In this document: piece after piece, positions 1-54,455 of the stretch
Layout: each line of letters begins with the position of its first letter
How positions within the stretch are numbered: the first letter of the stretch is position 1
DNA from: Pelagibius sp.
Lineage (GTDB): Bacteria; Pseudomonadota; Alphaproteobacteria; Kiloniellales; Kiloniellaceae
Direction: 5' to 3'
Length of the DNA stretch: 54,455 nt
NCBI RefSeq assembly: GCF_028289705.1
Contig: NZ_JANQOI010000193.1
Coordinates: 1 to 54,455, forward strand
The notes under the pieces: generated by a model
Told to the model about the DNA's origin: nothing
The model's database searches: none
What the model saw: the letters and a program-made list of their open reading frames with translations, nothing else
Program-made: the position numbers and the translations under genes

Positions 1-903
1 CACCAGGGCAGCGCTGCGCAGGACAGGGAAAAGCCGCACCGCGGCGGCGAGGTTCTCGCGAACATTGGTTTGAGAGAGCCGTGTCCGGCCCTGGTTCAGA
101 TCCACCGCGCCTTCGTAGCCGCCGCCGATGATGACCGAACCTTCCTGCGACTGCTTGAGGGAGAGCTTGTGTCCTTCGCAGCCCACCACGCCCTCGACAA
201 AGCGCGGCAGGCGCTCGGTGACCAGCATCTGCAGGGCGGCCGGGCGCAGCGGCACCGGCTCCCCCACCGCCGCGGCCAGCCGATTGCCCCAGGCGCCGGC
301 GGCGTTGACCACGAACTGCGCCGCAAAGTAGCCCTTGGCCGTGACGACCCGCAGGCCGCCGCCATCCCGTTCCACAGTGGTGACAGGGCAGCCCTCATGA
401 AGCGCGACACCGGCCGCCTTGGCGGCGCGCCGGAAGGCGTGGACGCAGCGCAGCGGATCAGCAAAGCCGTCGTCCTCGACATAGAGAGCGCCCTTGCAAT
501 GCGCCGCCAGGTTCGGCAGCCGCCGCTTGAGCTCAGCGGGGCCGATCAGGCGTTCATGGTCGTAGCCGAGCTCGCGGATCATGGCTTGCCGGCGCTCCAA
601 GGCGGCAAGGCCGGCCTCGTCCTCCGCGACGCGGATCTGCCCGCCGGGAGCGAAGCCGCCGTCGTCGCCGATGAGCGCCGGCAGGCAGCGCCAGAGCTCC
701 AGCGCCGCCAGGACCAGCGGGATTTCCGCGGGATGGCGGTTCAGGCTGCGCACACCCCCGGCGCTGGCGCTGGAGGCGAAGCGCCCGCAACTCTCGGCCT
801 CCAGTAGGGTGACCTTCAGCCCGGCCTTGGCGGCGGCATGGGCGCAGGACAGGCCGATCAGGCCGCCACCGATGACCATCATGTCGCTGCGCGCCGGCGT
901 CAT
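1..903 (-). CDS. DadA-like FAD-dependent oxidoreductase (3' end beyond window)
   Basis: This is the last visible gene of the leftward oxidoreductase operon. The frame is open from the ATG at 903 to base 1, giving 301 residues, and the stop lies outside the window. Residues 8-20 hold the dinucleotide-binding GGGLIG motif of the DAO/DadA fold, and the acidic residue that binds the FAD ribose follows at the end of the next strand (LLEAES). The body resembles sarcosine oxidase beta or glycine/D-amino-acid oxidases, which oxidise secondary or D-amino acids to imines. The ATG overlaps the stop of the gene before it (ATGA at 900-903), so translation is probably coupled. The substrate cannot be read from the sequence. 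Confidence 0.85.
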   Translation of the reverse strand, partial: MTPARSDMMVIGGGLIGLSCAHAAAKAGLKVTLLEAESCGRFASSASAGGVRSLNRHPAEIPLVLAALELWRCLPALIGDDGGFAPGGQIRVAEDEAGLAALERRQAMIRELGYDHERLIGPAELKRRLPNLAAHCKGALYVEDDGFADPLRCVHAFRRAAKAAGVALHEGCPVTTVERDGGGLRVVTAKGYFAAQFVVNAAGAWGNRLAAAVGEPVPLRPAALQMLVTERLPRFVEGVVGCEGHKLSLKQSQEGSVIIGGGYEGAVDLNQGRTRLSQTNVRENLAAAVRLFPVLRSAALV

Positions 904-2324
904 AGCTCCGGCTCCGCTTCCAGGTAGTCGCCGAGCAGGATCGGCTTCAGCGGCGGACGGATGCGCAGGGCCCCGGTCTCGTCCGGCGGCTGTCCGGTCT
1001 CAGCCGCGATCAGGCGCACCAGACTGGGCCCGCAGAAGCGGCCCTGACAGGGGCCCATGCCGCAGCGGGTGAAAGTCTTCACCCGGTTGGGCCCGCCGGC
1101 CCCCTGGTCGACGGCCTGGCGCACCGCGGCTGTTGTCACGCCCTCGCAGCGGCAGATCGGGGTGTCGTCGGTCAGGTGGTTTTCGAGCGGCACCGGCGCG
1201 TAGAGCCGGTCGAGAAAGGCCCGCGCCCGCTGCTGCCGGGCCCGGCGGGCGCGCAAGGGTGCCGCCGCCTTTTCGCTCTCCGCCGTCGGGAGACGGCCAA
1301 GATGTTCGGCGGCCTTCAGGGCGGCCAGCGTTCCGCGCAGCGTGGCGAGGTCCGCGCCTTCGACGCCACCGCCGTCGCCGGCGATCCAGACCCACGCGTC
1401 GGAGCTCCGCCCGTCGGGATCGCAGAGCGGCTCGAAGCACTGGCGTTCATCGTGCCAGCGGTGTTCGAGCCCCAAAAGCCGCGAGACCTGGGTCGAGGGA
1501 ATGACCCCGTCATGCACCCCCAGCAGCGAACAGGGGAGTTCGTGGCGCCGGCCGCCGCTCTCGAAACTCAAATGCTCCAGACTCTCATCACCAAGGGCTG
1601 CGAGGCGCGTGACGCCGCGATAGATCCGCGCCCCGGACAGGGCGCGGCGCAGCAGCAGGCCGAAGCCGCGGATCATGGTGCGGGGATCGCCGAAGAATGC
1701 CTGCGGCAGGCCGGGAAAGGCTGCGGTCATGCGCCCCGGCGGCGCCAGATCGAGGATCGCCGCCGCGCGGCCGCCCAGCGCCGCGATCTGCGCCAGGTAG
1801 AGCAGCAACAGGGGCCCCTGGCCCGCCAGCACCAATCCTTCCGAGCCCGGCCGCAGGCCACCCACCTTCAGCGCCGTCTGCAGGGCACCGACGCCCATCA
1901 CGCCGGGCAGGGTCCAGCCGGGAAAGGGCAGCGGCCGCTCCATGGCGCCGGTGGCCAGGATCAGCGCCTTGGCTGCACCCTCGCGGATCGCATGGCGGGT
2001 GCCGCCGCCGTCGGCCTCGCGCTGCAGCCAGCTCAGCCGCAGATCCGGCGAGACGTCGAAGACCGTGGCCCCCGGGCGGTAGTCCAGGGCGGACTGGCGC
2101 AAGGCGGCGACCGCTTCGCGCGCGCCGCCGTAGCTTGCGGCGACCTTGCCGAGACCCGAGGAGTCGGCGCCCAAGATCCGCTCGGCCTGCCGCCAGACCT
2201 GGCCGCCGGGCTCGGCCTGTTCGTCCAGCAGCAGGACGGTGAGCCCGTGTGCCGCGGCGGTGGTCGCCGCCGCGAGGCCGGCGGGCCCGGCACCGATCAC
2301 CGCGAGATCGACGGGCTCAGTCAT
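900..2324 (-). CDS. HcnB/OoxA-type NAD(P)/FAD-dependent oxidoreductase with BFD-like [2Fe-2S] domain
   Basis: This 474-residue protein is a two-dinucleotide-binding flavoprotein. GAGPAGLAAA near residues 11-20 binds FAD, and LATGAMERP near residue 125 is the usual motif of the pyridine-nucleotide-disulphide family. The C-terminal part carries a BFD-like iron-sulphur domain with C391-R-C393 and C421-G-M-G-P-C426. This architecture belongs to the HcnB, OoxA/NoxA and heteromeric proline/hydroxyproline dehydrogenase subunits, which pass electrons from an imine-forming DadA-like partner. The small ferredoxin-like subunit lies directly upstream (8-bp overlap), and a DadA-like partner flanks each side. 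A heteromeric amino-acid or opine dehydrogenase is therefore the likely complex. The substrate is unknown. Confidence 0.88.
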   Translation of the reverse strand: MTEPVDLAVIGAGPAGLAAATTAAAHGLTVLLLDEQAEPGGQVWRQAERILGADSSGLGKVAASYGGAREAVAALRQSALDYRPGATVFDVSPDLRLSWLQREADGGGTRHAIREGAAKALILATGAMERPLPFPGWTLPGVMGVGALQTALKVGGLRPGSEGLVLAGQGPLLLLYLAQIAALGGRAAAILDLAPPGRMTAAFPGLPQAFFGDPRTMIRGFGLLLRRALSGARIYRGVTRLAALGDESLEHLSFESGGRRHELPCSLLGVHDGVIPSTQVSRLLGLEHRWHDERQCFEPLCDPDGRSSDAWVWIAGDGGGVEGADLATLRGTLAALKAAEHLGRLPTAESEKAAAPLRARRARQQRARAFLDRLYAPVPLENHLTDDTPICRCEGVTTAAVRQAVDQGAGGPNRVKTFTRCGMGPCQGRFCGPSLVRLIAAETGQPPDETGALRIRPPLKPILLGDYLEAEPEL

Positions 2325-2613
2325 CGCCGGTGCCCACCTGTTCGCCCGTTTCGACCACCATGCCCTCGGCCACCGGCGTGAGGCAGGCCTGGCTCTGCGG
2401 CCGGCCGTCGATGGTGCAGAGGCAGCCGAAGCACTGGCCGATCAGGCAGTAGGTGCCGTTGGGTGCGCCGCTGGCGGGGTTGCGGGCGAAACTGCGGTGG
2501 CCGGCGGCGAGCAACGCGGTGGCCACACTCTCCCCCGCCCGCGCCTCGAGGGGCGCGCCGTCGACGATGACGCGCACCGCCTCGCCGCTGCCGGTCCGTA
2601 CGAACCAGGTCAT
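2317..2613 (-). CDS. HcnA-type (2Fe-2S)-binding small subunit
   Basis: This 98-residue ferredoxin-like protein has cysteines C56, C61, C64 and C77, the CX4CX2CX12C spacing of plant-type [2Fe-2S] small subunits such as HcnA and the gamma subunits of heteromeric D-hydroxyproline or proline dehydrogenases. A fifth cysteine, C66, is also present. The ATG at 2613 overlaps the stop of the DadA-like gene before it (ATGA, 2610-2613), and the end overlaps the start of the HcnB-type gene by 8 bp. The reading frame stays open further upstream, but that part lies inside the preceding gene, so I chose the coupled ATG. It probably relays electrons between the flavins of the complex. Confidence 0.85.
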   Translation of the reverse strand: MTWFVRTGSGEAVRVIVDGAPLEARAGESVATALLAAGHRSFARNPASGAPNGTYCLIGQCFGCLCTIDGRPQSQACLTPVAEGMVVETGEQVGTGDD

Positions 2614-3746
2614 GCCACCGCCTCGTCGAAGCGGGCAGCGGAGAACGCCGGGTAGCGGTCCGAGAGGCTGCCCGCCAGGATCGCCGCGGCCACCTCGCGG
2701 GCGTGCACCGCGGCCAGGGTGACGCCGCTGTGGCAGGTGACCAGAAAGGCGCCGGGGCAGCGCTCCGATTCCTGGTAGATGGGAAAGCCGTCGGGGGCGA
2801 GCACCCGCAGGGCGCCCCACTGTCGCACCAGCCGCGCCTGTGCCAGGCGCGGGAAGGTGCGCACCGCCCGGCGGGCGATGGCCCGCGCCACGTCCTGGCT
2901 GGTGCCGCGGTCGAAGCCCACGTCCTCGTGGCTGTCGCCCAGCATCACCGTGCCCTCACCGGTCTGGCGGATGGTGTGGCAGGCAAGATCGAGGAACGCC
3001 GGCAGGCGCTCCGAGACCAGGATCTGCCCGCGCTCCGGACGCAGCGGCGCCTGCAAGCCGAGTTGCGGCGCGAGCTTGGCGTTGCCCAGCCCGGCGGCCA
3101 GCACCACCCTGCCGGCCTGGACGTCCCGATCCCCGGTGGAGATCCGGAAGCCGCCGCCGGGGTCGGCGCGGACCTCCGTCACCAGCCCGCTTTCGGTCCT
3201 GACCCGCGGCGACCGCAGCAGAGCGCGGCGCAGGGCCGAGAGGGTCGCCAGGGGATCGGCGAAGCCGTCATGGGGGCAGTAGGTGCCGCCCACCACCTCC
3301 GGCCCGGCGGCAGGCACCAGGTCCAGGACCGCCTGCCGGTCGAGTACCCGTGTGTCGTTGTCGCCGGGGGCGGCCTGGTTGTGCATGCGCCGCACCGCCG
3401 TCGCGTAGCGCTCCAGTTCCGCCTCGTCGAGGGCGAGCTTCACGCCGCCGGTCTGGCGGTGGCCGGGATCGATACCACTTTCCTCAACGAGGCTCTGGGC
3501 AAAGCCGCTCCAGAGATCGGCGGAACGCCGGGTGAGGGCGGCATAGTCGGCGAGGCCCAGGCCCTTGCCCTGCACCCAGACCAGACCGAAGTTGCCGGCC
3601 GAGGCGTGAAAGCTGTCGTCCCCTGCGTCGAGGAGCAGCACCTCCGCGCCAGCCTTCGCCAGACCGTAGGCCAACGCCGAGCCCACCAGCCCGCCGCCGA
3701 CCACGGCGATCTCGCATTCGATGTGTTTCGCCGATGACAAAGGCAT
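2610..3746 (-). CDS. HcnC/OoxB-like FAD-dependent oxidoreductase
   Basis: This 378-residue protein belongs to the DAO/DadA family. VVGGGLVGSALAYGLAKAG near residue 15 is the FAD-binding P-loop, and LLLDAGD ends the second strand. The following HASAGNFGLVWVQGKG segment is typical of HcnC-like catalytic subunits. Those proteins oxidise glycine, opines or D-amino acids at the flavin. The gene overlaps the [2Fe-2S] subunit by 4 bp, which makes it the most likely catalytic partner of the HcnA/HcnB-type pair. The gene before it ends 7 bp upstream. Which of the four DadA-like paralogues in this operon joins the complex is inference. Confidence 0.85.
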   Translation of the reverse strand: MPLSSAKHIECEIAVVGGGLVGSALAYGLAKAGAEVLLLDAGDDSFHASAGNFGLVWVQGKGLGLADYAALTRRSADLWSGFAQSLVEESGIDPGHRQTGGVKLALDEAELERYATAVRRMHNQAAPGDNDTRVLDRQAVLDLVPAAGPEVVGGTYCPHDGFADPLATLSALRRALLRSPRVRTESGLVTEVRADPGGGFRISTGDRDVQAGRVVLAAGLGNAKLAPQLGLQAPLRPERGQILVSERLPAFLDLACHTIRQTGEGTVMLGDSHEDVGFDRGTSQDVARAIARRAVRTFPRLAQARLVRQWGALRVLAPDGFPIYQESERCPGAFLVTCHSGVTLAAVHAREVAAAILAGSLSDRYPAFSAARFDEAVA

Positions 3747-3753
3747 GGCCGCG

Positions 3754-4926
3754 CTACCCGTGCAAGGTGAGCGCAGCGGGCTCGGCAGCGGGCGCGCTCA
3801 GGGCGGCGCGGCCGAAAGCGAAGGCTTCGCGGGAGAGCGGCGACTGCCGGCCCAGCGCCAGGTCGCAGATCATCTCGCCCGTCGCCGGGCCGATGCCGAA
3901 GCCATGGCCGGAGAAACCGGCGGCGACGATCAGGCCGTCGATGCCCGGCGCAAAGTCGATGACCGGCAGGGCATCGGGGGTCAGGTCCAGAAGGCCGGCC
4001 CAGATCCGTCTCACCCGGGCCTCGGCAAAGTCCGGCAGCAGCGCGCCGACCAGATCGATGGTGCGCTTCACGCTGGCGGTGGTGGGCTCCACCTTGGGGC
4101 GGCCGTCTTCGGTCTCCCCAATCTCGCCGTGCCAGGCCTCGGCGCCGCTAGTGACCCGCAGACAGCCGTCCACCTGCTGGCGCGCCGCGCAGTCAGCACT
4201 GGCGACCCCCAGCACCGGCGCCAGCAGCGGCGGTAGGGGCACGGACTGGATCACCGTCACCATGGGAATGCGCAGCGGGACCGTCAGCCCCAGGGGCTGC
4301 AGCAGCGCGTTGATGCCGATGCCCGGGGCGAGAACGCAAAGGCCCGCCGGCAGCCGCCCGGCGGTGGTGCGCAGGCCCTGCAGACGCCCACCGGCAACCT
4401 CGACCGCCTCGACCTTTTCGCCGAAGCGAAAGACCGCGCCGTGGCGTTCGGCCGCCGCGACGAAGGCGCCGACGCTGGCCACCGGATCGGCATGGCCATC
4501 GGTGGGACAGAAGGAGGCGGCGAGAACGTCGCCCGAGACAGCCGGCGCGATCTCGCGGATTGCCGCGATGTCGTCGAGGAAGGTGAGGTCGAGGCCGAGG
4601 GCGCGCTGATCGGCCACAAGCTGCCGGATGGTCTCCACCTCCGCCGGCGTGCGGGCCAGGCGCAGATTGCCGTTCCGGCGATAGTCGGTCGGCGCGCCGA
4701 GTTCGGCTTCGAGATCCGGCCAGAGCGCCACGGCACGCTGGGCCAGGGGCAGTTCCGCCGGGTCGCGGCCGGACTGACGCACCCCGGCCAGGGTCCAGCC
4801 GGAGGCCATGGCCGCCGGCCCGTAGCTGTCGATCACCGTGACCTTCGCGCCCGCCTTGGCGAGCCGGTAGGCGGCGCTGCAGCCGGTGATCCCGGCGCCG
4901 ACGATGGCGATGTCCGGCAAGGTCAA
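3754..4926 (-). CDS. DadA-like FAD-dependent oxidoreductase, TTG start
   Basis: This is a 390-residue DAO-family flavoprotein with AIVGAGITGCSAAYRLAKAG near residue 7 and VTVIDSYGPA after it. The C-terminal GLIVAAGFSGHGFGIGPATGE closes the FAD site in the way common to sarcosine-oxidase and DadA relatives. The only plausible start is TTG at 4926, because no methionine precedes the FAD motif. It forms a TTGA overlap with the upstream stop, and GAGAGG stands about 7 bases before it. The weak start codon may lower its yield relative to its neighbours. The role is probably oxidation of an N-substituted or D-amino acid; the substrate is not determinable here. Confidence 0.85.
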   Translation of the reverse strand: MTLPDIAIVGAGITGCSAAYRLAKAGAKVTVIDSYGPAAMASGWTLAGVRQSGRDPAELPLAQRAVALWPDLEAELGAPTDYRRNGNLRLARTPAEVETIRQLVADQRALGLDLTFLDDIAAIREIAPAVSGDVLAASFCPTDGHADPVASVGAFVAAAERHGAVFRFGEKVEAVEVAGGRLQGLRTTAGRLPAGLCVLAPGIGINALLQPLGLTVPLRIPMVTVIQSVPLPPLLAPVLGVASADCAARQQVDGCLRVTSGAEAWHGEIGETEDGRPKVEPTTASVKRTIDLVGALLPDFAEARVRRIWAGLLDLTPDALPVIDFAPGIDGLIVAAGFSGHGFGIGPATGEMICDLALGRQSPLSREAFAFGRAALSAPAAEPAALTLHG

Positions 4927-6242
4927 GAGCCGAACCTCTCGTAGCGGAAGGGCGCCGGGTCGACCAGCGGCGCCCGTCCTGTGGCGAGCTGCGCCGCCAG
5001 ATGCCCGACGCCGGGGCCGAGCCCGAAGCCATGTCCGGAGAGGCCGGTCGCCATGATCAACCCGGGCAGTTTCGCGACAGGCCCGATCACCGGGATCTCG
5101 TCGGGCATGACGTCGATCATGCCGCCCCAGCGCTCCACCGGGCGAACATCGGCGAGTTGCGGATAGAGGGTCTTTGCCGCCTGCAGGACAGAATCGAGAA
5201 GCTGATGGTCGGGCGCCGGATCGAAGATCCGCACAGCCTCGAAGGGGCTCGCCTCGTCGGCCTGCCAGCGGTGGCTGCCCAGGGGTCCGAAGTAGGTCTT
5301 GCCGAGACGCAGCTTCACGATGCGCCAGCGGTCTTTCAGGACCGGCGTGAAGGCGAAGAAGTGCCGGAAGGCCGCCGGGATGAGGTCGAAGCGCGCCGCG
5401 CCGCTGCGCGCCACGGTGTAGCCGCCGTCGACGCGCCGGCGGATCGAAGCGCCTGAGGCACCGAAGGTGCTGTTGGAGATCAGCGGCGCCTCTGTTGTGC
5501 GCTGCGCGGAGGACTGGACCGCAAGCTGCGGCAGGGAAAGTCCGAGGTTCTCCAGGAAGGGCCGCGACCAGACGCCGCCGGCCAGCACCACCGCCTCGCA
5601 GGCAATCGAACCGTGCTCGGTCACCACCTGGGAGACCTGACCGCCGGCGGTCTCGATGCTGCGCACCGCCGTGCCCTCGAAGATCTCCGCCCCGGCAGCG
5701 GCGGCCAGCCGCGCGACGGCGGGCACGGCGCGGGCCGGTTCCGCGTAGATGTCGCTCGGCGTGTGCAAGGCGCCGACGAAGCGGCCCTCCGACTGACCAA
5801 GCATGGCGTCGGTCTCGGCACGGCTCAGCAGGCGGGTGTCGAGCTGGAAGTCCTTGGCCCGCTCCAGCCAGTCGGCATGCCCGGCCAGATCCTTCTCGTT
5901 GTCCGCCAGGTAGGTGGTGCCACCTGTGCGCAGGCCGATGTCTTCATCGAGCTGTTCGTCGAAGCGCCGCCAGAGCTGCTGGCTTTCGATCATCAAGGGC
6001 AGCTCGCGCAGATCGCGCCCCTGTTTGCGGATCCAGCCCCAGTTGCGCGACGACTGTTCGCCGGCGATGCGCCCCTTCTCGCAGAGCACCACAGGCACCT
6101 TCCACTGCGCCAGTGTGAGGGCTGCCGAGACGCCCGCGACACCGCCGCCGATCACCACGACGCTGGCGCGTTTGGGCAGCGGTCGCTCTTCGGAATGCGC
6201 GAATTCGGGCGTCACAGCGGGCCTCATTTGCGTGCGGAACAT
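4923..6242 (-). CDS. DadA-like FAD-dependent oxidoreductase, first enzyme of leftward operon
   Basis: This DAO-family flavoprotein has 439 residues from the ATG at 6242. VVVIGGGVAGVSAALTLAQW lies near residue 28, followed by a QSSRNWGWIRKQGRD segment. That segment marks a DadA-like subgroup often found beside amino-acid importers. The frame is open upstream to 6362, but those 40 extra residues have no family match, so I favour 6242; the ATG at 6227 is a second candidate. It follows the LysR gene after 138 bp, enough room for its own promoter, and overlaps the next flavoprotein gene by 4 bp. It is predicted to be a cytoplasmic imine-forming oxidase or dehydrogenase. Confidence 0.83.
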   Translation of the reverse strand: MFRTQMRPAVTPEFAHSEERPLPKRASVVVIGGGVAGVSAALTLAQWKVPVVLCEKGRIAGEQSSRNWGWIRKQGRDLRELPLMIESQQLWRRFDEQLDEDIGLRTGGTTYLADNEKDLAGHADWLERAKDFQLDTRLLSRAETDAMLGQSEGRFVGALHTPSDIYAEPARAVPAVARLAAAAGAEIFEGTAVRSIETAGGQVSQVVTEHGSIACEAVVLAGGVWSRPFLENLGLSLPQLAVQSSAQRTTEAPLISNSTFGASGASIRRRVDGGYTVARSGAARFDLIPAAFRHFFAFTPVLKDRWRIVKLRLGKTYFGPLGSHRWQADEASPFEAVRIFDPAPDHQLLDSVLQAAKTLYPQLADVRPVERWGGMIDVMPDEIPVIGPVAKLPGLIMATGLSGHGFGLGPGVGHLAAQLATGRAPLVDPAPFRYERFGS

Positions 6243-6380
6243 CGTGCCGGATCGACGGCAGAGACCGACGTGGAAAGCGGTCGGACTTGCCCTCTGGGCG
6301 CACGACCTTCCTGCCAAGTCCACGTGGCTGTCAAGGTTCAAGCCGCCGAAGGGCGCCGCCAAGAACCCGGCGAGTACCCC

Positions 6381-7295
6381 TCAAAGCGAGTCCGACAAGC
6401 CCCTTTTCTGACCGTGCGCAATGACCGCCTGCAGGCAGCCGATGAAGGTGCTGGCGGCCGTCGTCAGCGGCCGGCCGCGCACGTGCACCACCGCCATCAT
6501 CACCTCCACCGCCGGCTCGATGGGGCGGACCGCGAGGTCGGCGCGCGGCTCGAACCAGAGGCTGAATTCGTCCACCAGGGCGATACCGGAACCCAGGCGC
6601 ACGAGGTCGCGCAACAGGGTGGTCGGTTCCGCCTCGATGGAGACGGTCGGCGCCGGGTCGTCGGGGATCAGGCGCTCGCGGATGGAGCGGGCGAAGGGCA
6701 GGTTGCCGCGGTAGGCGATCAACGGCTGACCCTTCAGGTCCTCGCGCTGCAGAGCGGTCTTCGCCGCCAGCTCGTGATCCGGGCGCATGATGGCGACGAT
6801 GCGTCCGCTGCTGAGCGGGACCGTCGCCGCCAGGGGTTCCTCCTCGGTGTAGTGCACCACGCCCAGGTCGATACGCCCCGAGGCGGCGTCCTCCAGGATC
6901 AGCAGCGGTGCCTGCACGTTCACCAGGATCTTCAGATCCGGATTGGCGTCCGCCATGGCGACGATGGCCCGCGGCACGATGGCGGCGGCGAAGGCCGGCG
7001 CCGTGGCCAGACGGAAAGGGCCGCCGCCGCGGTTGCGGATGTCGGTCACCAGGCTTTCGAAGGCGGTCATCTCCTCGCTGACGCGCTCCGCCTCGCGGGC
7101 CAGGATCACCGCCTCCCCCGTGGGGCGTAGGCGCCCGTCGATGCGTTCGAAAAGCCGCATGCCGGCCACGTCTTCCAGGCGTTTCACCGCCTTGCTGACC
7201 GTCGGCTGGGAGAGATTCAGCTCCGCCGCCGCCCGGGTCACCGAGCCCTGGCGGATCACTGCGGCGAGCACCTGCAGGTGTCGGTTTGAAATCAT
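6381..7295 (-). CDS. LysR-family transcriptional regulator
   Basis: This 304-residue regulator has the LysR winged helix at residues 1-60, with recognition-helix region AAELNLSQPTVSKAVKRLE. The effector-binding periplasmic-like domain starts near residue 90. It stands first in the leftward transcript, upstream of the flavoprotein genes, and is divergent from the aldolase-HyuAB-Dpp genes. It is therefore the natural regulator of both sides. AAGGA stands 6 bases before the ATG and lies partly inside a T-N11-A palindrome at 7299-7313, which suggests autoregulation. The inducer is probably a metabolite of the encoded pathway, but this is inference. Confidence 0.9.
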   Translation of the reverse strand: MISNRHLQVLAAVIRQGSVTRAAAELNLSQPTVSKAVKRLEDVAGMRLFERIDGRLRPTGEAVILAREAERVSEEMTAFESLVTDIRNRGGGPFRLATAPAFAAAIVPRAIVAMADANPDLKILVNVQAPLLILEDAASGRIDLGVVHYTEEEPLAATVPLSSGRIVAIMRPDHELAAKTALQREDLKGQPLIAYRGNLPFARSIRERLIPDDPAPTVSIEAEPTTLLRDLVRLGSGIALVDEFSLWFEPRADLAVRPIEPAVEVMMAVVHVRGRPLTTAASTFIGCLQAVIAHGQKRGLSDSL

Positions 7296-7298
7296 AGT

Positions 7299-7313
7299 AT
7301 TCCTTTAGGGAAT
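7299..7313. promoter_or_regulatory. LysR-type operator (ATTCC-N5-GGAAT)
   Basis: The inverted repeat ATTCC-TTTAG-GGAAT has the T-N11-A form of LysR binding sites. It lies 3 bp before the LysR start codon in the 174-bp divergent region between LysR and the aldolase gene. Because it covers the LysR ribosome-binding site, a bound regulator would most simply repress its own gene. I saw no convincing -35/-10 pair beside it. Confidence 0.5.
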
Positions 7314-7469
7314 GGATTTCCGAAGAAATGTAATTTGCATTATGACATCGCCAAGCCGAACATGAAAACCTGGCGCGGCCGGCGTGATGTCGCGGCAAAA
7401 CTTGTCGTGCGCGGGCAAAGCACCCGCGCGATCGCGCCGATTGCCGTGGTTCTGAGGGAGGAGAGCCAC

Positions 7470-8240
7470 GTGTATCGCGAAAGCCGCTTGAAGGCGAAGC
7501 TGCGGGCCGGGGAGCCCACGCTGGGCTGCTGGCTGTTCATGGGCAGCCCGGTGGTCAGCGAACTGCTGGCCCACGCCGGGTTCGACGCGCTGATCGTCGA
7601 CCACGAGCACGCGCCCGGCGGCCTGGAGACCGGCATCCACCAGATGCGCGCCATCCAGACGACGCCGACCACGGCGCTGGTCCGCGTCGCCGACAACCAG
7701 CCCATGTACTTCAAGCAGAACCTCGATGCCGGCGCCGAGGGCATCCTGGTCGCCAACGTGGAGAGCGGTGAGGCCGCGGCGGCGGCGGTGGCCGCCTGCC
7801 GCTATCCGCCGCAGGGCATCCGCGGACATCAGACCGGCGCCTCGCGCGCGTCCGACTGGGGCTTCCTGCCGCCGGCGGACTACTACCGCACCTGGGAGCA
7901 GAACTTCCTGCTCGCCCTCCTGATCGAATCCGACAGGGGCGTGGCCGCCATCCCGGAGATGTGCGCACTGCCGGAGGTCGACATGCTGTTCATCGGACCG
8001 ACGGACCTGAGCGGCAGCATCGGCAAGGCGCGCGATTTCGAGGCGCCGGAGTTCAAGGAACTCATGGCCGAGGCCGAGCGCCGCATCCTGGAGGGCGGCA
8101 AATGGCTGGGCGCCGTCACCCTGCCCGGCGACAGCCCGGCCGCGCAGTTCGCCCGCGGCTATCACTTCGTCACCAACGCCAACGACGTCACCCTGCTGCG
8201 CGACGGCGCGCGGGGCGCCGTTGCCGCCGGCGCGGCCTAG
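7470..8240 (+). CDS. HpcH/HpaI-family aldolase, GTG start
   Basis: This is a 256-residue TIM-barrel aldolase of the HpcH/HpaI (2-dehydro-3-deoxyglucarate or 4-hydroxy-2-oxoheptanedioate aldolase) family. Family members cleave hydroxy-keto acids to pyruvate plus an aldehyde using a divalent metal. DHEHAP near residue 39 holds the conserved acid/base region, and QGIRG and FIGPTDLSGS further on are family signatures that surround the metal and substrate carboxylate. The GTG at 7470 follows a strong GGGAGGAGAG by about six bases, so I take it as the start, although the frame is open to 7335. It is the first gene of the rightward operon. Its exact substrate is unknown. Confidence 0.87.
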   Translation: MYRESRLKAKLRAGEPTLGCWLFMGSPVVSELLAHAGFDALIVDHEHAPGGLETGIHQMRAIQTTPTTALVRVADNQPMYFKQNLDAGAEGILVANVESGEAAAAAVAACRYPPQGIRGHQTGASRASDWGFLPPADYYRTWEQNFLLALLIESDRGVAAIPEMCALPEVDMLFIGPTDLSGSIGKARDFEAPEFKELMAEAERRILEGGKWLGAVTLPGDSPAAQFARGYHFVTNANDVTLLRDGARGAVAAGAA

Positions 8241-8255
8241 GAGGGAGGCGCGGCG

Positions 8256-10319
8256 ATGAGTACCTGGCGCGTCGGTGTCGACTCGGGCGGAACCTTCACC
8301 GACGTCTGCCTTTTGGAGGAGGAGAGCGGCCGCCTGGCGGTGTGGAAGGTGCCGAGCACGCCGGACGATCCCTCGGTGGCGATTTCCGGGGGCGCCCGCG
8401 AGGCGCTGGACCGCTTCGCCGGCGACTCGGCGCTGGTCGTCTTCTTCGGCCACGGCACGACGGTGGCCACCAACGCCCTGATCCAGCGCCGCGGCGCGCG
8501 CATCGGCCTGATCACCAGCGAGGGCTTCCGCGACCTTCTGGAGATCGGCCGCCAGCGCCGCCCGGACCTCTACGACCTGCAGGCCGACAAACCGGAAACG
8601 CTGGTGCCGCGCGACCGCCGCCTGGAGGTGCCGGAGCGCATCCTGCACGACGGCGCGGTGCTGGCGCGACCGACCCCGGAGGCCATCCAGGCCGCCGCCC
8701 GCCACCTCGCCGCCATGGGGGTGGACGCCCTGGCGATCTGCTTCCTCTACAGCTTCCGCGACCCGACCCACGAGCGCCTGGTGGCGGAGATCGCCGCCCA
8801 GCAGCTCGGCGATACCTTCGTCACCTGCTCCCACGCGGTCTGCCCGGAGTTCCGGGAGTTCGAACGCCTCAGCACCACCGTGGTCAACGCGTTCCTCGGC
8901 CCGGTGATCAAGGGCTATCTCTCGCAACTGGCCCCGCGCCTGGCCGATGCGGGCATTCGCGTCGAACCGCACATCACCCAGTCCAACGGCGGCACAATCA
9001 CTTTCGAAACCGCCTCCGAACTGCCGGTGCGCACGGTGCTTTCCGGCCCCAGCACCGGGGTCATCGGGGCGCTGGAAACGGCGCGCGCCGCCGGGATCGA
9101 GAACATCATCACCTTCGACATGGGCGGCACCTCCACCGACGTCTCGCTGGTCGAGGCGGGGCGCCCGCGCACCACCACCGAGGCGGAGGTGCACGGCTAT
9201 CCGCTGAAGGTGCCGATGATCGACATCCACACCGTCGGCGCCGGCGGCGGTTCCATCGCCGACGTGGATGCCGGCGGCCTCCTGAAAGTCGGACCGCGCA
9301 GCGCCGGCGCGGCGCCGGGGCCGGTCTGCTACGGCCTCGGCAACGAAGAGCCGACGGTGACCGACGCCAACGTGGTCATGCAGGTGCTGAACCCGCGCGA
9401 ACTGCTGGGCGGCCGCATGCCCATCGAGCGCGGCAAGGCGGTCGGCGCCATCGGCTATCTGGCCGGCCGCCTCGGCCTCGACATCAACGAGAGCGCCGCC
9501 GGGATCATCCGGGTCGTGACCGCGAGCATGGCCCGGGCCATCCGCGTGATCTCGGTGCAGCGCGGCCACGATCCGCGCGACTACTGCCTGGTGGCCTTCG
9601 GCGGGGCCGGGCCGCTCCATGCCAGCCGCCTGGCCCGGGAACTGGAAATCCCCAAGGTCCTGGTGCCGCGCAATCCCGGCATCCTCTGTGCGCTGGGGCT
9701 GCTGCTCACCGACCTGCGCCACGATCTCTCGGTCACCCGGCGCCTGCGTCTGGACGAGGGCGCGCAGGGCGAGGCCCATGAGGCCTTCGCAAGCCTGCGC
9801 GGCGACGCCGAGGCCTGGTTCGAGCGCGAGGGCGTGGCCGCCGAACGCCGCCGGCTGGTGGCCTCCGCGGACATGCGCTACGCTGGCCAGAACTACGAGC
9901 TCAACGTGCCCCTGCCGGAGCTGGCGGGCGAAGCGCAGTTGCTCGACGCGCTGCGCTCCGGCTTCGAAGCGGCCCATCAGCGGCTCTACGGCTACACCGC
10001 ACCGGAGGAGCCCATCGAGGTGATGACCTTCCGCATCGAGGCTTACGGGCTGGTGGACAAACCGAAGCTGGGCGCCGCGCCGGACGCCGGCCCCGATGCC
10101 GCAGGCGCGCGCATCGGCGAACGCGAGGTCTACCTGCCGGAATTGAAGGACTTCGTCGCCTGCCCGGTCTACGACCGCGAGCGCCTGGCCGCCGGCAACC
10201 GGATCGAAGGGCCCGCTGTCGTCGAACAGATGGACTCCACCACCCTGGTGCTGCCGGGGCAGAGCGCCACGGTCGACCCGCACCTCAACCTTGTGCTGGA
10301 ATTCGGGGAGGGCGCATGA
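8256..10319 (+). CDS. hyuA: Hydantoinase/oxoprolinase subunit A (HyuA type)
   Basis: This 687-residue protein is the ATP-dependent hydantoinase/oxoprolinase A subunit. An N-terminal Hydant_A_N domain begins with VDSGGTFTDV near residue 7, and GHGTTVATNALIQRRGA follows near residue 67. The actin-like ATPase core carries TFDMGGTSTDVSL and HTVGAGGGSIA. Enzymes of this family open N-methylhydantoin or 5-oxoproline rings with ATP hydrolysis, or carboxylate ketones in related complexes. GGAGGGAGG stands before the ATG, 15 bp after the aldolase gene. It overlaps the B subunit by 4 bp, as expected for a stoichiometric complex. The actual ring substrate cannot be told. Confidence 0.92.
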   Translation: MSTWRVGVDSGGTFTDVCLLEEESGRLAVWKVPSTPDDPSVAISGGAREALDRFAGDSALVVFFGHGTTVATNALIQRRGARIGLITSEGFRDLLEIGRQRRPDLYDLQADKPETLVPRDRRLEVPERILHDGAVLARPTPEAIQAAARHLAAMGVDALAICFLYSFRDPTHERLVAEIAAQQLGDTFVTCSHAVCPEFREFERLSTTVVNAFLGPVIKGYLSQLAPRLADAGIRVEPHITQSNGGTITFETASELPVRTVLSGPSTGVIGALETARAAGIENIITFDMGGTSTDVSLVEAGRPRTTTEAEVHGYPLKVPMIDIHTVGAGGGSIADVDAGGLLKVGPRSAGAAPGPVCYGLGNEEPTVTDANVVMQVLNPRELLGGRMPIERGKAVGAIGYLAGRLGLDINESAAGIIRVVTASMARAIRVISVQRGHDPRDYCLVAFGGAGPLHASRLARELEIPKVLVPRNPGILCALGLLLTDLRHDLSVTRRLRLDEGAQGEAHEAFASLRGDAEAWFEREGVAAERRRLVASADMRYAGQNYELNVPLPELAGEAQLLDALRSGFEAAHQRLYGYTAPEEPIEVMTFRIEAYGLVDKPKLGAAPDAGPDAAGARIGEREVYLPELKDFVACPVYDRERLAAGNRIEGPAVVEQMDSTTLVLPGQSATVDPHLNLVLEFGEGA

Positions 10320-12010
10320 ACGACGGAGCGAAGGGCGGTAATTGGACCGTCGATCCGGTCACCGTGGAAGTGATCGGCAACGCCATCTCCTCCATCGCCG
10401 AGGAGATGGGAGAGACCCTGATCCGCGCCTCCTACTCCACCAACATCAAGGAGCGGCGCGACTGTTCCACCGTGCTGTTCGATGCCCAGGGCCGCACGCT
10501 CTATCAGGCCGAGCACATTCCCATTCACCTGGGTTCTCTGATGGGCGTAGTAGAAGCGATCCTGGAGCGCTTCCCCGCCGATCAGATCCGCGAGGGCGAC
10601 GTCTTCATCGGCAACGACGCCTACACCGGCGGCGGCACCCATCTGCCGGACATCGTCCTGGCCTCGCCCATCTATCACGAGGGCGCCCTGGCCGGCTGGG
10701 CCACCAACCTGGCGCACCACGCCGACTTCGTCGACCGCGGCCATGACCACATCTACCAGGAGGGCCTGCGCATCCCGCCGATCCGCCTGCAGCGCGCCGG
10801 CGAGCTGCAGCAGGACGTGCTGGATCTGATCCTCCTGAACTGCCAGGTGCCGCGCGAACGGCTGAACGACCTGCGCGCCCAACTCGCCGCCAACCGTTTC
10901 GGCATCCAGCGTTTCCAGGCGCTTTGCGCGCGCTACGGCACAGACTTCCTGAACCGGGTGTTCGACGAACTGCTGGACTATGCGGAGCGGCGCATGCGCG
11001 CCGGCATCGCCGAGATTCCCGACGGCACCTACGAGTTCGAGGACAGCTTCGACGCCGACGAACTGGACGAAGCTCTGAACTTCCGCCTGCGCCTGACGGT
11101 GCGCGGCGACGAGATGGATCTGAACTTCATCGACATTCCCCCGCAGGTGCGCGCCGGCCTCAACCTGGTGGAGACCGCGCTGCTGGCCACCGCCTACTAC
11201 GCCGTCAAGACCGTGGTCGACCCCAGCGCGCCGCCCAACGCCGGGCTGTTCCGGCCGATCACCGTGTCGGCGCCCTACGGCTCGATCCTCAACTCGGCCC
11301 CGCCCGGCGCGGTCAACGGCCGCACCAACACCTGTCAGCGGGTCGTCGACCTGGTGCACGGCGCCCTCGCCCAGGCGGTGCCGGAGCGCCTGGTGGCCGC
11401 CTGCAACGGCGCCGTCACCTCGGCCACCTTCACCGGGACCAACCCCCGCACAGGCGAGTTCTATGTTTATCTGGAGACCCTGGGAGGCGGCTTCGGCGCG
11501 CGGGCCAGCAAGGACGGACTGGACGGCGTCCAGGTCCACGTCACCAACACCAGCAACCTGCCGGTGGAAGGACTGGAGCCGGAATACCCGCTGATCGTCG
11601 AACGCTACGAACTGGTACGCGACTCCGGCGGGCCCGGACAGTGGCGCGGCGGCATGGGCATCCGTCGCCAGATCCGCGCCATCGACCACCAATGCCGCAT
11701 GTTCATCTATGGTACCCGGGAGGAGTCCGCGCCCTGGGGCCTGTTCGGCGGCCTGGAAGGCGGGCGCTACCGGCTCGAGCGCGATCCCGGCGTCGCTCCG
11801 CTGGTCAGCGGTGTCGGCGAACTGGCGCCGGGACAGTCCGTGGCCGTGGTGACCCCGGGGGCCGGCGGCTACGGCCCGCCGGAGCGGCGCGACCAGGCCC
11901 TGGTTCGCCGCGACCTCGCGGAGGACAGGATATCGCCGGAGACCGCGCGGCGCGCTTATGGGATCGAGTACGGGGAGGAGAGTGACGTGGCCGCCAAGGC
12001 GGGCCGGTAA
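10316..12010 (+). CDS. hyuB: Hydantoinase/oxoprolinase subunit B (HyuB type)
   Basis: This 564-residue B subunit starts with VDPVTVEVIGNAISSIAEEMG, the standard opening of HyuB proteins, and has GNDAYTGGGTHLPDI near residue 100 and HHADFVDRG near 135. The C-terminal GGPGQWRGGMGI region is also conserved in the family. HyuB works with HyuA in ATP-dependent cleavage of hydantoin-like or 5-oxoproline rings in the cytoplasm. Its ATG overlaps the hyuA stop, and the transporter genes follow after 32 bp. Uptake and ring opening therefore appear to be one transcription unit. Confidence 0.92.
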   Translation: MNDGAKGGNWTVDPVTVEVIGNAISSIAEEMGETLIRASYSTNIKERRDCSTVLFDAQGRTLYQAEHIPIHLGSLMGVVEAILERFPADQIREGDVFIGNDAYTGGGTHLPDIVLASPIYHEGALAGWATNLAHHADFVDRGHDHIYQEGLRIPPIRLQRAGELQQDVLDLILLNCQVPRERLNDLRAQLAANRFGIQRFQALCARYGTDFLNRVFDELLDYAERRMRAGIAEIPDGTYEFEDSFDADELDEALNFRLRLTVRGDEMDLNFIDIPPQVRAGLNLVETALLATAYYAVKTVVDPSAPPNAGLFRPITVSAPYGSILNSAPPGAVNGRTNTCQRVVDLVHGALAQAVPERLVAACNGAVTSATFTGTNPRTGEFYVYLETLGGGFGARASKDGLDGVQVHVTNTSNLPVEGLEPEYPLIVERYELVRDSGGPGQWRGGMGIRRQIRAIDHQCRMFIYGTREESAPWGLFGGLEGGRYRLERDPGVAPLVSGVGELAPGQSVAVVTPGAGGYGPPERRDQALVRRDLAEDRISPETARRAYGIEYGEESDVAAKAGR

Positions 12011-12042
12011 CCGGCATCAACACGAATTGGGAGGTAAAGATA

Positions 12043-13614
12043 ATGAGCGATAAGCCGAAGACATTTTACGATGACCTCAGCCGCCGCCACATGCTGGGCG
12101 GCATGGCCGCCCTGGGCGGCGCCGTTCTGGTGGGGCCGGGCCTGATCGGCCGGGCCCAGGCCAAGACGCCGGGCACCCTGGTGTTCGGCCTCTCGTCCTA
12201 TCCGCCGGGCATCAAGCCCTGGGAGAACAAGGGCACCGCCAGCAGCACCGTGAAGCTGCAGTTGTTCCGCGGGCTTCTGGGCTACGGCCCGGACGGCGGC
12301 CTGCAGCCTGAGCTGGCCGAGTCCTGGGAGATCCCCGACGCCCAGACCTACATCATCCAGCTGCGGGACAACGCCTACTTCCACAACGGCGACCCGGTCA
12401 CCGCCGAGGACGTCAAGGTCTCCCTGGAGGCGATCGCGGCGGAAGACTCGACCGCCCATCTGCGCTCGCGCTTCGGCGTCGTCGAGTCCATCGAGATCGT
12501 CGACCCCAAGACCGTCAGGATCAATCTGAAGGAGCCCCAGGTCACCTTCATCTACCTCCTGGCCAGCGTGCACTCGCACATTGTCTCGGCCAAGGAGCTG
12601 GCGAAGGACCCGAACAACTTCGTCGGCGCCGGCCCCTATCGCATGGTCGAGGTGGAGCGCGGCACCCGCATCGAAATGGAAGCCTTCGACAAATACTACA
12701 AGGCGGGCCTGCCGAAGACCAAGAACCTGCGCTTCGATGCCTACAAGGACGAGAACCTGCGCGTCGCGGCGCTGGAAGCCGGCGATGTCGACGTCATCGA
12801 GTATGTGCCCTGGCAGAGCATGGATTCCATCGGTGCCAACTCGAAGCTGAACCTGGACGTGGTGGACGGCCCCTTCATGTATCTGCTGTTCAACACCGAG
12901 GCCGGGCCCTTCACCGACCCGCGCCTGCGCCAGGCCGTGGCCTATGCGGTGCAGCGCCAGGACGTCATCGCCGCCGCCTTCTTCGGCCGCGGCAATCTCT
13001 TGGGCGCCATGCCGATCCCCAAGGGCTCGGAGTATCACGAGCCGAGTTTCGAGGGGCATTGGAAGCGCGACCTGGAGAAGGCCAAGGCGCTGCTGGCCGA
13101 AGCCGGCTTCCCCGACGGCTTCCAGGCCACGCTGCTGTCCACCGCCCAGTACGGCATGCACAAGGACACCGCCGAAGTGGTGCAGCAGAACCTCGCCGAC
13201 ATCGGTATCCAGGTGAAGCTGAACCTGCCGGACTGGGCGACCCGCGTCTCCCTGGGCAACCGCGGCCAGTACGACTTCGCGGTCATGGGCTCGGCCGGCG
13301 ACTTCAACGATCCCGACGCGCTGACCAACTTCCTCGACGGCACCCGCGGCAATTCCTACGTCCGCTCGCTGGGCTTCGCCGACGATGAAATCAACGGCCT
13401 CCTGGCGGAAGGCCGCCAGGAGCTCGACCCGGCCAAGCGCAAGGCGATCTACGACAAGGTCCACGCCCGCGCCCTGGAGCTGGCGCCCATCGTGCCCATC
13501 AACTGGCGGGCCCAAGGCTACGCCACTCAGGCCTATGTGTCCGGCTTCAAGAACATGCCGGGCTTCCTCACCTTCTACTCAGGCTATACCATCGAGAACA
13601 CGGCCATCGAGTAG
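12043..13614 (+). CDS. ABC transporter substrate-binding protein, family 5 (peptide/opine type)
   Basis: This 523-residue periplasmic binding protein belongs to SBP family 5 (DppA/OppA/NikA relatives). The first 40 residues form a Tat-like signal with SRRHMLGGMAALGG and an AQA cleavage site. LRDNAYFHNGDPVTAEDVKVS near residue 110 is the family hallmark. A good GGGAGGTAAAG stands before the ATG. The protein should deliver a peptide, opine or hydantoin-like compound to the permeases encoded immediately downstream. The neighbouring HyuAB and flavoproteins suggest an N-substituted amino-acid derivative as ligand, which is inference. Confidence 0.92.
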   Translation: MSDKPKTFYDDLSRRHMLGGMAALGGAVLVGPGLIGRAQAKTPGTLVFGLSSYPPGIKPWENKGTASSTVKLQLFRGLLGYGPDGGLQPELAESWEIPDAQTYIIQLRDNAYFHNGDPVTAEDVKVSLEAIAAEDSTAHLRSRFGVVESIEIVDPKTVRINLKEPQVTFIYLLASVHSHIVSAKELAKDPNNFVGAGPYRMVEVERGTRIEMEAFDKYYKAGLPKTKNLRFDAYKDENLRVAALEAGDVDVIEYVPWQSMDSIGANSKLNLDVVDGPFMYLLFNTEAGPFTDPRLRQAVAYAVQRQDVIAAAFFGRGNLLGAMPIPKGSEYHEPSFEGHWKRDLEKAKALLAEAGFPDGFQATLLSTAQYGMHKDTAEVVQQNLADIGIQVKLNLPDWATRVSLGNRGQYDFAVMGSAGDFNDPDALTNFLDGTRGNSYVRSLGFADDEINGLLAEGRQELDPAKRKAIYDKVHARALELAPIVPINWRAQGYATQAYVSGFKNMPGFLTFYSGYTIENTAIE

Positions 13615-13638
13615 TAGCGAGGCGGAGACCCGGACAGT

Positions 13639-14607
13639 ATGGGTGGAGGCGGCCTGACGACTTACGTGGCCCGGCGCGTGTTGATCGCGCTGGGCCTCGT
13701 CTACATCGTCACCACCATCGTCTTTCTGGTTCTCCACGTCATCCCGGGCGACCCCGCCATGCTGCTGTTGAGCGGCGGCGGGGTCGATCCCTCGGCGGAG
13801 GCCGTGGCCGAACTCAGGCGCAAGCTCGGCCTCGACCAGCCGATCTTCACCCAGTACATCGACTATCTCGCCGGCCTGCTGCAGGGCGACCTCGGCAACT
13901 CCTTCCAGGACGACCACCCGGTCGCCGCCGAGATCGCCAAGCGCCTGCCGCGCACCATCGAGCTGATCCTGGCCGCCGCCCTGCTGTCGGTGCTGACCGG
14001 CCTGCCGCTGGGCACCCTGGCGGCACTGCGCCAGGGCGGCATCACCGACCGCAGCCTCTCGCTGGTCGCCGGGCTGATGCTGTCGGTGCCGGTCTTCGTC
14101 ACCGGCACACTGCTGGTGTTGGTCTTCGCCCAGAAGCTGCAGTGGGTCCCGGCCGGCGGCTTCGTCGAGTGGTCGCGCGATCCCATACGACATCTCATCC
14201 ACCTGCTGATGCCGGCGGTCACCATCGCCATGGGCCTCTCGGCGGTGATCTTCCGCATGATGCGCACCACGGTCCTGGAGACCCTGCAGCAGGAATGGGT
14301 GCGCACCGCCCGGGCCAAGGGGCTCTCGGGACGCAGCGTGCTGCTGCGCCATGTCGTGCGCAACGCCCTGGGGCCGGTGCTGACGGTTCTCGGCCTGCAC
14401 ATGGGCACTCTGCTGGGCGGCACGGTGCTGGTGGAGTACGTCTTCAACTGGCCCGGCCTCAGCGGCTTCCTGGTGGTGGCGGTGGAGACCCGCGACTATC
14501 CGGAGGTGCAGGGCATCGTGCTGGTGATCTCCTTCCTCTTCATCCTGCTCAACCTGCTGGTCGACCTGCTCTACTCGGTCCTCGACCCGCGCATTCGCCT
14601 GGAATGA
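13639..14607 (+). CDS. Dpp-type ABC transporter permease (DppB family)
   Basis: This 322-residue inner-membrane permease has about six hydrophobic segments and the DppB-family opening VARRVLIALGLVYIVTTIVF. The EAA loop around RTARAKGLSGRSVLLRHVVRNA (residues 222-243) contacts the ATPase. It follows the binding-protein gene by 24 bp and precedes the permease-ATPase fusion by a few bases. The first residues (MGGGGL) are unusual, so the start could be a few codons later. It forms the translocation pore with the permease half of the next gene. Confidence 0.9.
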   Translation: MGGGGLTTYVARRVLIALGLVYIVTTIVFLVLHVIPGDPAMLLLSGGGVDPSAEAVAELRRKLGLDQPIFTQYIDYLAGLLQGDLGNSFQDDHPVAAEIAKRLPRTIELILAAALLSVLTGLPLGTLAALRQGGITDRSLSLVAGLMLSVPVFVTGTLLVLVFAQKLQWVPAGGFVEWSRDPIRHLIHLLMPAVTIAMGLSAVIFRMMRTTVLETLQQEWVRTARAKGLSGRSVLLRHVVRNALGPVLTVLGLHMGTLLGGTVLVEYVFNWPGLSGFLVVAVETRDYPEVQGIVLVISFLFILLNLLVDLLYSVLDPRIRLE

Positions 14608-14623
14608 TCGCGCGGTGCCGAGC

Positions 14624-16573
14624 ATGAACCCGAAACTGCGCCGCCTGCTGCCCCGCCTGCTGCTGGTCGGACTGATCCTGGGGCTGGCGCTCTTCGCGCC
14701 GCTGCTCACCGACCAGGACCCGGTGAAGATGACCATCTCCGAGCGCCTGCAGCCGCCCTCGGCCGACCACTACCTCGGCCAGGACGAGTACGGCCGAGAC
14801 ATCCTGGCGCGGCTGCTCTACGGCGCGCGGGTGTCGCTGGCCGTGGCGCTGCTGGCCGCCGCCGCCGCCGGGGTCATCGGCGTCACCCTCGGCCTGGTCG
14901 GCGGCTACTTCGGCGGCATCGCCGAGCTCTTCACCGTGCGCCTCACGGACATCGTGCTGTCCTTCCCGCCGATGCTGCTGGCGCTGCTCATCGTCACCAT
15001 CCTGGGGCCGGGGGCGGAGACCCTGACCCTGGTGCTGACGATTCTCTACACGCCGGGCTATGCCCGGGTCGCCTACGGCGAGACTCTCTCCGCGCGTTCC
15101 GTCGAGTACGTCGAAGCCTCCCGCGCGTTGGGCGCCTCGCCCTTCCGCATTCTCTTCCGCACCATCCTGCCCAACATCAGCGGGCCCCTCATCGTGCAGT
15201 TCTCGCTGACCGTGGCCTCGGCGATCCTCATCGAGTCCGGCCTCAGCTTCCTCGGCCTCGGCGTGGTGCCGCCGGATTCGAGCTGGGGCCTGATGATCCG
15301 CGCCGCCCGCGGCTACATGGTCTACAGCCCGCTGCCGCTGCTCTGGCCCTGTCTCGCGCTGACCGTCACCGTACTGGCGGTGAACGCGCTCTGCGATGCG
15401 CTGCGCGACATCTACGATCCCAAGGCGGCGCGCGAAGGCGGCCTGTTGCAGGCGGCCCGCTCCCTGGTGCGCTTCCCGGTGGCCGGCGAAGCGCGGCGCG
15501 CCGAGGCCGAGCCAGCCGAGGACGCGCAGGTCAAGGTCTCCGACCTGCGCATCGAGTTCGCCACGCCGCACGGCGCCTTCGCTGCGGTGGACGGCGTCTC
15601 CCTGGCCATCGGGCGCGGCGAGACCGTGGCGGTGGTCGGCGAGTCGGGCTCCGGCAAGACCATGATCGGTCTGTCCATCCTGCGCCTGATCCCCGGGCCC
15701 CATGGCTCCATCACCGCCGGCAGCATCGCCCTGCGCACCAAGCAGGGGGACGTCCTGCCCCTGGAGCAGCTCGACGAAGAAGCCCTGGAGGAAGTGCGGG
15801 GCCGGGATGTGGCCATGGTGTTCCAGGAACCCATGACCAGCCTCAACCCGGTCTATCCGGTGGGCGAACAGATCGCCGAGGCGCTGCGCCGTCACCACGA
15901 CCTGAACAAGCGCGAAGCCCTGGCCAAGGCCATCGAACTGCTGGAGCGGGTCGGCATCCCCGACGCGGCGCTCAGGGTGCGCGACTATCCGCACCAGATG
16001 TCCGGCGGCATGCGCCAGCGCGTCATGATCGCCATCGCCCTGAGCTGCACCCCGGCCCTTGTGGTGGCGGACGAGCCGACCACGGCGCTGGACGTCACGG
16101 TGCAGGCCCAGATCCTCGACCTCTTCCAGCACCTGCGCGACGAGGGCGACAGCGACCTCGGCCTCATGTTCATCACCCACAACCTGGGTGTGGTGGCGGA
16201 GATCGCCGACCGGGTGTTGGTGATGTATTGCGGGCGCATCGTCGAGGAGGGGCCGGTGCGCGAAGTCTTCCGCGACCCGCGCCATCCCTACACCCGCGGC
16301 CTGCTGTCCTCCATTCCCAGGGTCAACCAGGCGACCGGCGAGCGGGCGCCGCTGACGGCGATTCCCGGCACCGTGCCGGGGCCGGGGGAGCGGCCCCAGG
16401 GCTGCGCCTTCGCGCCCCGCTGCGCCTTCGCCGAGCCGCGCTGCTCCGTCGAAGAGCCCGTGGCCCACAGCTTCGCGCCGGGGCGCAGCACCCGCTGCCT
16501 GCGCTGGGACGAGCTTGGGCCCGCGGCGGCGCGGGACACGGAGCGGGAGATCACGCAGGAGGCGGGGCAATGA
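14624..16573 (+). CDS. Fused Dpp-type ABC permease (DppC) and ATPase (DppD)
   Basis: This protein of about 650 residues joins two importer parts. Residues 1-285 are a DppC-family permease with several membrane segments and an EAA loop at [18 protein letters not shown]. Residues 300-650 are a DppD-family ATPase with Walker A GESGSGKT near 340, signature SGGMRQRV near 460, Walker B VVADEPT, and the oligopeptide-transporter C-terminal cysteine motif [14 protein letters not shown] that probably binds a [4Fe-4S] or stabilising metal. Such fusions are known in alphaproteobacteria and actinobacteria. A GTG at 14615 is the alternative start. The stop overlaps the next ATPase by 4 bp. Confidence 0.9.
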
Positions 16574-17562
16574 CGACCTCCGGGAACGCGCCAGCAACCA
16601 CCATCGTCGAGGCCCGCGACCTGACCAAGCGCTTCCGCGCCAGCGGCGGCGGCTGGGGCCGGCGTGCCCAGGTGCATGCGGTCGAACAGGTGGACATCAC
16701 CCTGGCCCCCGGCGAGGTGGTGGGCCTGGTGGGCGAGTCCGGCTCGGGCAAGAGCACCCTCGGGCGCCTGATGCTGCGGCTCATCGAGCCCACCGAGGGC
16801 CGCATCCGCTTCGAGGGCGAAGACATCACCGACTGGAGCCAGGGCCGTCTGCGGCCCTTGCGACGGCGCATGCAGATCATCTTCCAGGATCCCTACAGCA
16901 GCCTGGACCCGCGCAAGACCGTGGCCGGCCTGATCGGCGAGGCCTTCGCCATCCACAAGCTCTACAGCCGGCGCGAACGCCGCGAACGCACGGTGGCGCT
17001 TCTGGAACGGGTCGGCCTCTCGGCGGACCACCTGGAGCGCTTTCCCCACGAGTTCTCCGGCGGCCAGCGCCAGCGCCTGGGCATCGCCCGCGCCCTGGCG
17101 GTGGAGCCTCGCTTCATCGTCGCCGACGAACCGGTCTCAGCCCTCGATGTGTCGGTGCAGGCGCAGATCATCAACCTGATGGCCGGGCTGCAGCGCGATC
17201 TGAACCTGGCGCTGCTGTTCATCTCCCACGATCTCAGCGTGGTGGAGTACATCTCCGACCGGGTGATGGTGATGTACCTCGGGCGCATCATGGAGGAGGC
17301 GCCGGCCCGCGACCTCTACACCAAGCCGCGCCATCCCTACACCGAGGCCCTGCTCTCCGCCGCGCCGGTGCCCGAGCCGGACGTGGAGCGCAAGCGCATC
17401 ATCCTGGAGGGCGACCTGCCGAGCCCCATGGACCCGCCCTCGGGCTGCGTCTTCCGCACCCGCTGCCCCTATGCCCTGCCGGCCTGCGCCGAAGCGCCGC
17501 CGCCGCTGCGCGAAGTCGCCCCCGGCCACCGCACGGCCTGCATCCGCGACGACGTGCTGTAG
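16570..17562 (+). CDS. Dpp-type ABC transporter ATP-binding protein (DppF family)
   Basis: This 330-residue ATPase is the second nucleotide-binding subunit of the peptide-type importer. It has Walker A GESGSGKST near residue 57, the Q-loop in FQDPYSSLDPR, signature SGGQRQRL, Walker B FIVADEPVSALD and the H-loop ISHDLSVVEY. The C-terminal CVFRTRCPYALPAC motif matches the DppD/OppD-type C-terminal domain. I chose the ATG at 16570, which overlaps the previous stop (ATGA); the frame is open further upstream, but inside the preceding gene. The stop codon TAG lies exactly at the edge of a 164-bp repeat element. It completes the operon that starts at 7470. Confidence 0.92.
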   Translation: MTTSGNAPATTIVEARDLTKRFRASGGGWGRRAQVHAVEQVDITLAPGEVVGLVGESGSGKSTLGRLMLRLIEPTEGRIRFEGEDITDWSQGRLRPLRRRMQIIFQDPYSSLDPRKTVAGLIGEAFAIHKLYSRRERRERTVALLERVGLSADHLERFPHEFSGGQRQRLGIARALAVEPRFIVADEPVSALDVSVQAQIINLMAGLQRDLNLALLFISHDLSVVEYISDRVMVMYLGRIMEEAPARDLYTKPRHPYTEALLSAAPVPEPDVERKRIILEGDLPSPMDPPSGCVFRTRCPYALPACAEAPPPLREVAPGHRTACIRDDVL

Positions 17563-17726
17563 CAGGTTGTTGAGAAGGTGGCTGCACGGAGCACAGCACC
17601 CTTCGAGACGGCCCTTCGGGCCTCCTCAGGGTGAGGTCAAGGTGTTGGATTGATTGACCTCATGCTGAGGAGCGAAGCGTCTCGAAGCACGAGGTCAGTC
17701 ACCAAACCGGCTCTTTCAACAGCCTG
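17563..17726. mobile_element. 164-bp MITE-like palindromic element with GTAG flanking duplication
   Basis: The element begins CAGGTTGTTGA and ends with the imperfect inverse TCAACAGCCTG. It is flanked on both sides by GTAG (17559-17562 and 17727-17730), as expected of a 4-bp target-site duplication. Inside it 17601-17640 pairs with 17654-17687 as a long imperfect hairpin of the CCTCATGCTGAGGAGC type, which is widespread between genes in alphaproteobacteria. It has no coding capacity. It sits exactly between two convergent genes and supplies the last codons and stop of the LysR gene at 17716-18651. The hairpin may also end transcription from both sides. Mobility is inferred from the structure. 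Confidence 0.6.
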
Positions 17727-18651
17727 GTAGGGCCTCGTCGCGGCGGGGCTGATCACCCAACTCTTCGACGCCCATCTCTTCGACTAGGAAATCGAGAAAG
17801 GCACGCAGCTTGGCCCCGACATGGCGGCGGGAGGGATAGACCGCGTAGAGCGTGGTTTCGACGGCCGACCAGTCGTCGAGGACGCTCAGCAGGCGTCCCT
17901 CTTCGATGTCTTCGCGGACATAGATCCAGGGGATCAGGCTGAGCCCGAAGCCGGCGCGCAGGGCATCGCGGACGGCGAGGCTCGACGTCACCTTGTAGCG
18001 GCCACGCACCGGAACGCGGACTGAGCGGCCCGCCTTGCGGAAGCTCCACTCCCGGGCATGGCCGGAGAGGGTGAACTGGACGCAGTCGTGCTGTTGCAGA
18101 TCGTCGGGCCGCTGCGGCACGCCCCGGCGTTCGAAGTAGTCCGGACTGCCGCAGACGACATGGGACAGGGTCATCAGCCTGCGCGCAATCAGGCTCGAGT
18201 CCTCCAGGTTGTCGCTGCCGCGAATGGCCAGGTCGAATCCCTGCTCCACGATGTCGACCCGCCGGTCGTCCATCCTGAGGTCGAGGGACAGATCGGGGTG
18301 GCGTTCGAGAAACTTCGGTATGGCTTCGGAGAGGCAGAGCAGGGTGACGGTCATCGGCGCGCTGACCCGCAGCAGGCCCGCCGGCCGCTGCTGCAGGGGG
18401 CCGAGGGCGCCATCGGCCTCCGCCAGGTCGTCCAGGATCTGCTCCACCCGCTCGTAGTAAAGGCTGCCGGCCTCGGTGAGGCTCATGCGGCGGGTCGTCC
18501 GGTTGAGCAGCCGCACGGCAAGATGGGCCTCCAACTCCCCGATGTTCTTGCTGACGGCGGCCGGCGACAGGCCGAGATGGCGCGCGGCGGCGGCAAAGCT
18601 GCCGAGGCCTACGGCGGTGCGAAACACCGTCAGGGCGGTCAGGCGATCCAT
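17716..18651 (-). CDS. LysR-family transcriptional regulator
   Basis: This is a 311-residue LysR protein. The winged helix lies at residues 1-60, with ARHLGLSPAAVSKNIGELEAHL as recognition region and LNRTTRRMSLTEAG after it, a sequence typical of the CrgA-like subgroup that often controls divergent oxidoreductase genes. I prefer the ATG at 18651, six bases after a GGTGA; 18657 is the alternative. It is divergent from the NAD(P)-binding protein gene at 18820 and probably controls it. The C-terminal residues and stop codon lie in the terminal repeat of the mobile-like element, so the native end may have been altered. Confidence 0.88.
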   Translation of the reverse strand: MDRLTALTVFRTAVGLGSFAAAARHLGLSPAAVSKNIGELEAHLAVRLLNRTTRRMSLTEAGSLYYERVEQILDDLAEADGALGPLQQRPAGLLRVSAPMTVTLLCLSEAIPKFLERHPDLSLDLRMDDRRVDIVEQGFDLAIRGSDNLEDSSLIARRLMTLSHVVCGSPDYFERRGVPQRPDDLQQHDCVQFTLSGHAREWSFRKAGRSVRVPVRGRYKVTSSLAVRDALRAGFGLSLIPWIYVREDIEEGRLLSVLDDWSAVETTLYAVYPSRRHVGAKLRAFLDFLVEEMGVEELGDQPRRDEALPGC

Positions 18652-18655
18652 GATC

Positions 18656-18672
18656 ATTCACCATGAGTGAAT
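18656..18672. promoter_or_regulatory. Palindrome at the LysR start (ATTCAC-N5-GTGAAT)
   Basis: A perfect 6-bp inverted repeat with a 5-bp centre contains the LysR T-N11-A pattern. It covers the LysR translation start and lies in the 168-bp divergent region before the NAD(P)-binding protein gene. It is a good candidate operator for autoregulation and for control of the divergent gene. Confidence 0.5.
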
Positions 18673-18819
18673 AATAATGCCACCAGATTGCGCATTATAA
18701 ACCGAAGATCAAGCCGCTATCTATGGCTTGGGCCAGGAACGCCGAAGGCGGAACGACCACCGGACAGCGGACACCTGCCCACCTGGAGCGAACCGCACCC
18801 CCGAGAAGGAGTTGGAGCC

Positions 18820-19461
18820 ATGCGAATCCTGGTCTTTGGAGCAACCGGAAACGTCGGCCGCAGAGTGGTGACCGAAGCGCTTGCCCGCGGTCACGAAGTC
18901 ACCGCCGTGGTCCGCAACCCGGCGCGGGTCGATGAGATCCCCGAGGGAGCAAAACCCCGGATCGGTGATGCCGCCAAGGCGGCGGAGGTGGCCGCCCTGA
19001 CCGCCGGTCAGGACGTGGTGATCACCGCGACCCGTCCGGCCCCCGGCAACGAAAAGGATCTCGTCGAAACCACCGAGTCCCTGCTGACCGGGCTCGCCGA
19101 GAGCGATGCGCGGCTGCTGGTGGTCGGCGGCGCCGGCAGCCTGAGCGTTCCCGATGGCAATGGCACCCTTGTGGTCGACGATCCGCGCTTCGTGCCGCCG
19201 GCATGGCGGCCCATCGCCCAGGCCTGCACGGAACAGCTCGAGGCCTGCCGCGCCGCGACCGCGATCGACTGGGCCTATCTCAGCCCGCCGGCGCTTTTGG
19301 AACCGGGCACGCGGACCGGCCGCTACTGCCTCGGCTCGAACGAACTGCTGATCGATGACGAGGGCCGCTCGGCGATTTCCATGGAGGATCTCGCAGTGGC
19401 ATTGCTGGACGAGGCCGAACGCCCCAGACACCACCGCGCCAGGTTCACCGTCGCATCCTGA
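18820..19461 (+). CDS. NmrA/SDR-type NAD(P)-binding protein
   Basis: This 213-residue Rossmann-fold protein starts MRILVFGATGNVGRRVV, with the GATGNVG nucleotide-binding motif of NmrA-like and atypical short-chain dehydrogenases. VVRNPAR at the second strand suggests NADP preference. The usual YxxxK catalytic pair is not evident, so it may be a redox sensor or an NAD(P)H-flavin-type reductase of the YwnB/BLVRB group. AGAAGGAG lies about nine bases before the ATG. It is divergent from the LysR gene and stands alone, ending before a long non-coding stretch. Confidence 0.85.
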   Translation: MRILVFGATGNVGRRVVTEALARGHEVTAVVRNPARVDEIPEGAKPRIGDAAKAAEVAALTAGQDVVITATRPAPGNEKDLVETTESLLTGLAESDARLLVVGGAGSLSVPDGNGTLVVDDPRFVPPAWRPIAQACTEQLEACRAATAIDWAYLSPPALLEPGTRTGRYCLGSNELLIDDEGRSAISMEDLAVALLDEAERPRHHRARFTVAS

Positions 19462-19496
19462 CATCCGATCTGGAGTGCTCTGCCAGTTCATTTCGA

Positions 19497-19537
19497 CGAG
19501 GGAACGGCACGATCAAGAAACACAAACCGTTCCCTCG
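19497..19537. terminator. Hairpin after the NAD(P)-binding protein gene
   Basis: CGAGGGAACGG at 19497-19507 pairs perfectly with CCGTTCCCTCG at 19527-19537 around a 19-nt loop, 36 bp after the upstream stop codon. There is no T-tract, so it may be a Rho-dependent or stabilising 3' end. Confidence 0.4.
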
Positions 19538-20019
19538 CCGAGCCGGCACCAACTAGTCCAAGTTCCTACACCACTTGATTAGTCGTTTTGGCGCCGGCGA
19601 CGGCTTCGACAACGTATGGCTGCGGGAACTCCGGAGGGTTCGACGAAAGGCCGAAGTGCCCGTCGAACCGCTGTGCCGTGCCGGAAAATATCTCATTCCA
19701 ACAGCACCTTACCCTGACACTCCCGGGCGAAAATGTGCGATGCTGCAAGGATCGATCGTTTGCAGCCGGCCATTCGACTCTGCGGGAGTCCCGATGCATA
19801 TAATGGTAGGCTCGAACGATGGACCGCGATGTTCTTGATTCCGCAAAGCCCGACCGAGGCCGGTCGGACGTCGCCAGGAGTTTTTTCTTCATCGCAACCG
19901 GCGTGCTCGCTGTCGCAAAGCGCGCCGGGGTCAGCCTGAGAGGCGGGGCAGGTCCATAAAGCAGACAAGCAGCCGGGGACGGTTATGGGGGTCGCCGTCC
20001 GCAATTTGGGGAGAGGGGA
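19538..20019. other. Long non-coding leader before the monooxygenase operon
   Basis: No conserved gene is visible here. A TATAAT at 19799-19804 is a possible -10 box without a clear -35. A 7-bp hairpin with a 4-nt loop (19850-19867) is followed 13 bp later by six T residues (19881-19886). This resembles an attenuator in a leader of roughly 200 nt. Base composition is more A/T-rich than in the flanking genes. A 46-codon reading frame at 19819-19959 is listed separately. Confidence 0.4.
19819..19959 (+). CDS. Possible small leader ORF (46 aa), hypothetical
   Basis: An ATG frame of 46 codons ends in TAA 60 bp before the monooxygenase gene. It encodes a charged N-terminus, then a short hydrophobic run (FFFIATGVLAVA) and a basic tail. 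No good ribosome-binding site precedes it and I recognise no family. It overlaps the putative attenuator hairpin, so it could be a leader peptide or simply chance. Confidence 0.2.
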   Translation: MDRDVLDSAKPDRGRSDVARSFFFIATGVLAVAKRAGVSLRGGAGP

Positions 20020-21504
20020 TTGCAAAGAGATACAGGGGACTCGGACGCCAGCGCTTTGGCCGCGCTCGAAGCGCGGCTGCGCGAGGATCAGGAAAACCTC
20101 TGCCGGCCGGCCGAGAACTGGGTGCTGCCGCACCACCACGAAGGACAAAGGGTGCTGGACGCCGTCATCATCGGCGGCGGCATGTGCGGCCAGCTCCTCT
20201 GGTTCGCGCTGACCAATGGGGGCATGCGCAACATCCGTATCCTCGACCGCAGCCCGGAGGGGCTGGAAGGCCCCTGGATGACCTATGCCCGCATGGAAAC
20301 CCTGCGCTCGCCCAAGCAGCTCACCGGCCCGGCCTATGGCTACGGCGCCCTCACCTTCCGCGCCTGGTTCACGGCGCAGTTTGGCGAAGCGGCCTGGGAC
20401 GCCCTCGACAAGATCCCCCGGCCCATGTGGATGGATTATCTGAAATGGTACCGCAAGGTGCTGGAGATTCCGGTGGAGAACGGGATCGCGGTGAAGCGCA
20501 TCCTTCCGGAGGGCGACTACCTGCGCCTCGAACTGACCGGTGCCAAAGAACCGGTCCTGTTCGCCCGCAAGTGCATCATGGCCACGGGGCGCGAGGGCAC
20601 CGGCCACCCGCAGATCCCCGGCTTCGCCCGTGACCTGCCGCGCAGCCACTGGGCCCACACCTCCGAGGACATCGACTTCGCCGCCCTGAAAGACAAGCGG
20701 GTGGTGGTGATCGGCGCCGGCGCCTCGGCGGTGGAGAACGCCGCCGAAGCCGCGGAGCATGGCGCGAAGGAGGTGCGCCATCTGATCCGCCGCCGGGAGA
20801 TGCCGACCATCAACAAGATGATGGGCATCGGCTCCTTTGGCTTCACGGCCGGTTACGCCGACCTGCCGGACGAATGGCGCTGGCGTTTCATGCAGTATTC
20901 CTTCGCCACTCAGACGCCGGCGCCGCGCGGCTCGACCCTGCGGGCGAGCCGCAACGACAACGTCTATTTCCACTTCGGCAAGGGCATCGCCGGGATGCAG
21001 CTCTGCAGCGACGAGTTGGTCATCGACACCGTGGACGGCGTGCGGCTCGCCTGCGATTACATGATCCTCGCCACCGGCTTCACCACCGATCCCCTGGCGC
21101 GTACGGAACTGGATGGCTACGCCGACAAGATCGAACTCTGGCGCGACCGCTACACGCCGCCGGCCAACGAGCAGAGCGAAGACCTGGCGAACTTCCCCTA
21201 CCTCAACCGCGACTTCACCTTCCGCGAGCGCGATCCCGGCGCGGCGCCCTGGCTGAAGCACATCTACTGCTTCAACTACGGCGCCTCGGCCAGCCTCGGC
21301 AAGGTGAGCGGCGACATCCCGGGGATCAGCGAGGGCGCCTCCTGGCTTGCCCGCGAGATGGCGGCAACCCTTTACCGCGAAGACGTGGCCGCCTACTTCC
21401 AGGGCATGATCGACTACAGCAAGCCGGAACTGCTGGGCGATGAATGGACGGCGAGCGAGATCGAGGCCGAGGCCGTGGCGCCGCTCAGCGAGGCGGGAGG
21501 CTGA
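20020..21504 (+). CDS. FAD/NAD(P)-binding monooxygenase-like protein, TTG start
   Basis: This 494-residue flavoprotein has AVIIGGGMCGQLLW near residue 47 for FAD and VVVIGAGASAVENAAEAAE near residue 228 for NADPH, with ATGF near residue 350. This is the layout of class B flavin monooxygenases and ornithine/lysine N-hydroxylases. Those enzymes insert oxygen at nitrogen, sulphur or carbonyl carbon. TTG at 20020 follows GGGGAG by seven bases; later GTG codons are less well placed. It leads an operon with two AhpD-like proteins, an opine dehydrogenase and a Pot-type importer. The substrate is unknown. Confidence 0.8.
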   Translation: MQRDTGDSDASALAALEARLREDQENLCRPAENWVLPHHHEGQRVLDAVIIGGGMCGQLLWFALTNGGMRNIRILDRSPEGLEGPWMTYARMETLRSPKQLTGPAYGYGALTFRAWFTAQFGEAAWDALDKIPRPMWMDYLKWYRKVLEIPVENGIAVKRILPEGDYLRLELTGAKEPVLFARKCIMATGREGTGHPQIPGFARDLPRSHWAHTSEDIDFAALKDKRVVVIGAGASAVENAAEAAEHGAKEVRHLIRRREMPTINKMMGIGSFGFTAGYADLPDEWRWRFMQYSFATQTPAPRGSTLRASRNDNVYFHFGKGIAGMQLCSDELVIDTVDGVRLACDYMILATGFTTDPLARTELDGYADKIELWRDRYTPPANEQSEDLANFPYLNRDFTFRERDPGAAPWLKHIYCFNYGASASLGKVSGDIPGISEGASWLAREMAATLYREDVAAYFQGMIDYSKPELLGDEWTASEIEAEAVAPLSEAGG

Positions 21505-21506
21505 TC

Positions 21507-22019
21507 ATGGAAGCCGACACGCTCAACGACGACGACGTGGTGCTGCGCGAGGCTGGCATTCCCGCCGACAGCCCGGTGCAGGCCGCCCTCAGCGGCCGTG
21601 CCGATATCCTGGCCATGACCCAGAAGGCGCACGACGCCGCGCTCACGCCGGCGGAGCCCGGCGGGCTCTCCCACGCCCTGCGCGCCGCCCTGGCGGTACG
21701 GGCCGCGCGGCTGCACGGCGAGGCCTCTCTCGCCGCCCACTATGCGTCGCTGATGGCCGAGGCAGGCGCGGAAGGCGACGTCGCGGCGCTGGCCGAGCCC
21801 GCCACCAAGGACTTCGCGGATCGGCGCCTGGCCGCCTTCGCCGCCTACACCGACCTCGCCTCCCTTGCGCCCAAGGACGCCACCGAGGCGGACATCGCGG
21901 CCTTGAAAGCCGCCGGCATCGGCGATGCCGACATCGTCCGCCTGGCGGAGCTGACTGCCTTCCTGGCCTACCAGTTCCGCGTCGTCGCCGGGCTGAAGCT
22001 GATGCAGGCGACGGCATGA
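21507..22019 (+). CDS. CMD-domain protein (AhpD-like fold)
   Basis: This 170-residue alpha-helical protein resembles the carboxymuconolactone-decarboxylase-like families that occur as a pair with an AhpD-like partner (Avi_7170-type, from memory). No CxxC pair is present, so peroxidase activity of its own is doubtful and it may be a structural partner or carry another activity. GGGAGG stands 7 bp before the ATG, and the stop overlaps the AhpD-like gene by 4 bp. It follows the flavin monooxygenase gene after 2 bp. Function is inferred from fold and pairing only. Confidence 0.72.
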   Translation: MEADTLNDDDVVLREAGIPADSPVQAALSGRADILAMTQKAHDAALTPAEPGGLSHALRAALAVRAARLHGEASLAAHYASLMAEAGAEGDVAALAEPATKDFADRRLAAFAAYTDLASLAPKDATEADIAALKAAGIGDADIVRLAELTAFLAYQFRVVAGLKLMQATA

Positions 22020-22606
22020 GCGAGACGCTCCACGACTTCACCGTCGAGGTGCCGCTCTGGCGGCCCCGCGTCCGGCCCATCGACCTGGCGGAAGCAACGC
22101 CCGACCAGCTTGATGCGCTGAAGGTGACGCCTTCCAACACCAAGGTGTCAGACTACGTGCTGGTGCTGGCCAACGACGTCGAGACCCTGAAGGCCCGCAC
22201 CCCGCTGTTCAACGCCATCATGTACAACCGCGGCGGTCTGGGCCGCAGCGGGCGGGAGTTGGGCGCCGTCGGCGCCTCCGTGGTCAACCGCTGCATCTAC
22301 TGCGCCGCGGTGCACGCCAGCCGCTACAACCAGCTCACCAAGACCGAAGACCACATGCGCGAGGTCTTCGCCCAGGGTGAGGCCGCAACGCTGCCGTCCC
22401 GCGAAGCGGCGATCTACGACTTCGCGGTGAAGCTCTCCAAGACTCCGAGCGAAGCGACGGAAGCCGACATGCAGGCCCTGCGCGACGCGGGTTTGAACGA
22501 CGAGGAAATTCTCGACCTTGTGCTTTCCGCCGCCCTCTTCGGCTGGGCCAACCGCCTGATGCACCTGCTGGGCGACCCTGTCGCCAGGCAAGCGGAGGAA
22601 GCGTGA
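22016..22606 (+). CDS. AhpD-like alkylhydroperoxidase-domain protein
   Basis: This 196-residue protein carries the AhpD core motif NRCIYCAAVH with C93, C96 and H100. These are the thiol pair and histidine that reduce peroxides in AhpD and related peroxidases (Avi_7169-like families, from memory). The ATG overlaps the stop of the CMD-domain gene. Next to a flavin monooxygenase, which may leak hydrogen peroxide or make a hydroperoxide, a detoxifying or peroxide-using step is reasonable. It is cytoplasmic, with no signal peptide. Confidence 0.82.
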   Translation: MSETLHDFTVEVPLWRPRVRPIDLAEATPDQLDALKVTPSNTKVSDYVLVLANDVETLKARTPLFNAIMYNRGGLGRSGRELGAVGASVVNRCIYCAAVHASRYNQLTKTEDHMREVFAQGEAATLPSREAAIYDFAVKLSKTPSEATEADMQALRDAGLNDEEILDLVLSAALFGWANRLMHLLGDPVARQAEEA

Positions 22607-23757
22607 TGGCCGGGCCGGACCAGAGCCTCTCCGTCGGGATCGCCGGGGCCGGGGCCATCGCCTATGGGGCGGCGGCCTTTCTCGAAGACGCAGGGCACAA
22701 AGCGAGCCTCTGGTCGCCGTCGGGCGCGCGCACCAAGCGCCTGGCCGCGGGCGAGCCGCTGGTGGCCAGCGGCGCCGTCGAAGGCCGCTTCCATCCCCGC
22801 ATCGCCGGCTCCGCCGCCGATCTGGTGGAAGGCGCCGATGTCATCCTGGTCGCTCTGCCGGGTTACGGCCACAAGGCGGTCTTCGACGCCATCGCGCCGC
22901 ACCTGCGCGCCGGACAGACGGTGCTGATCTCCTCTCACGCCTCTCTCGGCGCACTGTATCTCTCACGACGTCTGGCGGAGCGCGGGCTGGTGCTGCCCAT
23001 CGTCGCCTGGGGCACCACCATCACCTCCGGGCGCCAGCCGAGCCCGGTGGAGGCGCAGGTGAACACGATCCGCAGCAAGGTCGACATCTGCACCCTGCCG
23101 GAGTCCATGAGCGCCCAGGGCCTGGCCTGCTGCCGGGCGCTGTTCGGCGACCGTTTCGTCGAGCGCGACGGCCTGCTCGCCATCACCCTCAGCAACCTCA
23201 ACCCGCAGAACCACATGGGCATCGCGCTCTGCAACATGACCCGCATGGAGCGCGGCGAGGCCTGGGACCAGGGGCTGAACGTGACGCCGAACGTCGGGCG
23301 CCTGCTGGAGGCGCTGGACCGCGAGCGCCTGGCGATCTGCAAGGCCCTCGGCCTTTCGGTGCGCACCATCTTCGAACACTTCCACCTTTCCTTTCACGTC
23401 CCGCAGGACAGCGTCTCGGCCATGAACCAGGAGATGCACCGCCAGGGGCGCGGCGGGACCGGCCCGGCCACCGCCGACAGCCGCTATGTCACCGAAGACG
23501 CGCCCTACGGCCTGCTGATGACGGTGAAGCTGGGCGAGCTGGCCGGCCGTCCGGCGCCGCTGCACCGCGCCGGGGTCGAGATCTTTTCCGCGCTCTACGG
23601 GCGCGACTTCTTTTCCGAGAACCAGCTTCTGGAGGCGCTGGCGCTCGATGCGCTGTCCCTGGATGAGCTCAAGCGGCTCGCCCGGGACGGCTATCCCACC
23701 GGCGGGCAAAGGCCGACGCAAGAGCGGCCGCAGGTCCGGCCGGAACGCGCGGGGTGA
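22606..23757 (+). CDS. NAD/NADP octopine/nopaline dehydrogenase family protein
   Basis: This 383-residue protein belongs to the opine dehydrogenase family. VGIAGAGAIAYGAAAFL near residue 9 is the NAD(P)-binding motif, and the C-terminal helical domain holds NPQNHMGIALCNMTR with the conserved histidine near the catalytic site. Family members join an amino acid and a keto acid by reductive amination, or split the resulting opine. TGATG couples it to the AhpD-like gene, and GGAGGAA precedes the start; a GTG three bases earlier is the alternative. The adjacent importer suggests use of imported opine-like compounds, but biosynthesis is not excluded. Confidence 0.87.
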   Translation: MAGPDQSLSVGIAGAGAIAYGAAAFLEDAGHKASLWSPSGARTKRLAAGEPLVASGAVEGRFHPRIAGSAADLVEGADVILVALPGYGHKAVFDAIAPHLRAGQTVLISSHASLGALYLSRRLAERGLVLPIVAWGTTITSGRQPSPVEAQVNTIRSKVDICTLPESMSAQGLACCRALFGDRFVERDGLLAITLSNLNPQNHMGIALCNMTRMERGEAWDQGLNVTPNVGRLLEALDRERLAICKALGLSVRTIFEHFHLSFHVPQDSVSAMNQEMHRQGRGGTGPATADSRYVTEDAPYGLLMTVKLGELAGRPAPLHRAGVEIFSALYGRDFFSENQLLEALALDALSLDELKRLARDGYPTGGQRPTQERPQVRPERAG

Positions 23758-23815
23758 CCCGCGTGAGACCTTAGAGTTCGGCAATCTGTGGCAACCAAAA
23801 AAGAGGGGAAAAGAG

Positions 23816-24922
23816 ATGACCAAGTTCACGACAAACAGGCGCCGCTTGTTGAAGGGCGCCGCCGCGGGAGCGACGGTGCTCGCCGCCCCGGCAGTGCTGC
23901 GGACCAACGCGCGGGCGGCCGGAGCGGTCAACGTCTGGACCTATGCCAACTTCATCCCGGACGACTTCAAGAAGGAGTTCGAAAAGGAAACCGGCATCGA
24001 GGTGCGCATCCGCCTCGTCGACGACCAGGGCAAGCAGTTCAACCTGCTGGCCGCCGAGGCCCCAAACCCGACGGCCGACGTCGTCACCGTGGCCGGCCAC
24101 CGCTTCCTGCAGTTCATCGATTCCGAACTGCTGGCGCCCATGGACACCGGCCGCCTGAAGAACTGGGGCACCATCAATCCGGTCTACTCGGAGAGCGACT
24201 GGGCCACCGTCAAGGGCAACAAGTGGGGCGCCCCCATTCTCTCCGGCGCCGAGATCATGGCCTACAACAGCGACGAGGTGACGCCGGATGAGGCCCGTTC
24301 CTGGGACATCATGTTCTCCGACAAGTATGCCGGGCGCACCGCCTACATTATTCAGGACATGATGTCGGTGATGATCCTGGCCAAGGGCTATGACGGCAAC
24401 ATGATCGAGTACATGGACAATCCGGCCCAGGCCGCCGCCATCGTCGAGGAGGTGCGCGACTTCCTGATTTCCCACAAGGGCAAGGTGCGCAAGTTCTACG
24501 AGTCCGGCGCGGAAGTGCAGCAGATGTTCATCAACCAGGACATCGTGTTGGCCCACGCCTGGAGCGGCCCGATCTCCAAGCTGATCATGGACGGATTCCC
24601 GGTGCGGATGACCATCCCGAAGGAGGGCTCCTACGGCTTCGTCTATACCCTGAATGTCGCCAACAACGCGCCCAACGCGGACAACGCCTACAAGCTGCTG
24701 GACGCCCTGCTGGCCTCCTCGCAGGTCGGCGCGGAGATGACCAAAGCCTCCGGCTTCATCTCCACCTTCCAGGGGGCCGATGCCCATCTGAACGATCTGG
24801 AGAAGAAGGCCGCCTCCTTCACCGAGGAGGAGCTGGCGGGACTGCGCTTCTTCCGCGCCGAGGCCAACAAGATGAAGTACGAGCTGATCGATCCGGCGGT
24901 CGAGCAGATCAAGGCCGCCTGA
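23816..24922 (+). CDS. PotD/PotF-like extracellular solute-binding protein
   Basis: This 368-residue periplasmic binding protein of the spermidine/putrescine type (SBP family 1) has a Tat-like signal, NRRRLLKGAAAGATV, and a cleavage region around NARAAG. VWTYANFIPDDFKKEFEKETG starts the mature fold. GAGGGGAAAAGAG lies directly before the ATG. It is followed by two permeases and one ATPase of the same class. The ligand is probably a cationic or N-substituted amine or amino-acid conjugate handled by the enzymes encoded upstream; true polyamine specificity is not shown. Confidence 0.9.
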   Translation: MTKFTTNRRRLLKGAAAGATVLAAPAVLRTNARAAGAVNVWTYANFIPDDFKKEFEKETGIEVRIRLVDDQGKQFNLLAAEAPNPTADVVTVAGHRFLQFIDSELLAPMDTGRLKNWGTINPVYSESDWATVKGNKWGAPILSGAEIMAYNSDEVTPDEARSWDIMFSDKYAGRTAYIIQDMMSVMILAKGYDGNMIEYMDNPAQAAAIVEEVRDFLISHKGKVRKFYESGAEVQQMFINQDIVLAHAWSGPISKLIMDGFPVRMTIPKEGSYGFVYTLNVANNAPNADNAYKLLDALLASSQVGAEMTKASGFISTFQGADAHLNDLEKKAASFTEEELAGLRFFRAEANKMKYELIDPAVEQIKAA

Positions 24923-24935
24923 GGCCTGGACATGT

Positions 24936-24968
24936 GACGGGGCGGGGCACCTGCGCGGGCGCCCCGTC
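24936..24968 (+). promoter_or_regulatory. Intra-operon hairpin after the binding-protein gene
   Basis: GACGGGGC at 24936-24943 pairs with GCCCCGTC at 24961-24968. The GC-rich stem lies between the binding-protein gene and the first permease gene. Such stems commonly stabilise the upstream message or partly end transcription, so that the binding protein is made in excess over the membrane parts. Confidence 0.5.
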
Positions 24969-25003
24969 CCGGTCCCGCCGTCTCGTTCGAAGAAAAGGCC
25001 TCA

Positions 25004-25990
25004 ATGACGCAGAGCGAACCGAAGCTTGCCGGCGTGGGCGCGGCCGGAACCGCCGGCGGTGGGCGCAGCCTCTGGGGGCGGCTGCTGACCAGCGAGGTCT
25101 ACCAGGCGCTCAGCGCGGTTCTCTTCAAGACCCAGCGCCGGCAGTTCTGGCTGCTCGCCAGCTTCCCGCTGTTCTGGGTCTTCTTCGCCCATCTCGGGCC
25201 GATCCTCCGGATGTTCTGGATCAGCTTCCTCGACGCCTATCCGCCCAGCGTCGGCCAGACGCCGGAGCTCACGCTGGCGAACTGGACGAAGTTCTTCGAG
25301 GAAGCCATCTTCGTCATGCCCTACTTCCGCACCCTGGGCTTTGCTCTGGTGCTGACGGTCTCGACCCTGGTGATCACCTATCCGGTGGCCTATTTCCTGG
25401 CCAAGCACGTGCGCCGCAACCGCCAGCTTCTGTTTCTGCTGATCCTGCTGATCCCCTTCTGGGTGGGGGAGATCGTGCGCACCTACGCCATCATGATCCT
25501 GTTGGGCAACAACGGCGCGGTGAACCTGATCCTCAAGTCTCTCGGCCTCGTCGACCGGCCGATCCCCTTCATGTACACCAGCTTCTCGCTCAGCGTCGGC
25601 ATCATCTACCTGACCTCGCTCTACATGCTGCTGCCGCTCTATTCGGCTCTGGAGAAGATCCCCAACAACTATCTGGAGGCCGCCGCCGATCTGGGCGCCG
25701 GCTCCTGGACGCGCTTCCGGCGGGTGACCCTGCCGCTCTCCAAAGAAGGTATCGCCTCCGGCTGTACCCTGGTGTTCCTGATCTCCACCGGCTACTACGC
25801 CACGCCGGTGCTGCTGGGCGGCCCCAGCACCACGGTCTTCTCGGAGACCATCGCCGGCTTTTTCTACGTCGCCGGCGACCAGTGGCCGGTGGGCGCCGCC
25901 TTCGCCTCGATCATGCTGATCACCACCCTCTCGGCGGCGGCGATCTTCCTGAAGCTCATGGGGCGCAGCGGCCCCGGTATGCTGCGCTAG
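25004..25990 (+). CDS. PotB/PotH-type ABC transporter permease
   Basis: This 328-residue inner-membrane permease has about six hydrophobic segments after a cytoplasmic N-terminus of some 45 residues. The EAA loop (EAAADLGAGSWTRFRRVTLPLS, near residue 227) is of the spermidine/putrescine class. It lies 81 bp after the binding-protein gene, beyond a GC-rich hairpin, and 13 bp before the second permease. It should pair with that permease to form the channel. Confidence 0.9.
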   Translation: MTQSEPKLAGVGAAGTAGGGRSLWGRLLTSEVYQALSAVLFKTQRRQFWLLASFPLFWVFFAHLGPILRMFWISFLDAYPPSVGQTPELTLANWTKFFEEAIFVMPYFRTLGFALVLTVSTLVITYPVAYFLAKHVRRNRQLLFLLILLIPFWVGEIVRTYAIMILLGNNGAVNLILKSLGLVDRPIPFMYTSFSLSVGIIYLTSLYMLLPLYSALEKIPNNYLEAAADLGAGSWTRFRRVTLPLSKEGIASGCTLVFLISTGYYATPVLLGGPSTTVFSETIAGFFYVAGDQWPVGAAFASIMLITTLSAAAIFLKLMGRSGPGMLR

Positions 25991-26003
25991 GGGAACGGAT
26001 CCG

Positions 26004-26789
26004 ATGACCCGCCATACCCGCATCCTGATGTCGGTGATCTACTGGGCCTTCATCGTCTACCTCTTCGTGCCCCTGGTGCTCATGGTCATGATGGGCTTCA
26101 AGGATTCCAAGTTCATCGGCTTTCCGATCCGCGGCTGGACCTTGGAGTGGTACACCGGCATCTTTCAGGACGCCGAGGTGCTGAGCGTCTTCGCCTATTC
26201 CATGACCATTGCCATCGCCAGCACCGCCCTGTCGCTGGCCATCGGCACCTGGGTCGCCTGCTTCCTCGGCCCCAACCGCTTCCGCGGCAAGCTGATCGTC
26301 TTCGCGCTGACCTGCCTGCCGGCGGTGATCCCCGGCATCATCTCCGCCATCTCCCTGCGGATCTATGCCCGCGCCCTCGACATCGAGCCGGGCATGCTGG
26401 CCATCATCCTGGGCCACACGGTGCACAACGTGCCCTTTGTCGCCCTGGTGGTGATGGCGCGGCTCGCGACCCTGCCGCCGAGCCATATCGAGGCGGCGCG
26501 CGACCTGGGGGCCGACTCAATCGTCGCCTTCTTCCGCGTCACTCTGCCCTATCTGATCCCGGCGCTGGTGGGGGCCGGTATCTTCTGCATGCTGCTGAGC
26601 TTCGACGACTTCGTGCGCTCCTTCTTCCTGGGCAGCTACGAACCGACCCTGCCGGTGCTGATCTTCGCCATGCTGCGCAGCGGCATGTCGCCAGAAATCA
26701 ACGCGATTTCAGCCGTCGTGCTGGTGCTGACCGCGGTGCTCGGCCTCTGGGCCGAGCGCTCCATGCGGCGGCTGAACAGGGGATCCTGA
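26004..26789 (+). CDS. PotC/PotI-type ABC transporter permease
   Basis: This 261-residue permease has about six membrane segments and the PotC-type opening YWAFIVYLFVPLVLMVMMGF. The EAA loop EAARDLGADSIVAFFRVTLPYL lies near residue 165, and FDDFVRSFFLGSYEPTLPV is conserved in the subfamily. It is the second pore subunit of the importer. The stop is one base before the ATPase start, so the two are translationally coupled. Confidence 0.9.
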   Translation: MTRHTRILMSVIYWAFIVYLFVPLVLMVMMGFKDSKFIGFPIRGWTLEWYTGIFQDAEVLSVFAYSMTIAIASTALSLAIGTWVACFLGPNRFRGKLIVFALTCLPAVIPGIISAISLRIYARALDIEPGMLAIILGHTVHNVPFVALVVMARLATLPPSHIEAARDLGADSIVAFFRVTLPYLIPALVGAGIFCMLLSFDDFVRSFFLGSYEPTLPVLIFAMLRSGMSPEINAISAVVLVLTAVLGLWAERSMRRLNRGS

Positions 26790-26790
26790 G

Positions 26791-27903
26791 ATGACCGAGG
26801 CCGCGGCCAAGACCGAAGTGACAGCCGGCGAGACCATCGTCCACCTGGAGCGCATCACCAAGCGCTTCGGCGCCGTCACCGCCATCGACGACCTGGACAT
26901 GCGCATCCGGGCCGGCGAGTTCATAACCTTCCTGGGGCCTTCGGGCTGCGGCAAATCCACCACCCTGCGCATCCTCGGCGGATTCGAGACCCCCGACGAG
27001 GGCCGCGTGGTCATCGACGGCGAGGACGTGACGGCGCGGCCGCCCAACCGCCGCGACGTCAACATGGTGTTCCAGGACTACGCGCTCTTCCCCCACATGA
27101 GCGTCGCCCGCAACATAGCCTTCGGCCTGGAGCTGAAGGGGCGCTCGAAGGCGGAGATCGTCGAGCAGACCGACGCGCTGCTGGACTTCCTGCAGCTCAC
27201 CGGCCTGAAGGACCGCATGCCCGACCAGCTCTCCGGCGGCCAGCGCCAGCGCGTCGCCCTGGCCCGCGCCCTGGCGCCGGACCCCAAGCTGCTGCTGCTG
27301 GACGAACCGCTGGGCGCGCTCGACGCCAAGCTGCGCGGCCAGGTGCAGGTCGAGCTGAAACAGATCCAGAAGCGCACCGGCAAGACCTTCTTCTTCGTCA
27401 CCCACGACCAGGAAGAGGCGCTCACCATGTCGGACCGCATCGTGGTGATGAACAACGGCCGGGTGGAGCAGGACGGCACGCCGGAAGAGCTCTACTTCCA
27501 CCCGCAAAGCCGCTTCGTCGCCGAGTTCATCGGCGAGACCAACCTGATCGAAGGCATCGCCCGGGGCGGCGATAACGGCAGCCTGGTGATCGATTGGAAC
27601 GGCGTCGACCTGCACGGCACCGTGCAGGGGCCGATGCCGGACAGCGGCGCCAGCGTCACCGCCGCGCTGCGGCTGGAAAGCGTGGTCTGCCATGCGGCCA
27701 AGCCGGCGAACGGCCGCGCGCTGGCCGGGCGGGTGGTGAGCCGGATCTTCAAGGGCAGCCGCACCACCCTCGACATCCGCATCGGCGAAGAGGACGGCGC
27801 GGTGGTGCGCGCCTACATGGACGCCGGCGAAGCCGAAGGCATCGCCCAGGACCAGCTCTGGGTCTCCTGGGACTCTTCCCGCCTCTCGGTGCTGCGGGAC
27901 TGA
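26791..27903 (+). CDS. PotA-type ABC transporter ATP-binding protein
   Basis: This 370-residue ATPase has Walker A GPSGCGKST near residue 50, Q-loop VFQDYALFPHM, signature LSGGQRQRV, Walker B LLLLDEPLGALD and H-loop VTHDQEEAL. A C-terminal TOBE domain from about residue 285 is usual for the PotA/UgpC class and may sense substrate or regulators. It energises the importer encoded by the three preceding genes and ends the operon. Two stem-loops follow before the convergent katG. Confidence 0.92.
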   Translation: MTEAAAKTEVTAGETIVHLERITKRFGAVTAIDDLDMRIRAGEFITFLGPSGCGKSTTLRILGGFETPDEGRVVIDGEDVTARPPNRRDVNMVFQDYALFPHMSVARNIAFGLELKGRSKAEIVEQTDALLDFLQLTGLKDRMPDQLSGGQRQRVALARALAPDPKLLLLDEPLGALDAKLRGQVQVELKQIQKRTGKTFFFVTHDQEEALTMSDRIVVMNNGRVEQDGTPEELYFHPQSRFVAEFIGETNLIEGIARGGDNGSLVIDWNGVDLHGTVQGPMPDSGASVTAALRLESVVCHAAKPANGRALAGRVVSRIFKGSRTTLDIRIGEEDGAVVRAYMDAGEAEGIAQDQLWVSWDSSRLSVLRD

Positions 27904-27918
27904 GGCAGACACAAGTAA

Positions 27919-27943
27919 AGGGCGGACCGAAGCGGCCCGCCCT
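27919..27943 (+). terminator. Stem-loop after the PotDBCA-type operon
   Basis: AGGGCGG at 27919-27925 pairs with CCGCCCT at 27937-27943, 16 bp after the ATPase stop codon. No T-tract follows, so it is only a probable terminator. Confidence 0.45.
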
Positions 27944-27978
27944 GAAGTCTTAAGGCATCGATCGCCTTCGCGATCCTT

Positions 27979-28017
27979 GGGGACGACCCTCAGATGTCTT
28001 GATCGAGGGCCGTCCCC
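27979..28017 (-). terminator. Stem-loop downstream of katG
   Basis: GGGGACG plus CCCTC at 27979-27990 pairs with GAGGG plus CGTCCCC at 28005-28017, with one mismatch, around a loop of about 14 nt. It starts 7 bp after the katG stop in the katG direction. It lies between two convergent genes and may serve both. Confidence 0.5.
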
Positions 28018-28023
28018 TGGAGA

Positions 28024-30271
<2,248 letters not shown>

Positions 30272-30273
<2 letters not shown>

Positions 30274-30299
30274 GGGGCAATTATGGCTCTTTGCCCCTT
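30272..30299. other. 9-bp stem-loop upstream of the katG promoter
   Basis: AAGGGGCAA at 30272-30280 pairs perfectly with TTGCCCCTT at 30291-30299 around a 10-nt loop. It abuts the outer Irr-type box, upstream of katG. Its role is unclear: it could be a terminator, a further operator, or chance. Confidence 0.4.
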
Positions 30300-30683
30300 C
30301 GGAGCCTTCGCTGGGCGCCGGCATCGGTCGCTTGCCATTGGGGCCGGGGAACGCCCCCATGAACGCGCAGTCCGAAGGAGAGGCTGGACAACCGACCACG
30401 GACACCAAGCAAACGTTTAGGAATTCGTACCTCCCGTTCACGCGGGAGAAGGCGGCTGGCTGCGCGGGCGCAGATTGCCCAGCGATTGGGCTGCACACCA
30501 TGGCGGGCGCGGATGACACGCCAAGCCGGTATGTGCAATCCTGTTTGCCGCCAGATAAGCGGACAAGACCGGGCGCTGCGGGATCGGTTGATCCACCTGA
30601 GCGCGATGCGACCCGGCAAACGCGACAGTCGAGCCTCGCAAACCTTCGGGCCCGGGCGCCGCACCGCGAGGGAGGCTTCGGAC
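30300..30683. other. Non-coding region before the permease-kinase gene
   Basis: I see no conserved gene in this stretch. Reading frames on both strands have no family resemblance. It presumably holds the promoter of the permease-kinase gene, but I found no convincing -35/-10 pair. Confidence 0.4.
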
Positions 30684-33362
30684 ATGTCCTCTGAGACGAT
30701 CAAGGCAAGACGCTCGTACCAGGCCTGGGTCGCCAACGAGACCATGGAGGACTACTCCCTTCGCTACGCCGCGACCGCGTTCCGAAAATGGCGGCCCTTC
30801 GTCATAACCAACACCGCCCTGGGCGGCATCTCCTTCCTGGCCCTCGAGGCGATCGGCGGCGCGATCACGCTGAGCTATGGGTTCAGCAATGCGCTTCCCG
30901 CAATCCTCGTCGTCTGCACCCTCGTCTTCATCACCAGTCTGCCCATCGCCTACTACTCGAGCAAATACAACATCGACATGGACCTGCTGACGCGCGGTGC
31001 GGGCTTCGGCTACATCGGCTCGACCATCACGTCGCTCATCTACGCCTGCTTCACGTTCATATTCTTCGCTCTCGAGGCGGCGATCATGGCGCAGGCCTTG
31101 GAAATCTATTTCGGTCTTCACATCGTTCTCGGGTACATCCTGTCCTCGCTCGTCATCATTCCGATCACGTTTCTCGGCGTCACCCTGATCAGCAGGCTGC
31201 AACTGGTTACCCAGCCGATCTGGGTCATCATGCTGATCGCGCCGTTCGTGTTCATCTTTCACAAGGAACCCGAGGTCCTGTCCGACTGGATCGCCTTCGC
31301 CGGCGCCCGCGGCAGCGAGTCCGGGTTCAATTACCTTTACTTCGGCGCGGCGACCGGGGTCCTGTTCTCGCTGGTCGTGCAGATCGGTGAACAGGTCGAC
31401 TACCTTCGTTTCCTGCCCGACAAGACGCAGAAAAACAGACTCAGTTGGTGGGCCGCGGTCATCTCGGCAGGCCCGGGGTGGATCGTGATCGGCGGGCTCA
31501 AGATCCTGGCCGGCAGCCTCCTGGCCGTACTCGCCGTAAGCAGCGGCCTCGCCTTCGACGATGCGGTCGAGCCCATCCACATGTACATCCAGGCCTATGG
31601 ATACGTGAGCAGCGACCCTTGGATCGTCCTCACCGCCGCAACCGTTTTCGTGCTCATCTCGCAGGTCAAGATCAACGTGACCAATGCCTACGCGGGCTCG
31701 CTCGCGTGGTCCAACTTCTACTCGCGGGTGACCCACTTCCACCCCGGGCGCGTCGTCTGGCTCGTGTTCAACATCCTCATCTCGCTTCTCTTGATGCTCC
31801 TCGGCATCTTCGAGACCCTGGAGACCGTGCTCGCCGTCTATTCCAACCTGGCGATCGCATGGATTGGCGCGATCTTCGCCGACCTCACGGTTCTGAAGCC
31901 GCTGGGCATTAGCCCGTCCTATGTCGAGTTCAAGCGCGCACACCTCTATAACGTCAACCCGGTGGGCTGCGGTGCCATGGCCATCGCCTCCCTGGTCTCG
32001 GTCCCGGCCTACGGCGGCGTCTTTGGGGAGGTGGCCGAGGCCTACTCTGCGGGGCTGTCGCTGGCCACCGCCTTCGTCGTGGCGATCGCCATCGGTGTCG
32101 TAACCCGGGGCAAGTATTACATCGCCCGGGAGGACTCCCTGCCGCGCCGGCTCAAGGGGCAACACATGGTCCGCTGCTCGATCTGCGCGTATACCTACGA
32201 GCCCCAGGACATGGCCTATTGTCCCTTCTATCAGGGTGCCATCTGTTCGCTGTGCTGCAGCCTCGACGCCCACTGTCACGACGTCTGCAAACAACCGGAG
32301 CACGTGCGCGTCGCGGCCGTCGCGAGCCCCGGCGGCGCGCATTTCCGGCGCATGATCCAGCCACATCTGGCGCAACGGCTGGCCAAGTTCCTCGGGGTCT
32401 TTCTTGCGCTCGCCGTGGTGACGGCCGCCGTCTTCCTCTTGGCCTACCGGATGATCGAACTCGATGGAACCTTCGCCCAGGCGGACAACGCGCGGCTGCT
32501 GCTGCGGCTCTACGTCGCCAGCCTGGTTCTGATCTGTATCGGTGCCTGGTGGATTGTGCTGTCGCACGAAAGCCGCGAGCTGGCCGAGCGCGATCTTGTC
32601 AGCTCCTTGGAAAAGCTCTCCGAGACCCGGCAGGAACTGATGCAAAGCGAACGCCTGGCGACCATCGGCCAGCTCACCGCAACGGTCAGCCACGAGCTGC
32701 GCAACCCCCTTGGTACGCTGGTCTCGTCGGTCTCCGTGCTGCACAAGTACCTCGACCGGTCGGAGCCGCCGGTACGGGACGAACTGGACCGCATGCAACG
32801 CAACATCAAGCGTTGCGTGCGGATTATCGAAGACCTGCTCGAGTTCTCACGCGACCAGAGCGTTCACGTCCGCCCGGTCCCTATCGACCGCTGGATCGCG
32901 TCTGAATTGGAGGAACAGGAGCTCCCGGACTCCATAGAGCTGCGTACCGAACTCCGCTCGAACGCGACCGTGGTCATAGACAGCGAGAAGTTCCGTCAGG
33001 TGCTGGTGAACCTGCTGCAGAACGCGCATCACGCCATCGCACTGCGCGACGACACGGGGCCGCCCAATGGAGCGTTGACCGTCGCGACACGGGCCAACGG
33101 GGAACGCTTCGAGCTTCAGATCTCGGACGACGGCTGCGGTATCCGTCCCGACTCGAAGGACCGGATCTTCAAGCCCCTGTTCAGTACCAAGGCGTTCGGT
33201 GTCGGGCTCGGGCTGCCGTTGGTCAAACGCATCATGGAAGAGCACGGTGGCGGCATCGATGTGCAAAGCCAATGGGGCAATGGAACGACCGTCATGCTCT
33301 GGCTGCCGCTCGCGCCCGAGGGCACGGCGGCGGAGCGCACATCGAAGATCTTGAGATCATGA
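30684..33362 (+). CDS. NCS1-type permease / cysteine-rich module / sensor histidine kinase fusion
   Basis: This 892-residue fusion protein starts at the ATG at 30684, eight bases after GGGAGG. Residues 15-485 are a complete NCS1-type permease (cytosine, allantoin, hydantoin class) with about 12 membrane segments, opening EDYSLRYAATAFRKW. Residues 498-535 hold eight cysteines (CX2C-X11-C-X7-C-X2-CC-X5-C-X3-C), probably a zinc or redox module. Two more membrane helices follow (about 555-625). The kinase has a HisKA box with phospho-acceptor His670 in SHELRNP, N-box LVNLLQNAHHA, DDGCGI and GVGLGLP. It is probably a receptor derived from a transporter, by analogy with CbrA. The ligand is probably a nucleobase, hydantoin or amide, which is inference. 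Confidence 0.85.
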   Translation: MSSETIKARRSYQAWVANETMEDYSLRYAATAFRKWRPFVITNTALGGISFLALEAIGGAITLSYGFSNALPAILVVCTLVFITSLPIAYYSSKYNIDMDLLTRGAGFGYIGSTITSLIYACFTFIFFALEAAIMAQALEIYFGLHIVLGYILSSLVIIPITFLGVTLISRLQLVTQPIWVIMLIAPFVFIFHKEPEVLSDWIAFAGARGSESGFNYLYFGAATGVLFSLVVQIGEQVDYLRFLPDKTQKNRLSWWAAVISAGPGWIVIGGLKILAGSLLAVLAVSSGLAFDDAVEPIHMYIQAYGYVSSDPWIVLTAATVFVLISQVKINVTNAYAGSLAWSNFYSRVTHFHPGRVVWLVFNILISLLLMLLGIFETLETVLAVYSNLAIAWIGAIFADLTVLKPLGISPSYVEFKRAHLYNVNPVGCGAMAIASLVSVPAYGGVFGEVAEAYSAGLSLATAFVVAIAIGVVTRGKYYIAREDSLPRRLKGQHMVRCSICAYTYEPQDMAYCPFYQGAICSLCCSLDAHCHDVCKQPEHVRVAAVASPGGAHFRRMIQPHLAQRLAKFLGVFLALAVVTAAVFLLAYRMIELDGTFAQADNARLLLRLYVASLVLICIGAWWIVLSHESRELAERDLVSSLEKLSETRQELMQSERLATIGQLTATVSHELRNPLGTLVSSVSVLHKYLDRSEPPVRDELDRMQRNIKRCVRIIEDLLEFSRDQSVHVRPVPIDRWIASELEEQELPDSIELRTELRSNATVVIDSEKFRQVLVNLLQNAHHAIALRDDTGPPNGALTVATRANGERFELQISDDGCGIRPDSKDRIFKPLFSTKAFGVGLGLPLVKRIMEEHGGGIDVQSQWGNGTTVMLWLPLAPEGTAAERTSKILRS

Positions 33363-33411
33363 GAGCGGACGATGTTAAGGCCATGCCAATCACAATTGGG
33401 CGCCGATCAGG

Positions 33412-35883
33412 ATGAATGACCAAGTACACACCACGGGGGTGGACTTGATCCGTCGCGTCCTGGTCGTCGATGACGACCATGACTTCGCCGACAGCCTCTG
33501 CCATTTCCTCAGGCTGGAAGGCTACGAGGCGAAGCAGGCTTACAGCATCACCGCTGCCCAGCAGGCGCTGGACGACTACCCCGCCGAGGTCGCACTGATC
33601 GACATCCGTATGGGAGAACAGAGCGGCCTCAGTCTCGTTTCGGACTTTCGCGGGCGCAGTCCCGAGGTCACCTGCATCCTCATGACCGCGTTCGCATCGG
33701 CGGACAGTGCGATCGAGGCGCTGCAGAAGGGCGCCTACGACTACCTCTGCAAGCCGTTCTACCCCGAGACCCTGATCGCCACGCTGGAGCGTTGTTTCGA
33801 GAGAATGTCGCTCGCTCGCGGCCGCGAGGAAGCCGAGGCAGCCCTGCGTCGCCGCAACCGGGAACTGGAGGAACTCAACGCCCGCCTGCGCATGGTCGTC
33901 GGCAGCATGCCGGCGCTGTCCGCCTGCACAACGCTGCGTCAACTCTGTGCCGCCGTGCTCGAGCAGGTGGCGGCGAACATGGACGCGCGCAAGGGCGCCG
34001 TCTATCTGAAGGAAGGCGACAACCTCGTCTGTAAGCACGAGCTTGATTCCGGGCACCGTGAGACGATTGCCCTTCCTCTTCCGCCGGACGACCCTTTCCA
34101 GCAGGTGCTCACCTCGCGGCGGCCAGTTTTCTCGCTCGGTCCCGGGGCTGCCGCCCAAGCCTTGCCCGCGGGCTGGCCGACGGCGACGCGTGGGGCATTG
34201 CTGACCTTTCCGATCACCGGCGCGAGGCAGGCCCCGGTTGGCGTCTTGACCGTGCAGGCGGCCGAAGACAAGACCTTCACGCAGCAGGACCGCGAGTTCG
34301 GCCTGATCCTCGTGTCACTCGCCAGCGAGGCGATCAGGCTCGTCCAGGCGCACGAGCAGCTGCTTTGGAGCGAGGAGCGCCTGCGCGAAGTCATCGACAA
34401 CTCACCCTCGCTGATCTCGCTGAAGGATCTGGAGGGCCGCTTCGTCGTCGTCAACAGACGCTTCGAGGAATGGCACGGATACGGGCCTGAGGAGGCGCTC
34501 GGCAAAACTTCCCAGGACCTTTTTCCGGACGAGGTCGCCGCCATCTATGCGGCGCGATACCAGGAGGCGCTCAGCAGCGGCAAGGTCGTCGAAGAGGAGA
34601 TCGAGATTCCCTTCGCCGACGGCTCCGTGCATTCGGTGCTGGTTACGAAGTTCCCGGTGCCGGGCGCGCATGGGCAGCCCGTAGGCATCGGCACGATCGC
34701 GACCGACCTGACCGATCGCAGGCGCGCGGAAGAGCAGCTGCGTCAGGCACAAAAAATGGAGGCCCTGGGCCAGCTCACGGGCGGAATTGCGCACGACTTC
34801 AACAATCTGTTGGCGGTCATTTCGGGCAACCTGGACCTGATCCAGGATGACGTTGCGGATACGGACTTGTCCGAGATTGCCGAGGATGCCCAGGCTGCGG
34901 CACGCAGTGGCGCGGAACTGACGCACCGGCTGCTCGCATTCGGGAGACGGCAGACGCTGCGCCCGCAACCGACGGTCGCGGGCAAGCTGGTCACAGGCAT
35001 GTCCAGAATGCTGGAGCGGACGCTGGGCGAGAACATCCAGATCGAAATTGCCCTGCCCGACGGACTGTGGCCCATAGACGTCGACAGGAACCAGCTGGAG
35101 ACGAGCCTCCTCAATCTCGCCATCAATGCCCGGGACGCCATGCCGGACGGCGGGGAGCTCACGATCGTGTCGAGAAATGTCACGCTAGACCACGGTTACA
35201 CCGACCGGCATGCAGCGGTCGACACCGGTGACTATGTCCTGATCGCAGTTAAGGATAGCGGGACCGGCATGTCACCGGAGGTGGCGGAGCGCGCCATACA
35301 GCCGTTCTTCACCACCAAGGAGGTCGGCCAGGGCAGCGGGCTGGGGCTCAGCATGGTCTACGGCTTCGCCAAGCAGTCCGGCGGCCATCTGGAGATCTCG
35401 AGCAAGCTCGGCAGCGGCACCGCCGTCAGACTCTATCTGCCCAGGGCAACCAAAGGTGCGGTCGAAGTTGAAACCGATGCGCAATGGATGTCCGAGGCGA
35501 ACGGCAAGGGCGAGCGCATCCTCCTGGTCGAGGACCAGACCGACGTCCGCAAGCTGGCCCGAAGGCTCCTCACCCGGCTCGGCTACGTGGTGTTCGAGGC
35601 GCGCGACGGCGTAGCCGCATTGTCGCTTCTGGACGATCTGGTCGATGTGGATCTGCTGTTCACGGACATTATGCTGCCGGGAGGAATCGGCGGGGAGCAG
35701 CTTGCCCGGGAGGCGCGGGCCCGCTGTCCGAAGCTGAAAGTCCTCTATAGCTCCGGCTACGCGCGCAGCGCCGCCCGTTCGATCAACGACCCGGATGGCG
35801 CGATTCCGCTGGTCAACAAGCCGTTCGTGATGAAGGACCTTGCCGGCGCGGTTCGGCGCACGCTCCAAGCCGGCGAAGCATAA
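33412..35883 (+). CDS. Hybrid sensor kinase: REC-GAF-PAS-HisKA-HATPase-REC
   Basis: This 823-residue soluble hybrid kinase has an N-terminal receiver (residues 14-130, phosphorylatable D64 in LIDIRM, KPF near 117), a coiled linker, a GAF-like domain (about 155-310), a PAS domain (about 325-445, ending in ATDLTDRRRAEEQL) and a kinase core with His461 in IAHDFNN. The ATPase follows with LLNLAINARDAM and GLGLSMVYGF, and a C-terminal receiver (about 700-815) carries D752 in FTDIMLPG. It has no membrane segments. It follows the permease-kinase gene by 49 bp, so its first receiver is the likely target of that kinase, with the output passed to the OmpR-type regulator next door. The partner order is inference. 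Confidence 0.88.
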   Translation: MNDQVHTTGVDLIRRVLVVDDDHDFADSLCHFLRLEGYEAKQAYSITAAQQALDDYPAEVALIDIRMGEQSGLSLVSDFRGRSPEVTCILMTAFASADSAIEALQKGAYDYLCKPFYPETLIATLERCFERMSLARGREEAEAALRRRNRELEELNARLRMVVGSMPALSACTTLRQLCAAVLEQVAANMDARKGAVYLKEGDNLVCKHELDSGHRETIALPLPPDDPFQQVLTSRRPVFSLGPGAAAQALPAGWPTATRGALLTFPITGARQAPVGVLTVQAAEDKTFTQQDREFGLILVSLASEAIRLVQAHEQLLWSEERLREVIDNSPSLISLKDLEGRFVVVNRRFEEWHGYGPEEALGKTSQDLFPDEVAAIYAARYQEALSSGKVVEEEIEIPFADGSVHSVLVTKFPVPGAHGQPVGIGTIATDLTDRRRAEEQLRQAQKMEALGQLTGGIAHDFNNLLAVISGNLDLIQDDVADTDLSEIAEDAQAAARSGAELTHRLLAFGRRQTLRPQPTVAGKLVTGMSRMLERTLGENIQIEIALPDGLWPIDVDRNQLETSLLNLAINARDAMPDGGELTIVSRNVTLDHGYTDRHAAVDTGDYVLIAVKDSGTGMSPEVAERAIQPFFTTKEVGQGSGLGLSMVYGFAKQSGGHLEISSKLGSGTAVRLYLPRATKGAVEVETDAQWMSEANGKGERILLVEDQTDVRKLARRLLTRLGYVVFEARDGVAALSLLDDLVDVDLLFTDIMLPGGIGGEQLAREARARCPKLKVLYSSGYARSAARSINDPDGAIPLVNKPFVMKDLAGAVRRTLQAGEA

Positions 35884-35905
35884 GCAGATCAGCCGGTGGT
35901 CCGGA

Positions 35906-36643
35906 TCAATCCGACTGCAACGCTGCCGTGAACATGTACCCGGTGCCCCGGACCGTCTTGATGAGCCGCGGGTTCCGCGGGTCGTCGTCGAGCTTGCGCC
36001 GCAGCTTGCCGATCAGAACGTCGATGCTCCGGTCGTAGGGCTGCCAATAGCGGTTGGCAATGAGCTCGAGAATCTGATCCCGGGACAGCACCCGCGCCGG
36101 CCGCTGCGCCAAGGCGGCGAGCAGCTCGAACTCATAGCTGGTCAGCTCGACCTCTTCGCCATCGGGCGACACGAGGTCGCGCTGCGCGAGATCCATGGTC
36201 CATCCCGCAAAGCGCAGGATCGAGGGAGAACCCGCGCCGACTGCTGCGTCCGGCTCCCGCGCGGCCGAGCGGCGCAGAACGCTGCGTATGCGGGCGAGCA
36301 GCTCACGCCGGTCGAAGGGCTTGGTGATGTAATCGTCGGCGCCGAGTTCCAGCCCCACAACCTTGTCCACGCTTTCGCTTTTGCCCGTCAGGATGATGAG
36401 CGAAACGTTCGACTCCGCCCGCAGGCGCCGCGCCAGGGTGAGCCCATCCTCGCCGCCCGGAAGCCGCAAATCGAGAATCACCAGATCGATTGGCTTTGCC
36501 TTCAGCGCCCGCCACATGGCGCGGCCGTTCGGCGCCGAGTCCACCAAAAATCCTTCAGCGGTCAGGAAGCGCGTCAATAGTCGGCAGATGCGTGGGTCGT
36601 CGTCCACGACCAGAACGCGCGGCGACTCATCGGCCTGGCTCAC
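35906..36643 (-). CDS. OmpR-family response regulator, GTG start
   Basis: This 245-residue regulator has a receiver domain (residues 9-125) with acidic pocket VVDDDP, D58 in LVILDLRLPG and the KPFDRRE lysine, followed by a C-terminal winged helix (about 150-240) ending RLIKTVRGTGYMF. I place the start at the GTG at 36643, six bases after GAGGG. An ATG at 36733 would add 30 codons with unusually A/T-rich third positions and no family match. It is convergent with the hybrid kinase gene (22 bp apart) and divergent from the LuxR-type gene. Tandem TTTGTAA repeats at 36775-36791 are a likely binding site for it. Confidence 0.87.
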   Translation of the reverse strand: MSQADESPRVLVVDDDPRICRLLTRFLTAEGFLVDSAPNGRAMWRALKAKPIDLVILDLRLPGGEDGLTLARRLRAESNVSLIILTGKSESVDKVVGLELGADDYITKPFDRRELLARIRSVLRRSAAREPDAAVGAGSPSILRFAGWTMDLAQRDLVSPDGEEVELTSYEFELLAALAQRPARVLSRDQILELIANRYWQPYDRSIDVLIGKLRRKLDDDPRNPRLIKTVRGTGYMFTAALQSD

Positions 36644-36774
36644 GTTGGCCCTCGGGAGCTCGATTGGTTGACCGTCTATACGCAACTCTCGGATTGCTCG
36701 AGAACGGGCATTCGCAGTCTTTGGATCAATCATTGACCGAATTGAACCACGCTCGGAACCAGAATTCGAGCTGG

Positions 36775-36791
36775 TTACAAAACTTTACAAA
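36775..36791. promoter_or_regulatory. Tandem TTTGTAA repeat, candidate response-regulator site
   Basis: On the minus strand TTTGTAA occurs twice with 10-bp spacing, in the divergent region between the OmpR-type and LuxR-type genes. OmpR-family regulators bind such direct repeats of about one helical turn. A very similar pair, TTGTAATC with 11-bp spacing, lies before the formamidase gene. Confidence 0.45.
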
Positions 36792-36971
36792 TTGGCTTCT
36801 CCGGCACGCAAAGCCCTTACATGGCGTCGCTATCATCCGCCGTGGGGACGAGCCCACCCGTCCAACAAGAGCGGTTTTCCGTGTCCGCACGTGTGGCTGT
36901 GCGGAACTGGCAATCGAGAAAAGGGCTGCTTTCAGAAGGCGGTGAGGGCAGGCAGGTCTGGGGATACGGCG

Positions 36972-38129
36972 ATGGGACACGTCAACGGCAGCACCAATAG
37001 TGACCTTGGGCAGCTCATCGACGCCCTCTATGACACCGCGCTCGCGGTCATGGACGAATGTGCGTGGTGCAACGTCCTTCCCAAGCTGGGCCACGCCTTG
37101 GACGCCTCGGCGGGCAGCTTCATGACCCATGACCTCGCCGCCGGCGATGGCGCGCTGCGGCACAGGTTCAACATTCAAACCAAATACTATGATGCCTATA
37201 ACGATGGGCTGTCTGCGTTGGACCCGTGGATGACGTCGGCCGCATTGTATGAGGAAGGCGCGGTTATCGCCTGCGAGGATGTCTTGTCGGAACGGGAGTT
37301 AAAGCAGACCGAGTTCTACAAGAGGTATCTGCAACCGCAGGCCCTGTTGCACCATCTATGTGGCGTCATCTCCTGCGAGGGTGCGGAGGCGACCGTCATC
37401 AGCTTCATGCGTCCGGCCCATGCCGCCCACTTCGGCCGCGAGGAAAGGGTCGCGCTGTCGCGGCTCCTGCCGCACTTGAAGCGAACGATGAAAGTTCGCG
37501 ACGAGGTCGTGCGCGATCGGCACGCGCACGAGAGCCTCGCCGAGATCATCGATCACCTGCCGGTCGCATTTATTGTGGTTGACCACACGGGACGCGTGAA
37601 TTTTTGTAACCGCGTGGCAAACGACATGTTCGCCTGCGGGGACGGTCTTCGGTTGAGAACCGAGGGCGTCATCGCCACGGCCTCCTCCAAGAACACCGCG
37701 GATCTGCGGCAACTCATCGCCGATACGGCAGGTGCCGCGCCAAATGGCAGGGACCCGACTTCAGGAGAGCATTTCATCATTTCCAGGGGGCCGGAACGTT
37801 TGCCGCTCATCTGTGTGATGTATCGCGTAAACGGATCGGGGCATCACGACGATCAGATTCAAGCCCCGGCCGTCGCGTTGGTCATCAAGGATCCGCTTGT
37901 GGACAGCGGCGAGGGACTCACGGACTTCGCCCGTGCGTACAAGCTCACCAACGCCGAGGCGCGCCTGGTCTGCTTGCTTACCGACGGCCACGGCCTCTTC
38001 GATGCGGGACACAAACTCGGCATCACCAAGAACACCGCGCGAACGCACATGCGCAACATCTATTCCAAGGTGGGAACAAACCGTCAGGCCGACCTGGTCC
38101 GTTTGCTCGGGCGCTTTTCGGTGTTTTGA
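36972..38129 (+). CDS. LuxR-type HTH regulator with PAS-like sensor region
   Basis: This 385-residue protein has a C-terminal LuxR-type helix-turn-helix (about residues 315-380: LTNAEARLVCLLTDG ... ITKNTARTHMRNIYSK) and a central PAS-like region near residue 195 (HLPVAFIVVDHTGRVNFCN). The N-terminal 180 residues are helical and cysteine-containing, with no family I can name. It lacks a receiver domain, so it is probably ligand-responsive rather than phosphorylated. The ATG at 36972 is preceded by a weak GGGGA; a GTG at 36942 is possible. It lies directly upstream of the formamidase operon on the same strand. Confidence 0.82.
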   Translation: MGHVNGSTNSDLGQLIDALYDTALAVMDECAWCNVLPKLGHALDASAGSFMTHDLAAGDGALRHRFNIQTKYYDAYNDGLSALDPWMTSAALYEEGAVIACEDVLSERELKQTEFYKRYLQPQALLHHLCGVISCEGAEATVISFMRPAHAAHFGREERVALSRLLPHLKRTMKVRDEVVRDRHAHESLAEIIDHLPVAFIVVDHTGRVNFCNRVANDMFACGDGLRLRTEGVIATASSKNTADLRQLIADTAGAAPNGRDPTSGEHFIISRGPERLPLICVMYRVNGSGHHDDQIQAPAVALVIKDPLVDSGEGLTDFARAYKLTNAEARLVCLLTDGHGLFDAGHKLGITKNTARTHMRNIYSKVGTNRQADLVRLLGRFSVF

Positions 38130-38179
38130 GCCGCCGGGTCCGCGTTCCCGACCCGATGGGCGCCGAGCTCTCCCAACAA

Positions 38180-38198
38180 TTGTAATCCGTTTGTAATC
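38180..38198 (+). promoter_or_regulatory. Tandem TTGTAATC repeat upstream of the formamidase gene
   Basis: TTGTAATC at 38180-38187 and again at 38191-38198, an 11-bp period, lies 212 bp before the formamidase start. It resembles OmpR-family binding sites and the repeat near the linked regulator gene. Confidence 0.45.
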
Positions 38199-38240
38199 GG
38201 TGGCGTCCTTCGGCCGTGGCGCGTCCGGACTCGCCATGCG

Positions 38241-38260
38241 CCTCACCCCCAGGGGTGAGG
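38241..38260. promoter_or_regulatory. Perfect palindrome CCTCACCCC-N2-GGGGTGAGG before the formamidase gene
   Basis: Nine-base arms are separated by only two bases, which is too tight for an RNA hairpin loop at full pairing, so a DNA operator is more likely. A second small palindrome, CACCA-g-TGGTG, lies at 38309-38319. Both are between the LuxR-type gene and the formamidase gene, and either could be bound by the LuxR-type protein. Confidence 0.45.
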
Positions 38261-38409
38261 CCAGCCCTCTGCGATTGTCCGTAACCTGTCACTTCGATGC
38301 TTGATCGCCACCAGTGGTGACGTGGCCCGGCAGCCACCCTGCACTTGGCGGCTCAAGACAGGAGAGAGCGGCACACCACAATCACCGACCGAGAAAGGGA
38401 GGCCTTGCC

Positions 38410-39648
38410 ATGGCGAAGACCGTGTTCCGAGCCGATATGAACAAGTGGCCGGAAGAGCAGGACATCAAAACACACAATCGCTGGCATCACGACATACCCA
38501 TCGTCGAGAACTTCAAGCCCGGCGACGAGTTCCGCGTCGAGTGCTACGACTGGACCGGCGGCCAGATCAAGAACGACGATTCCGCCAACGACATTCGCGA
38601 CGTCGATCTGACCAAGGTGCACTACCTCAGCGGCCCGTTCGGGTGCGAGGGCGCGGAGCCCGGCGATCTTCTGGTTGTCGACATCAACGACATCGGCTGG
38701 CTGGAAGATTCGCAGTGGGGCTTCACCGGCATATTCGCGCTGGAGAACGGCGGCGGCTTTCTCGACAGGCACTTCCCAGAGGCGAAGAAGGCCTGCTGGG
38801 ACTTCAGTGGTGTCTACGCCTCCTCGCGTCACATTCCCGGCGTCCGCTTCCCCGGCATGATTCATCCCGGCCTGATCGGCACCCTGCCGTCCGAGGAGCT
38901 GCTGGCCACCTGGACCAAGCGCGAGGCCGCGCTGTTCGACACCGATCCGGACCGGGTGCCCCCATTGTGCACGCTTCCGGACGGGCTTGCCGGCACCGAC
39001 ACGGCCCTCATGGGCCAACTCACCGGGGCCGCGGCCGAGAAGGCCGGCCAGGAAGGGGCGCGGACCGTTCCCGGCCGCGAGCACGGCGGCAACTGCGACA
39101 TCAAGAACCTGTCGCGCGGGTCGAAGGTCTACTTCCCCGTCTACCAGAAGGGCGGTGGCCTCTCGATGGGCGACATCCATTGGTCGCAGGGTGACGGCGA
39201 GATCACCTTCTGCGGCGCCATCGAGATGGCCGGTTGGATCGACATCGGTATCGACATCATCAAGGATGGTGTCTCGAAGTACGGCATCACCAACCCTATC
39301 TTCAGGCCGAGCCCCATCGAGCCACACTACGACGACTATCTGATCTTCGAAGGTGTTTGCGTCGACGAGCACACCGGCGAACAAAAATACCTGGACGCCA
39401 CCGTGGCCTATCGCCGCGCCTGCCTGAACGCCGTCGAGTACTTGAAGAAGTTCGGATACTCGGGTCAGCAGGCCTACATGATCCTAGGCACCGCCCCGGT
39501 CGAAGGGCGGATCAGCGGGATCGTGGACATTCCAAACGCGTGCTGCACCGTCGCCATTCCGACCGGGATCTTCGACTTCGATATTCGGCCCAACGCCAAC
39601 GGGCCGACGAAGGCGATCTCCGGCGTCGACGTGGCCGCTACCAGTTGA
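38410..39648 (+). CDS. fmdA: Formamidase (FmdA/AmdA family)
   Basis: This 412-residue protein has the length and sequence of bacterial formamidase (FmdA_AmdA family), which hydrolyses formamide, and less well other short amides, to ammonia and the acid. VVDINDIGW, the FPGMIHPGLIGTLPS region, HGGNCDIKNLSRGSKV and LSMGDIHWSQGDGE are family blocks that build the metal-dependent active site. GAAAGGGAGG stands eight bases before the ATG. It is followed by an AmiS/UreI-type channel and FmdB, the usual amide-use set, and preceded by several regulators and operator-like repeats. Confidence 0.95.
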   Translation: MAKTVFRADMNKWPEEQDIKTHNRWHHDIPIVENFKPGDEFRVECYDWTGGQIKNDDSANDIRDVDLTKVHYLSGPFGCEGAEPGDLLVVDINDIGWLEDSQWGFTGIFALENGGGFLDRHFPEAKKACWDFSGVYASSRHIPGVRFPGMIHPGLIGTLPSEELLATWTKREAALFDTDPDRVPPLCTLPDGLAGTDTALMGQLTGAAAEKAGQEGARTVPGREHGGNCDIKNLSRGSKVYFPVYQKGGGLSMGDIHWSQGDGEITFCGAIEMAGWIDIGIDIIKDGVSKYGITNPIFRPSPIEPHYDDYLIFEGVCVDEHTGEQKYLDATVAYRRACLNAVEYLKKFGYSGQQAYMILGTAPVEGRISGIVDIPNACCTVAIPTGIFDFDIRPNANGPTKAISGVDVAATS

Positions 39649-39814
39649 GCTGAAAGTCGTGGGGGCGCGGGCCAACCGCGCCACCATCTTTCGGCAGCCG
39701 GCGGGGCAGGTTTCGTAGCCGCGATCATTGGGCCGGCCACGCCCGCCAAACGAGGCGTGGCACGAGCCCGACGGTGAACGAGCAAACGCCGGTTGGGAAA
39801 GGGAGGACAAGAAC

Positions 39815-40354
39815 ATGTTGCTGGGCATGGTGTTGCTCTACGTCGGCGCCGTTCTGTTCTGTAACGGCCTGTGGGTCATGGGGCGCATCGGCGACCGGGA
39901 GATTACGGTCATCAATGTCTTCGTCGGCGGCCTGACCCTGATTGCCGCACTGTTCCTGGCCTTTGGGCCGGGGGCCGATGCAGGCTCGATACGGGCTGCG
40001 GCCTATACTCTGCTGTTTACGTTCACCTACTTCTGGGTCGCGTGGAACAGGTGGAACGGGGCCGACGGCCGCGGTCTGGGATGGTTCTGCTTTTTTGTCG
40101 GCATCACGGTGATCCCGATCACCCTGGTCTCGCTGGGCGGCGCGGTCAGCCTGTGGGACTGGTGGTTCACGCTGTGCTGGGCCTCCTGGGCGGTTCTCTG
40201 GCTGCTGTTTTGGGCGCTGCTTGCGCTCAACAAGGAAAACCTCACCCAGTTCACCGGGGCGTTCTGCGCCCTACAGGGTATCTACACCGGCTGGATACCG
40301 GGATTCATGCTGCTGAACGGCTGGATCGGCCCGCTCGCGGAGGGTGGAGCCTGA
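39815..40354 (+). CDS. AmiS/UreI family amide/urea channel
   Basis: This 179-residue membrane protein has six hydrophobic segments and begins MLLGMVLLYVGAVLFCNGLW, typical of AmiS/UreI proteins. Those form inner-membrane channels for urea or short amides. AFCALQGIYTGWIPGF near the end is a conserved segment. AAAGGGAGGACAAG precedes the ATG. Located 166 bp after fmdA and before fmdB, it should let formamide or acetamide reach the amidase. Confidence 0.92.
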   Translation: MLLGMVLLYVGAVLFCNGLWVMGRIGDREITVINVFVGGLTLIAALFLAFGPGADAGSIRAAAYTLLFTFTYFWVAWNRWNGADGRGLGWFCFFVGITVIPITLVSLGGAVSLWDWWFTLCWASWAVLWLLFWALLALNKENLTQFTGAFCALQGIYTGWIPGFMLLNGWIGPLAEGGA

Positions 40355-40446
40355 GGTCACGGCCCTAGACCCGCGGGGGCATGACGACGGCCACGATCCC
40401 GCGCGCGACGGCCAGACAATGGACGGTCAACGAGGAGACGTCTTAC

Positions 40447-40773
40447 ATGCCTTTGTACAATTACGACTGCGCGCAGTGCGGCGAGTTCGACGACTGGCGC
40501 AGCATGAGCGAGGCCAGCGAGCCGAGCGTCTGTCCTGACTGCGGCGATCTGGCGCCGCGCGCCGTTTCGGCGCCGAATCTGGCCATGATGCCGCGGCACA
40601 ATCGCATCGCCCACGAGCGCAACGAGAAGTCGGCACACGAGCCGAGGTTTATGTCCAAGGCAGAGCAACAGGCCATAGGCCGGAAACGGTCTGGGCATGA
40701 CCACCACCATCACGGGCATGGCCACGGCCACGCCCATGGTTCGTCGGGCCGCCCCTGGATGATCGGCCATTGA
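40447..40773 (+). CDS. fmdB: FmdB-type zinc-ribbon protein with histidine-rich tail
   Basis: This 108-residue protein has the FmdB/CxxC_CxxC_SSSS zinc ribbon, with C8, C11, C29 and C32 in MPLYNYDCAQCG and CPDCGD. The family is linked to amide-use operons, and its role (regulator or chaperone) is not settled. The last 25 residues are rich in histidine (HDHHHHGHGHGHAHG), like metal-storage tails of UreE, HypB or SlyD. Formamidase may need metal, so a metal-delivery role is possible but is inference. GAGGAG lies before the ATG. It is the last gene of the operon. Confidence 0.85.
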   Translation: MPLYNYDCAQCGEFDDWRSMSEASEPSVCPDCGDLAPRAVSAPNLAMMPRHNRIAHERNEKSAHEPRFMSKAEQQAIGRKRSGHDHHHHGHGHGHAHGSSGRPWMIGH

Positions 40774-40790
40774 TGGATCGGCAATAGCCT

Positions 40791-40820
40791 CGGCGGAACA
40801 GCCCTTCGGATCCGCCGTTT
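40791..40820. terminator. Bidirectional stem-loop between fmdB and the Aap-type operon
   Basis: CGGCGGA at 40791-40797 pairs with TCCGCCG at 40811-40817 around a 13-nt loop, followed by three T residues. It lies between two convergent operons, so it probably ends both. Confidence 0.55.
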
Positions 40821-40847
40821 AAGGACCAGCGGGCACGAGCTTGCCGG

Positions 40848-41588
40848 CTAGTGCGCCATGATCTTCGACAGGAAGTCTTTCGTTTCCTGCGCCTGGGGCC
40901 GCTCGAAGAAGTCGTCCGGCGTCGCCGCCTCCAGGATCATGCCGTCGCCCATGAAGACGACGCGGTCCGCCACGCTGCGGGCGAAGCCCATCTCGTGGGT
41001 GACGCAGACCATGGTCATGCCGCCTCGCGCCAGGCCGACCATGCAGTCCAGGACCTCGCCGATCATCTCCGGGTCGAGCGCGGAGGTGGGTTCGTCGAAC
41101 AACATGATCTTGGGTTCCATGCACAGCGCCCGCGCAATGGCGACCCGCTGCTGCTGCCCGCCCGAGAGCTCGTCCGGATGCTTGGCCGCCTGGTCGGCGA
41201 TGCGCATGCGGTCGAGCTGGGCCATGGCGTTCGCCTCGGCATCGGCGCGCGACGTTCCGCGGACGCGGATCTGCGGCAGGGCGCAGTTTTCCCGGACGGT
41301 CAGGTGCGGGAAGAGGTTGAACCGCTGGAACACCATGCCGACCTCGCGGCGGATTTCGTCGAGGGCATCGAGATCGTCGGTCAGTTCGACCCCGTCGACG
41401 ATGATCCGGCCGCCGTCGTGGGCCTCTAGCCGGTTGATGCAGCGGATGGTCGTCGACTTGCCAGACCCCGACTGTCCGCAGATGACGACCTTCTCGCCCA
41501 GTCCGACCTTGAGATCGATGCCCCTGAGGACCTGAATCGGACCGAAGGACTTCGTCACACCGATGAGTTGGATGACCGGATCAGGCAT
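40848..41588 (-). CDS. aapP: Aap/Gln-type amino-acid ABC transporter ATPase
   Basis: This 246-residue ATPase of the polar amino-acid class has Walker [10 protein letters not shown] near residue 38, Q-loop [11 protein letters not shown], signature LSGGQQQRV, Walker [15 protein letters not shown] and H-loop VTHEMGFA. It closes the leftward importer operon and overlaps the second permease by 8 bp. It powers uptake of amino acids by the AapJQM-type proteins encoded upstream. Confidence 0.93.
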
Positions 41589-42660
41589 GGGTCAACCTCG
41601 CGCGTTTCTCCAGATAGGCGCCGTAGCGGGACAGGCCGAATACGAAGAGGAAGTAGACGGCGCCGACGAAGAAATAGACCTCGACATACTGCGCGCCCCA
41701 TTCGCCGGTCCCGACCGCCGCGTTGGCCGAGGCCATGATCTCGAAGAAGCCGATGATCGTGACGATGGAGGTTTCCTTGAAGGTGATGACGAACTGATTG
41801 ATGGTCGCCGGCAGGGAGTTGCGAAACGCCTGCGGCAGCAGAATGTCGAACACGCGGCTCCAGTACTTCATGCCCAGGGCGGCGGCGGCTTCTTCCTGGC
41901 CCGGCGGGATCGCCTGCATGCCCGAACGGATGATCTCCGCCTGATAGCAGGCGAAGAAGATGGCAAATGCGAAGATGACGCGGCCCAGCTTGTCGCCCTG
42001 CGCCCAATCCGGGACCGTCAACGGGATGACGACGGCGGCGGTAAAGAGGATCGTCAGCAAGGGCACGGAGCGGAAGAGGTCGATGAAGACGCTCGTCACG
42101 TGGCGCACGACCGGCAGCTTCGAGCGGCGGGCCAGGGCCAGGCCGATGGACATCGGCATGCCGATCACCGCCACCGAGCAGAAGATGAAAACCGTCAGCG
42201 AGAGCCCGCCCCACTGCTCCGTGGTGACCACCGAGAGGCCGAAGACGCCGCCGTGCATCAATACGACGAAGGTGACGAAACCGCCGATCCACAGCGCCGG
42301 CAGGCGCTTCAGGCTCCAGAACCAGGGAACGCAGGAGAGCGCCATGGTCGCGACGATGGCAAGGCAGGCGAGGGTCGAACGCCAGTGCTCCTCGTAGGGA
42401 TAAAGGCCGAACAGAATCAAGCGGCCCCTGGCCTCGATGACCGCCCAACAGGCGCCCGCGGCGTCGCGGCAGGTCTGCCCGTCCTCCAGGGACCAGAGCG
42501 CGCTGATCAGGGTCCAGTCGACGATGCGCAGGGCGACCCAGACGACGACCGCGCCGAAGCAGAGGGTGACGATGGTATCGACAGGCGTCGCGAACAGGCG
42601 GCGGCGTGCCCAGCCGAAGGCGGTGGTGTCGACCACAGGCGGACGAAGTGCGGCTTCCAT
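41581..42660 (-). CDS. aapM: General L-amino-acid ABC transporter permease (AapM type)
   Basis: This 359-residue permease has more than six hydrophobic segments and the HisMQ-type core [19 protein letters not shown] with [30 protein letters not shown] as the EAA loop near residue 270. AapM proteins carry an N-terminal extension like the one seen here. It lies 2 bp after the other permease and overlaps the ATPase gene by 8 bp, and makes the channel with AapQ. Confidence 0.9.
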
Positions 42661-42662
42661 GG

Positions 42663-43808
42663 CTAGCTCGCCTGACCCTTCAGGGCCAATCGCTTGTTGA
42701 TCCAGTTCATGGTGAACCCGAGCACATAGTTGATGAGCAGGAAGCCGGCCATCAGCAGCGCGATCAACTCGATGGTCTGACCACTCTGGTTGATCGAGGT
42801 GGAAACGATCATGAAGTAGTCGGGATAGCCGATCGCGATGCCCAGGGTCGTCGCCTTCATCAGCCAGATGAACTGGTTGGTCAGGGCCGGCAGAATCGCA
42901 CGAACGGCCAGCGGAATGCGCACGAAGCGGTTGACCATGAAGGCGGTCATCCCCAGGCCGCGGGCCGCTTCGATCTTGCCTTTGTCGACGGAGAGGAAAC
43001 CGCCGCGCACGATCTCGCCCACATAGGCACCACCGAAGACGGCGATGGAGAACAAGAGGGCCGTGAACTCCGGCTTGATGGCGATGCCGCCGACAAAGCG
43101 CAGGCCGCGAAGCTCGGGGATGTTGACGAGCGGGGCATCGGCGCTCCGCCCGCTGAAGAGCAGGATCAGGAACAAGACGATGCAGACCGCCCCGAAGGCC
43201 GACCAGGCATGACGCTTCAGGGTCTCGTTCGTCTTACCAGCGGCCGCGATCGCATAACCGGCAAGGCCGAGGCCGATGAAGAACAGAATGATGTCCAGCG
43301 CGGACATGTCGAGGGAGGGCACGATCAGCCCCCGGTTCGAGATGTAGCCGACGTCGAAGACCGAGATCGCCTGGCGTGGCGAGGGCAGATGCGTCAGCAC
43401 CGCGTACCAGACGAAAACCTGCAGAATGAGCGGGACGTTGCGGAACACCTCGACGAAGGTCGTGCCGACCAGGTTGAGCACGAAGTTGTCGGAGATTCGC
43501 ATCAGCCCGACGATCACGCCGATGACCGTGGCCAGCGAGATCCCGAGAACGCCGACCAGCAGGGTATTCAGCAGCCCCGCCAGCAGGATGTCGGCATAGG
43601 GGCTGTTGGCCGTGACCTCGAAGAGCGAGAAGTTGATCGGCCAGCCGGTGGATCTCTCGAGGAATCCGAACCCGGTCGCGATGCCCTGTTCGAGGAGGTT
43701 GTGGCGCGTCGTCAGCACGAAGGTCAGGAGGATCCCAAGGGTCACGACCAGAACCGTGCCCTGGATGAACCTGTTTCGCGTTCGACTGTTTTTCAGGATC
43801 GTCTTCAT
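42663..43808 (-). CDS. aapQ: General L-amino-acid ABC transporter permease (AapQ type)
   Basis: This 381-residue permease has an AapQ-like N-terminus with ATGFGFLERSTGWPINFSL, several membrane segments and the EAA loop EAARGLGMTAFMVNRFVRIPLAVR near residue 284. AapQ is the larger channel half of the general amino-acid importer. It is separated from the binding-protein gene by 69 bp that contain an 11-bp perfect stem, a usual means of lowering permease expression. Confidence 0.9.
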   Translation of the reverse strand: MKTILKNSRTRNRFIQGTVLVVTLGILLTFVLTTRHNLLEQGIATGFGFLERSTGWPINFSLFEVTANSPYADILLAGLLNTLLVGVLGISLATVIGVIVGLMRISDNFVLNLVGTTFVEVFRNVPLILQVFVWYAVLTHLPSPRQAISVFDVGYISNRGLIVPSLDMSALDIILFFIGLGLAGYAIAAAGKTNETLKRHAWSAFGAVCIVLFLILLFSGRSADAPLVNIPELRGLRFVGGIAIKPEFTALLFSIAVFGGAYVGEIVRGGFLSVDKGKIEAARGLGMTAFMVNRFVRIPLAVRAILPALTNQFIWLMKATTLGIAIGYPDYFMIVSTSINQSGQTIELIALLMAGFLLINYVLGFTMNWINKRLALKGQAS

Positions 43809-43835
43809 CGCCGAAACCCCCGCAAGAGGAAGGCG

Positions 43836-43866
43836 CCCGGCCGGTCCGGGAGGGCGACCGGCCGGG
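43836..43866 (-). promoter_or_regulatory. Intra-operon hairpin between aapJ and aapQ
   Basis: CCCGGCCGGTC at 43836-43846 pairs perfectly with GACCGGCCGGG at 43856-43866 around a 9-nt loop. It lies 11 bp after the aapJ stop. It should protect or uncouple the binding-protein message from the permease message. Confidence 0.6.
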
Positions 43867-43877
43867 ACAGGTTGTGG

Positions 43878-44912
43878 TCAGTCGAGGACCAGCGTGTAGT
43901 GGAGACCGCCCTTGCTCCAGAGATTGTTTAGGCCGCGCGGCAGCTTGTACGGCGAGCCTTCGCCGACCGTGCGGTCATAAATCTCTCCATAGTTGCCGAC
44001 CGCCTTGATCATGTTGTAGGCCCAGTCGTTGGAGAGGCCCAGACGGTCGCCGATGCCCGGTGTCGCACCCAGCAGCCGGCCGATGGACGACGACGGCGGA
44101 TTGGCCCGCATCTCGTCGACATTGGCCTGGGTGATCCCATGTTCTTCGGCCATCAGAAGGGCGGAGACCATCCAGTTGATGACATCGATGAAGTTGTCGT
44201 CGCCCTGGCGGGCGGCGATGCCTTCCGGTTCCAGCGCGAGCACCTCGTCCAGGATCACGAAGTCGTCCGGGTTCGGCGCGTTGAACCGGGTGGCCGCCAG
44301 GAACGGCCCGAAACCGGCCAGCGCATCGCAGCGGCCCGCGTAGAGCGCAGAGCGCAGCTCCTCGGCCTTCTCGAAGTTCAGCGCCTCGTAGCTGATACCC
44401 TTCGCCCCCATGTAATCGGCGACGATGCGTTCGATGGAGGTGCCGGCATTGATGCAGAAGACGCCGCCCTCCAGGTCGGCCGCGCTCGTCGCGCCGAGTT
44501 CCGCGCGCGTCAGGATGTTGGTCGGACCGATGAAATAGGGCCGGGCGAACTGCAGGCCGAGTTCGGTGTCCCGCCCCATGGTCCATCCCGTCACCTTGAT
44601 GATGACGTCGATGTCGCCGGACTGCAGGGCCGGGAAGCGCTGTGCCCAACTGACGGGAATGATCTGAAGCTTGTCCGGCGAGCCGAGAATGGCGGTCGCC
44701 AGCGCCTTGCAGAATTCGATGTCGAATCCGGTCCACTTGCCCTTGTCGTCGACCTCGGCGAAGCCCAGATAGCTGCCGTTGTGGCCGGTGCAGAGCAGGC
44801 TGTCCCGGTCCTGGATGGTCTTCACCGTTTCGCCGGATGCCGCCAGCACCGGGGCGGAAACGGCGGCGGCCAGGGCGGCCCCCGCCAGGGCCGATGTAAA
44901 CCTCTTCATCAT
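43878..44912 (-). CDS. aapJ: General L-amino-acid-binding periplasmic protein (AapJ type)
   Basis: This 344-residue SBP family 3 protein has a Sec signal peptide (MMKRFTSALAGAALAAA ... VLAAS). The mature part has the AapJ features LLCTGHNGSYLGFAEVDDKG, GFDIEFCKALA and IIPVSWAQRFPALQSGDIDV. AGAGGAGACAAGAG precedes the ATG at 44912. AapJ binds a broad range of L-amino acids; next to the hydroxyproline genes it may favour proline-like ligands, which is inference. It follows the aminotransferase gene by 31 bp in the same transcript. Confidence 0.92.
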   Translation of the reverse strand: MMKRFTSALAGAALAAAVSAPVLAASGETVKTIQDRDSLLCTGHNGSYLGFAEVDDKGKWTGFDIEFCKALATAILGSPDKLQIIPVSWAQRFPALQSGDIDVIIKVTGWTMGRDTELGLQFARPYFIGPTNILTRAELGATSAADLEGGVFCINAGTSIERIVADYMGAKGISYEALNFEKAEELRSALYAGRCDALAGFGPFLAATRFNAPNPDDFVILDEVLALEPEGIAARQGDDNFIDVINWMVSALLMAEEHGITQANVDEMRANPPSSSIGRLLGATPGIGDRLGLSNDWAYNMIKAVGNYGEIYDRTVGEGSPYKLPRGLNNLWSKGGLHYTLVLD

Positions 44913-44943
44913 CTCTTGTCTCCTCTCTGTTCTGGGATTTTTC

Positions 44944-45894
44944 TCAGGAAATCTTCTTTGCTTTGTCCGGCCTCTGCGCAGCCATCGCATCGCAGTGTCG
45001 GCGAACGAGATCCCGGTAGAGCTGGCTGATTCGCTCGGTCATCGCTCCGCGGTCGCCGCTGCCGATGGTTCGGCCGTCGATGCTGCCGACGGGCGTCATC
45101 CCGCCGAAGGTGCCGGTCAGAAAAGCCTCGTCGGCGCCATAGCTGTCGATCAGCGTGTAGTTCCGTTCGAAGACCGGGATGTCGTTCGCACGGCAGAGCT
45201 CGATCACGTTCCGGCGGGTGATGCCGTTCATGCAGTAGTCGCCGGTGGAGGTCCAAACCTCTCCCTTCCGGACGATGAAGAAGTTGCAGGCGTTGGTGGT
45301 GTTGACGAAGCCGAAGGGGTCGAACATCAGCGCCTCGTCGCCACCGGCACGGATGGCCTGGTTGCAGGCGATGATGCAGTTGAGCTTGGAATGGGAGTTC
45401 AGCTTCGCGTCCTGGGTCAGCGGCAGGCCGCGGTGCTGGGCCACGCTGACCAGGCGGATGGGCCGCGGAATCGACGGTTGCGAATGCTCCATGATGATTG
45501 CGACGGTGGGACCTGACTGAGACAGGGCCGGATGCTGGAACGGCCGCACCTTGACGCCGCGCGTGACCATGAGTCTCGCGTGCACATGGTCGGTCATGCC
45601 GTTGGCGCGCGCCGTCGCATCGAGGGCGTCGGCGATTTCCTGCCTGGTCATCCCGATGTCCAGGTCCAGCGCCAGCGCGGCCTCGAACAGGCGGTCCAGA
45701 TGCGCCTCGAGGAAGGCCCAGACACCGTCGTGCAGCCTGAGTCCTTCCCAGATGCCGTCGCCCAGCATGAAGCCGGAGTCGTAGATCGATACCACCGCCT
45801 CGGCCTTCGGGACGATCTTCCCGTTGAGGAACAGCTTGAGGGACTCGTTCCGCGGATCGGCGGCGGTGCTGTGCGTGCTGGTCCTTTGGCTCAT
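44944..45894 (-). CDS. Class IV (branched-chain / D-amino-acid) aminotransferase
   Basis: This 316-residue PLP enzyme of fold type IV has FLNGKIVPKAEAVVSIYDSGFMLGDGIWEG at the start, K170 in HSKLN as the likely PLP lysine, and FLTGTFGGMTPVGSIDGR near residue 260 as the phosphate-binding block. D-amino-acid transaminases and branched-chain transaminases share these motifs, and the NSHSKLN context looks closer to the former. Its start overlaps the GntR stop by 4 bp. It probably moves amino groups between imported or epimerised amino acids and keto acids. Confidence 0.87.
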   Translation of the reverse strand: MSQRTSTHSTAADPRNESLKLFLNGKIVPKAEAVVSIYDSGFMLGDGIWEGLRLHDGVWAFLEAHLDRLFEAALALDLDIGMTRQEIADALDATARANGMTDHVHARLMVTRGVKVRPFQHPALSQSGPTVAIIMEHSQPSIPRPIRLVSVAQHRGLPLTQDAKLNSHSKLNCIIACNQAIRAGGDEALMFDPFGFVNTTNACNFFIVRKGEVWTSTGDYCMNGITRRNVIELCRANDIPVFERNYTLIDSYGADEAFLTGTFGGMTPVGSIDGRTIGSGDRGAMTERISQLYRDLVRRHCDAMAAQRPDKAKKIS

Positions 45895-46649
45895 CGGGCG
45901 CCGCCTGCCGTTCCGATGGCGCCCGGATCGAGTTCGAAGCCGGCGCCATAGTTGGTGCGCAGGTAGTCCAGGAAGCGATCGTGGAATTGCCGGGTGTGCG
46001 CGTGGGCCAGCCTGTCGGCACCATCGAGGTCGTGGGCCTCGATCGCGTCGATCATCTCGTGGTGCTCGCTGGCCAGCGGCCGGTCGTAGGTCGATTTTCC
46101 AAGAAAGTCGAAGTGGAGATGAAGCAGGCGCCGTCCCTGGTCCAGCAGCGCGTCGTACTGCTGGGCGAGGTAAGGGTTGCCGCCCGCCGCGGCGATGGCC
46201 ATGTGGAACGCCTTGTTGGTGCTCGACATTTCGAAGTGGTCGTACTCGATGAGGGTTTCGTCGAAGGCCTCCGCAAGCCGGCGCATGCGGGCAATGTCGT
46301 CGTCCGTGCGGTGTTCGGCGGCGAGGCGCGTGTTGATCCGCTGCAGCAGGTCCAGGGCCTCCACGTAGCGCGGGAACTTCGCCAGGTCCAAGGGCGCCAC
46401 CAGGGTGCTGCGGTTGGTCAGCATGACGACAAGGCCCTGCATGACCAGGCGGTTGAGCGCCTCGCGGATCGGCGAGCGGGACATGCCGAAACGCTGCGCC
46501 AGGTGGGTCTCGTCAAGCGGCTCGCCCGGCGACAGGGCGAGGGTGAGGATCTCCCGCTGCAGCGTTTCGTAGACGGCGTTTGACCGCCCCCCCCGGGTCC
46601 GCCGATCCGCCGTTTCCCGCAAAGCCTTTTGGTGGCCCTGGCTATCCAC
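45891..46649 (-). CDS. GntR-family (FCD) transcriptional regulator, GTG start
   Basis: This protein of about 252 residues has a GntR winged helix (LDETHLAQRFGMSRSPIREALNRL) and an FCD effector domain with the metal-binding histidines expected of the FadR-like class. I place the start at the GTG at 46649, six bases after AGGGTGG; a GTG at 46658 is equally in frame, and earlier residues overlap the divergent promoter. It leads the leftward aminotransferase-Aap operon and is divergent from the sulfatase-hydroxyproline operon. Three GTCGAC sites in between are its likely operators. The effector is probably an amino-acid metabolite. Confidence 0.85.
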   Translation of the reverse strand: MDSQGHQKALRETADRRTRGGRSNAVYETLQREILTLALSPGEPLDETHLAQRFGMSRSPIREALNRLVMQGLVVMLTNRSTLVAPLDLAKFPRYVEALDLLQRINTRLAAEHRTDDDIARMRRLAEAFDETLIEYDHFEMSSTNKAFHMAIAAAGGNPYLAQQYDALLDQGRRLLHLHFDFLGKSTYDRPLASEHHEMIDAIEAHDLDGADRLAHAHTRQFHDRFLDYLRTNYGAGFELDPGAIGTAGGAR

Positions 46650-46685
46650 GTGTTCCACCCTCAACTTTTCTCGCCAACTTTTTTT

Positions 46686-46732
46686 GTCGACTTTCTGTCG
46701 ACTGTATATCAATATGCCGACACATTGTCGAC
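46686..46732. promoter_or_regulatory. Three GTCGAC operator-like sites in the divergent promoter
   Basis: GTCGAC occurs at 46686-46691, 46697-46702 and 46727-46732. The outer two are extended to TTTTTGTCGAC and its exact inverse GTCGACAAAAA. All lie in the 109-bp gap between the GntR gene and the sulfatase gene. Spacings of 11 and 30 bp put the sites near the same DNA face. GntR-family dimers bind short TTGTnnACAA-like palindromes, so this is the probable control point of both operons. Confidence 0.55.
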
Positions 46733-46758
46733 AAAAATCAGGCGTGCGCGGAAATCCA

Positions 46759-48303
46759 ATGTCCGGGAGCAGACCCAACATCCTCTTGTTCATGGTGGAC
46801 CAGCTCACCGCACAGGTGTTGCGGCCGTATGGGGGAAGCGTCTGCAAGACGCCGAATCTCGACGCGCTTGCCGGCCGCGCGGCGCTGTTCGAGAACGCCT
46901 ACTGCAACTATCCGCTCTGCGCGCCGTCGCGATTCTCGATGATGTCCGGGCGCCTGCCGTCACGCATCGGCGCCTATGACAACGGGGCCGAGTTCACGGC
47001 CTCGACACCGACGTTCGCGCACTATCTCAGGCGGCTTGGCTACTACACCTGCATCTCCGGCAAGATGCACTTTGTCGGCCCCGACCAGCTTCATGGCTTC
47101 GAGGAGCGGCTGACCACGGAGATCTATCCGGCGGATTTCTCCTGGACTCCGACCGCCGGCTACGCGGACATCGAAACCGACGACGAGCGCCGCTACGCGG
47201 CCGGGACATCGACGGTGGAATCGGTGCTGGACTCGGCGCCGATGGCCCGCACCATGCAGATCGACTACGACGAAGACGTCGTCCACCATGCGGTCAGAGA
47301 GCTCTTCGTCCGCGCGCGCTCCGAGGATAAGCGCCCCTTCCTGATGACCGTGTCGCTGACCCAGCCGCACGACCCCTATGTCACGACGCGGGAGTATTGG
47401 GACCGCTACGACGACGCGGAAATCGATCCGCCCCGGGTGCCCCACATCCCGCTCGAGCAGCGCGACCCCCATTCACGCTCCCTGCACGTGCACTACGGAC
47501 AGGACCGGATCGAGATATCCGAGGAAGCCTACCGCCGCGCCAGACGCGGCTATTACGGCATGGTTTCCCACGTGGATGCGCTGTTCGGCCGGCTTATGGC
47601 GGCGCTTGGCGAAGCGGGCTTTGCCGAAAACACCGTGGTCGTCGTCACCTCCGACCACGGCGACATGTTGGGCGAACGCGGCATGTGGTTCAAGAAGACG
47701 CTCTATGAACCGGCGATCCGCGTGCCCCTGGTCATCGCAGACCCCCGCCGGCGCGCGCAGCGGGTGACGTCTCCGGTTTCCCTTGTCGACCTCTTCCCGA
47801 CGCTCCTGGATCTGGCCGACGCCCCGGAGGACGCCGTCTCGACGCCGCTCGACGGGCATAGCCTTGTGCCGCTGTTCGACTCCGACGCAAGCACGCGCGA
47901 GGTCTTCGTCGAGCACATCGACGGGGGCACCGTAGCGCCGCGCGTCATGGTGCGCTCCGGCTCCTTGAAGCTGGTCGTCTCGCCGGCCTATCCGACCCTG
48001 CTGTTCGATCTGGCGGCGGACCCGGACGAGCGCAACAATCTGGCCGGTCTGCCGGAGGTGGCCGATGCGCAGGCGCGACTGCAGGCCCTAGCGGCGGAGA
48101 CCTGGGACCTGACGGCGCTTGCCGCAGAGGTGACCGAAAATCAGGCCTCGAGGCGCGTGATCGCCGAGGCCAGTGCGCTTGGGCGGGTCGAGGCCTGGGA
48201 TTTCCAGCCCCGCGCCCTGGTTCAGAACACCCGCTATGTCAGACGCGGCGATGCCTTTCCGACCGTGGAGCGGCGGGGATACCTGCCCTACGCGAAGACC
48301 TGA
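46759..48303 (+). CDS. Choline-sulfatase-like arylsulfatase
   Basis: This 514-residue type I sulfatase has the signature C54-A-P-S-R, whose cysteine is converted to formylglycine, with metal ligands in ILLFMVDQ near residue 9 and SDHGDMLGERGMW near residue 300. The C-terminal WDFQP ... RRG segment matches choline-sulfatases (BetC), which release choline and sulphate in the cytoplasm. No signal peptide is seen. The ATG at 46759 lies 27 bp after the last GTCGAC site, with only a weak GGAAA before it. It leads the hydroxyproline operon, where a choline-sulfatase is unexpected, so the substrate may differ. Confidence 0.85.
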   Translation: MSGSRPNILLFMVDQLTAQVLRPYGGSVCKTPNLDALAGRAALFENAYCNYPLCAPSRFSMMSGRLPSRIGAYDNGAEFTASTPTFAHYLRRLGYYTCISGKMHFVGPDQLHGFEERLTTEIYPADFSWTPTAGYADIETDDERRYAAGTSTVESVLDSAPMARTMQIDYDEDVVHHAVRELFVRARSEDKRPFLMTVSLTQPHDPYVTTREYWDRYDDAEIDPPRVPHIPLEQRDPHSRSLHVHYGQDRIEISEEAYRRARRGYYGMVSHVDALFGRLMAALGEAGFAENTVVVVTSDHGDMLGERGMWFKKTLYEPAIRVPLVIADPRRRAQRVTSPVSLVDLFPTLLDLADAPEDAVSTPLDGHSLVPLFDSDASTREVFVEHIDGGTVAPRVMVRSGSLKLVVSPAYPTLLFDLAADPDERNNLAGLPEVADAQARLQALAAETWDLTALAAEVTENQASRRVIAEASALGRVEAWDFQPRALVQNTRYVRRGDAFPTVERRGYLPYAKT

Positions 48304-48321
48304 ATTCCTAGGAGAAGCGAG

Positions 48322-49203
48322 ATGCAGCTTTCCGGAGTCCTGCCGGCCCTGGTGACGCCGTTCGACCGGGATAACAAAGTCGACTTCAAAGCGCTGGAGG
48401 CGCACATGTCGGCGCTCCGCTCCGCGGGCGCGAGCGGATGGGTGCCCTGTGGGTCCACGGGCGAGTATTTCTCCATGTCCAATCAGGAAAGAGTGGATGT
48501 GCTGAAGTTCGTGAAGGACTTTGCCCAGGACGGCGAGACGCTGATCGCCGGGACCAATGCGCCCGCGACGCGGGAGGTGATCGAGAACACGGCCGCCGCC
48601 AAGGACATCGGCTACGACACCGTCTTGCTTGCAACGCCCTTCTATACCCGGCCCAGCGACGACGAGCTCCTGGCCCACTACAACAGCGTGCTCGATGCGG
48701 TCGACGTGAACATTGTCCTCTACAACTACCCGCCGAAGGACGGGGTCGAGATCTCGTTCACGGTGATGGATGGCCTGGCGGACCATCCGCGGGTCATCGG
48801 CATCAAGGAATCGAGCGGGGTCCTGCAGCGGGCCGTCGACATCGTCAGCCGCTACGACGGCCGCATCCAGCTCGTCAGCGGCTCCGACGACATCGCGCTC
48901 GACTTCATGTTCTGGGGTGCGGACAGTTGGATCTGCGGCCCGGCGAACTGCATGGCCAAGGCGTGCTGCGATCTGGACCGGACCTTCCGCTCCGGCGACC
49001 TGGCAAAGGCGCGCAAGCAGATGGCGACCCTCTATCGGGCCATGAACAGCCTGGAGAGCGGCAAGTTCGTCCAGAAGGTCAAGTACGGTTGCGAGCTGCA
49101 GGGCACGCCGGTCGGCGTCTGCCGCCAGCCGCTGCTGCCTCTGAGCGATCAGGAAAAGCAGGACTTCAAGGTCGCGTTGGAACCGATCCTGAACTGGTCC
49201 TGA
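48322..49203 (+). CDS. DapA-family lyase (probable pyrroline-4-hydroxy-2-carboxylate deaminase)
   Basis: This is a 293-residue class I aldolase-fold protein. K162 in GIKESSG is the Schiff-base lysine and Y134 in YNYPP the catalytic tyrosine, with GSTGEYFSM as the pyruvate-carboxylate loop. In hydroxyproline clusters a DapA-family member deaminates the cyclic imine to 2-oxoglutarate semialdehyde, which fits the epimerase and D-amino-acid oxidase encoded downstream. Other DapA-family activities remain possible. AGGAGAAGCG precedes the ATG, 18 bp after the sulfatase gene. The stop codon lies in a triple 11-bp tandem repeat. Confidence 0.83.
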   Translation: MQLSGVLPALVTPFDRDNKVDFKALEAHMSALRSAGASGWVPCGSTGEYFSMSNQERVDVLKFVKDFAQDGETLIAGTNAPATREVIENTAAAKDIGYDTVLLATPFYTRPSDDELLAHYNSVLDAVDVNIVLYNYPPKDGVEISFTVMDGLADHPRVIGIKESSGVLQRAVDIVSRYDGRIQLVSGSDDIALDFMFWGADSWICGPANCMAKACCDLDRTFRSGDLAKARKQMATLYRAMNSLESGKFVQKVKYGCELQGTPVGVCRQPLLPLSDQEKQDFKVALEPILNWS

Positions 49204-49219
49204 TCTGGTCCTGAACTGG
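49187..49219 (+). repeat. Triple tandem 11-mer TCCTGA(A/T)CTGG across the stop codon
   Basis: Three head-to-tail copies lie at 49187-49197, 49198-49208 and 49209-49219, differing at one base. The DapA-family stop codon (49201-49203) is in the middle copy. An 11-bp unit changes the frame on expansion, so copy number would alter the protein end. Confidence 0.75.
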
Positions 49220-49277
49220 CGGGACCAGCGGTGCTCCCGCCGCGCCCAAACTGAATTGCGAGGCTGGCGAGCCGGTC

Positions 49278-50516
49278 ATGGCAAAGATCGTCGTCGTTGG
49301 TGGAGGGGTCGTCGGCATAAGCTGCGCGCTGTCGCTCCAGGCTGACGGGCACGATGTGGTCGTGCTGGACCCCGGAGAGCCGGGCGAGGGCGCCAGCCGG
49401 GCATCCTGCGGCTCTATCGCCGTCAGCGAAGTGGTGCCGCTTTCCAAGCCCGGCACCCTCCGGCTCGCGCCCAAGTGGCTGCTTGATCCCAAGGGGCCGC
49501 TGGCCCTGCGCCCGGCCTCGTTGCTTGCCGTTCTGCCGTGGTTCCTGCGTTTCGCGGGCAACGCGCGCGGCGATCGCATCCGATCGATCAGCCGCGACAT
49601 CGCCCTGCTGACCGCTCATGCGGTATCCGACACCGAGGATTTCCTGGACCGCTACGGACTGCGGTCGCTGCTGCGCGAGGTGCCGGTCATCCAACTCTTC
49701 GACAGCAAGGAGGAACTCGAGAAGGAGCGCGGCTACCTGGACCTGCGCCGGGACCTGGGGTTCCAGATCGATGTCGTTTCCGGCAACGAAGCGGCGGAGC
49801 TCGAACCGGCCCTGGCGAAGGATTTCGCCGCGGCCGCTGTCCTTCGGGACTGGCGCTCGGTCGTCGACCCGAAACGCTATGTCGTCGAGCTCCACAAGGC
49901 CTTTGCCGCCCGCGGCGGCGAGGTCCGGCGGTTGAAGGGGACCGGGTTCAACCGGCAGGAGCGTCAGGCCCGCGCGGTGCGCACCCAATCCGGCGAAGCC
50001 GTCACCGGCGATGCCTTCGTGATCGCCGCGGGGGCGGCTTCAAAAGACCTGGTATCGGACCTCGGATTCACCATCCAGCTTGCCGGCGTGATCGGCTATC
50101 AGAGCCTGCTGAAGGCGCCCGGCATCGACCAGACCCACGCGCTGATCTATGGGAAAGGCGGCTTCGGCATCACACCCTATGAGAGCGGCCTTGCGGTTGC
50201 CGGCAGCGTGGAGTTCGCCAGCGCCTCGGCCGCGCCGGACTGGCGCCGCGCCGATATCCTCGTTGAACGGGCCCGGAGGGTCCTTCCCGGCCTCACCGCA
50301 CGATCCGCCGAACGGTACTTCGGGCGCCGGCCGCTGACGCCCGACACGAAACCGATCATCGGGCGCGCGCCGACCGCCGACAACGTCGTGGTCGCGACCG
50401 GCCACGGCCAGCTTGGACTGACCCTCGCCGCGACCACCGGCAGGCTGGTCCGCGACCTCGTCGCAAACCGCAGATCCAACGTCAACCTCTCCGCCTACCG
50501 CGCGGACCGTTTCTAG
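49278..50516 (+). CDS. DadA-like D-amino-acid (probable D-hydroxyproline) dehydrogenase
   Basis: This 412-residue DAO-family flavoprotein has VVVGGGVVGISCALSLQADG near residue 4 for FAD and VVVLDPGEPGEGASRASCGS after it. The C-terminal ATGHGQLGLTLAATTGRL closes the FAD site in DadA fashion. In hydroxyproline degradation such an enzyme oxidises cis-4-hydroxy-D-proline to the pyrroline that the DapA-family lyase then uses. It lies 74 bp after the lyase gene and 14 bp before the epimerase gene. It resembles the flavoproteins at the left end of the window but belongs to a separate operon. Confidence 0.86.
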   Translation: MAKIVVVGGGVVGISCALSLQADGHDVVVLDPGEPGEGASRASCGSIAVSEVVPLSKPGTLRLAPKWLLDPKGPLALRPASLLAVLPWFLRFAGNARGDRIRSISRDIALLTAHAVSDTEDFLDRYGLRSLLREVPVIQLFDSKEELEKERGYLDLRRDLGFQIDVVSGNEAAELEPALAKDFAAAAVLRDWRSVVDPKRYVVELHKAFAARGGEVRRLKGTGFNRQERQARAVRTQSGEAVTGDAFVIAAGAASKDLVSDLGFTIQLAGVIGYQSLLKAPGIDQTHALIYGKGGFGITPYESGLAVAGSVEFASASAAPDWRRADILVERARRVLPGLTARSAERYFGRRPLTPDTKPIIGRAPTADNVVVATGHGQLGLTLAATTGRLVRDLVANRRSNVNLSAYRADRF

Positions 50517-50530
50517 GAGGACCTGACGCC

Positions 50531-51550
50531 ATGCGCTGGACGCGGACACTGCAGACCGTCGATGTACACTGCGCGGGCGAGATCGGCCGCGTGATCACCG
50601 GTGGCGTCATCGACCTTCCCGGCGAAACCATGGCGGCCAAGCTGCAGCACATCAACAGCACCGACGACCGCCTGCGCCGCTTCCTGACCTCCGAGCCGCG
50701 GGGCGGACCGGCGGGATCGGCCGTCTTGCTGACACCCCCGACCCGCCCGGAGGCGGCGGCCGGCTTCCTCGTGCTGCAGCCCGATCAGGCCCATGCCATG
50801 TCGGGCTCCAACGCGATCTGCGCGGTGACCGCCCTGCTGGAAACCGGCATGGTGGAGATGCGCGAGCCGCAGACGACCATCACCCTGGACACGGCGGCCG
50901 GGCTCGTGCGGGCGGTGGCCCGCTGCCGCGACGGCCGGTGCCTGGACGTCACTCTGGCCATGCCGGCGGCCTTCGCCGAGGATCTGGATGCTGTCGTGGA
51001 GACCGACGATTGGGGGAAAGTGCGATACGACCTGTGCTTCGGCGGCGTGTTCTATGCCCTGGTCGACGTCGACCAGTTCGGCCTTCGGATCGAACCGCAG
51101 GCCGCCCGCGCGCTGGCCGAAGCCGGGGTCAGGTTGAACGAGAGTATCAACGCCCAGCGCCGCATTCGCCATCCCGCCACGCCGGAGATCGAAGGTCTGG
51201 CCTACGTCATGTTTCGCAGCGCCGAGCCCGACGGCGCCTTCAGGACCTGCACGACCCTGAAGCCGGGCCGCGTCGACCGCTCGCCCTGCGGGACCGGCAG
51301 CAGCGCCAACGTCGCGGCCCGCCATGCCCGCGCTTCGATCACGGTGGGCGATACGCAGGTGAGCCGGTCGATCATCGGCAGCGAGATCGTGACGACGCTC
51401 CACGGCACCACGGAGATCGCGGGCCGGGCAGCGACGCTTTCCAGCGTCACGGGATCGGCCTGGATCTACGCCCTGTCGCAGATCGGCCTCGACCCCTCCG
51501 ACCCCTTCCCGGAGGGCTTTCGCCTGTCGGACACCTGGGGCGGCGTCTGA
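50531..51550 (+). CDS. Proline racemase family protein, Ser/Cys type (probable hydroxyproline 2-epimerase)
   Basis: This 339-residue protein belongs to the proline racemase family, which inverts the alpha-carbon of proline or hydroxyproline with two opposed acid/base residues and no cofactor. Here the first position is S91 (MSGSN, in place of MCGHG) and the second is C253 (DRSPCGTGSS). From memory, the Ser/Cys pair occurs in 3- and 4-hydroxyproline 2-epimerases, whereas proline racemases keep two cysteines and trans-3-hydroxyproline dehydratases have Cys/Thr. With the oxidase and lyase upstream this gives a near-complete hydroxyproline route. It lies 14 bp after the oxidase gene, preceded by AGGAGG. 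Confidence 0.87.
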   Translation: MRWTRTLQTVDVHCAGEIGRVITGGVIDLPGETMAAKLQHINSTDDRLRRFLTSEPRGGPAGSAVLLTPPTRPEAAAGFLVLQPDQAHAMSGSNAICAVTALLETGMVEMREPQTTITLDTAAGLVRAVARCRDGRCLDVTLAMPAAFAEDLDAVVETDDWGKVRYDLCFGGVFYALVDVDQFGLRIEPQAARALAEAGVRLNESINAQRRIRHPATPEIEGLAYVMFRSAEPDGAFRTCTTLKPGRVDRSPCGTGSSANVAARHARASITVGDTQVSRSIIGSEIVTTLHGTTEIAGRAATLSSVTGSAWIYALSQIGLDPSDPFPEGFRLSDTWGGV

Positions 51551-51639
51551 GGCGCCGCGGTGGCCCTGTCAACCGAAGCCGAAGGCGGACTGCTGCCGTT
51601 GCTCAATTGTAGAGAACAGACGTGCCACACAGCAGCGAC

Positions 51640-51667
51640 AGTCTCCCTTCGCCAAGGCTTCGGGAGA
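51640..51667. terminator. Stem-loop between the epimerase gene and tRNA-Ser
   Basis: GTCTCCC at 51640-51646 pairs with GGGAGAC at 51661-51667 around a 14-nt loop, between the convergent epimerase and tRNA genes. A T-tract is missing. A further GGTGGC/GCCACC hairpin lies at about 51709-51722, closer to the tRNA. Confidence 0.4.
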
Positions 51668-51740
51668 CACTCCTACGCCTAAACGCCTTCAGGCGCCAGA
51701 CCACGAGGGTGGCCTGCCACCCGAAGCCGAAGGCGTAGGG

Positions 51741-51830
51741 TGGCGGAGAGGGTGGGATTCGAACCCACGAGGCAGTTTCCCACCCACACGCGTTCCAGGC
51801 GTGCGCCTTAAGCCACTCGGCCACCTCTCC
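51741..51830 (-). tRNA. tRNA-Ser (anticodon GGA)
   Basis: On the minus strand GGAGAGG (51830-51824) pairs with CCTCTCC (51751-51745), followed by discriminator G and an encoded CCA. The D-arm, the anticodon stem CACGC/GCGTG with loop CTGGAAC (anticodon GGA), a long class II variable arm and GGTTCGAATC in the T-arm are all present. It is a complete 90-nt serine tRNA that reads UCC and UCU codons. No integrase or att-like repeat is seen beside it. Confidence 0.97.
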
Positions 51831-52222
51831 TTAACGGCGATCCCCCCACCCGACAGCCATCCGCCCTGCGGAAACTGCCTACTGCGGCGCAAAGGTCCGG
51901 AACCGCCGCCTGCGCCGGCACCCGGATGCCCCGGGGCGGCGGATCAGCGACGCGAACCTAACCGAGGCCGGCCCCGGATGCAATGGCCCCGGATGCAATG
52001 GTCCGGGATCCCTGGCCGGGGCGCCGGGGGTGGTGGTCAGGGGCGGAGCGCAGCCGATCTCAGAGGAATCGCGCCCAGGAAGAATGCGCCGGGCTGCCGC
52101 TTGGCCCTTCGCGGGGCGGCCTGCTAATATCCGCCGCGTCGCGCCTGAAAGCGCCGGATCGCCAGCCAGGGTCGGCAAACCAGGATCCGGTCGGCTGGGG
52201 CGGCGGCGCCTTTGGGGGGTGC
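51831..52222. other. Non-coding stretch between tRNA-Ser and a small membrane-protein gene
   Basis: I see no gene here. It holds a 15-bp unit GGCCCCGGATGCAAT repeated in tandem at 51970-51984 and 51985-51999. It should contain the tRNA promoter (leftward) and the promoter of the small membrane-protein gene (rightward), but I cannot name their boxes with confidence. Confidence 0.4.
51970..51999. repeat. Two tandem copies of a 15-bp unit
   Basis: GGCCCCGGATGCAAT stands twice without a gap in the non-coding stretch upstream of tRNA-Ser. It looks like a simple slippage duplication. Confidence 0.7.
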
Positions 52223-52567
52223 ATGATCGTTGGCCGCATTCTTGGCTGGTTCTTTCTCTTTGCCGCCCTGGTCCTGGCCGGCTGGGACGGCGTCTCCGCG
52301 TTGAGTTCGGGGGAGTGGCGCTTTGCGCCGCTGGGCCAGCGCTGGTTCGAGATCGATCAGGCCTTCGGCGGCGCCAGCCTGAACATGCTGCAGGCCGGCA
52401 TCGAGCGGCGGATTTCCGTCGACCTCTGGGACAACATCTTCACGCCGCTGCTGGGCTGGTGGGCCTGGGCGGTGTTCCTGGCCGCCGGGCTGGTGCTGGT
52501 GCTGCTGTTCCGGCGCTGGCGCCCGGAGCGCCAGCCCAAGCGCTTTTCCGTGCGCGGAAAGCGCTAG
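52223..52567 (+). CDS. Small hypothetical inner-membrane protein
   Basis: This 114-residue protein has two membrane helices (about residues 4-26 and 78-97) and a strongly basic C-terminal tail. I do not recognise the family. The region between the helices (ALSSGEWRFAPLGQRW) would lie in the periplasm if both ends are cytoplasmic. GGGGGGTGC precedes the ATG. It is convergent with lepA, 35 bp away, and stands alone. The frame remains open upstream, but without a membrane-protein pattern. Confidence 0.65.
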   Translation: MIVGRILGWFFLFAALVLAGWDGVSALSSGEWRFAPLGQRWFEIDQAFGGASLNMLQAGIERRISVDLWDNIFTPLLGWWAWAVFLAAGLVLVLLFRRWRPERQPKRFSVRGKR

Positions 52568-52602
52568 GAGAGTTTCTTGTTTCCCGGCACCGGCCCGCTC
52601 CC

Positions 52603-54405
52603 CTAACCATCCCCCATCTTGAGGGCGGCCAGGAACGCCGACTGCGGGATTTCCACGTTGCCGACCTGGCGCATGCGCTTCTTGCCGGCCTTCTGCTTTT
52701 CCAGGAGTTTGCGCTTGCGCGAGACGTCGCCGCCGTAGCACTTGGCGGTCACGTCCTTGCGCAGGGCGGAGATGGTCTCGCGGGCGATGACCTTGCCGCC
52801 GATGGCCGCCTGGATGGCGATCTTGAAGAGCTGGCGCGGGATCAGATCCTTCAGACGCTCGCAGAGCGCCCGGCCGCGCGGCTCAGCCTGGCTGCGGTGG
52901 ACGATCATCGCTAGGGAATCCACCGGTTCCTGATTGACCAGGATGGAGACCTTCACCAGCTCGCCCTCGCGGTACTGGTCGATCTGGTAGTCGAAGCTGG
53001 CATAGCCGCGGGAGACCGACTTCAGGCGGTCGTAGAAATCGAACACCACCTCGTTGAGCGGCAGGCGGTAGACCAGCATGGCGCGGGTACCGGCATAGGT
53101 CAGGTCAAGCTGCTCGCCGCGGCGCTCCTCGCAGAGCTTCAGGATCGGGCCGAGGAACTCGTCGGGCACCAGGATGGTGGCCTTGATCCAGGGCTCCTCG
53201 ATCTTGGCGATCTTCACCACGTCGGGCATGTCGGCGGGATTGTGCAGCTCGACCATCTCCCCCTTGGTCATGTGGATCTTGTAGACCACCGAGGGCGCCG
53301 TGGTGATGAGGTCGAGATCGAACTCCCGCTCCAGGCGCTCCTGCACGATCTCCAGGTGCAGGAGCCCCAGGAAGCCGCAGCGGAAGCCGAAGCCCAGGGC
53401 GGCGCTGGTCTCCGGCTCGAAGAGAAAGGAGGAGTCGTTGAGCGCCAGCTTGCCCAGGGAATCGCGCAAGGTCTCGTAGTCTGCCGCATCCACCGGAAAC
53501 AGCCCGCAGAACACCACCGGCACCGAGGGCTGGAAACCCGGCAGCGGCGCGGCGGCCAGGCGCTTTTCCTCCGTGATGGTGTCGCCCACGTTGGTGTCGG
53601 CCACCGACTTGATGCTGGCGGTCAGGAAGCCGATCTCGCCGGGCCCGAGGGACGGCAACTGCGTCATCTTCGGGGTGAAGGCGCCCACCTTGTCCACCAG
53701 ATGAGTGGCGCCGCTACCCATCATGCGGATCTTCATGCCCGGCTTCAGGCGGCCGTCGACCACGCGGATCAGGGTGATGACGCCGAGATAGGCGTCATAC
53801 CAGCTATCCACCAGCAGGGCCTTCAGCGGCGCCTCGGCATCGCCCTTGGGCGGCGGCAGGCGCTGCACCAGGGCCTCCAGCACCGCGGCCACCCCCTCGC
53901 CCGTCTTGGCCGAGATCGGCAGCGCCTCGCCGGCGTCGATGCCGATGACTTCCTCGATCTGTTCCTTGATGCGTTCCGGCTCGGCCGCCGGCAGGTCGAC
54001 CTTGTTCAGGACCGGCACGATCTCATGGTCGTTGTCGATCGCCAGATAGACGTTGGCGAGGGTCTGGGCCTCGACGCCCTGGCTGGCATCCACCAGCAGC
54101 AGCGAGCCCTCGCAGGCCGCCAGCGAGCGGCTGACCTCGTAGGAGAAGTCCACATGGCCCGGCGTGTCGATCAGGTTAAGCTCATAAGTCTCCCCGTCCT
54201 CGGCCCGGTAGTTCAGGCGGACGGTCTGGGCCTTGATGGTGATGCCGCGCTCGCGCTCCAGGTCCATGGAGTCGAGGACCTGCTCCTTCATCTCGCGGTC
54301 GCTGAGGCCGCCGCAGAGCTGGATCAGCCGGTCCGCCAGGGTCGACTTGCCGTGGTCGATATGGGCGATGATGGCGAAGTTGCGGATGTGCGAGAGGTCG
54401 GTCAT
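52603..54405 (-). CDS. lepA: Elongation factor 4 (LepA)
   Basis: This 600-residue translational GTPase has the usual LepA length. G1 AHIDHGKST near residue 15, the [10 protein letters not shown] switch region, G3 DTPGHVD and G4 NKVD are present. The C-terminal LepA-specific domain ends with [22 protein letters not shown], the conserved tail that reaches the peptidyl-transferase side of the ribosome. LepA back-translocates or remodels stalled ribosomes, and is a housekeeping gene that marks the end of the accessory region. It begins 6 bp after the preceding stop codon. Confidence 0.98.
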
Positions 54406-54411
54406 GGCCGG

Positions 54412-54455
54412 TCAGGTCTCGTTGTCGAAGAGGGTTTCGAGGTCGCGCCGTCCGT
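54412..54455 (-). CDS. C-terminal end of an unidentified gene upstream of lepA (partial)
   Basis: On the minus strand one frame runs open from the window edge to a TGA at 54414-54412, encoding the last residues GRRDLETLFDNET. It ends 6 bp before lepA, as in an operon. Too little is present to name it, and a chance frame is possible. Confidence 0.3.
   Translation of the reverse strand, partial: GRRDLETLFDNET

Follow-up and report, generated by a model that had tools for sequence, protein, structure and literature searches.

The 54,455-nucleotide contig of Pelagibius sp. analysed here (the window) contains one open reading frame in which a membrane permease appears to be joined to a histidine kinase, which raises the questions of whether the fusion is genuine, what kind of permease it contains, and whether this permease imports a compound or senses it. 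The frame lies on the plus strand at 30684–33362; it begins with an ATG at 30684, shortly preceded by GGAGG, stops at 33362 and encodes 892 residues, with the start, stop and length given in an initial annotation of this DNA. An NCS1-related permease domain (residues 1–490; 30684–32153) is followed by a cysteine module (residues 495–540; 32166–32303), a two-helix membrane hairpin (residues 562–630; 32367–32573) and a HisKA plus HATPase_c kinase core (residues 662–877; 32667–33314). Pfam placed HisKA at residues 662–725 (E 1e-14) and HATPase_c at 766–877 (E 8e-23). The motif SHELRNP at 669–675, which includes His670, and those at 776–784, 815–820 and 839–845 are intact; we take these to be the H, N, G1 and G2 boxes, respectively. 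The protein has the DHp and CA domains with the four boxes of a HisKA sensor kinase, and the kinase core described in the initial annotation was confirmed by both Pfam and the motif check.

The region between permease and kinase was also as first described, with a cysteine-rich module and two more membrane helices. The cysteines are located at positions 498, 501, 513, 521, 524, 525, 531 and 535, and hydropathy analysis revealed two hydrophobic segments, at 561–594 and 601–630. In the AlphaFold model, the second hairpin helix extends without interruption as far as residue 657, immediately ahead of the kinase. The cysteine module is presumably cytoplasmic, because lysine and arginine outnumber acidic residues in the stretch 474–561 (11 versus 7) and the number of preceding helices is even. 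It may bind metal; a profile search of the PDB returned, over the cysteine stretch, zinc-finger-like proteins at E values of 3 or higher only, which serves as a lead and not as evidence. Pfam detected no PAS domain before the kinase in the fusion protein, and some Sulfurimonas relatives do have one.

The fusion is real. The initial annotation had named a frameshift, a sequencing error joining two genes, or homologues encoded separately as observations that would overturn it, and the relatives were found to be overwhelmingly fused; joined genes and frameshifts were ruled out by the long frames conserved among them. The two nearest relatives share 80% and 75% identity with residues 1–650 and have frames of 891 and 909 amino acids; in the first (L020, the same gene as L003) the kinase part is also similar, at 64% identity. 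In an even draw of Pseudomonadota, 52 of 398 genomes gave 58 matches, and all 57 close matches, including that of Pelagibius itself, lay in frames 894 or more codons long from stop to stop, the sole short frame being that of a 29% relative. Matches were present in 12 of 292 cyanobacterial genomes, 11 of them in frames of 963–1072 codons and one free-standing (the query locus itself), and, with a free-standing permease as the query, in 26 of 385 genomes of the window's class, as 25 frames of at least 999 and one fragment.

A scan of one genome per species detected at least 570 relatives (597 stretches), of which the best 80 were kept for reading; these are the best matches and not a random draw. 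By the motif check, these best 80 comprised 67 kinases, 3 GGDEF proteins, 2 free-standing permeases, 3 genes cut at contig ends (L047, L063 and L090), 2 with broken frames (L022 and L060) and 3 unclassified proteins. The two broken frames are interrupted 3′ of the hairpin helices, as an assembly error or gene decay might produce, and in L022 the kinase continues in a different frame; all five broken or truncated genes were excluded from the residue counts below. Among the unclassified proteins, L045 is a GGDEF-EAL protein by Pfam; the other two, L082 and L095, escaped the H-box pattern but contain a G2 box.

Relatives are widespread in Pseudomonadota and also occur in cyanobacteria, Campylobacterota and Myxococcota; none was found in the viral contigs scanned. 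Matches were present in 530 plasmid records, 342 of them from Klebsiella, and 15 plasmid regions were examined in detail. In one of these (L006), the fusion adjoins urtABCDE and a formamidase gene, and the plasmid also bears several resistance genes. Pfam analysis of nine relatives revealed different outputs: plain kinases (L029 and L033, as well as L030, in which Pfam detected the ATPase domain alone), kinase-REC proteins (L037, and L089, which has two RECs), a PAS-kinase-REC-HPt protein (L049), and PAS-GGDEF (L046), PAS-GGDEF-EAL (L048) and GGDEF-EAL (L045) proteins. The last three are from Sulfurimonas, where the permease-cysteine-hairpin module precedes a GGDEF or GGDEF-EAL output and none of the amide or urea genes searched for lies nearby. 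The variety of outputs, from histidine kinase to phosphorelay to GGDEF/EAL, suggests that the permease-cysteine-hairpin unit behaves as a portable input module, by analogy with SLC5-STAC in CbrA-like proteins.

The assignment of the permease to NCS1, proposed in the initial annotation, was upheld by profile-profile comparison and by fold and found no support in Pfam. The domain matched no Pfam or NCBIfam model, and PDB sequence searches were also empty. PF02133 gave no match anywhere in the Pelagibius genome, none in the fusion protein at E ≤ 1, and none in the 19 relatives examined, even at E ≤ 10, a setting at which the HMMER filters discard most weak matches. In contrast, comparison of the permease profile by hhalign with an NCS1 profile, built from 31 proteins matching PF02133, gave a probability of 99.4% (E 2e-21), the alignment covering 418 columns; the same permease profile scored 0.4% against an SSF control of 14 proteins, and the NCS1 and SSF profiles scored 20% against each other. 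An AlphaFold model of residues 1–658, based on a 56-sequence alignment (mean pLDDT 82, pTM 0.78), contains, by our own reading, twelve membrane helices in the permease, the first broken at 48–51. The top five PDB chains in Foldseek were all Mhp1 or CodB (E 2e-9 to 4e-7; TM-score 0.67–0.76 by target length), and other LeuT-fold transporters ranked behind. The profile match and the modelled Mhp1/CodB fold therefore indicate that the permease is a divergent NCS1 relative lying outside the Pfam model. Membership of the SSF (CbrA-type) family was ruled out by the 0.4% profile match and the absence of an SSF match by Pfam, and Pfam detected no ammonium transporter domain in the fusion protein, whose fold is instead that of NCS1.

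The permease differs from Mhp1 and CodB not only in its attached kinase and its lack of a PF02133 match. We take Gln42, Trp117, Gln121, Trp220 and Asn318 of Mhp1 to be substrate-site residues, and Ser312 and Thr313 to form its sodium site. By hhalign and HMMER alignment, Asn318 is conserved as N334, Gln42, Trp117 and Gln121 correspond to F51, F127 and E131, and Trp220 could not be placed owing to a gap. The positions of Ser312 and Thr313 are occupied by Lys329, present in 56 of 56 aligned sequences, and the near-invariant Ile330; the sodium-site residues are absent. The lysine at the sodium-site serine position suggests that the permease is sodium-independent.

The genes beside the fusion point to both partners and ligand. 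The next gene (33412–35883, plus strand) encodes a REC-GAF-PAS-HisKA-HATPase-REC hybrid kinase by Pfam, and its first REC is likely the receiver of the fusion kinase. It is followed by an OmpR-type response regulator on the opposite strand (35906–36733; Pfam), whose position is conserved. These two adjoining genes, with their conserved order, are the candidate partner regulators. Further downstream on the plus strand are a PAS-LuxR-type regulator (36792–38129; start uncertain, GerE match just under the Pfam cut-off), weak relatives of which (26–29%) occur near the kinase in six betaproteobacterial loci, the formamidase FmdA (38395–39648; NF045496, 713 bits against a cut-off of 500; PF03069), an AmiS/UreI family amide/urea channel (39809–40354; PF02293, E 7e-58) and an FmdB-type zinc-ribbon protein (40447–40773; TIGR02605, 52.5 bits against a cut-off of 31.3).

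This association extends to the relatives. Up to 10 kb on each side of the best 80 of at least 570 loci was searched for fmdA, urt, amiS, amiE-like and ureC genes at a threshold of at least 80 bits, and 67 of the 80 had such genes: fmdA at 54 loci, urt at 52, amiE-like genes at 21 (a query that also matches AmiF-type formamidases), amiS at 12 and ureC at 3. Two layouts were recognised. Long hybrids (about 1110–1160 amino acids) have urtABCDE and, in most cases, fmdA in their vicinity; short kinases of the Pelagibius type (about 875–921 amino acids) lie near fmdA and amiS. The fusion kinase, the REC-kinase gene, the opposite OmpR-type regulator and nearby fmdA/amiS were present at all eight alphaproteobacterial AmiS-type genome loci, a set that includes L022 with its broken fusion frame. 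Paracoccus L011 also has the Pelagibius gene order, but with fmdA and amiS on the other side. The GAF-PAS part of the 33412–35883 product had matches in L020 and L021 only. A LuxR-type regulator occurs instead at four betaproteobacterial AmiS-type loci and on the short contigs L030 and L031.

Within the window's order, 7 of 58 genomes carry formamidase-type fmdA (E < 2e-174), and 3 of 58 carry the fusion; the two sets have 55 genomes in common, including all three with the fusion. In each of these three, an fmdA of this type lies no more than 10 kb from the fusion; the other four of the seven fmdA genomes have no fusion, and fmdA is accordingly often present without one. None of the amide or urea genes searched for was found at 13 of the 80 loci (4 cyanobacterial, 5 Sulfurimonas, 2 Myxococcota and 2 betaproteobacterial). 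Seven of these 13 loci span at least 18 kb, and short contigs are therefore not the whole explanation; the ligand may thus differ at the 13 loci. The family mostly lies beside genes for the use of formamide, small amides and urea, and its location suggests that it probably senses these compounds.

The initial annotation had connected the fusion with an amide, a hydantoin or a pyrimidine breakdown product. Gene context, as far as it was covered by the search for amide and urea genes, supports the amide link and points to formamide, other short amides and urea, not to a hydantoin or a product of pyrimidine breakdown. A ring ureide such as hydantoin or allantoin, or a pyrimidine, would be the ligand if the domain behaved as characterised NCS1 transporters do; the NCS1 relationship itself speaks for this, as does a distant Rhodococcus relative at 29% identity beside hydantoinase/oxoprolinase genes. 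We nevertheless regard such a ligand as highly improbable, given that, among the best 80 of at least 570 loci, 67 lie near formamidase, urt, AmiS, amidase or urease genes (the set searched for) and that W117, Q121 and Q42 of Mhp1 are exchanged in the fusion.

We propose, with a probability of roughly 0.6, that in the fusion protein an NCS1-type transporter has been made into a membrane receptor that detects short amides, urea or both; formamide would be the first candidate ligand at the Pelagibius locus. The ligand would bind the central site of the permease-like domain. The movement, centred on TM1, by which a transporter would bring it across the membrane would be relayed through the cysteine module on the cytoplasmic side and then through the hairpin. 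The motion of the hairpin would enter the coiled coil before His670 and change autophosphorylation. Phosphate would then be transferred to the first REC of the hybrid kinase encoded immediately downstream, and from there to the OmpR-type regulator, the proposed controller of fmdA, the AmiS/UreI channel and fmdB.

Relatives without a kinase bear on the predicted loss of transport. Twelve distinct free-standing permeases of 535–575 amino acids, picked by similarity and not randomly, were examined. Two others were left uncounted: Acinetobacter johnsonii L236, 100% identical to L005, and the distant Rhodococcus L010 (7959–9386), which lacks the cysteine module, adjoins the hydantoinase/oxoprolinase genes mentioned above and is possibly another branch of the family. 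Eight of the twelve genes lie near urease (L005 and L229), formamidase (L071, L092, L191, L230 and L234) or amidase (L232 and L191) genes; no such genes were seen near L231 and L233, and the L235 record is unannotated. In Klebsiella pneumoniae, a free-standing member annotated as a cytosine permease (L229, 6956–8563) lies directly 3′ of ureG in the urease cluster and is likely a urea permease. The same record has an IS110-type transposase where ureC would be expected.

Fused and free-standing proteins differ at the break of TM1 (residues 47–58, including F51, L54 and E55; 30822–30857). In a first set of 131 fused and 5 free proteins, four columns separated the two: column 51 (F in all fused versus Y in all free), column 54 (L in 123, M in 5 and C in 3 fused versus D in all free), column 169 (I in all fused versus L in all free) and column 337 (A in 127, S in 3 and G in 1 fused versus S in all free). 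E55 was present in 131 of 131 fused and none of the 5 free proteins. In a second set, all seven new free proteins had Y51, D54, L169 and S337; all 24 fused proteins had F51, E55 and A337, with D54 in none and L169 in one. At least three of these 24 come from genomes already used, and the rows in general are not independent. Over both sets, Y51/D54 occurred in 12 of 12 free proteins and F51/E55 in 155 of 155 fused proteins, D54 in none of the latter. E131, Q233, E236, K329, N331 and N334 are identical in all 155 fused and 12 free proteins, and the distant L010 deviates at positions 236 and 329. With a shared core and a short distinguishing stretch at the TM1 break, the switch should be testable by residue exchange.

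These proteins could instead be transceptors resembling CbrA, in which the permease has kept its uptake of formamide or urea and the kinase is modulated by transport. The permease is complete, its core residues equal those of the free-standing permeases, and CbrA, the most thoroughly studied analogue, according to the available part of PMC7096432, both transports histidine and signals. We nonetheless judge this rather unlikely: D54, present in all 12 free-standing permeases, is missing from all 155 fused proteins, which have E55 instead; dedicated uptake genes lie near most fused genes (urt at 52 and amiS at 12 of the best 80 of at least 570 loci); and two loci carry a free-standing permease near the fused one. 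In Acinetobacter L015 the two genes are divergent. In Methylovirgula L191 (10284–16617), receptor, response regulator and free-standing permease stand in a row, the permease being the next gene but one after the fused copy, with fmdA, fmdB and an amidase gene near. As far as sequence can indicate, the difference at the TM1 break favours a receptor over an importer.

The signal could also be cytoplasmic, with the cysteines sensing metal or redox state, or the kinase reading ammonia status, and the permease an inert anchor. All 131 fused proteins counted retain the eight cysteines, and CbrA signalling survives removal of the transporter domain, as described in the part of PMC7096432 at hand. Against this, four of the cysteines are also kept in nine of the twelve kinase-less permeases, three of which have all eight (the four are lost in three actinobacterial proteins), and the strict conservation of the permease core is unlike that of an anchor. 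We therefore give a cytoplasmic signal little credence and retain a receptor with its ligand site in the permease.

In a tree of 68 rows, from which three long-branch rows and the outgroup were omitted, a single branch divides free from fused proteins (support 90/78). The split lies on one branch, and the residue differences therefore represent one historical event. Another tree, with five free rows and a very distant outgroup, placed the free proteins at the base, a kind of placement on which the program warns. There are 22 fixed differences between the fused proteins and the distant free group; at these positions, the three free proteins most closely related to the fused group are as fused at 16, as free at 4 and mixed at 2. 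All four fixed differences at 50–55 are among the six that do not match the fused state, a pattern that resembles a functional mark at the predicted binding site and is not proof of one. Our best reading is that a urea or short-amide transporter was on a single occasion recruited as the input domain of histidine kinases, and that in Sulfurimonas it came to serve GGDEF/EAL proteins. Tentatively, and at somewhat below even odds, NCS1-type transporters of urea or short amides, a family so far unrecognised and including the permease after Klebsiella ureG, would have given rise once to non-transporting receptors, through a change at the break of TM1 and elaboration of the cysteine module; these receptors would drive histidine kinases, phosphorelays and c-di-GMP enzymes.

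Among known systems, the closest likeness is to CbrA and CrbS of Pseudomonas (SLC5-STAC-PAS-histidine kinase), which, in the portions of the sources available, also combine a full LeuT-fold transporter and a HisKA kinase in one chain, separated by a small linker module. The CbrA SLC5-STAC structure is reported in PMC13022988, and diguanylate cyclases can likewise have an SLC5-STAC unit attached (PMC7096432), both papers being available in part. In contrast, CbrA and CrbS use an SLC5/SSF transporter where the fusion has NCS1, and are linked to histidine or acetate where the fusion has an amide/urea context; the stretch that holds STAC and PAS in CbrA holds the cysteine module and two helices in the fusion. 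In Ks-Amt5 of Kuenenia, as presented in the accessible part of PMC5764959, an ammonium transporter has become a receptor and possesses a binding site that uptake proteins lack. Ks-Amt5 is likewise a transporter recruited as a sensor, but has the Amt fold, is trimeric, binds ammonium and has no PAS, HAMP or STAC linker, whereas the fusion combines an NCS1 fold with a cysteine module and lies near amide/urea genes.

The metabolic genes have precedents. The fmdCABDEF cluster of Methylophilus methylotrophus contains formamidase and amide/urea uptake genes and is induced by formamide and urea; unlike the Pelagibius locus, it has, in the available text of the review (PMC10781810), a putative positive regulator and no sensor kinase named. 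Clusters of urt and fmdA are described in PMC13209695 and PMC13296017. The accessible part of the former names no kinase for its cluster, and a urea-gene figure in that of the latter includes one gene with no label beyond hybrid histidine kinase/response regulator; this gene may belong to the family. Literature searches, with most subscription journals outside their reach, found no NCS1-type transporter-kinase among the papers listed, and the term NCS1 is absent from the available text of PMC11109136 and PMC8871633, consulted for other transporter-kinases. The receptor family is apparently widespread and undescribed. A supposed link to Sinorhizobium SMa0113 was dropped, the relative lying in an unannotated record labelled pSymB.

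Few bacterial examples bear on the open question of how a transporter is converted into a receptor, and this family contains both forms, sometimes at one locus, as in Methylovirgula L191 and Acinetobacter L015. If our reading is correct, the fusion family, with at least 570 matches in the one-genome-per-species collection, supplies a sensor for loci of amide and urea use, and the free-standing members form a new class of likely urea/amide permeases. Elsewhere in the window, a peroxidase gene (28024–30198, minus strand; PF00141), KatG-like by size, is divergent from the fusion gene at a distance of 485 bases, and a gene for an octopine/nopaline dehydrogenase-type protein (22603–23757, plus strand; PF02317) lies just 5′ of ABC transporter genes.
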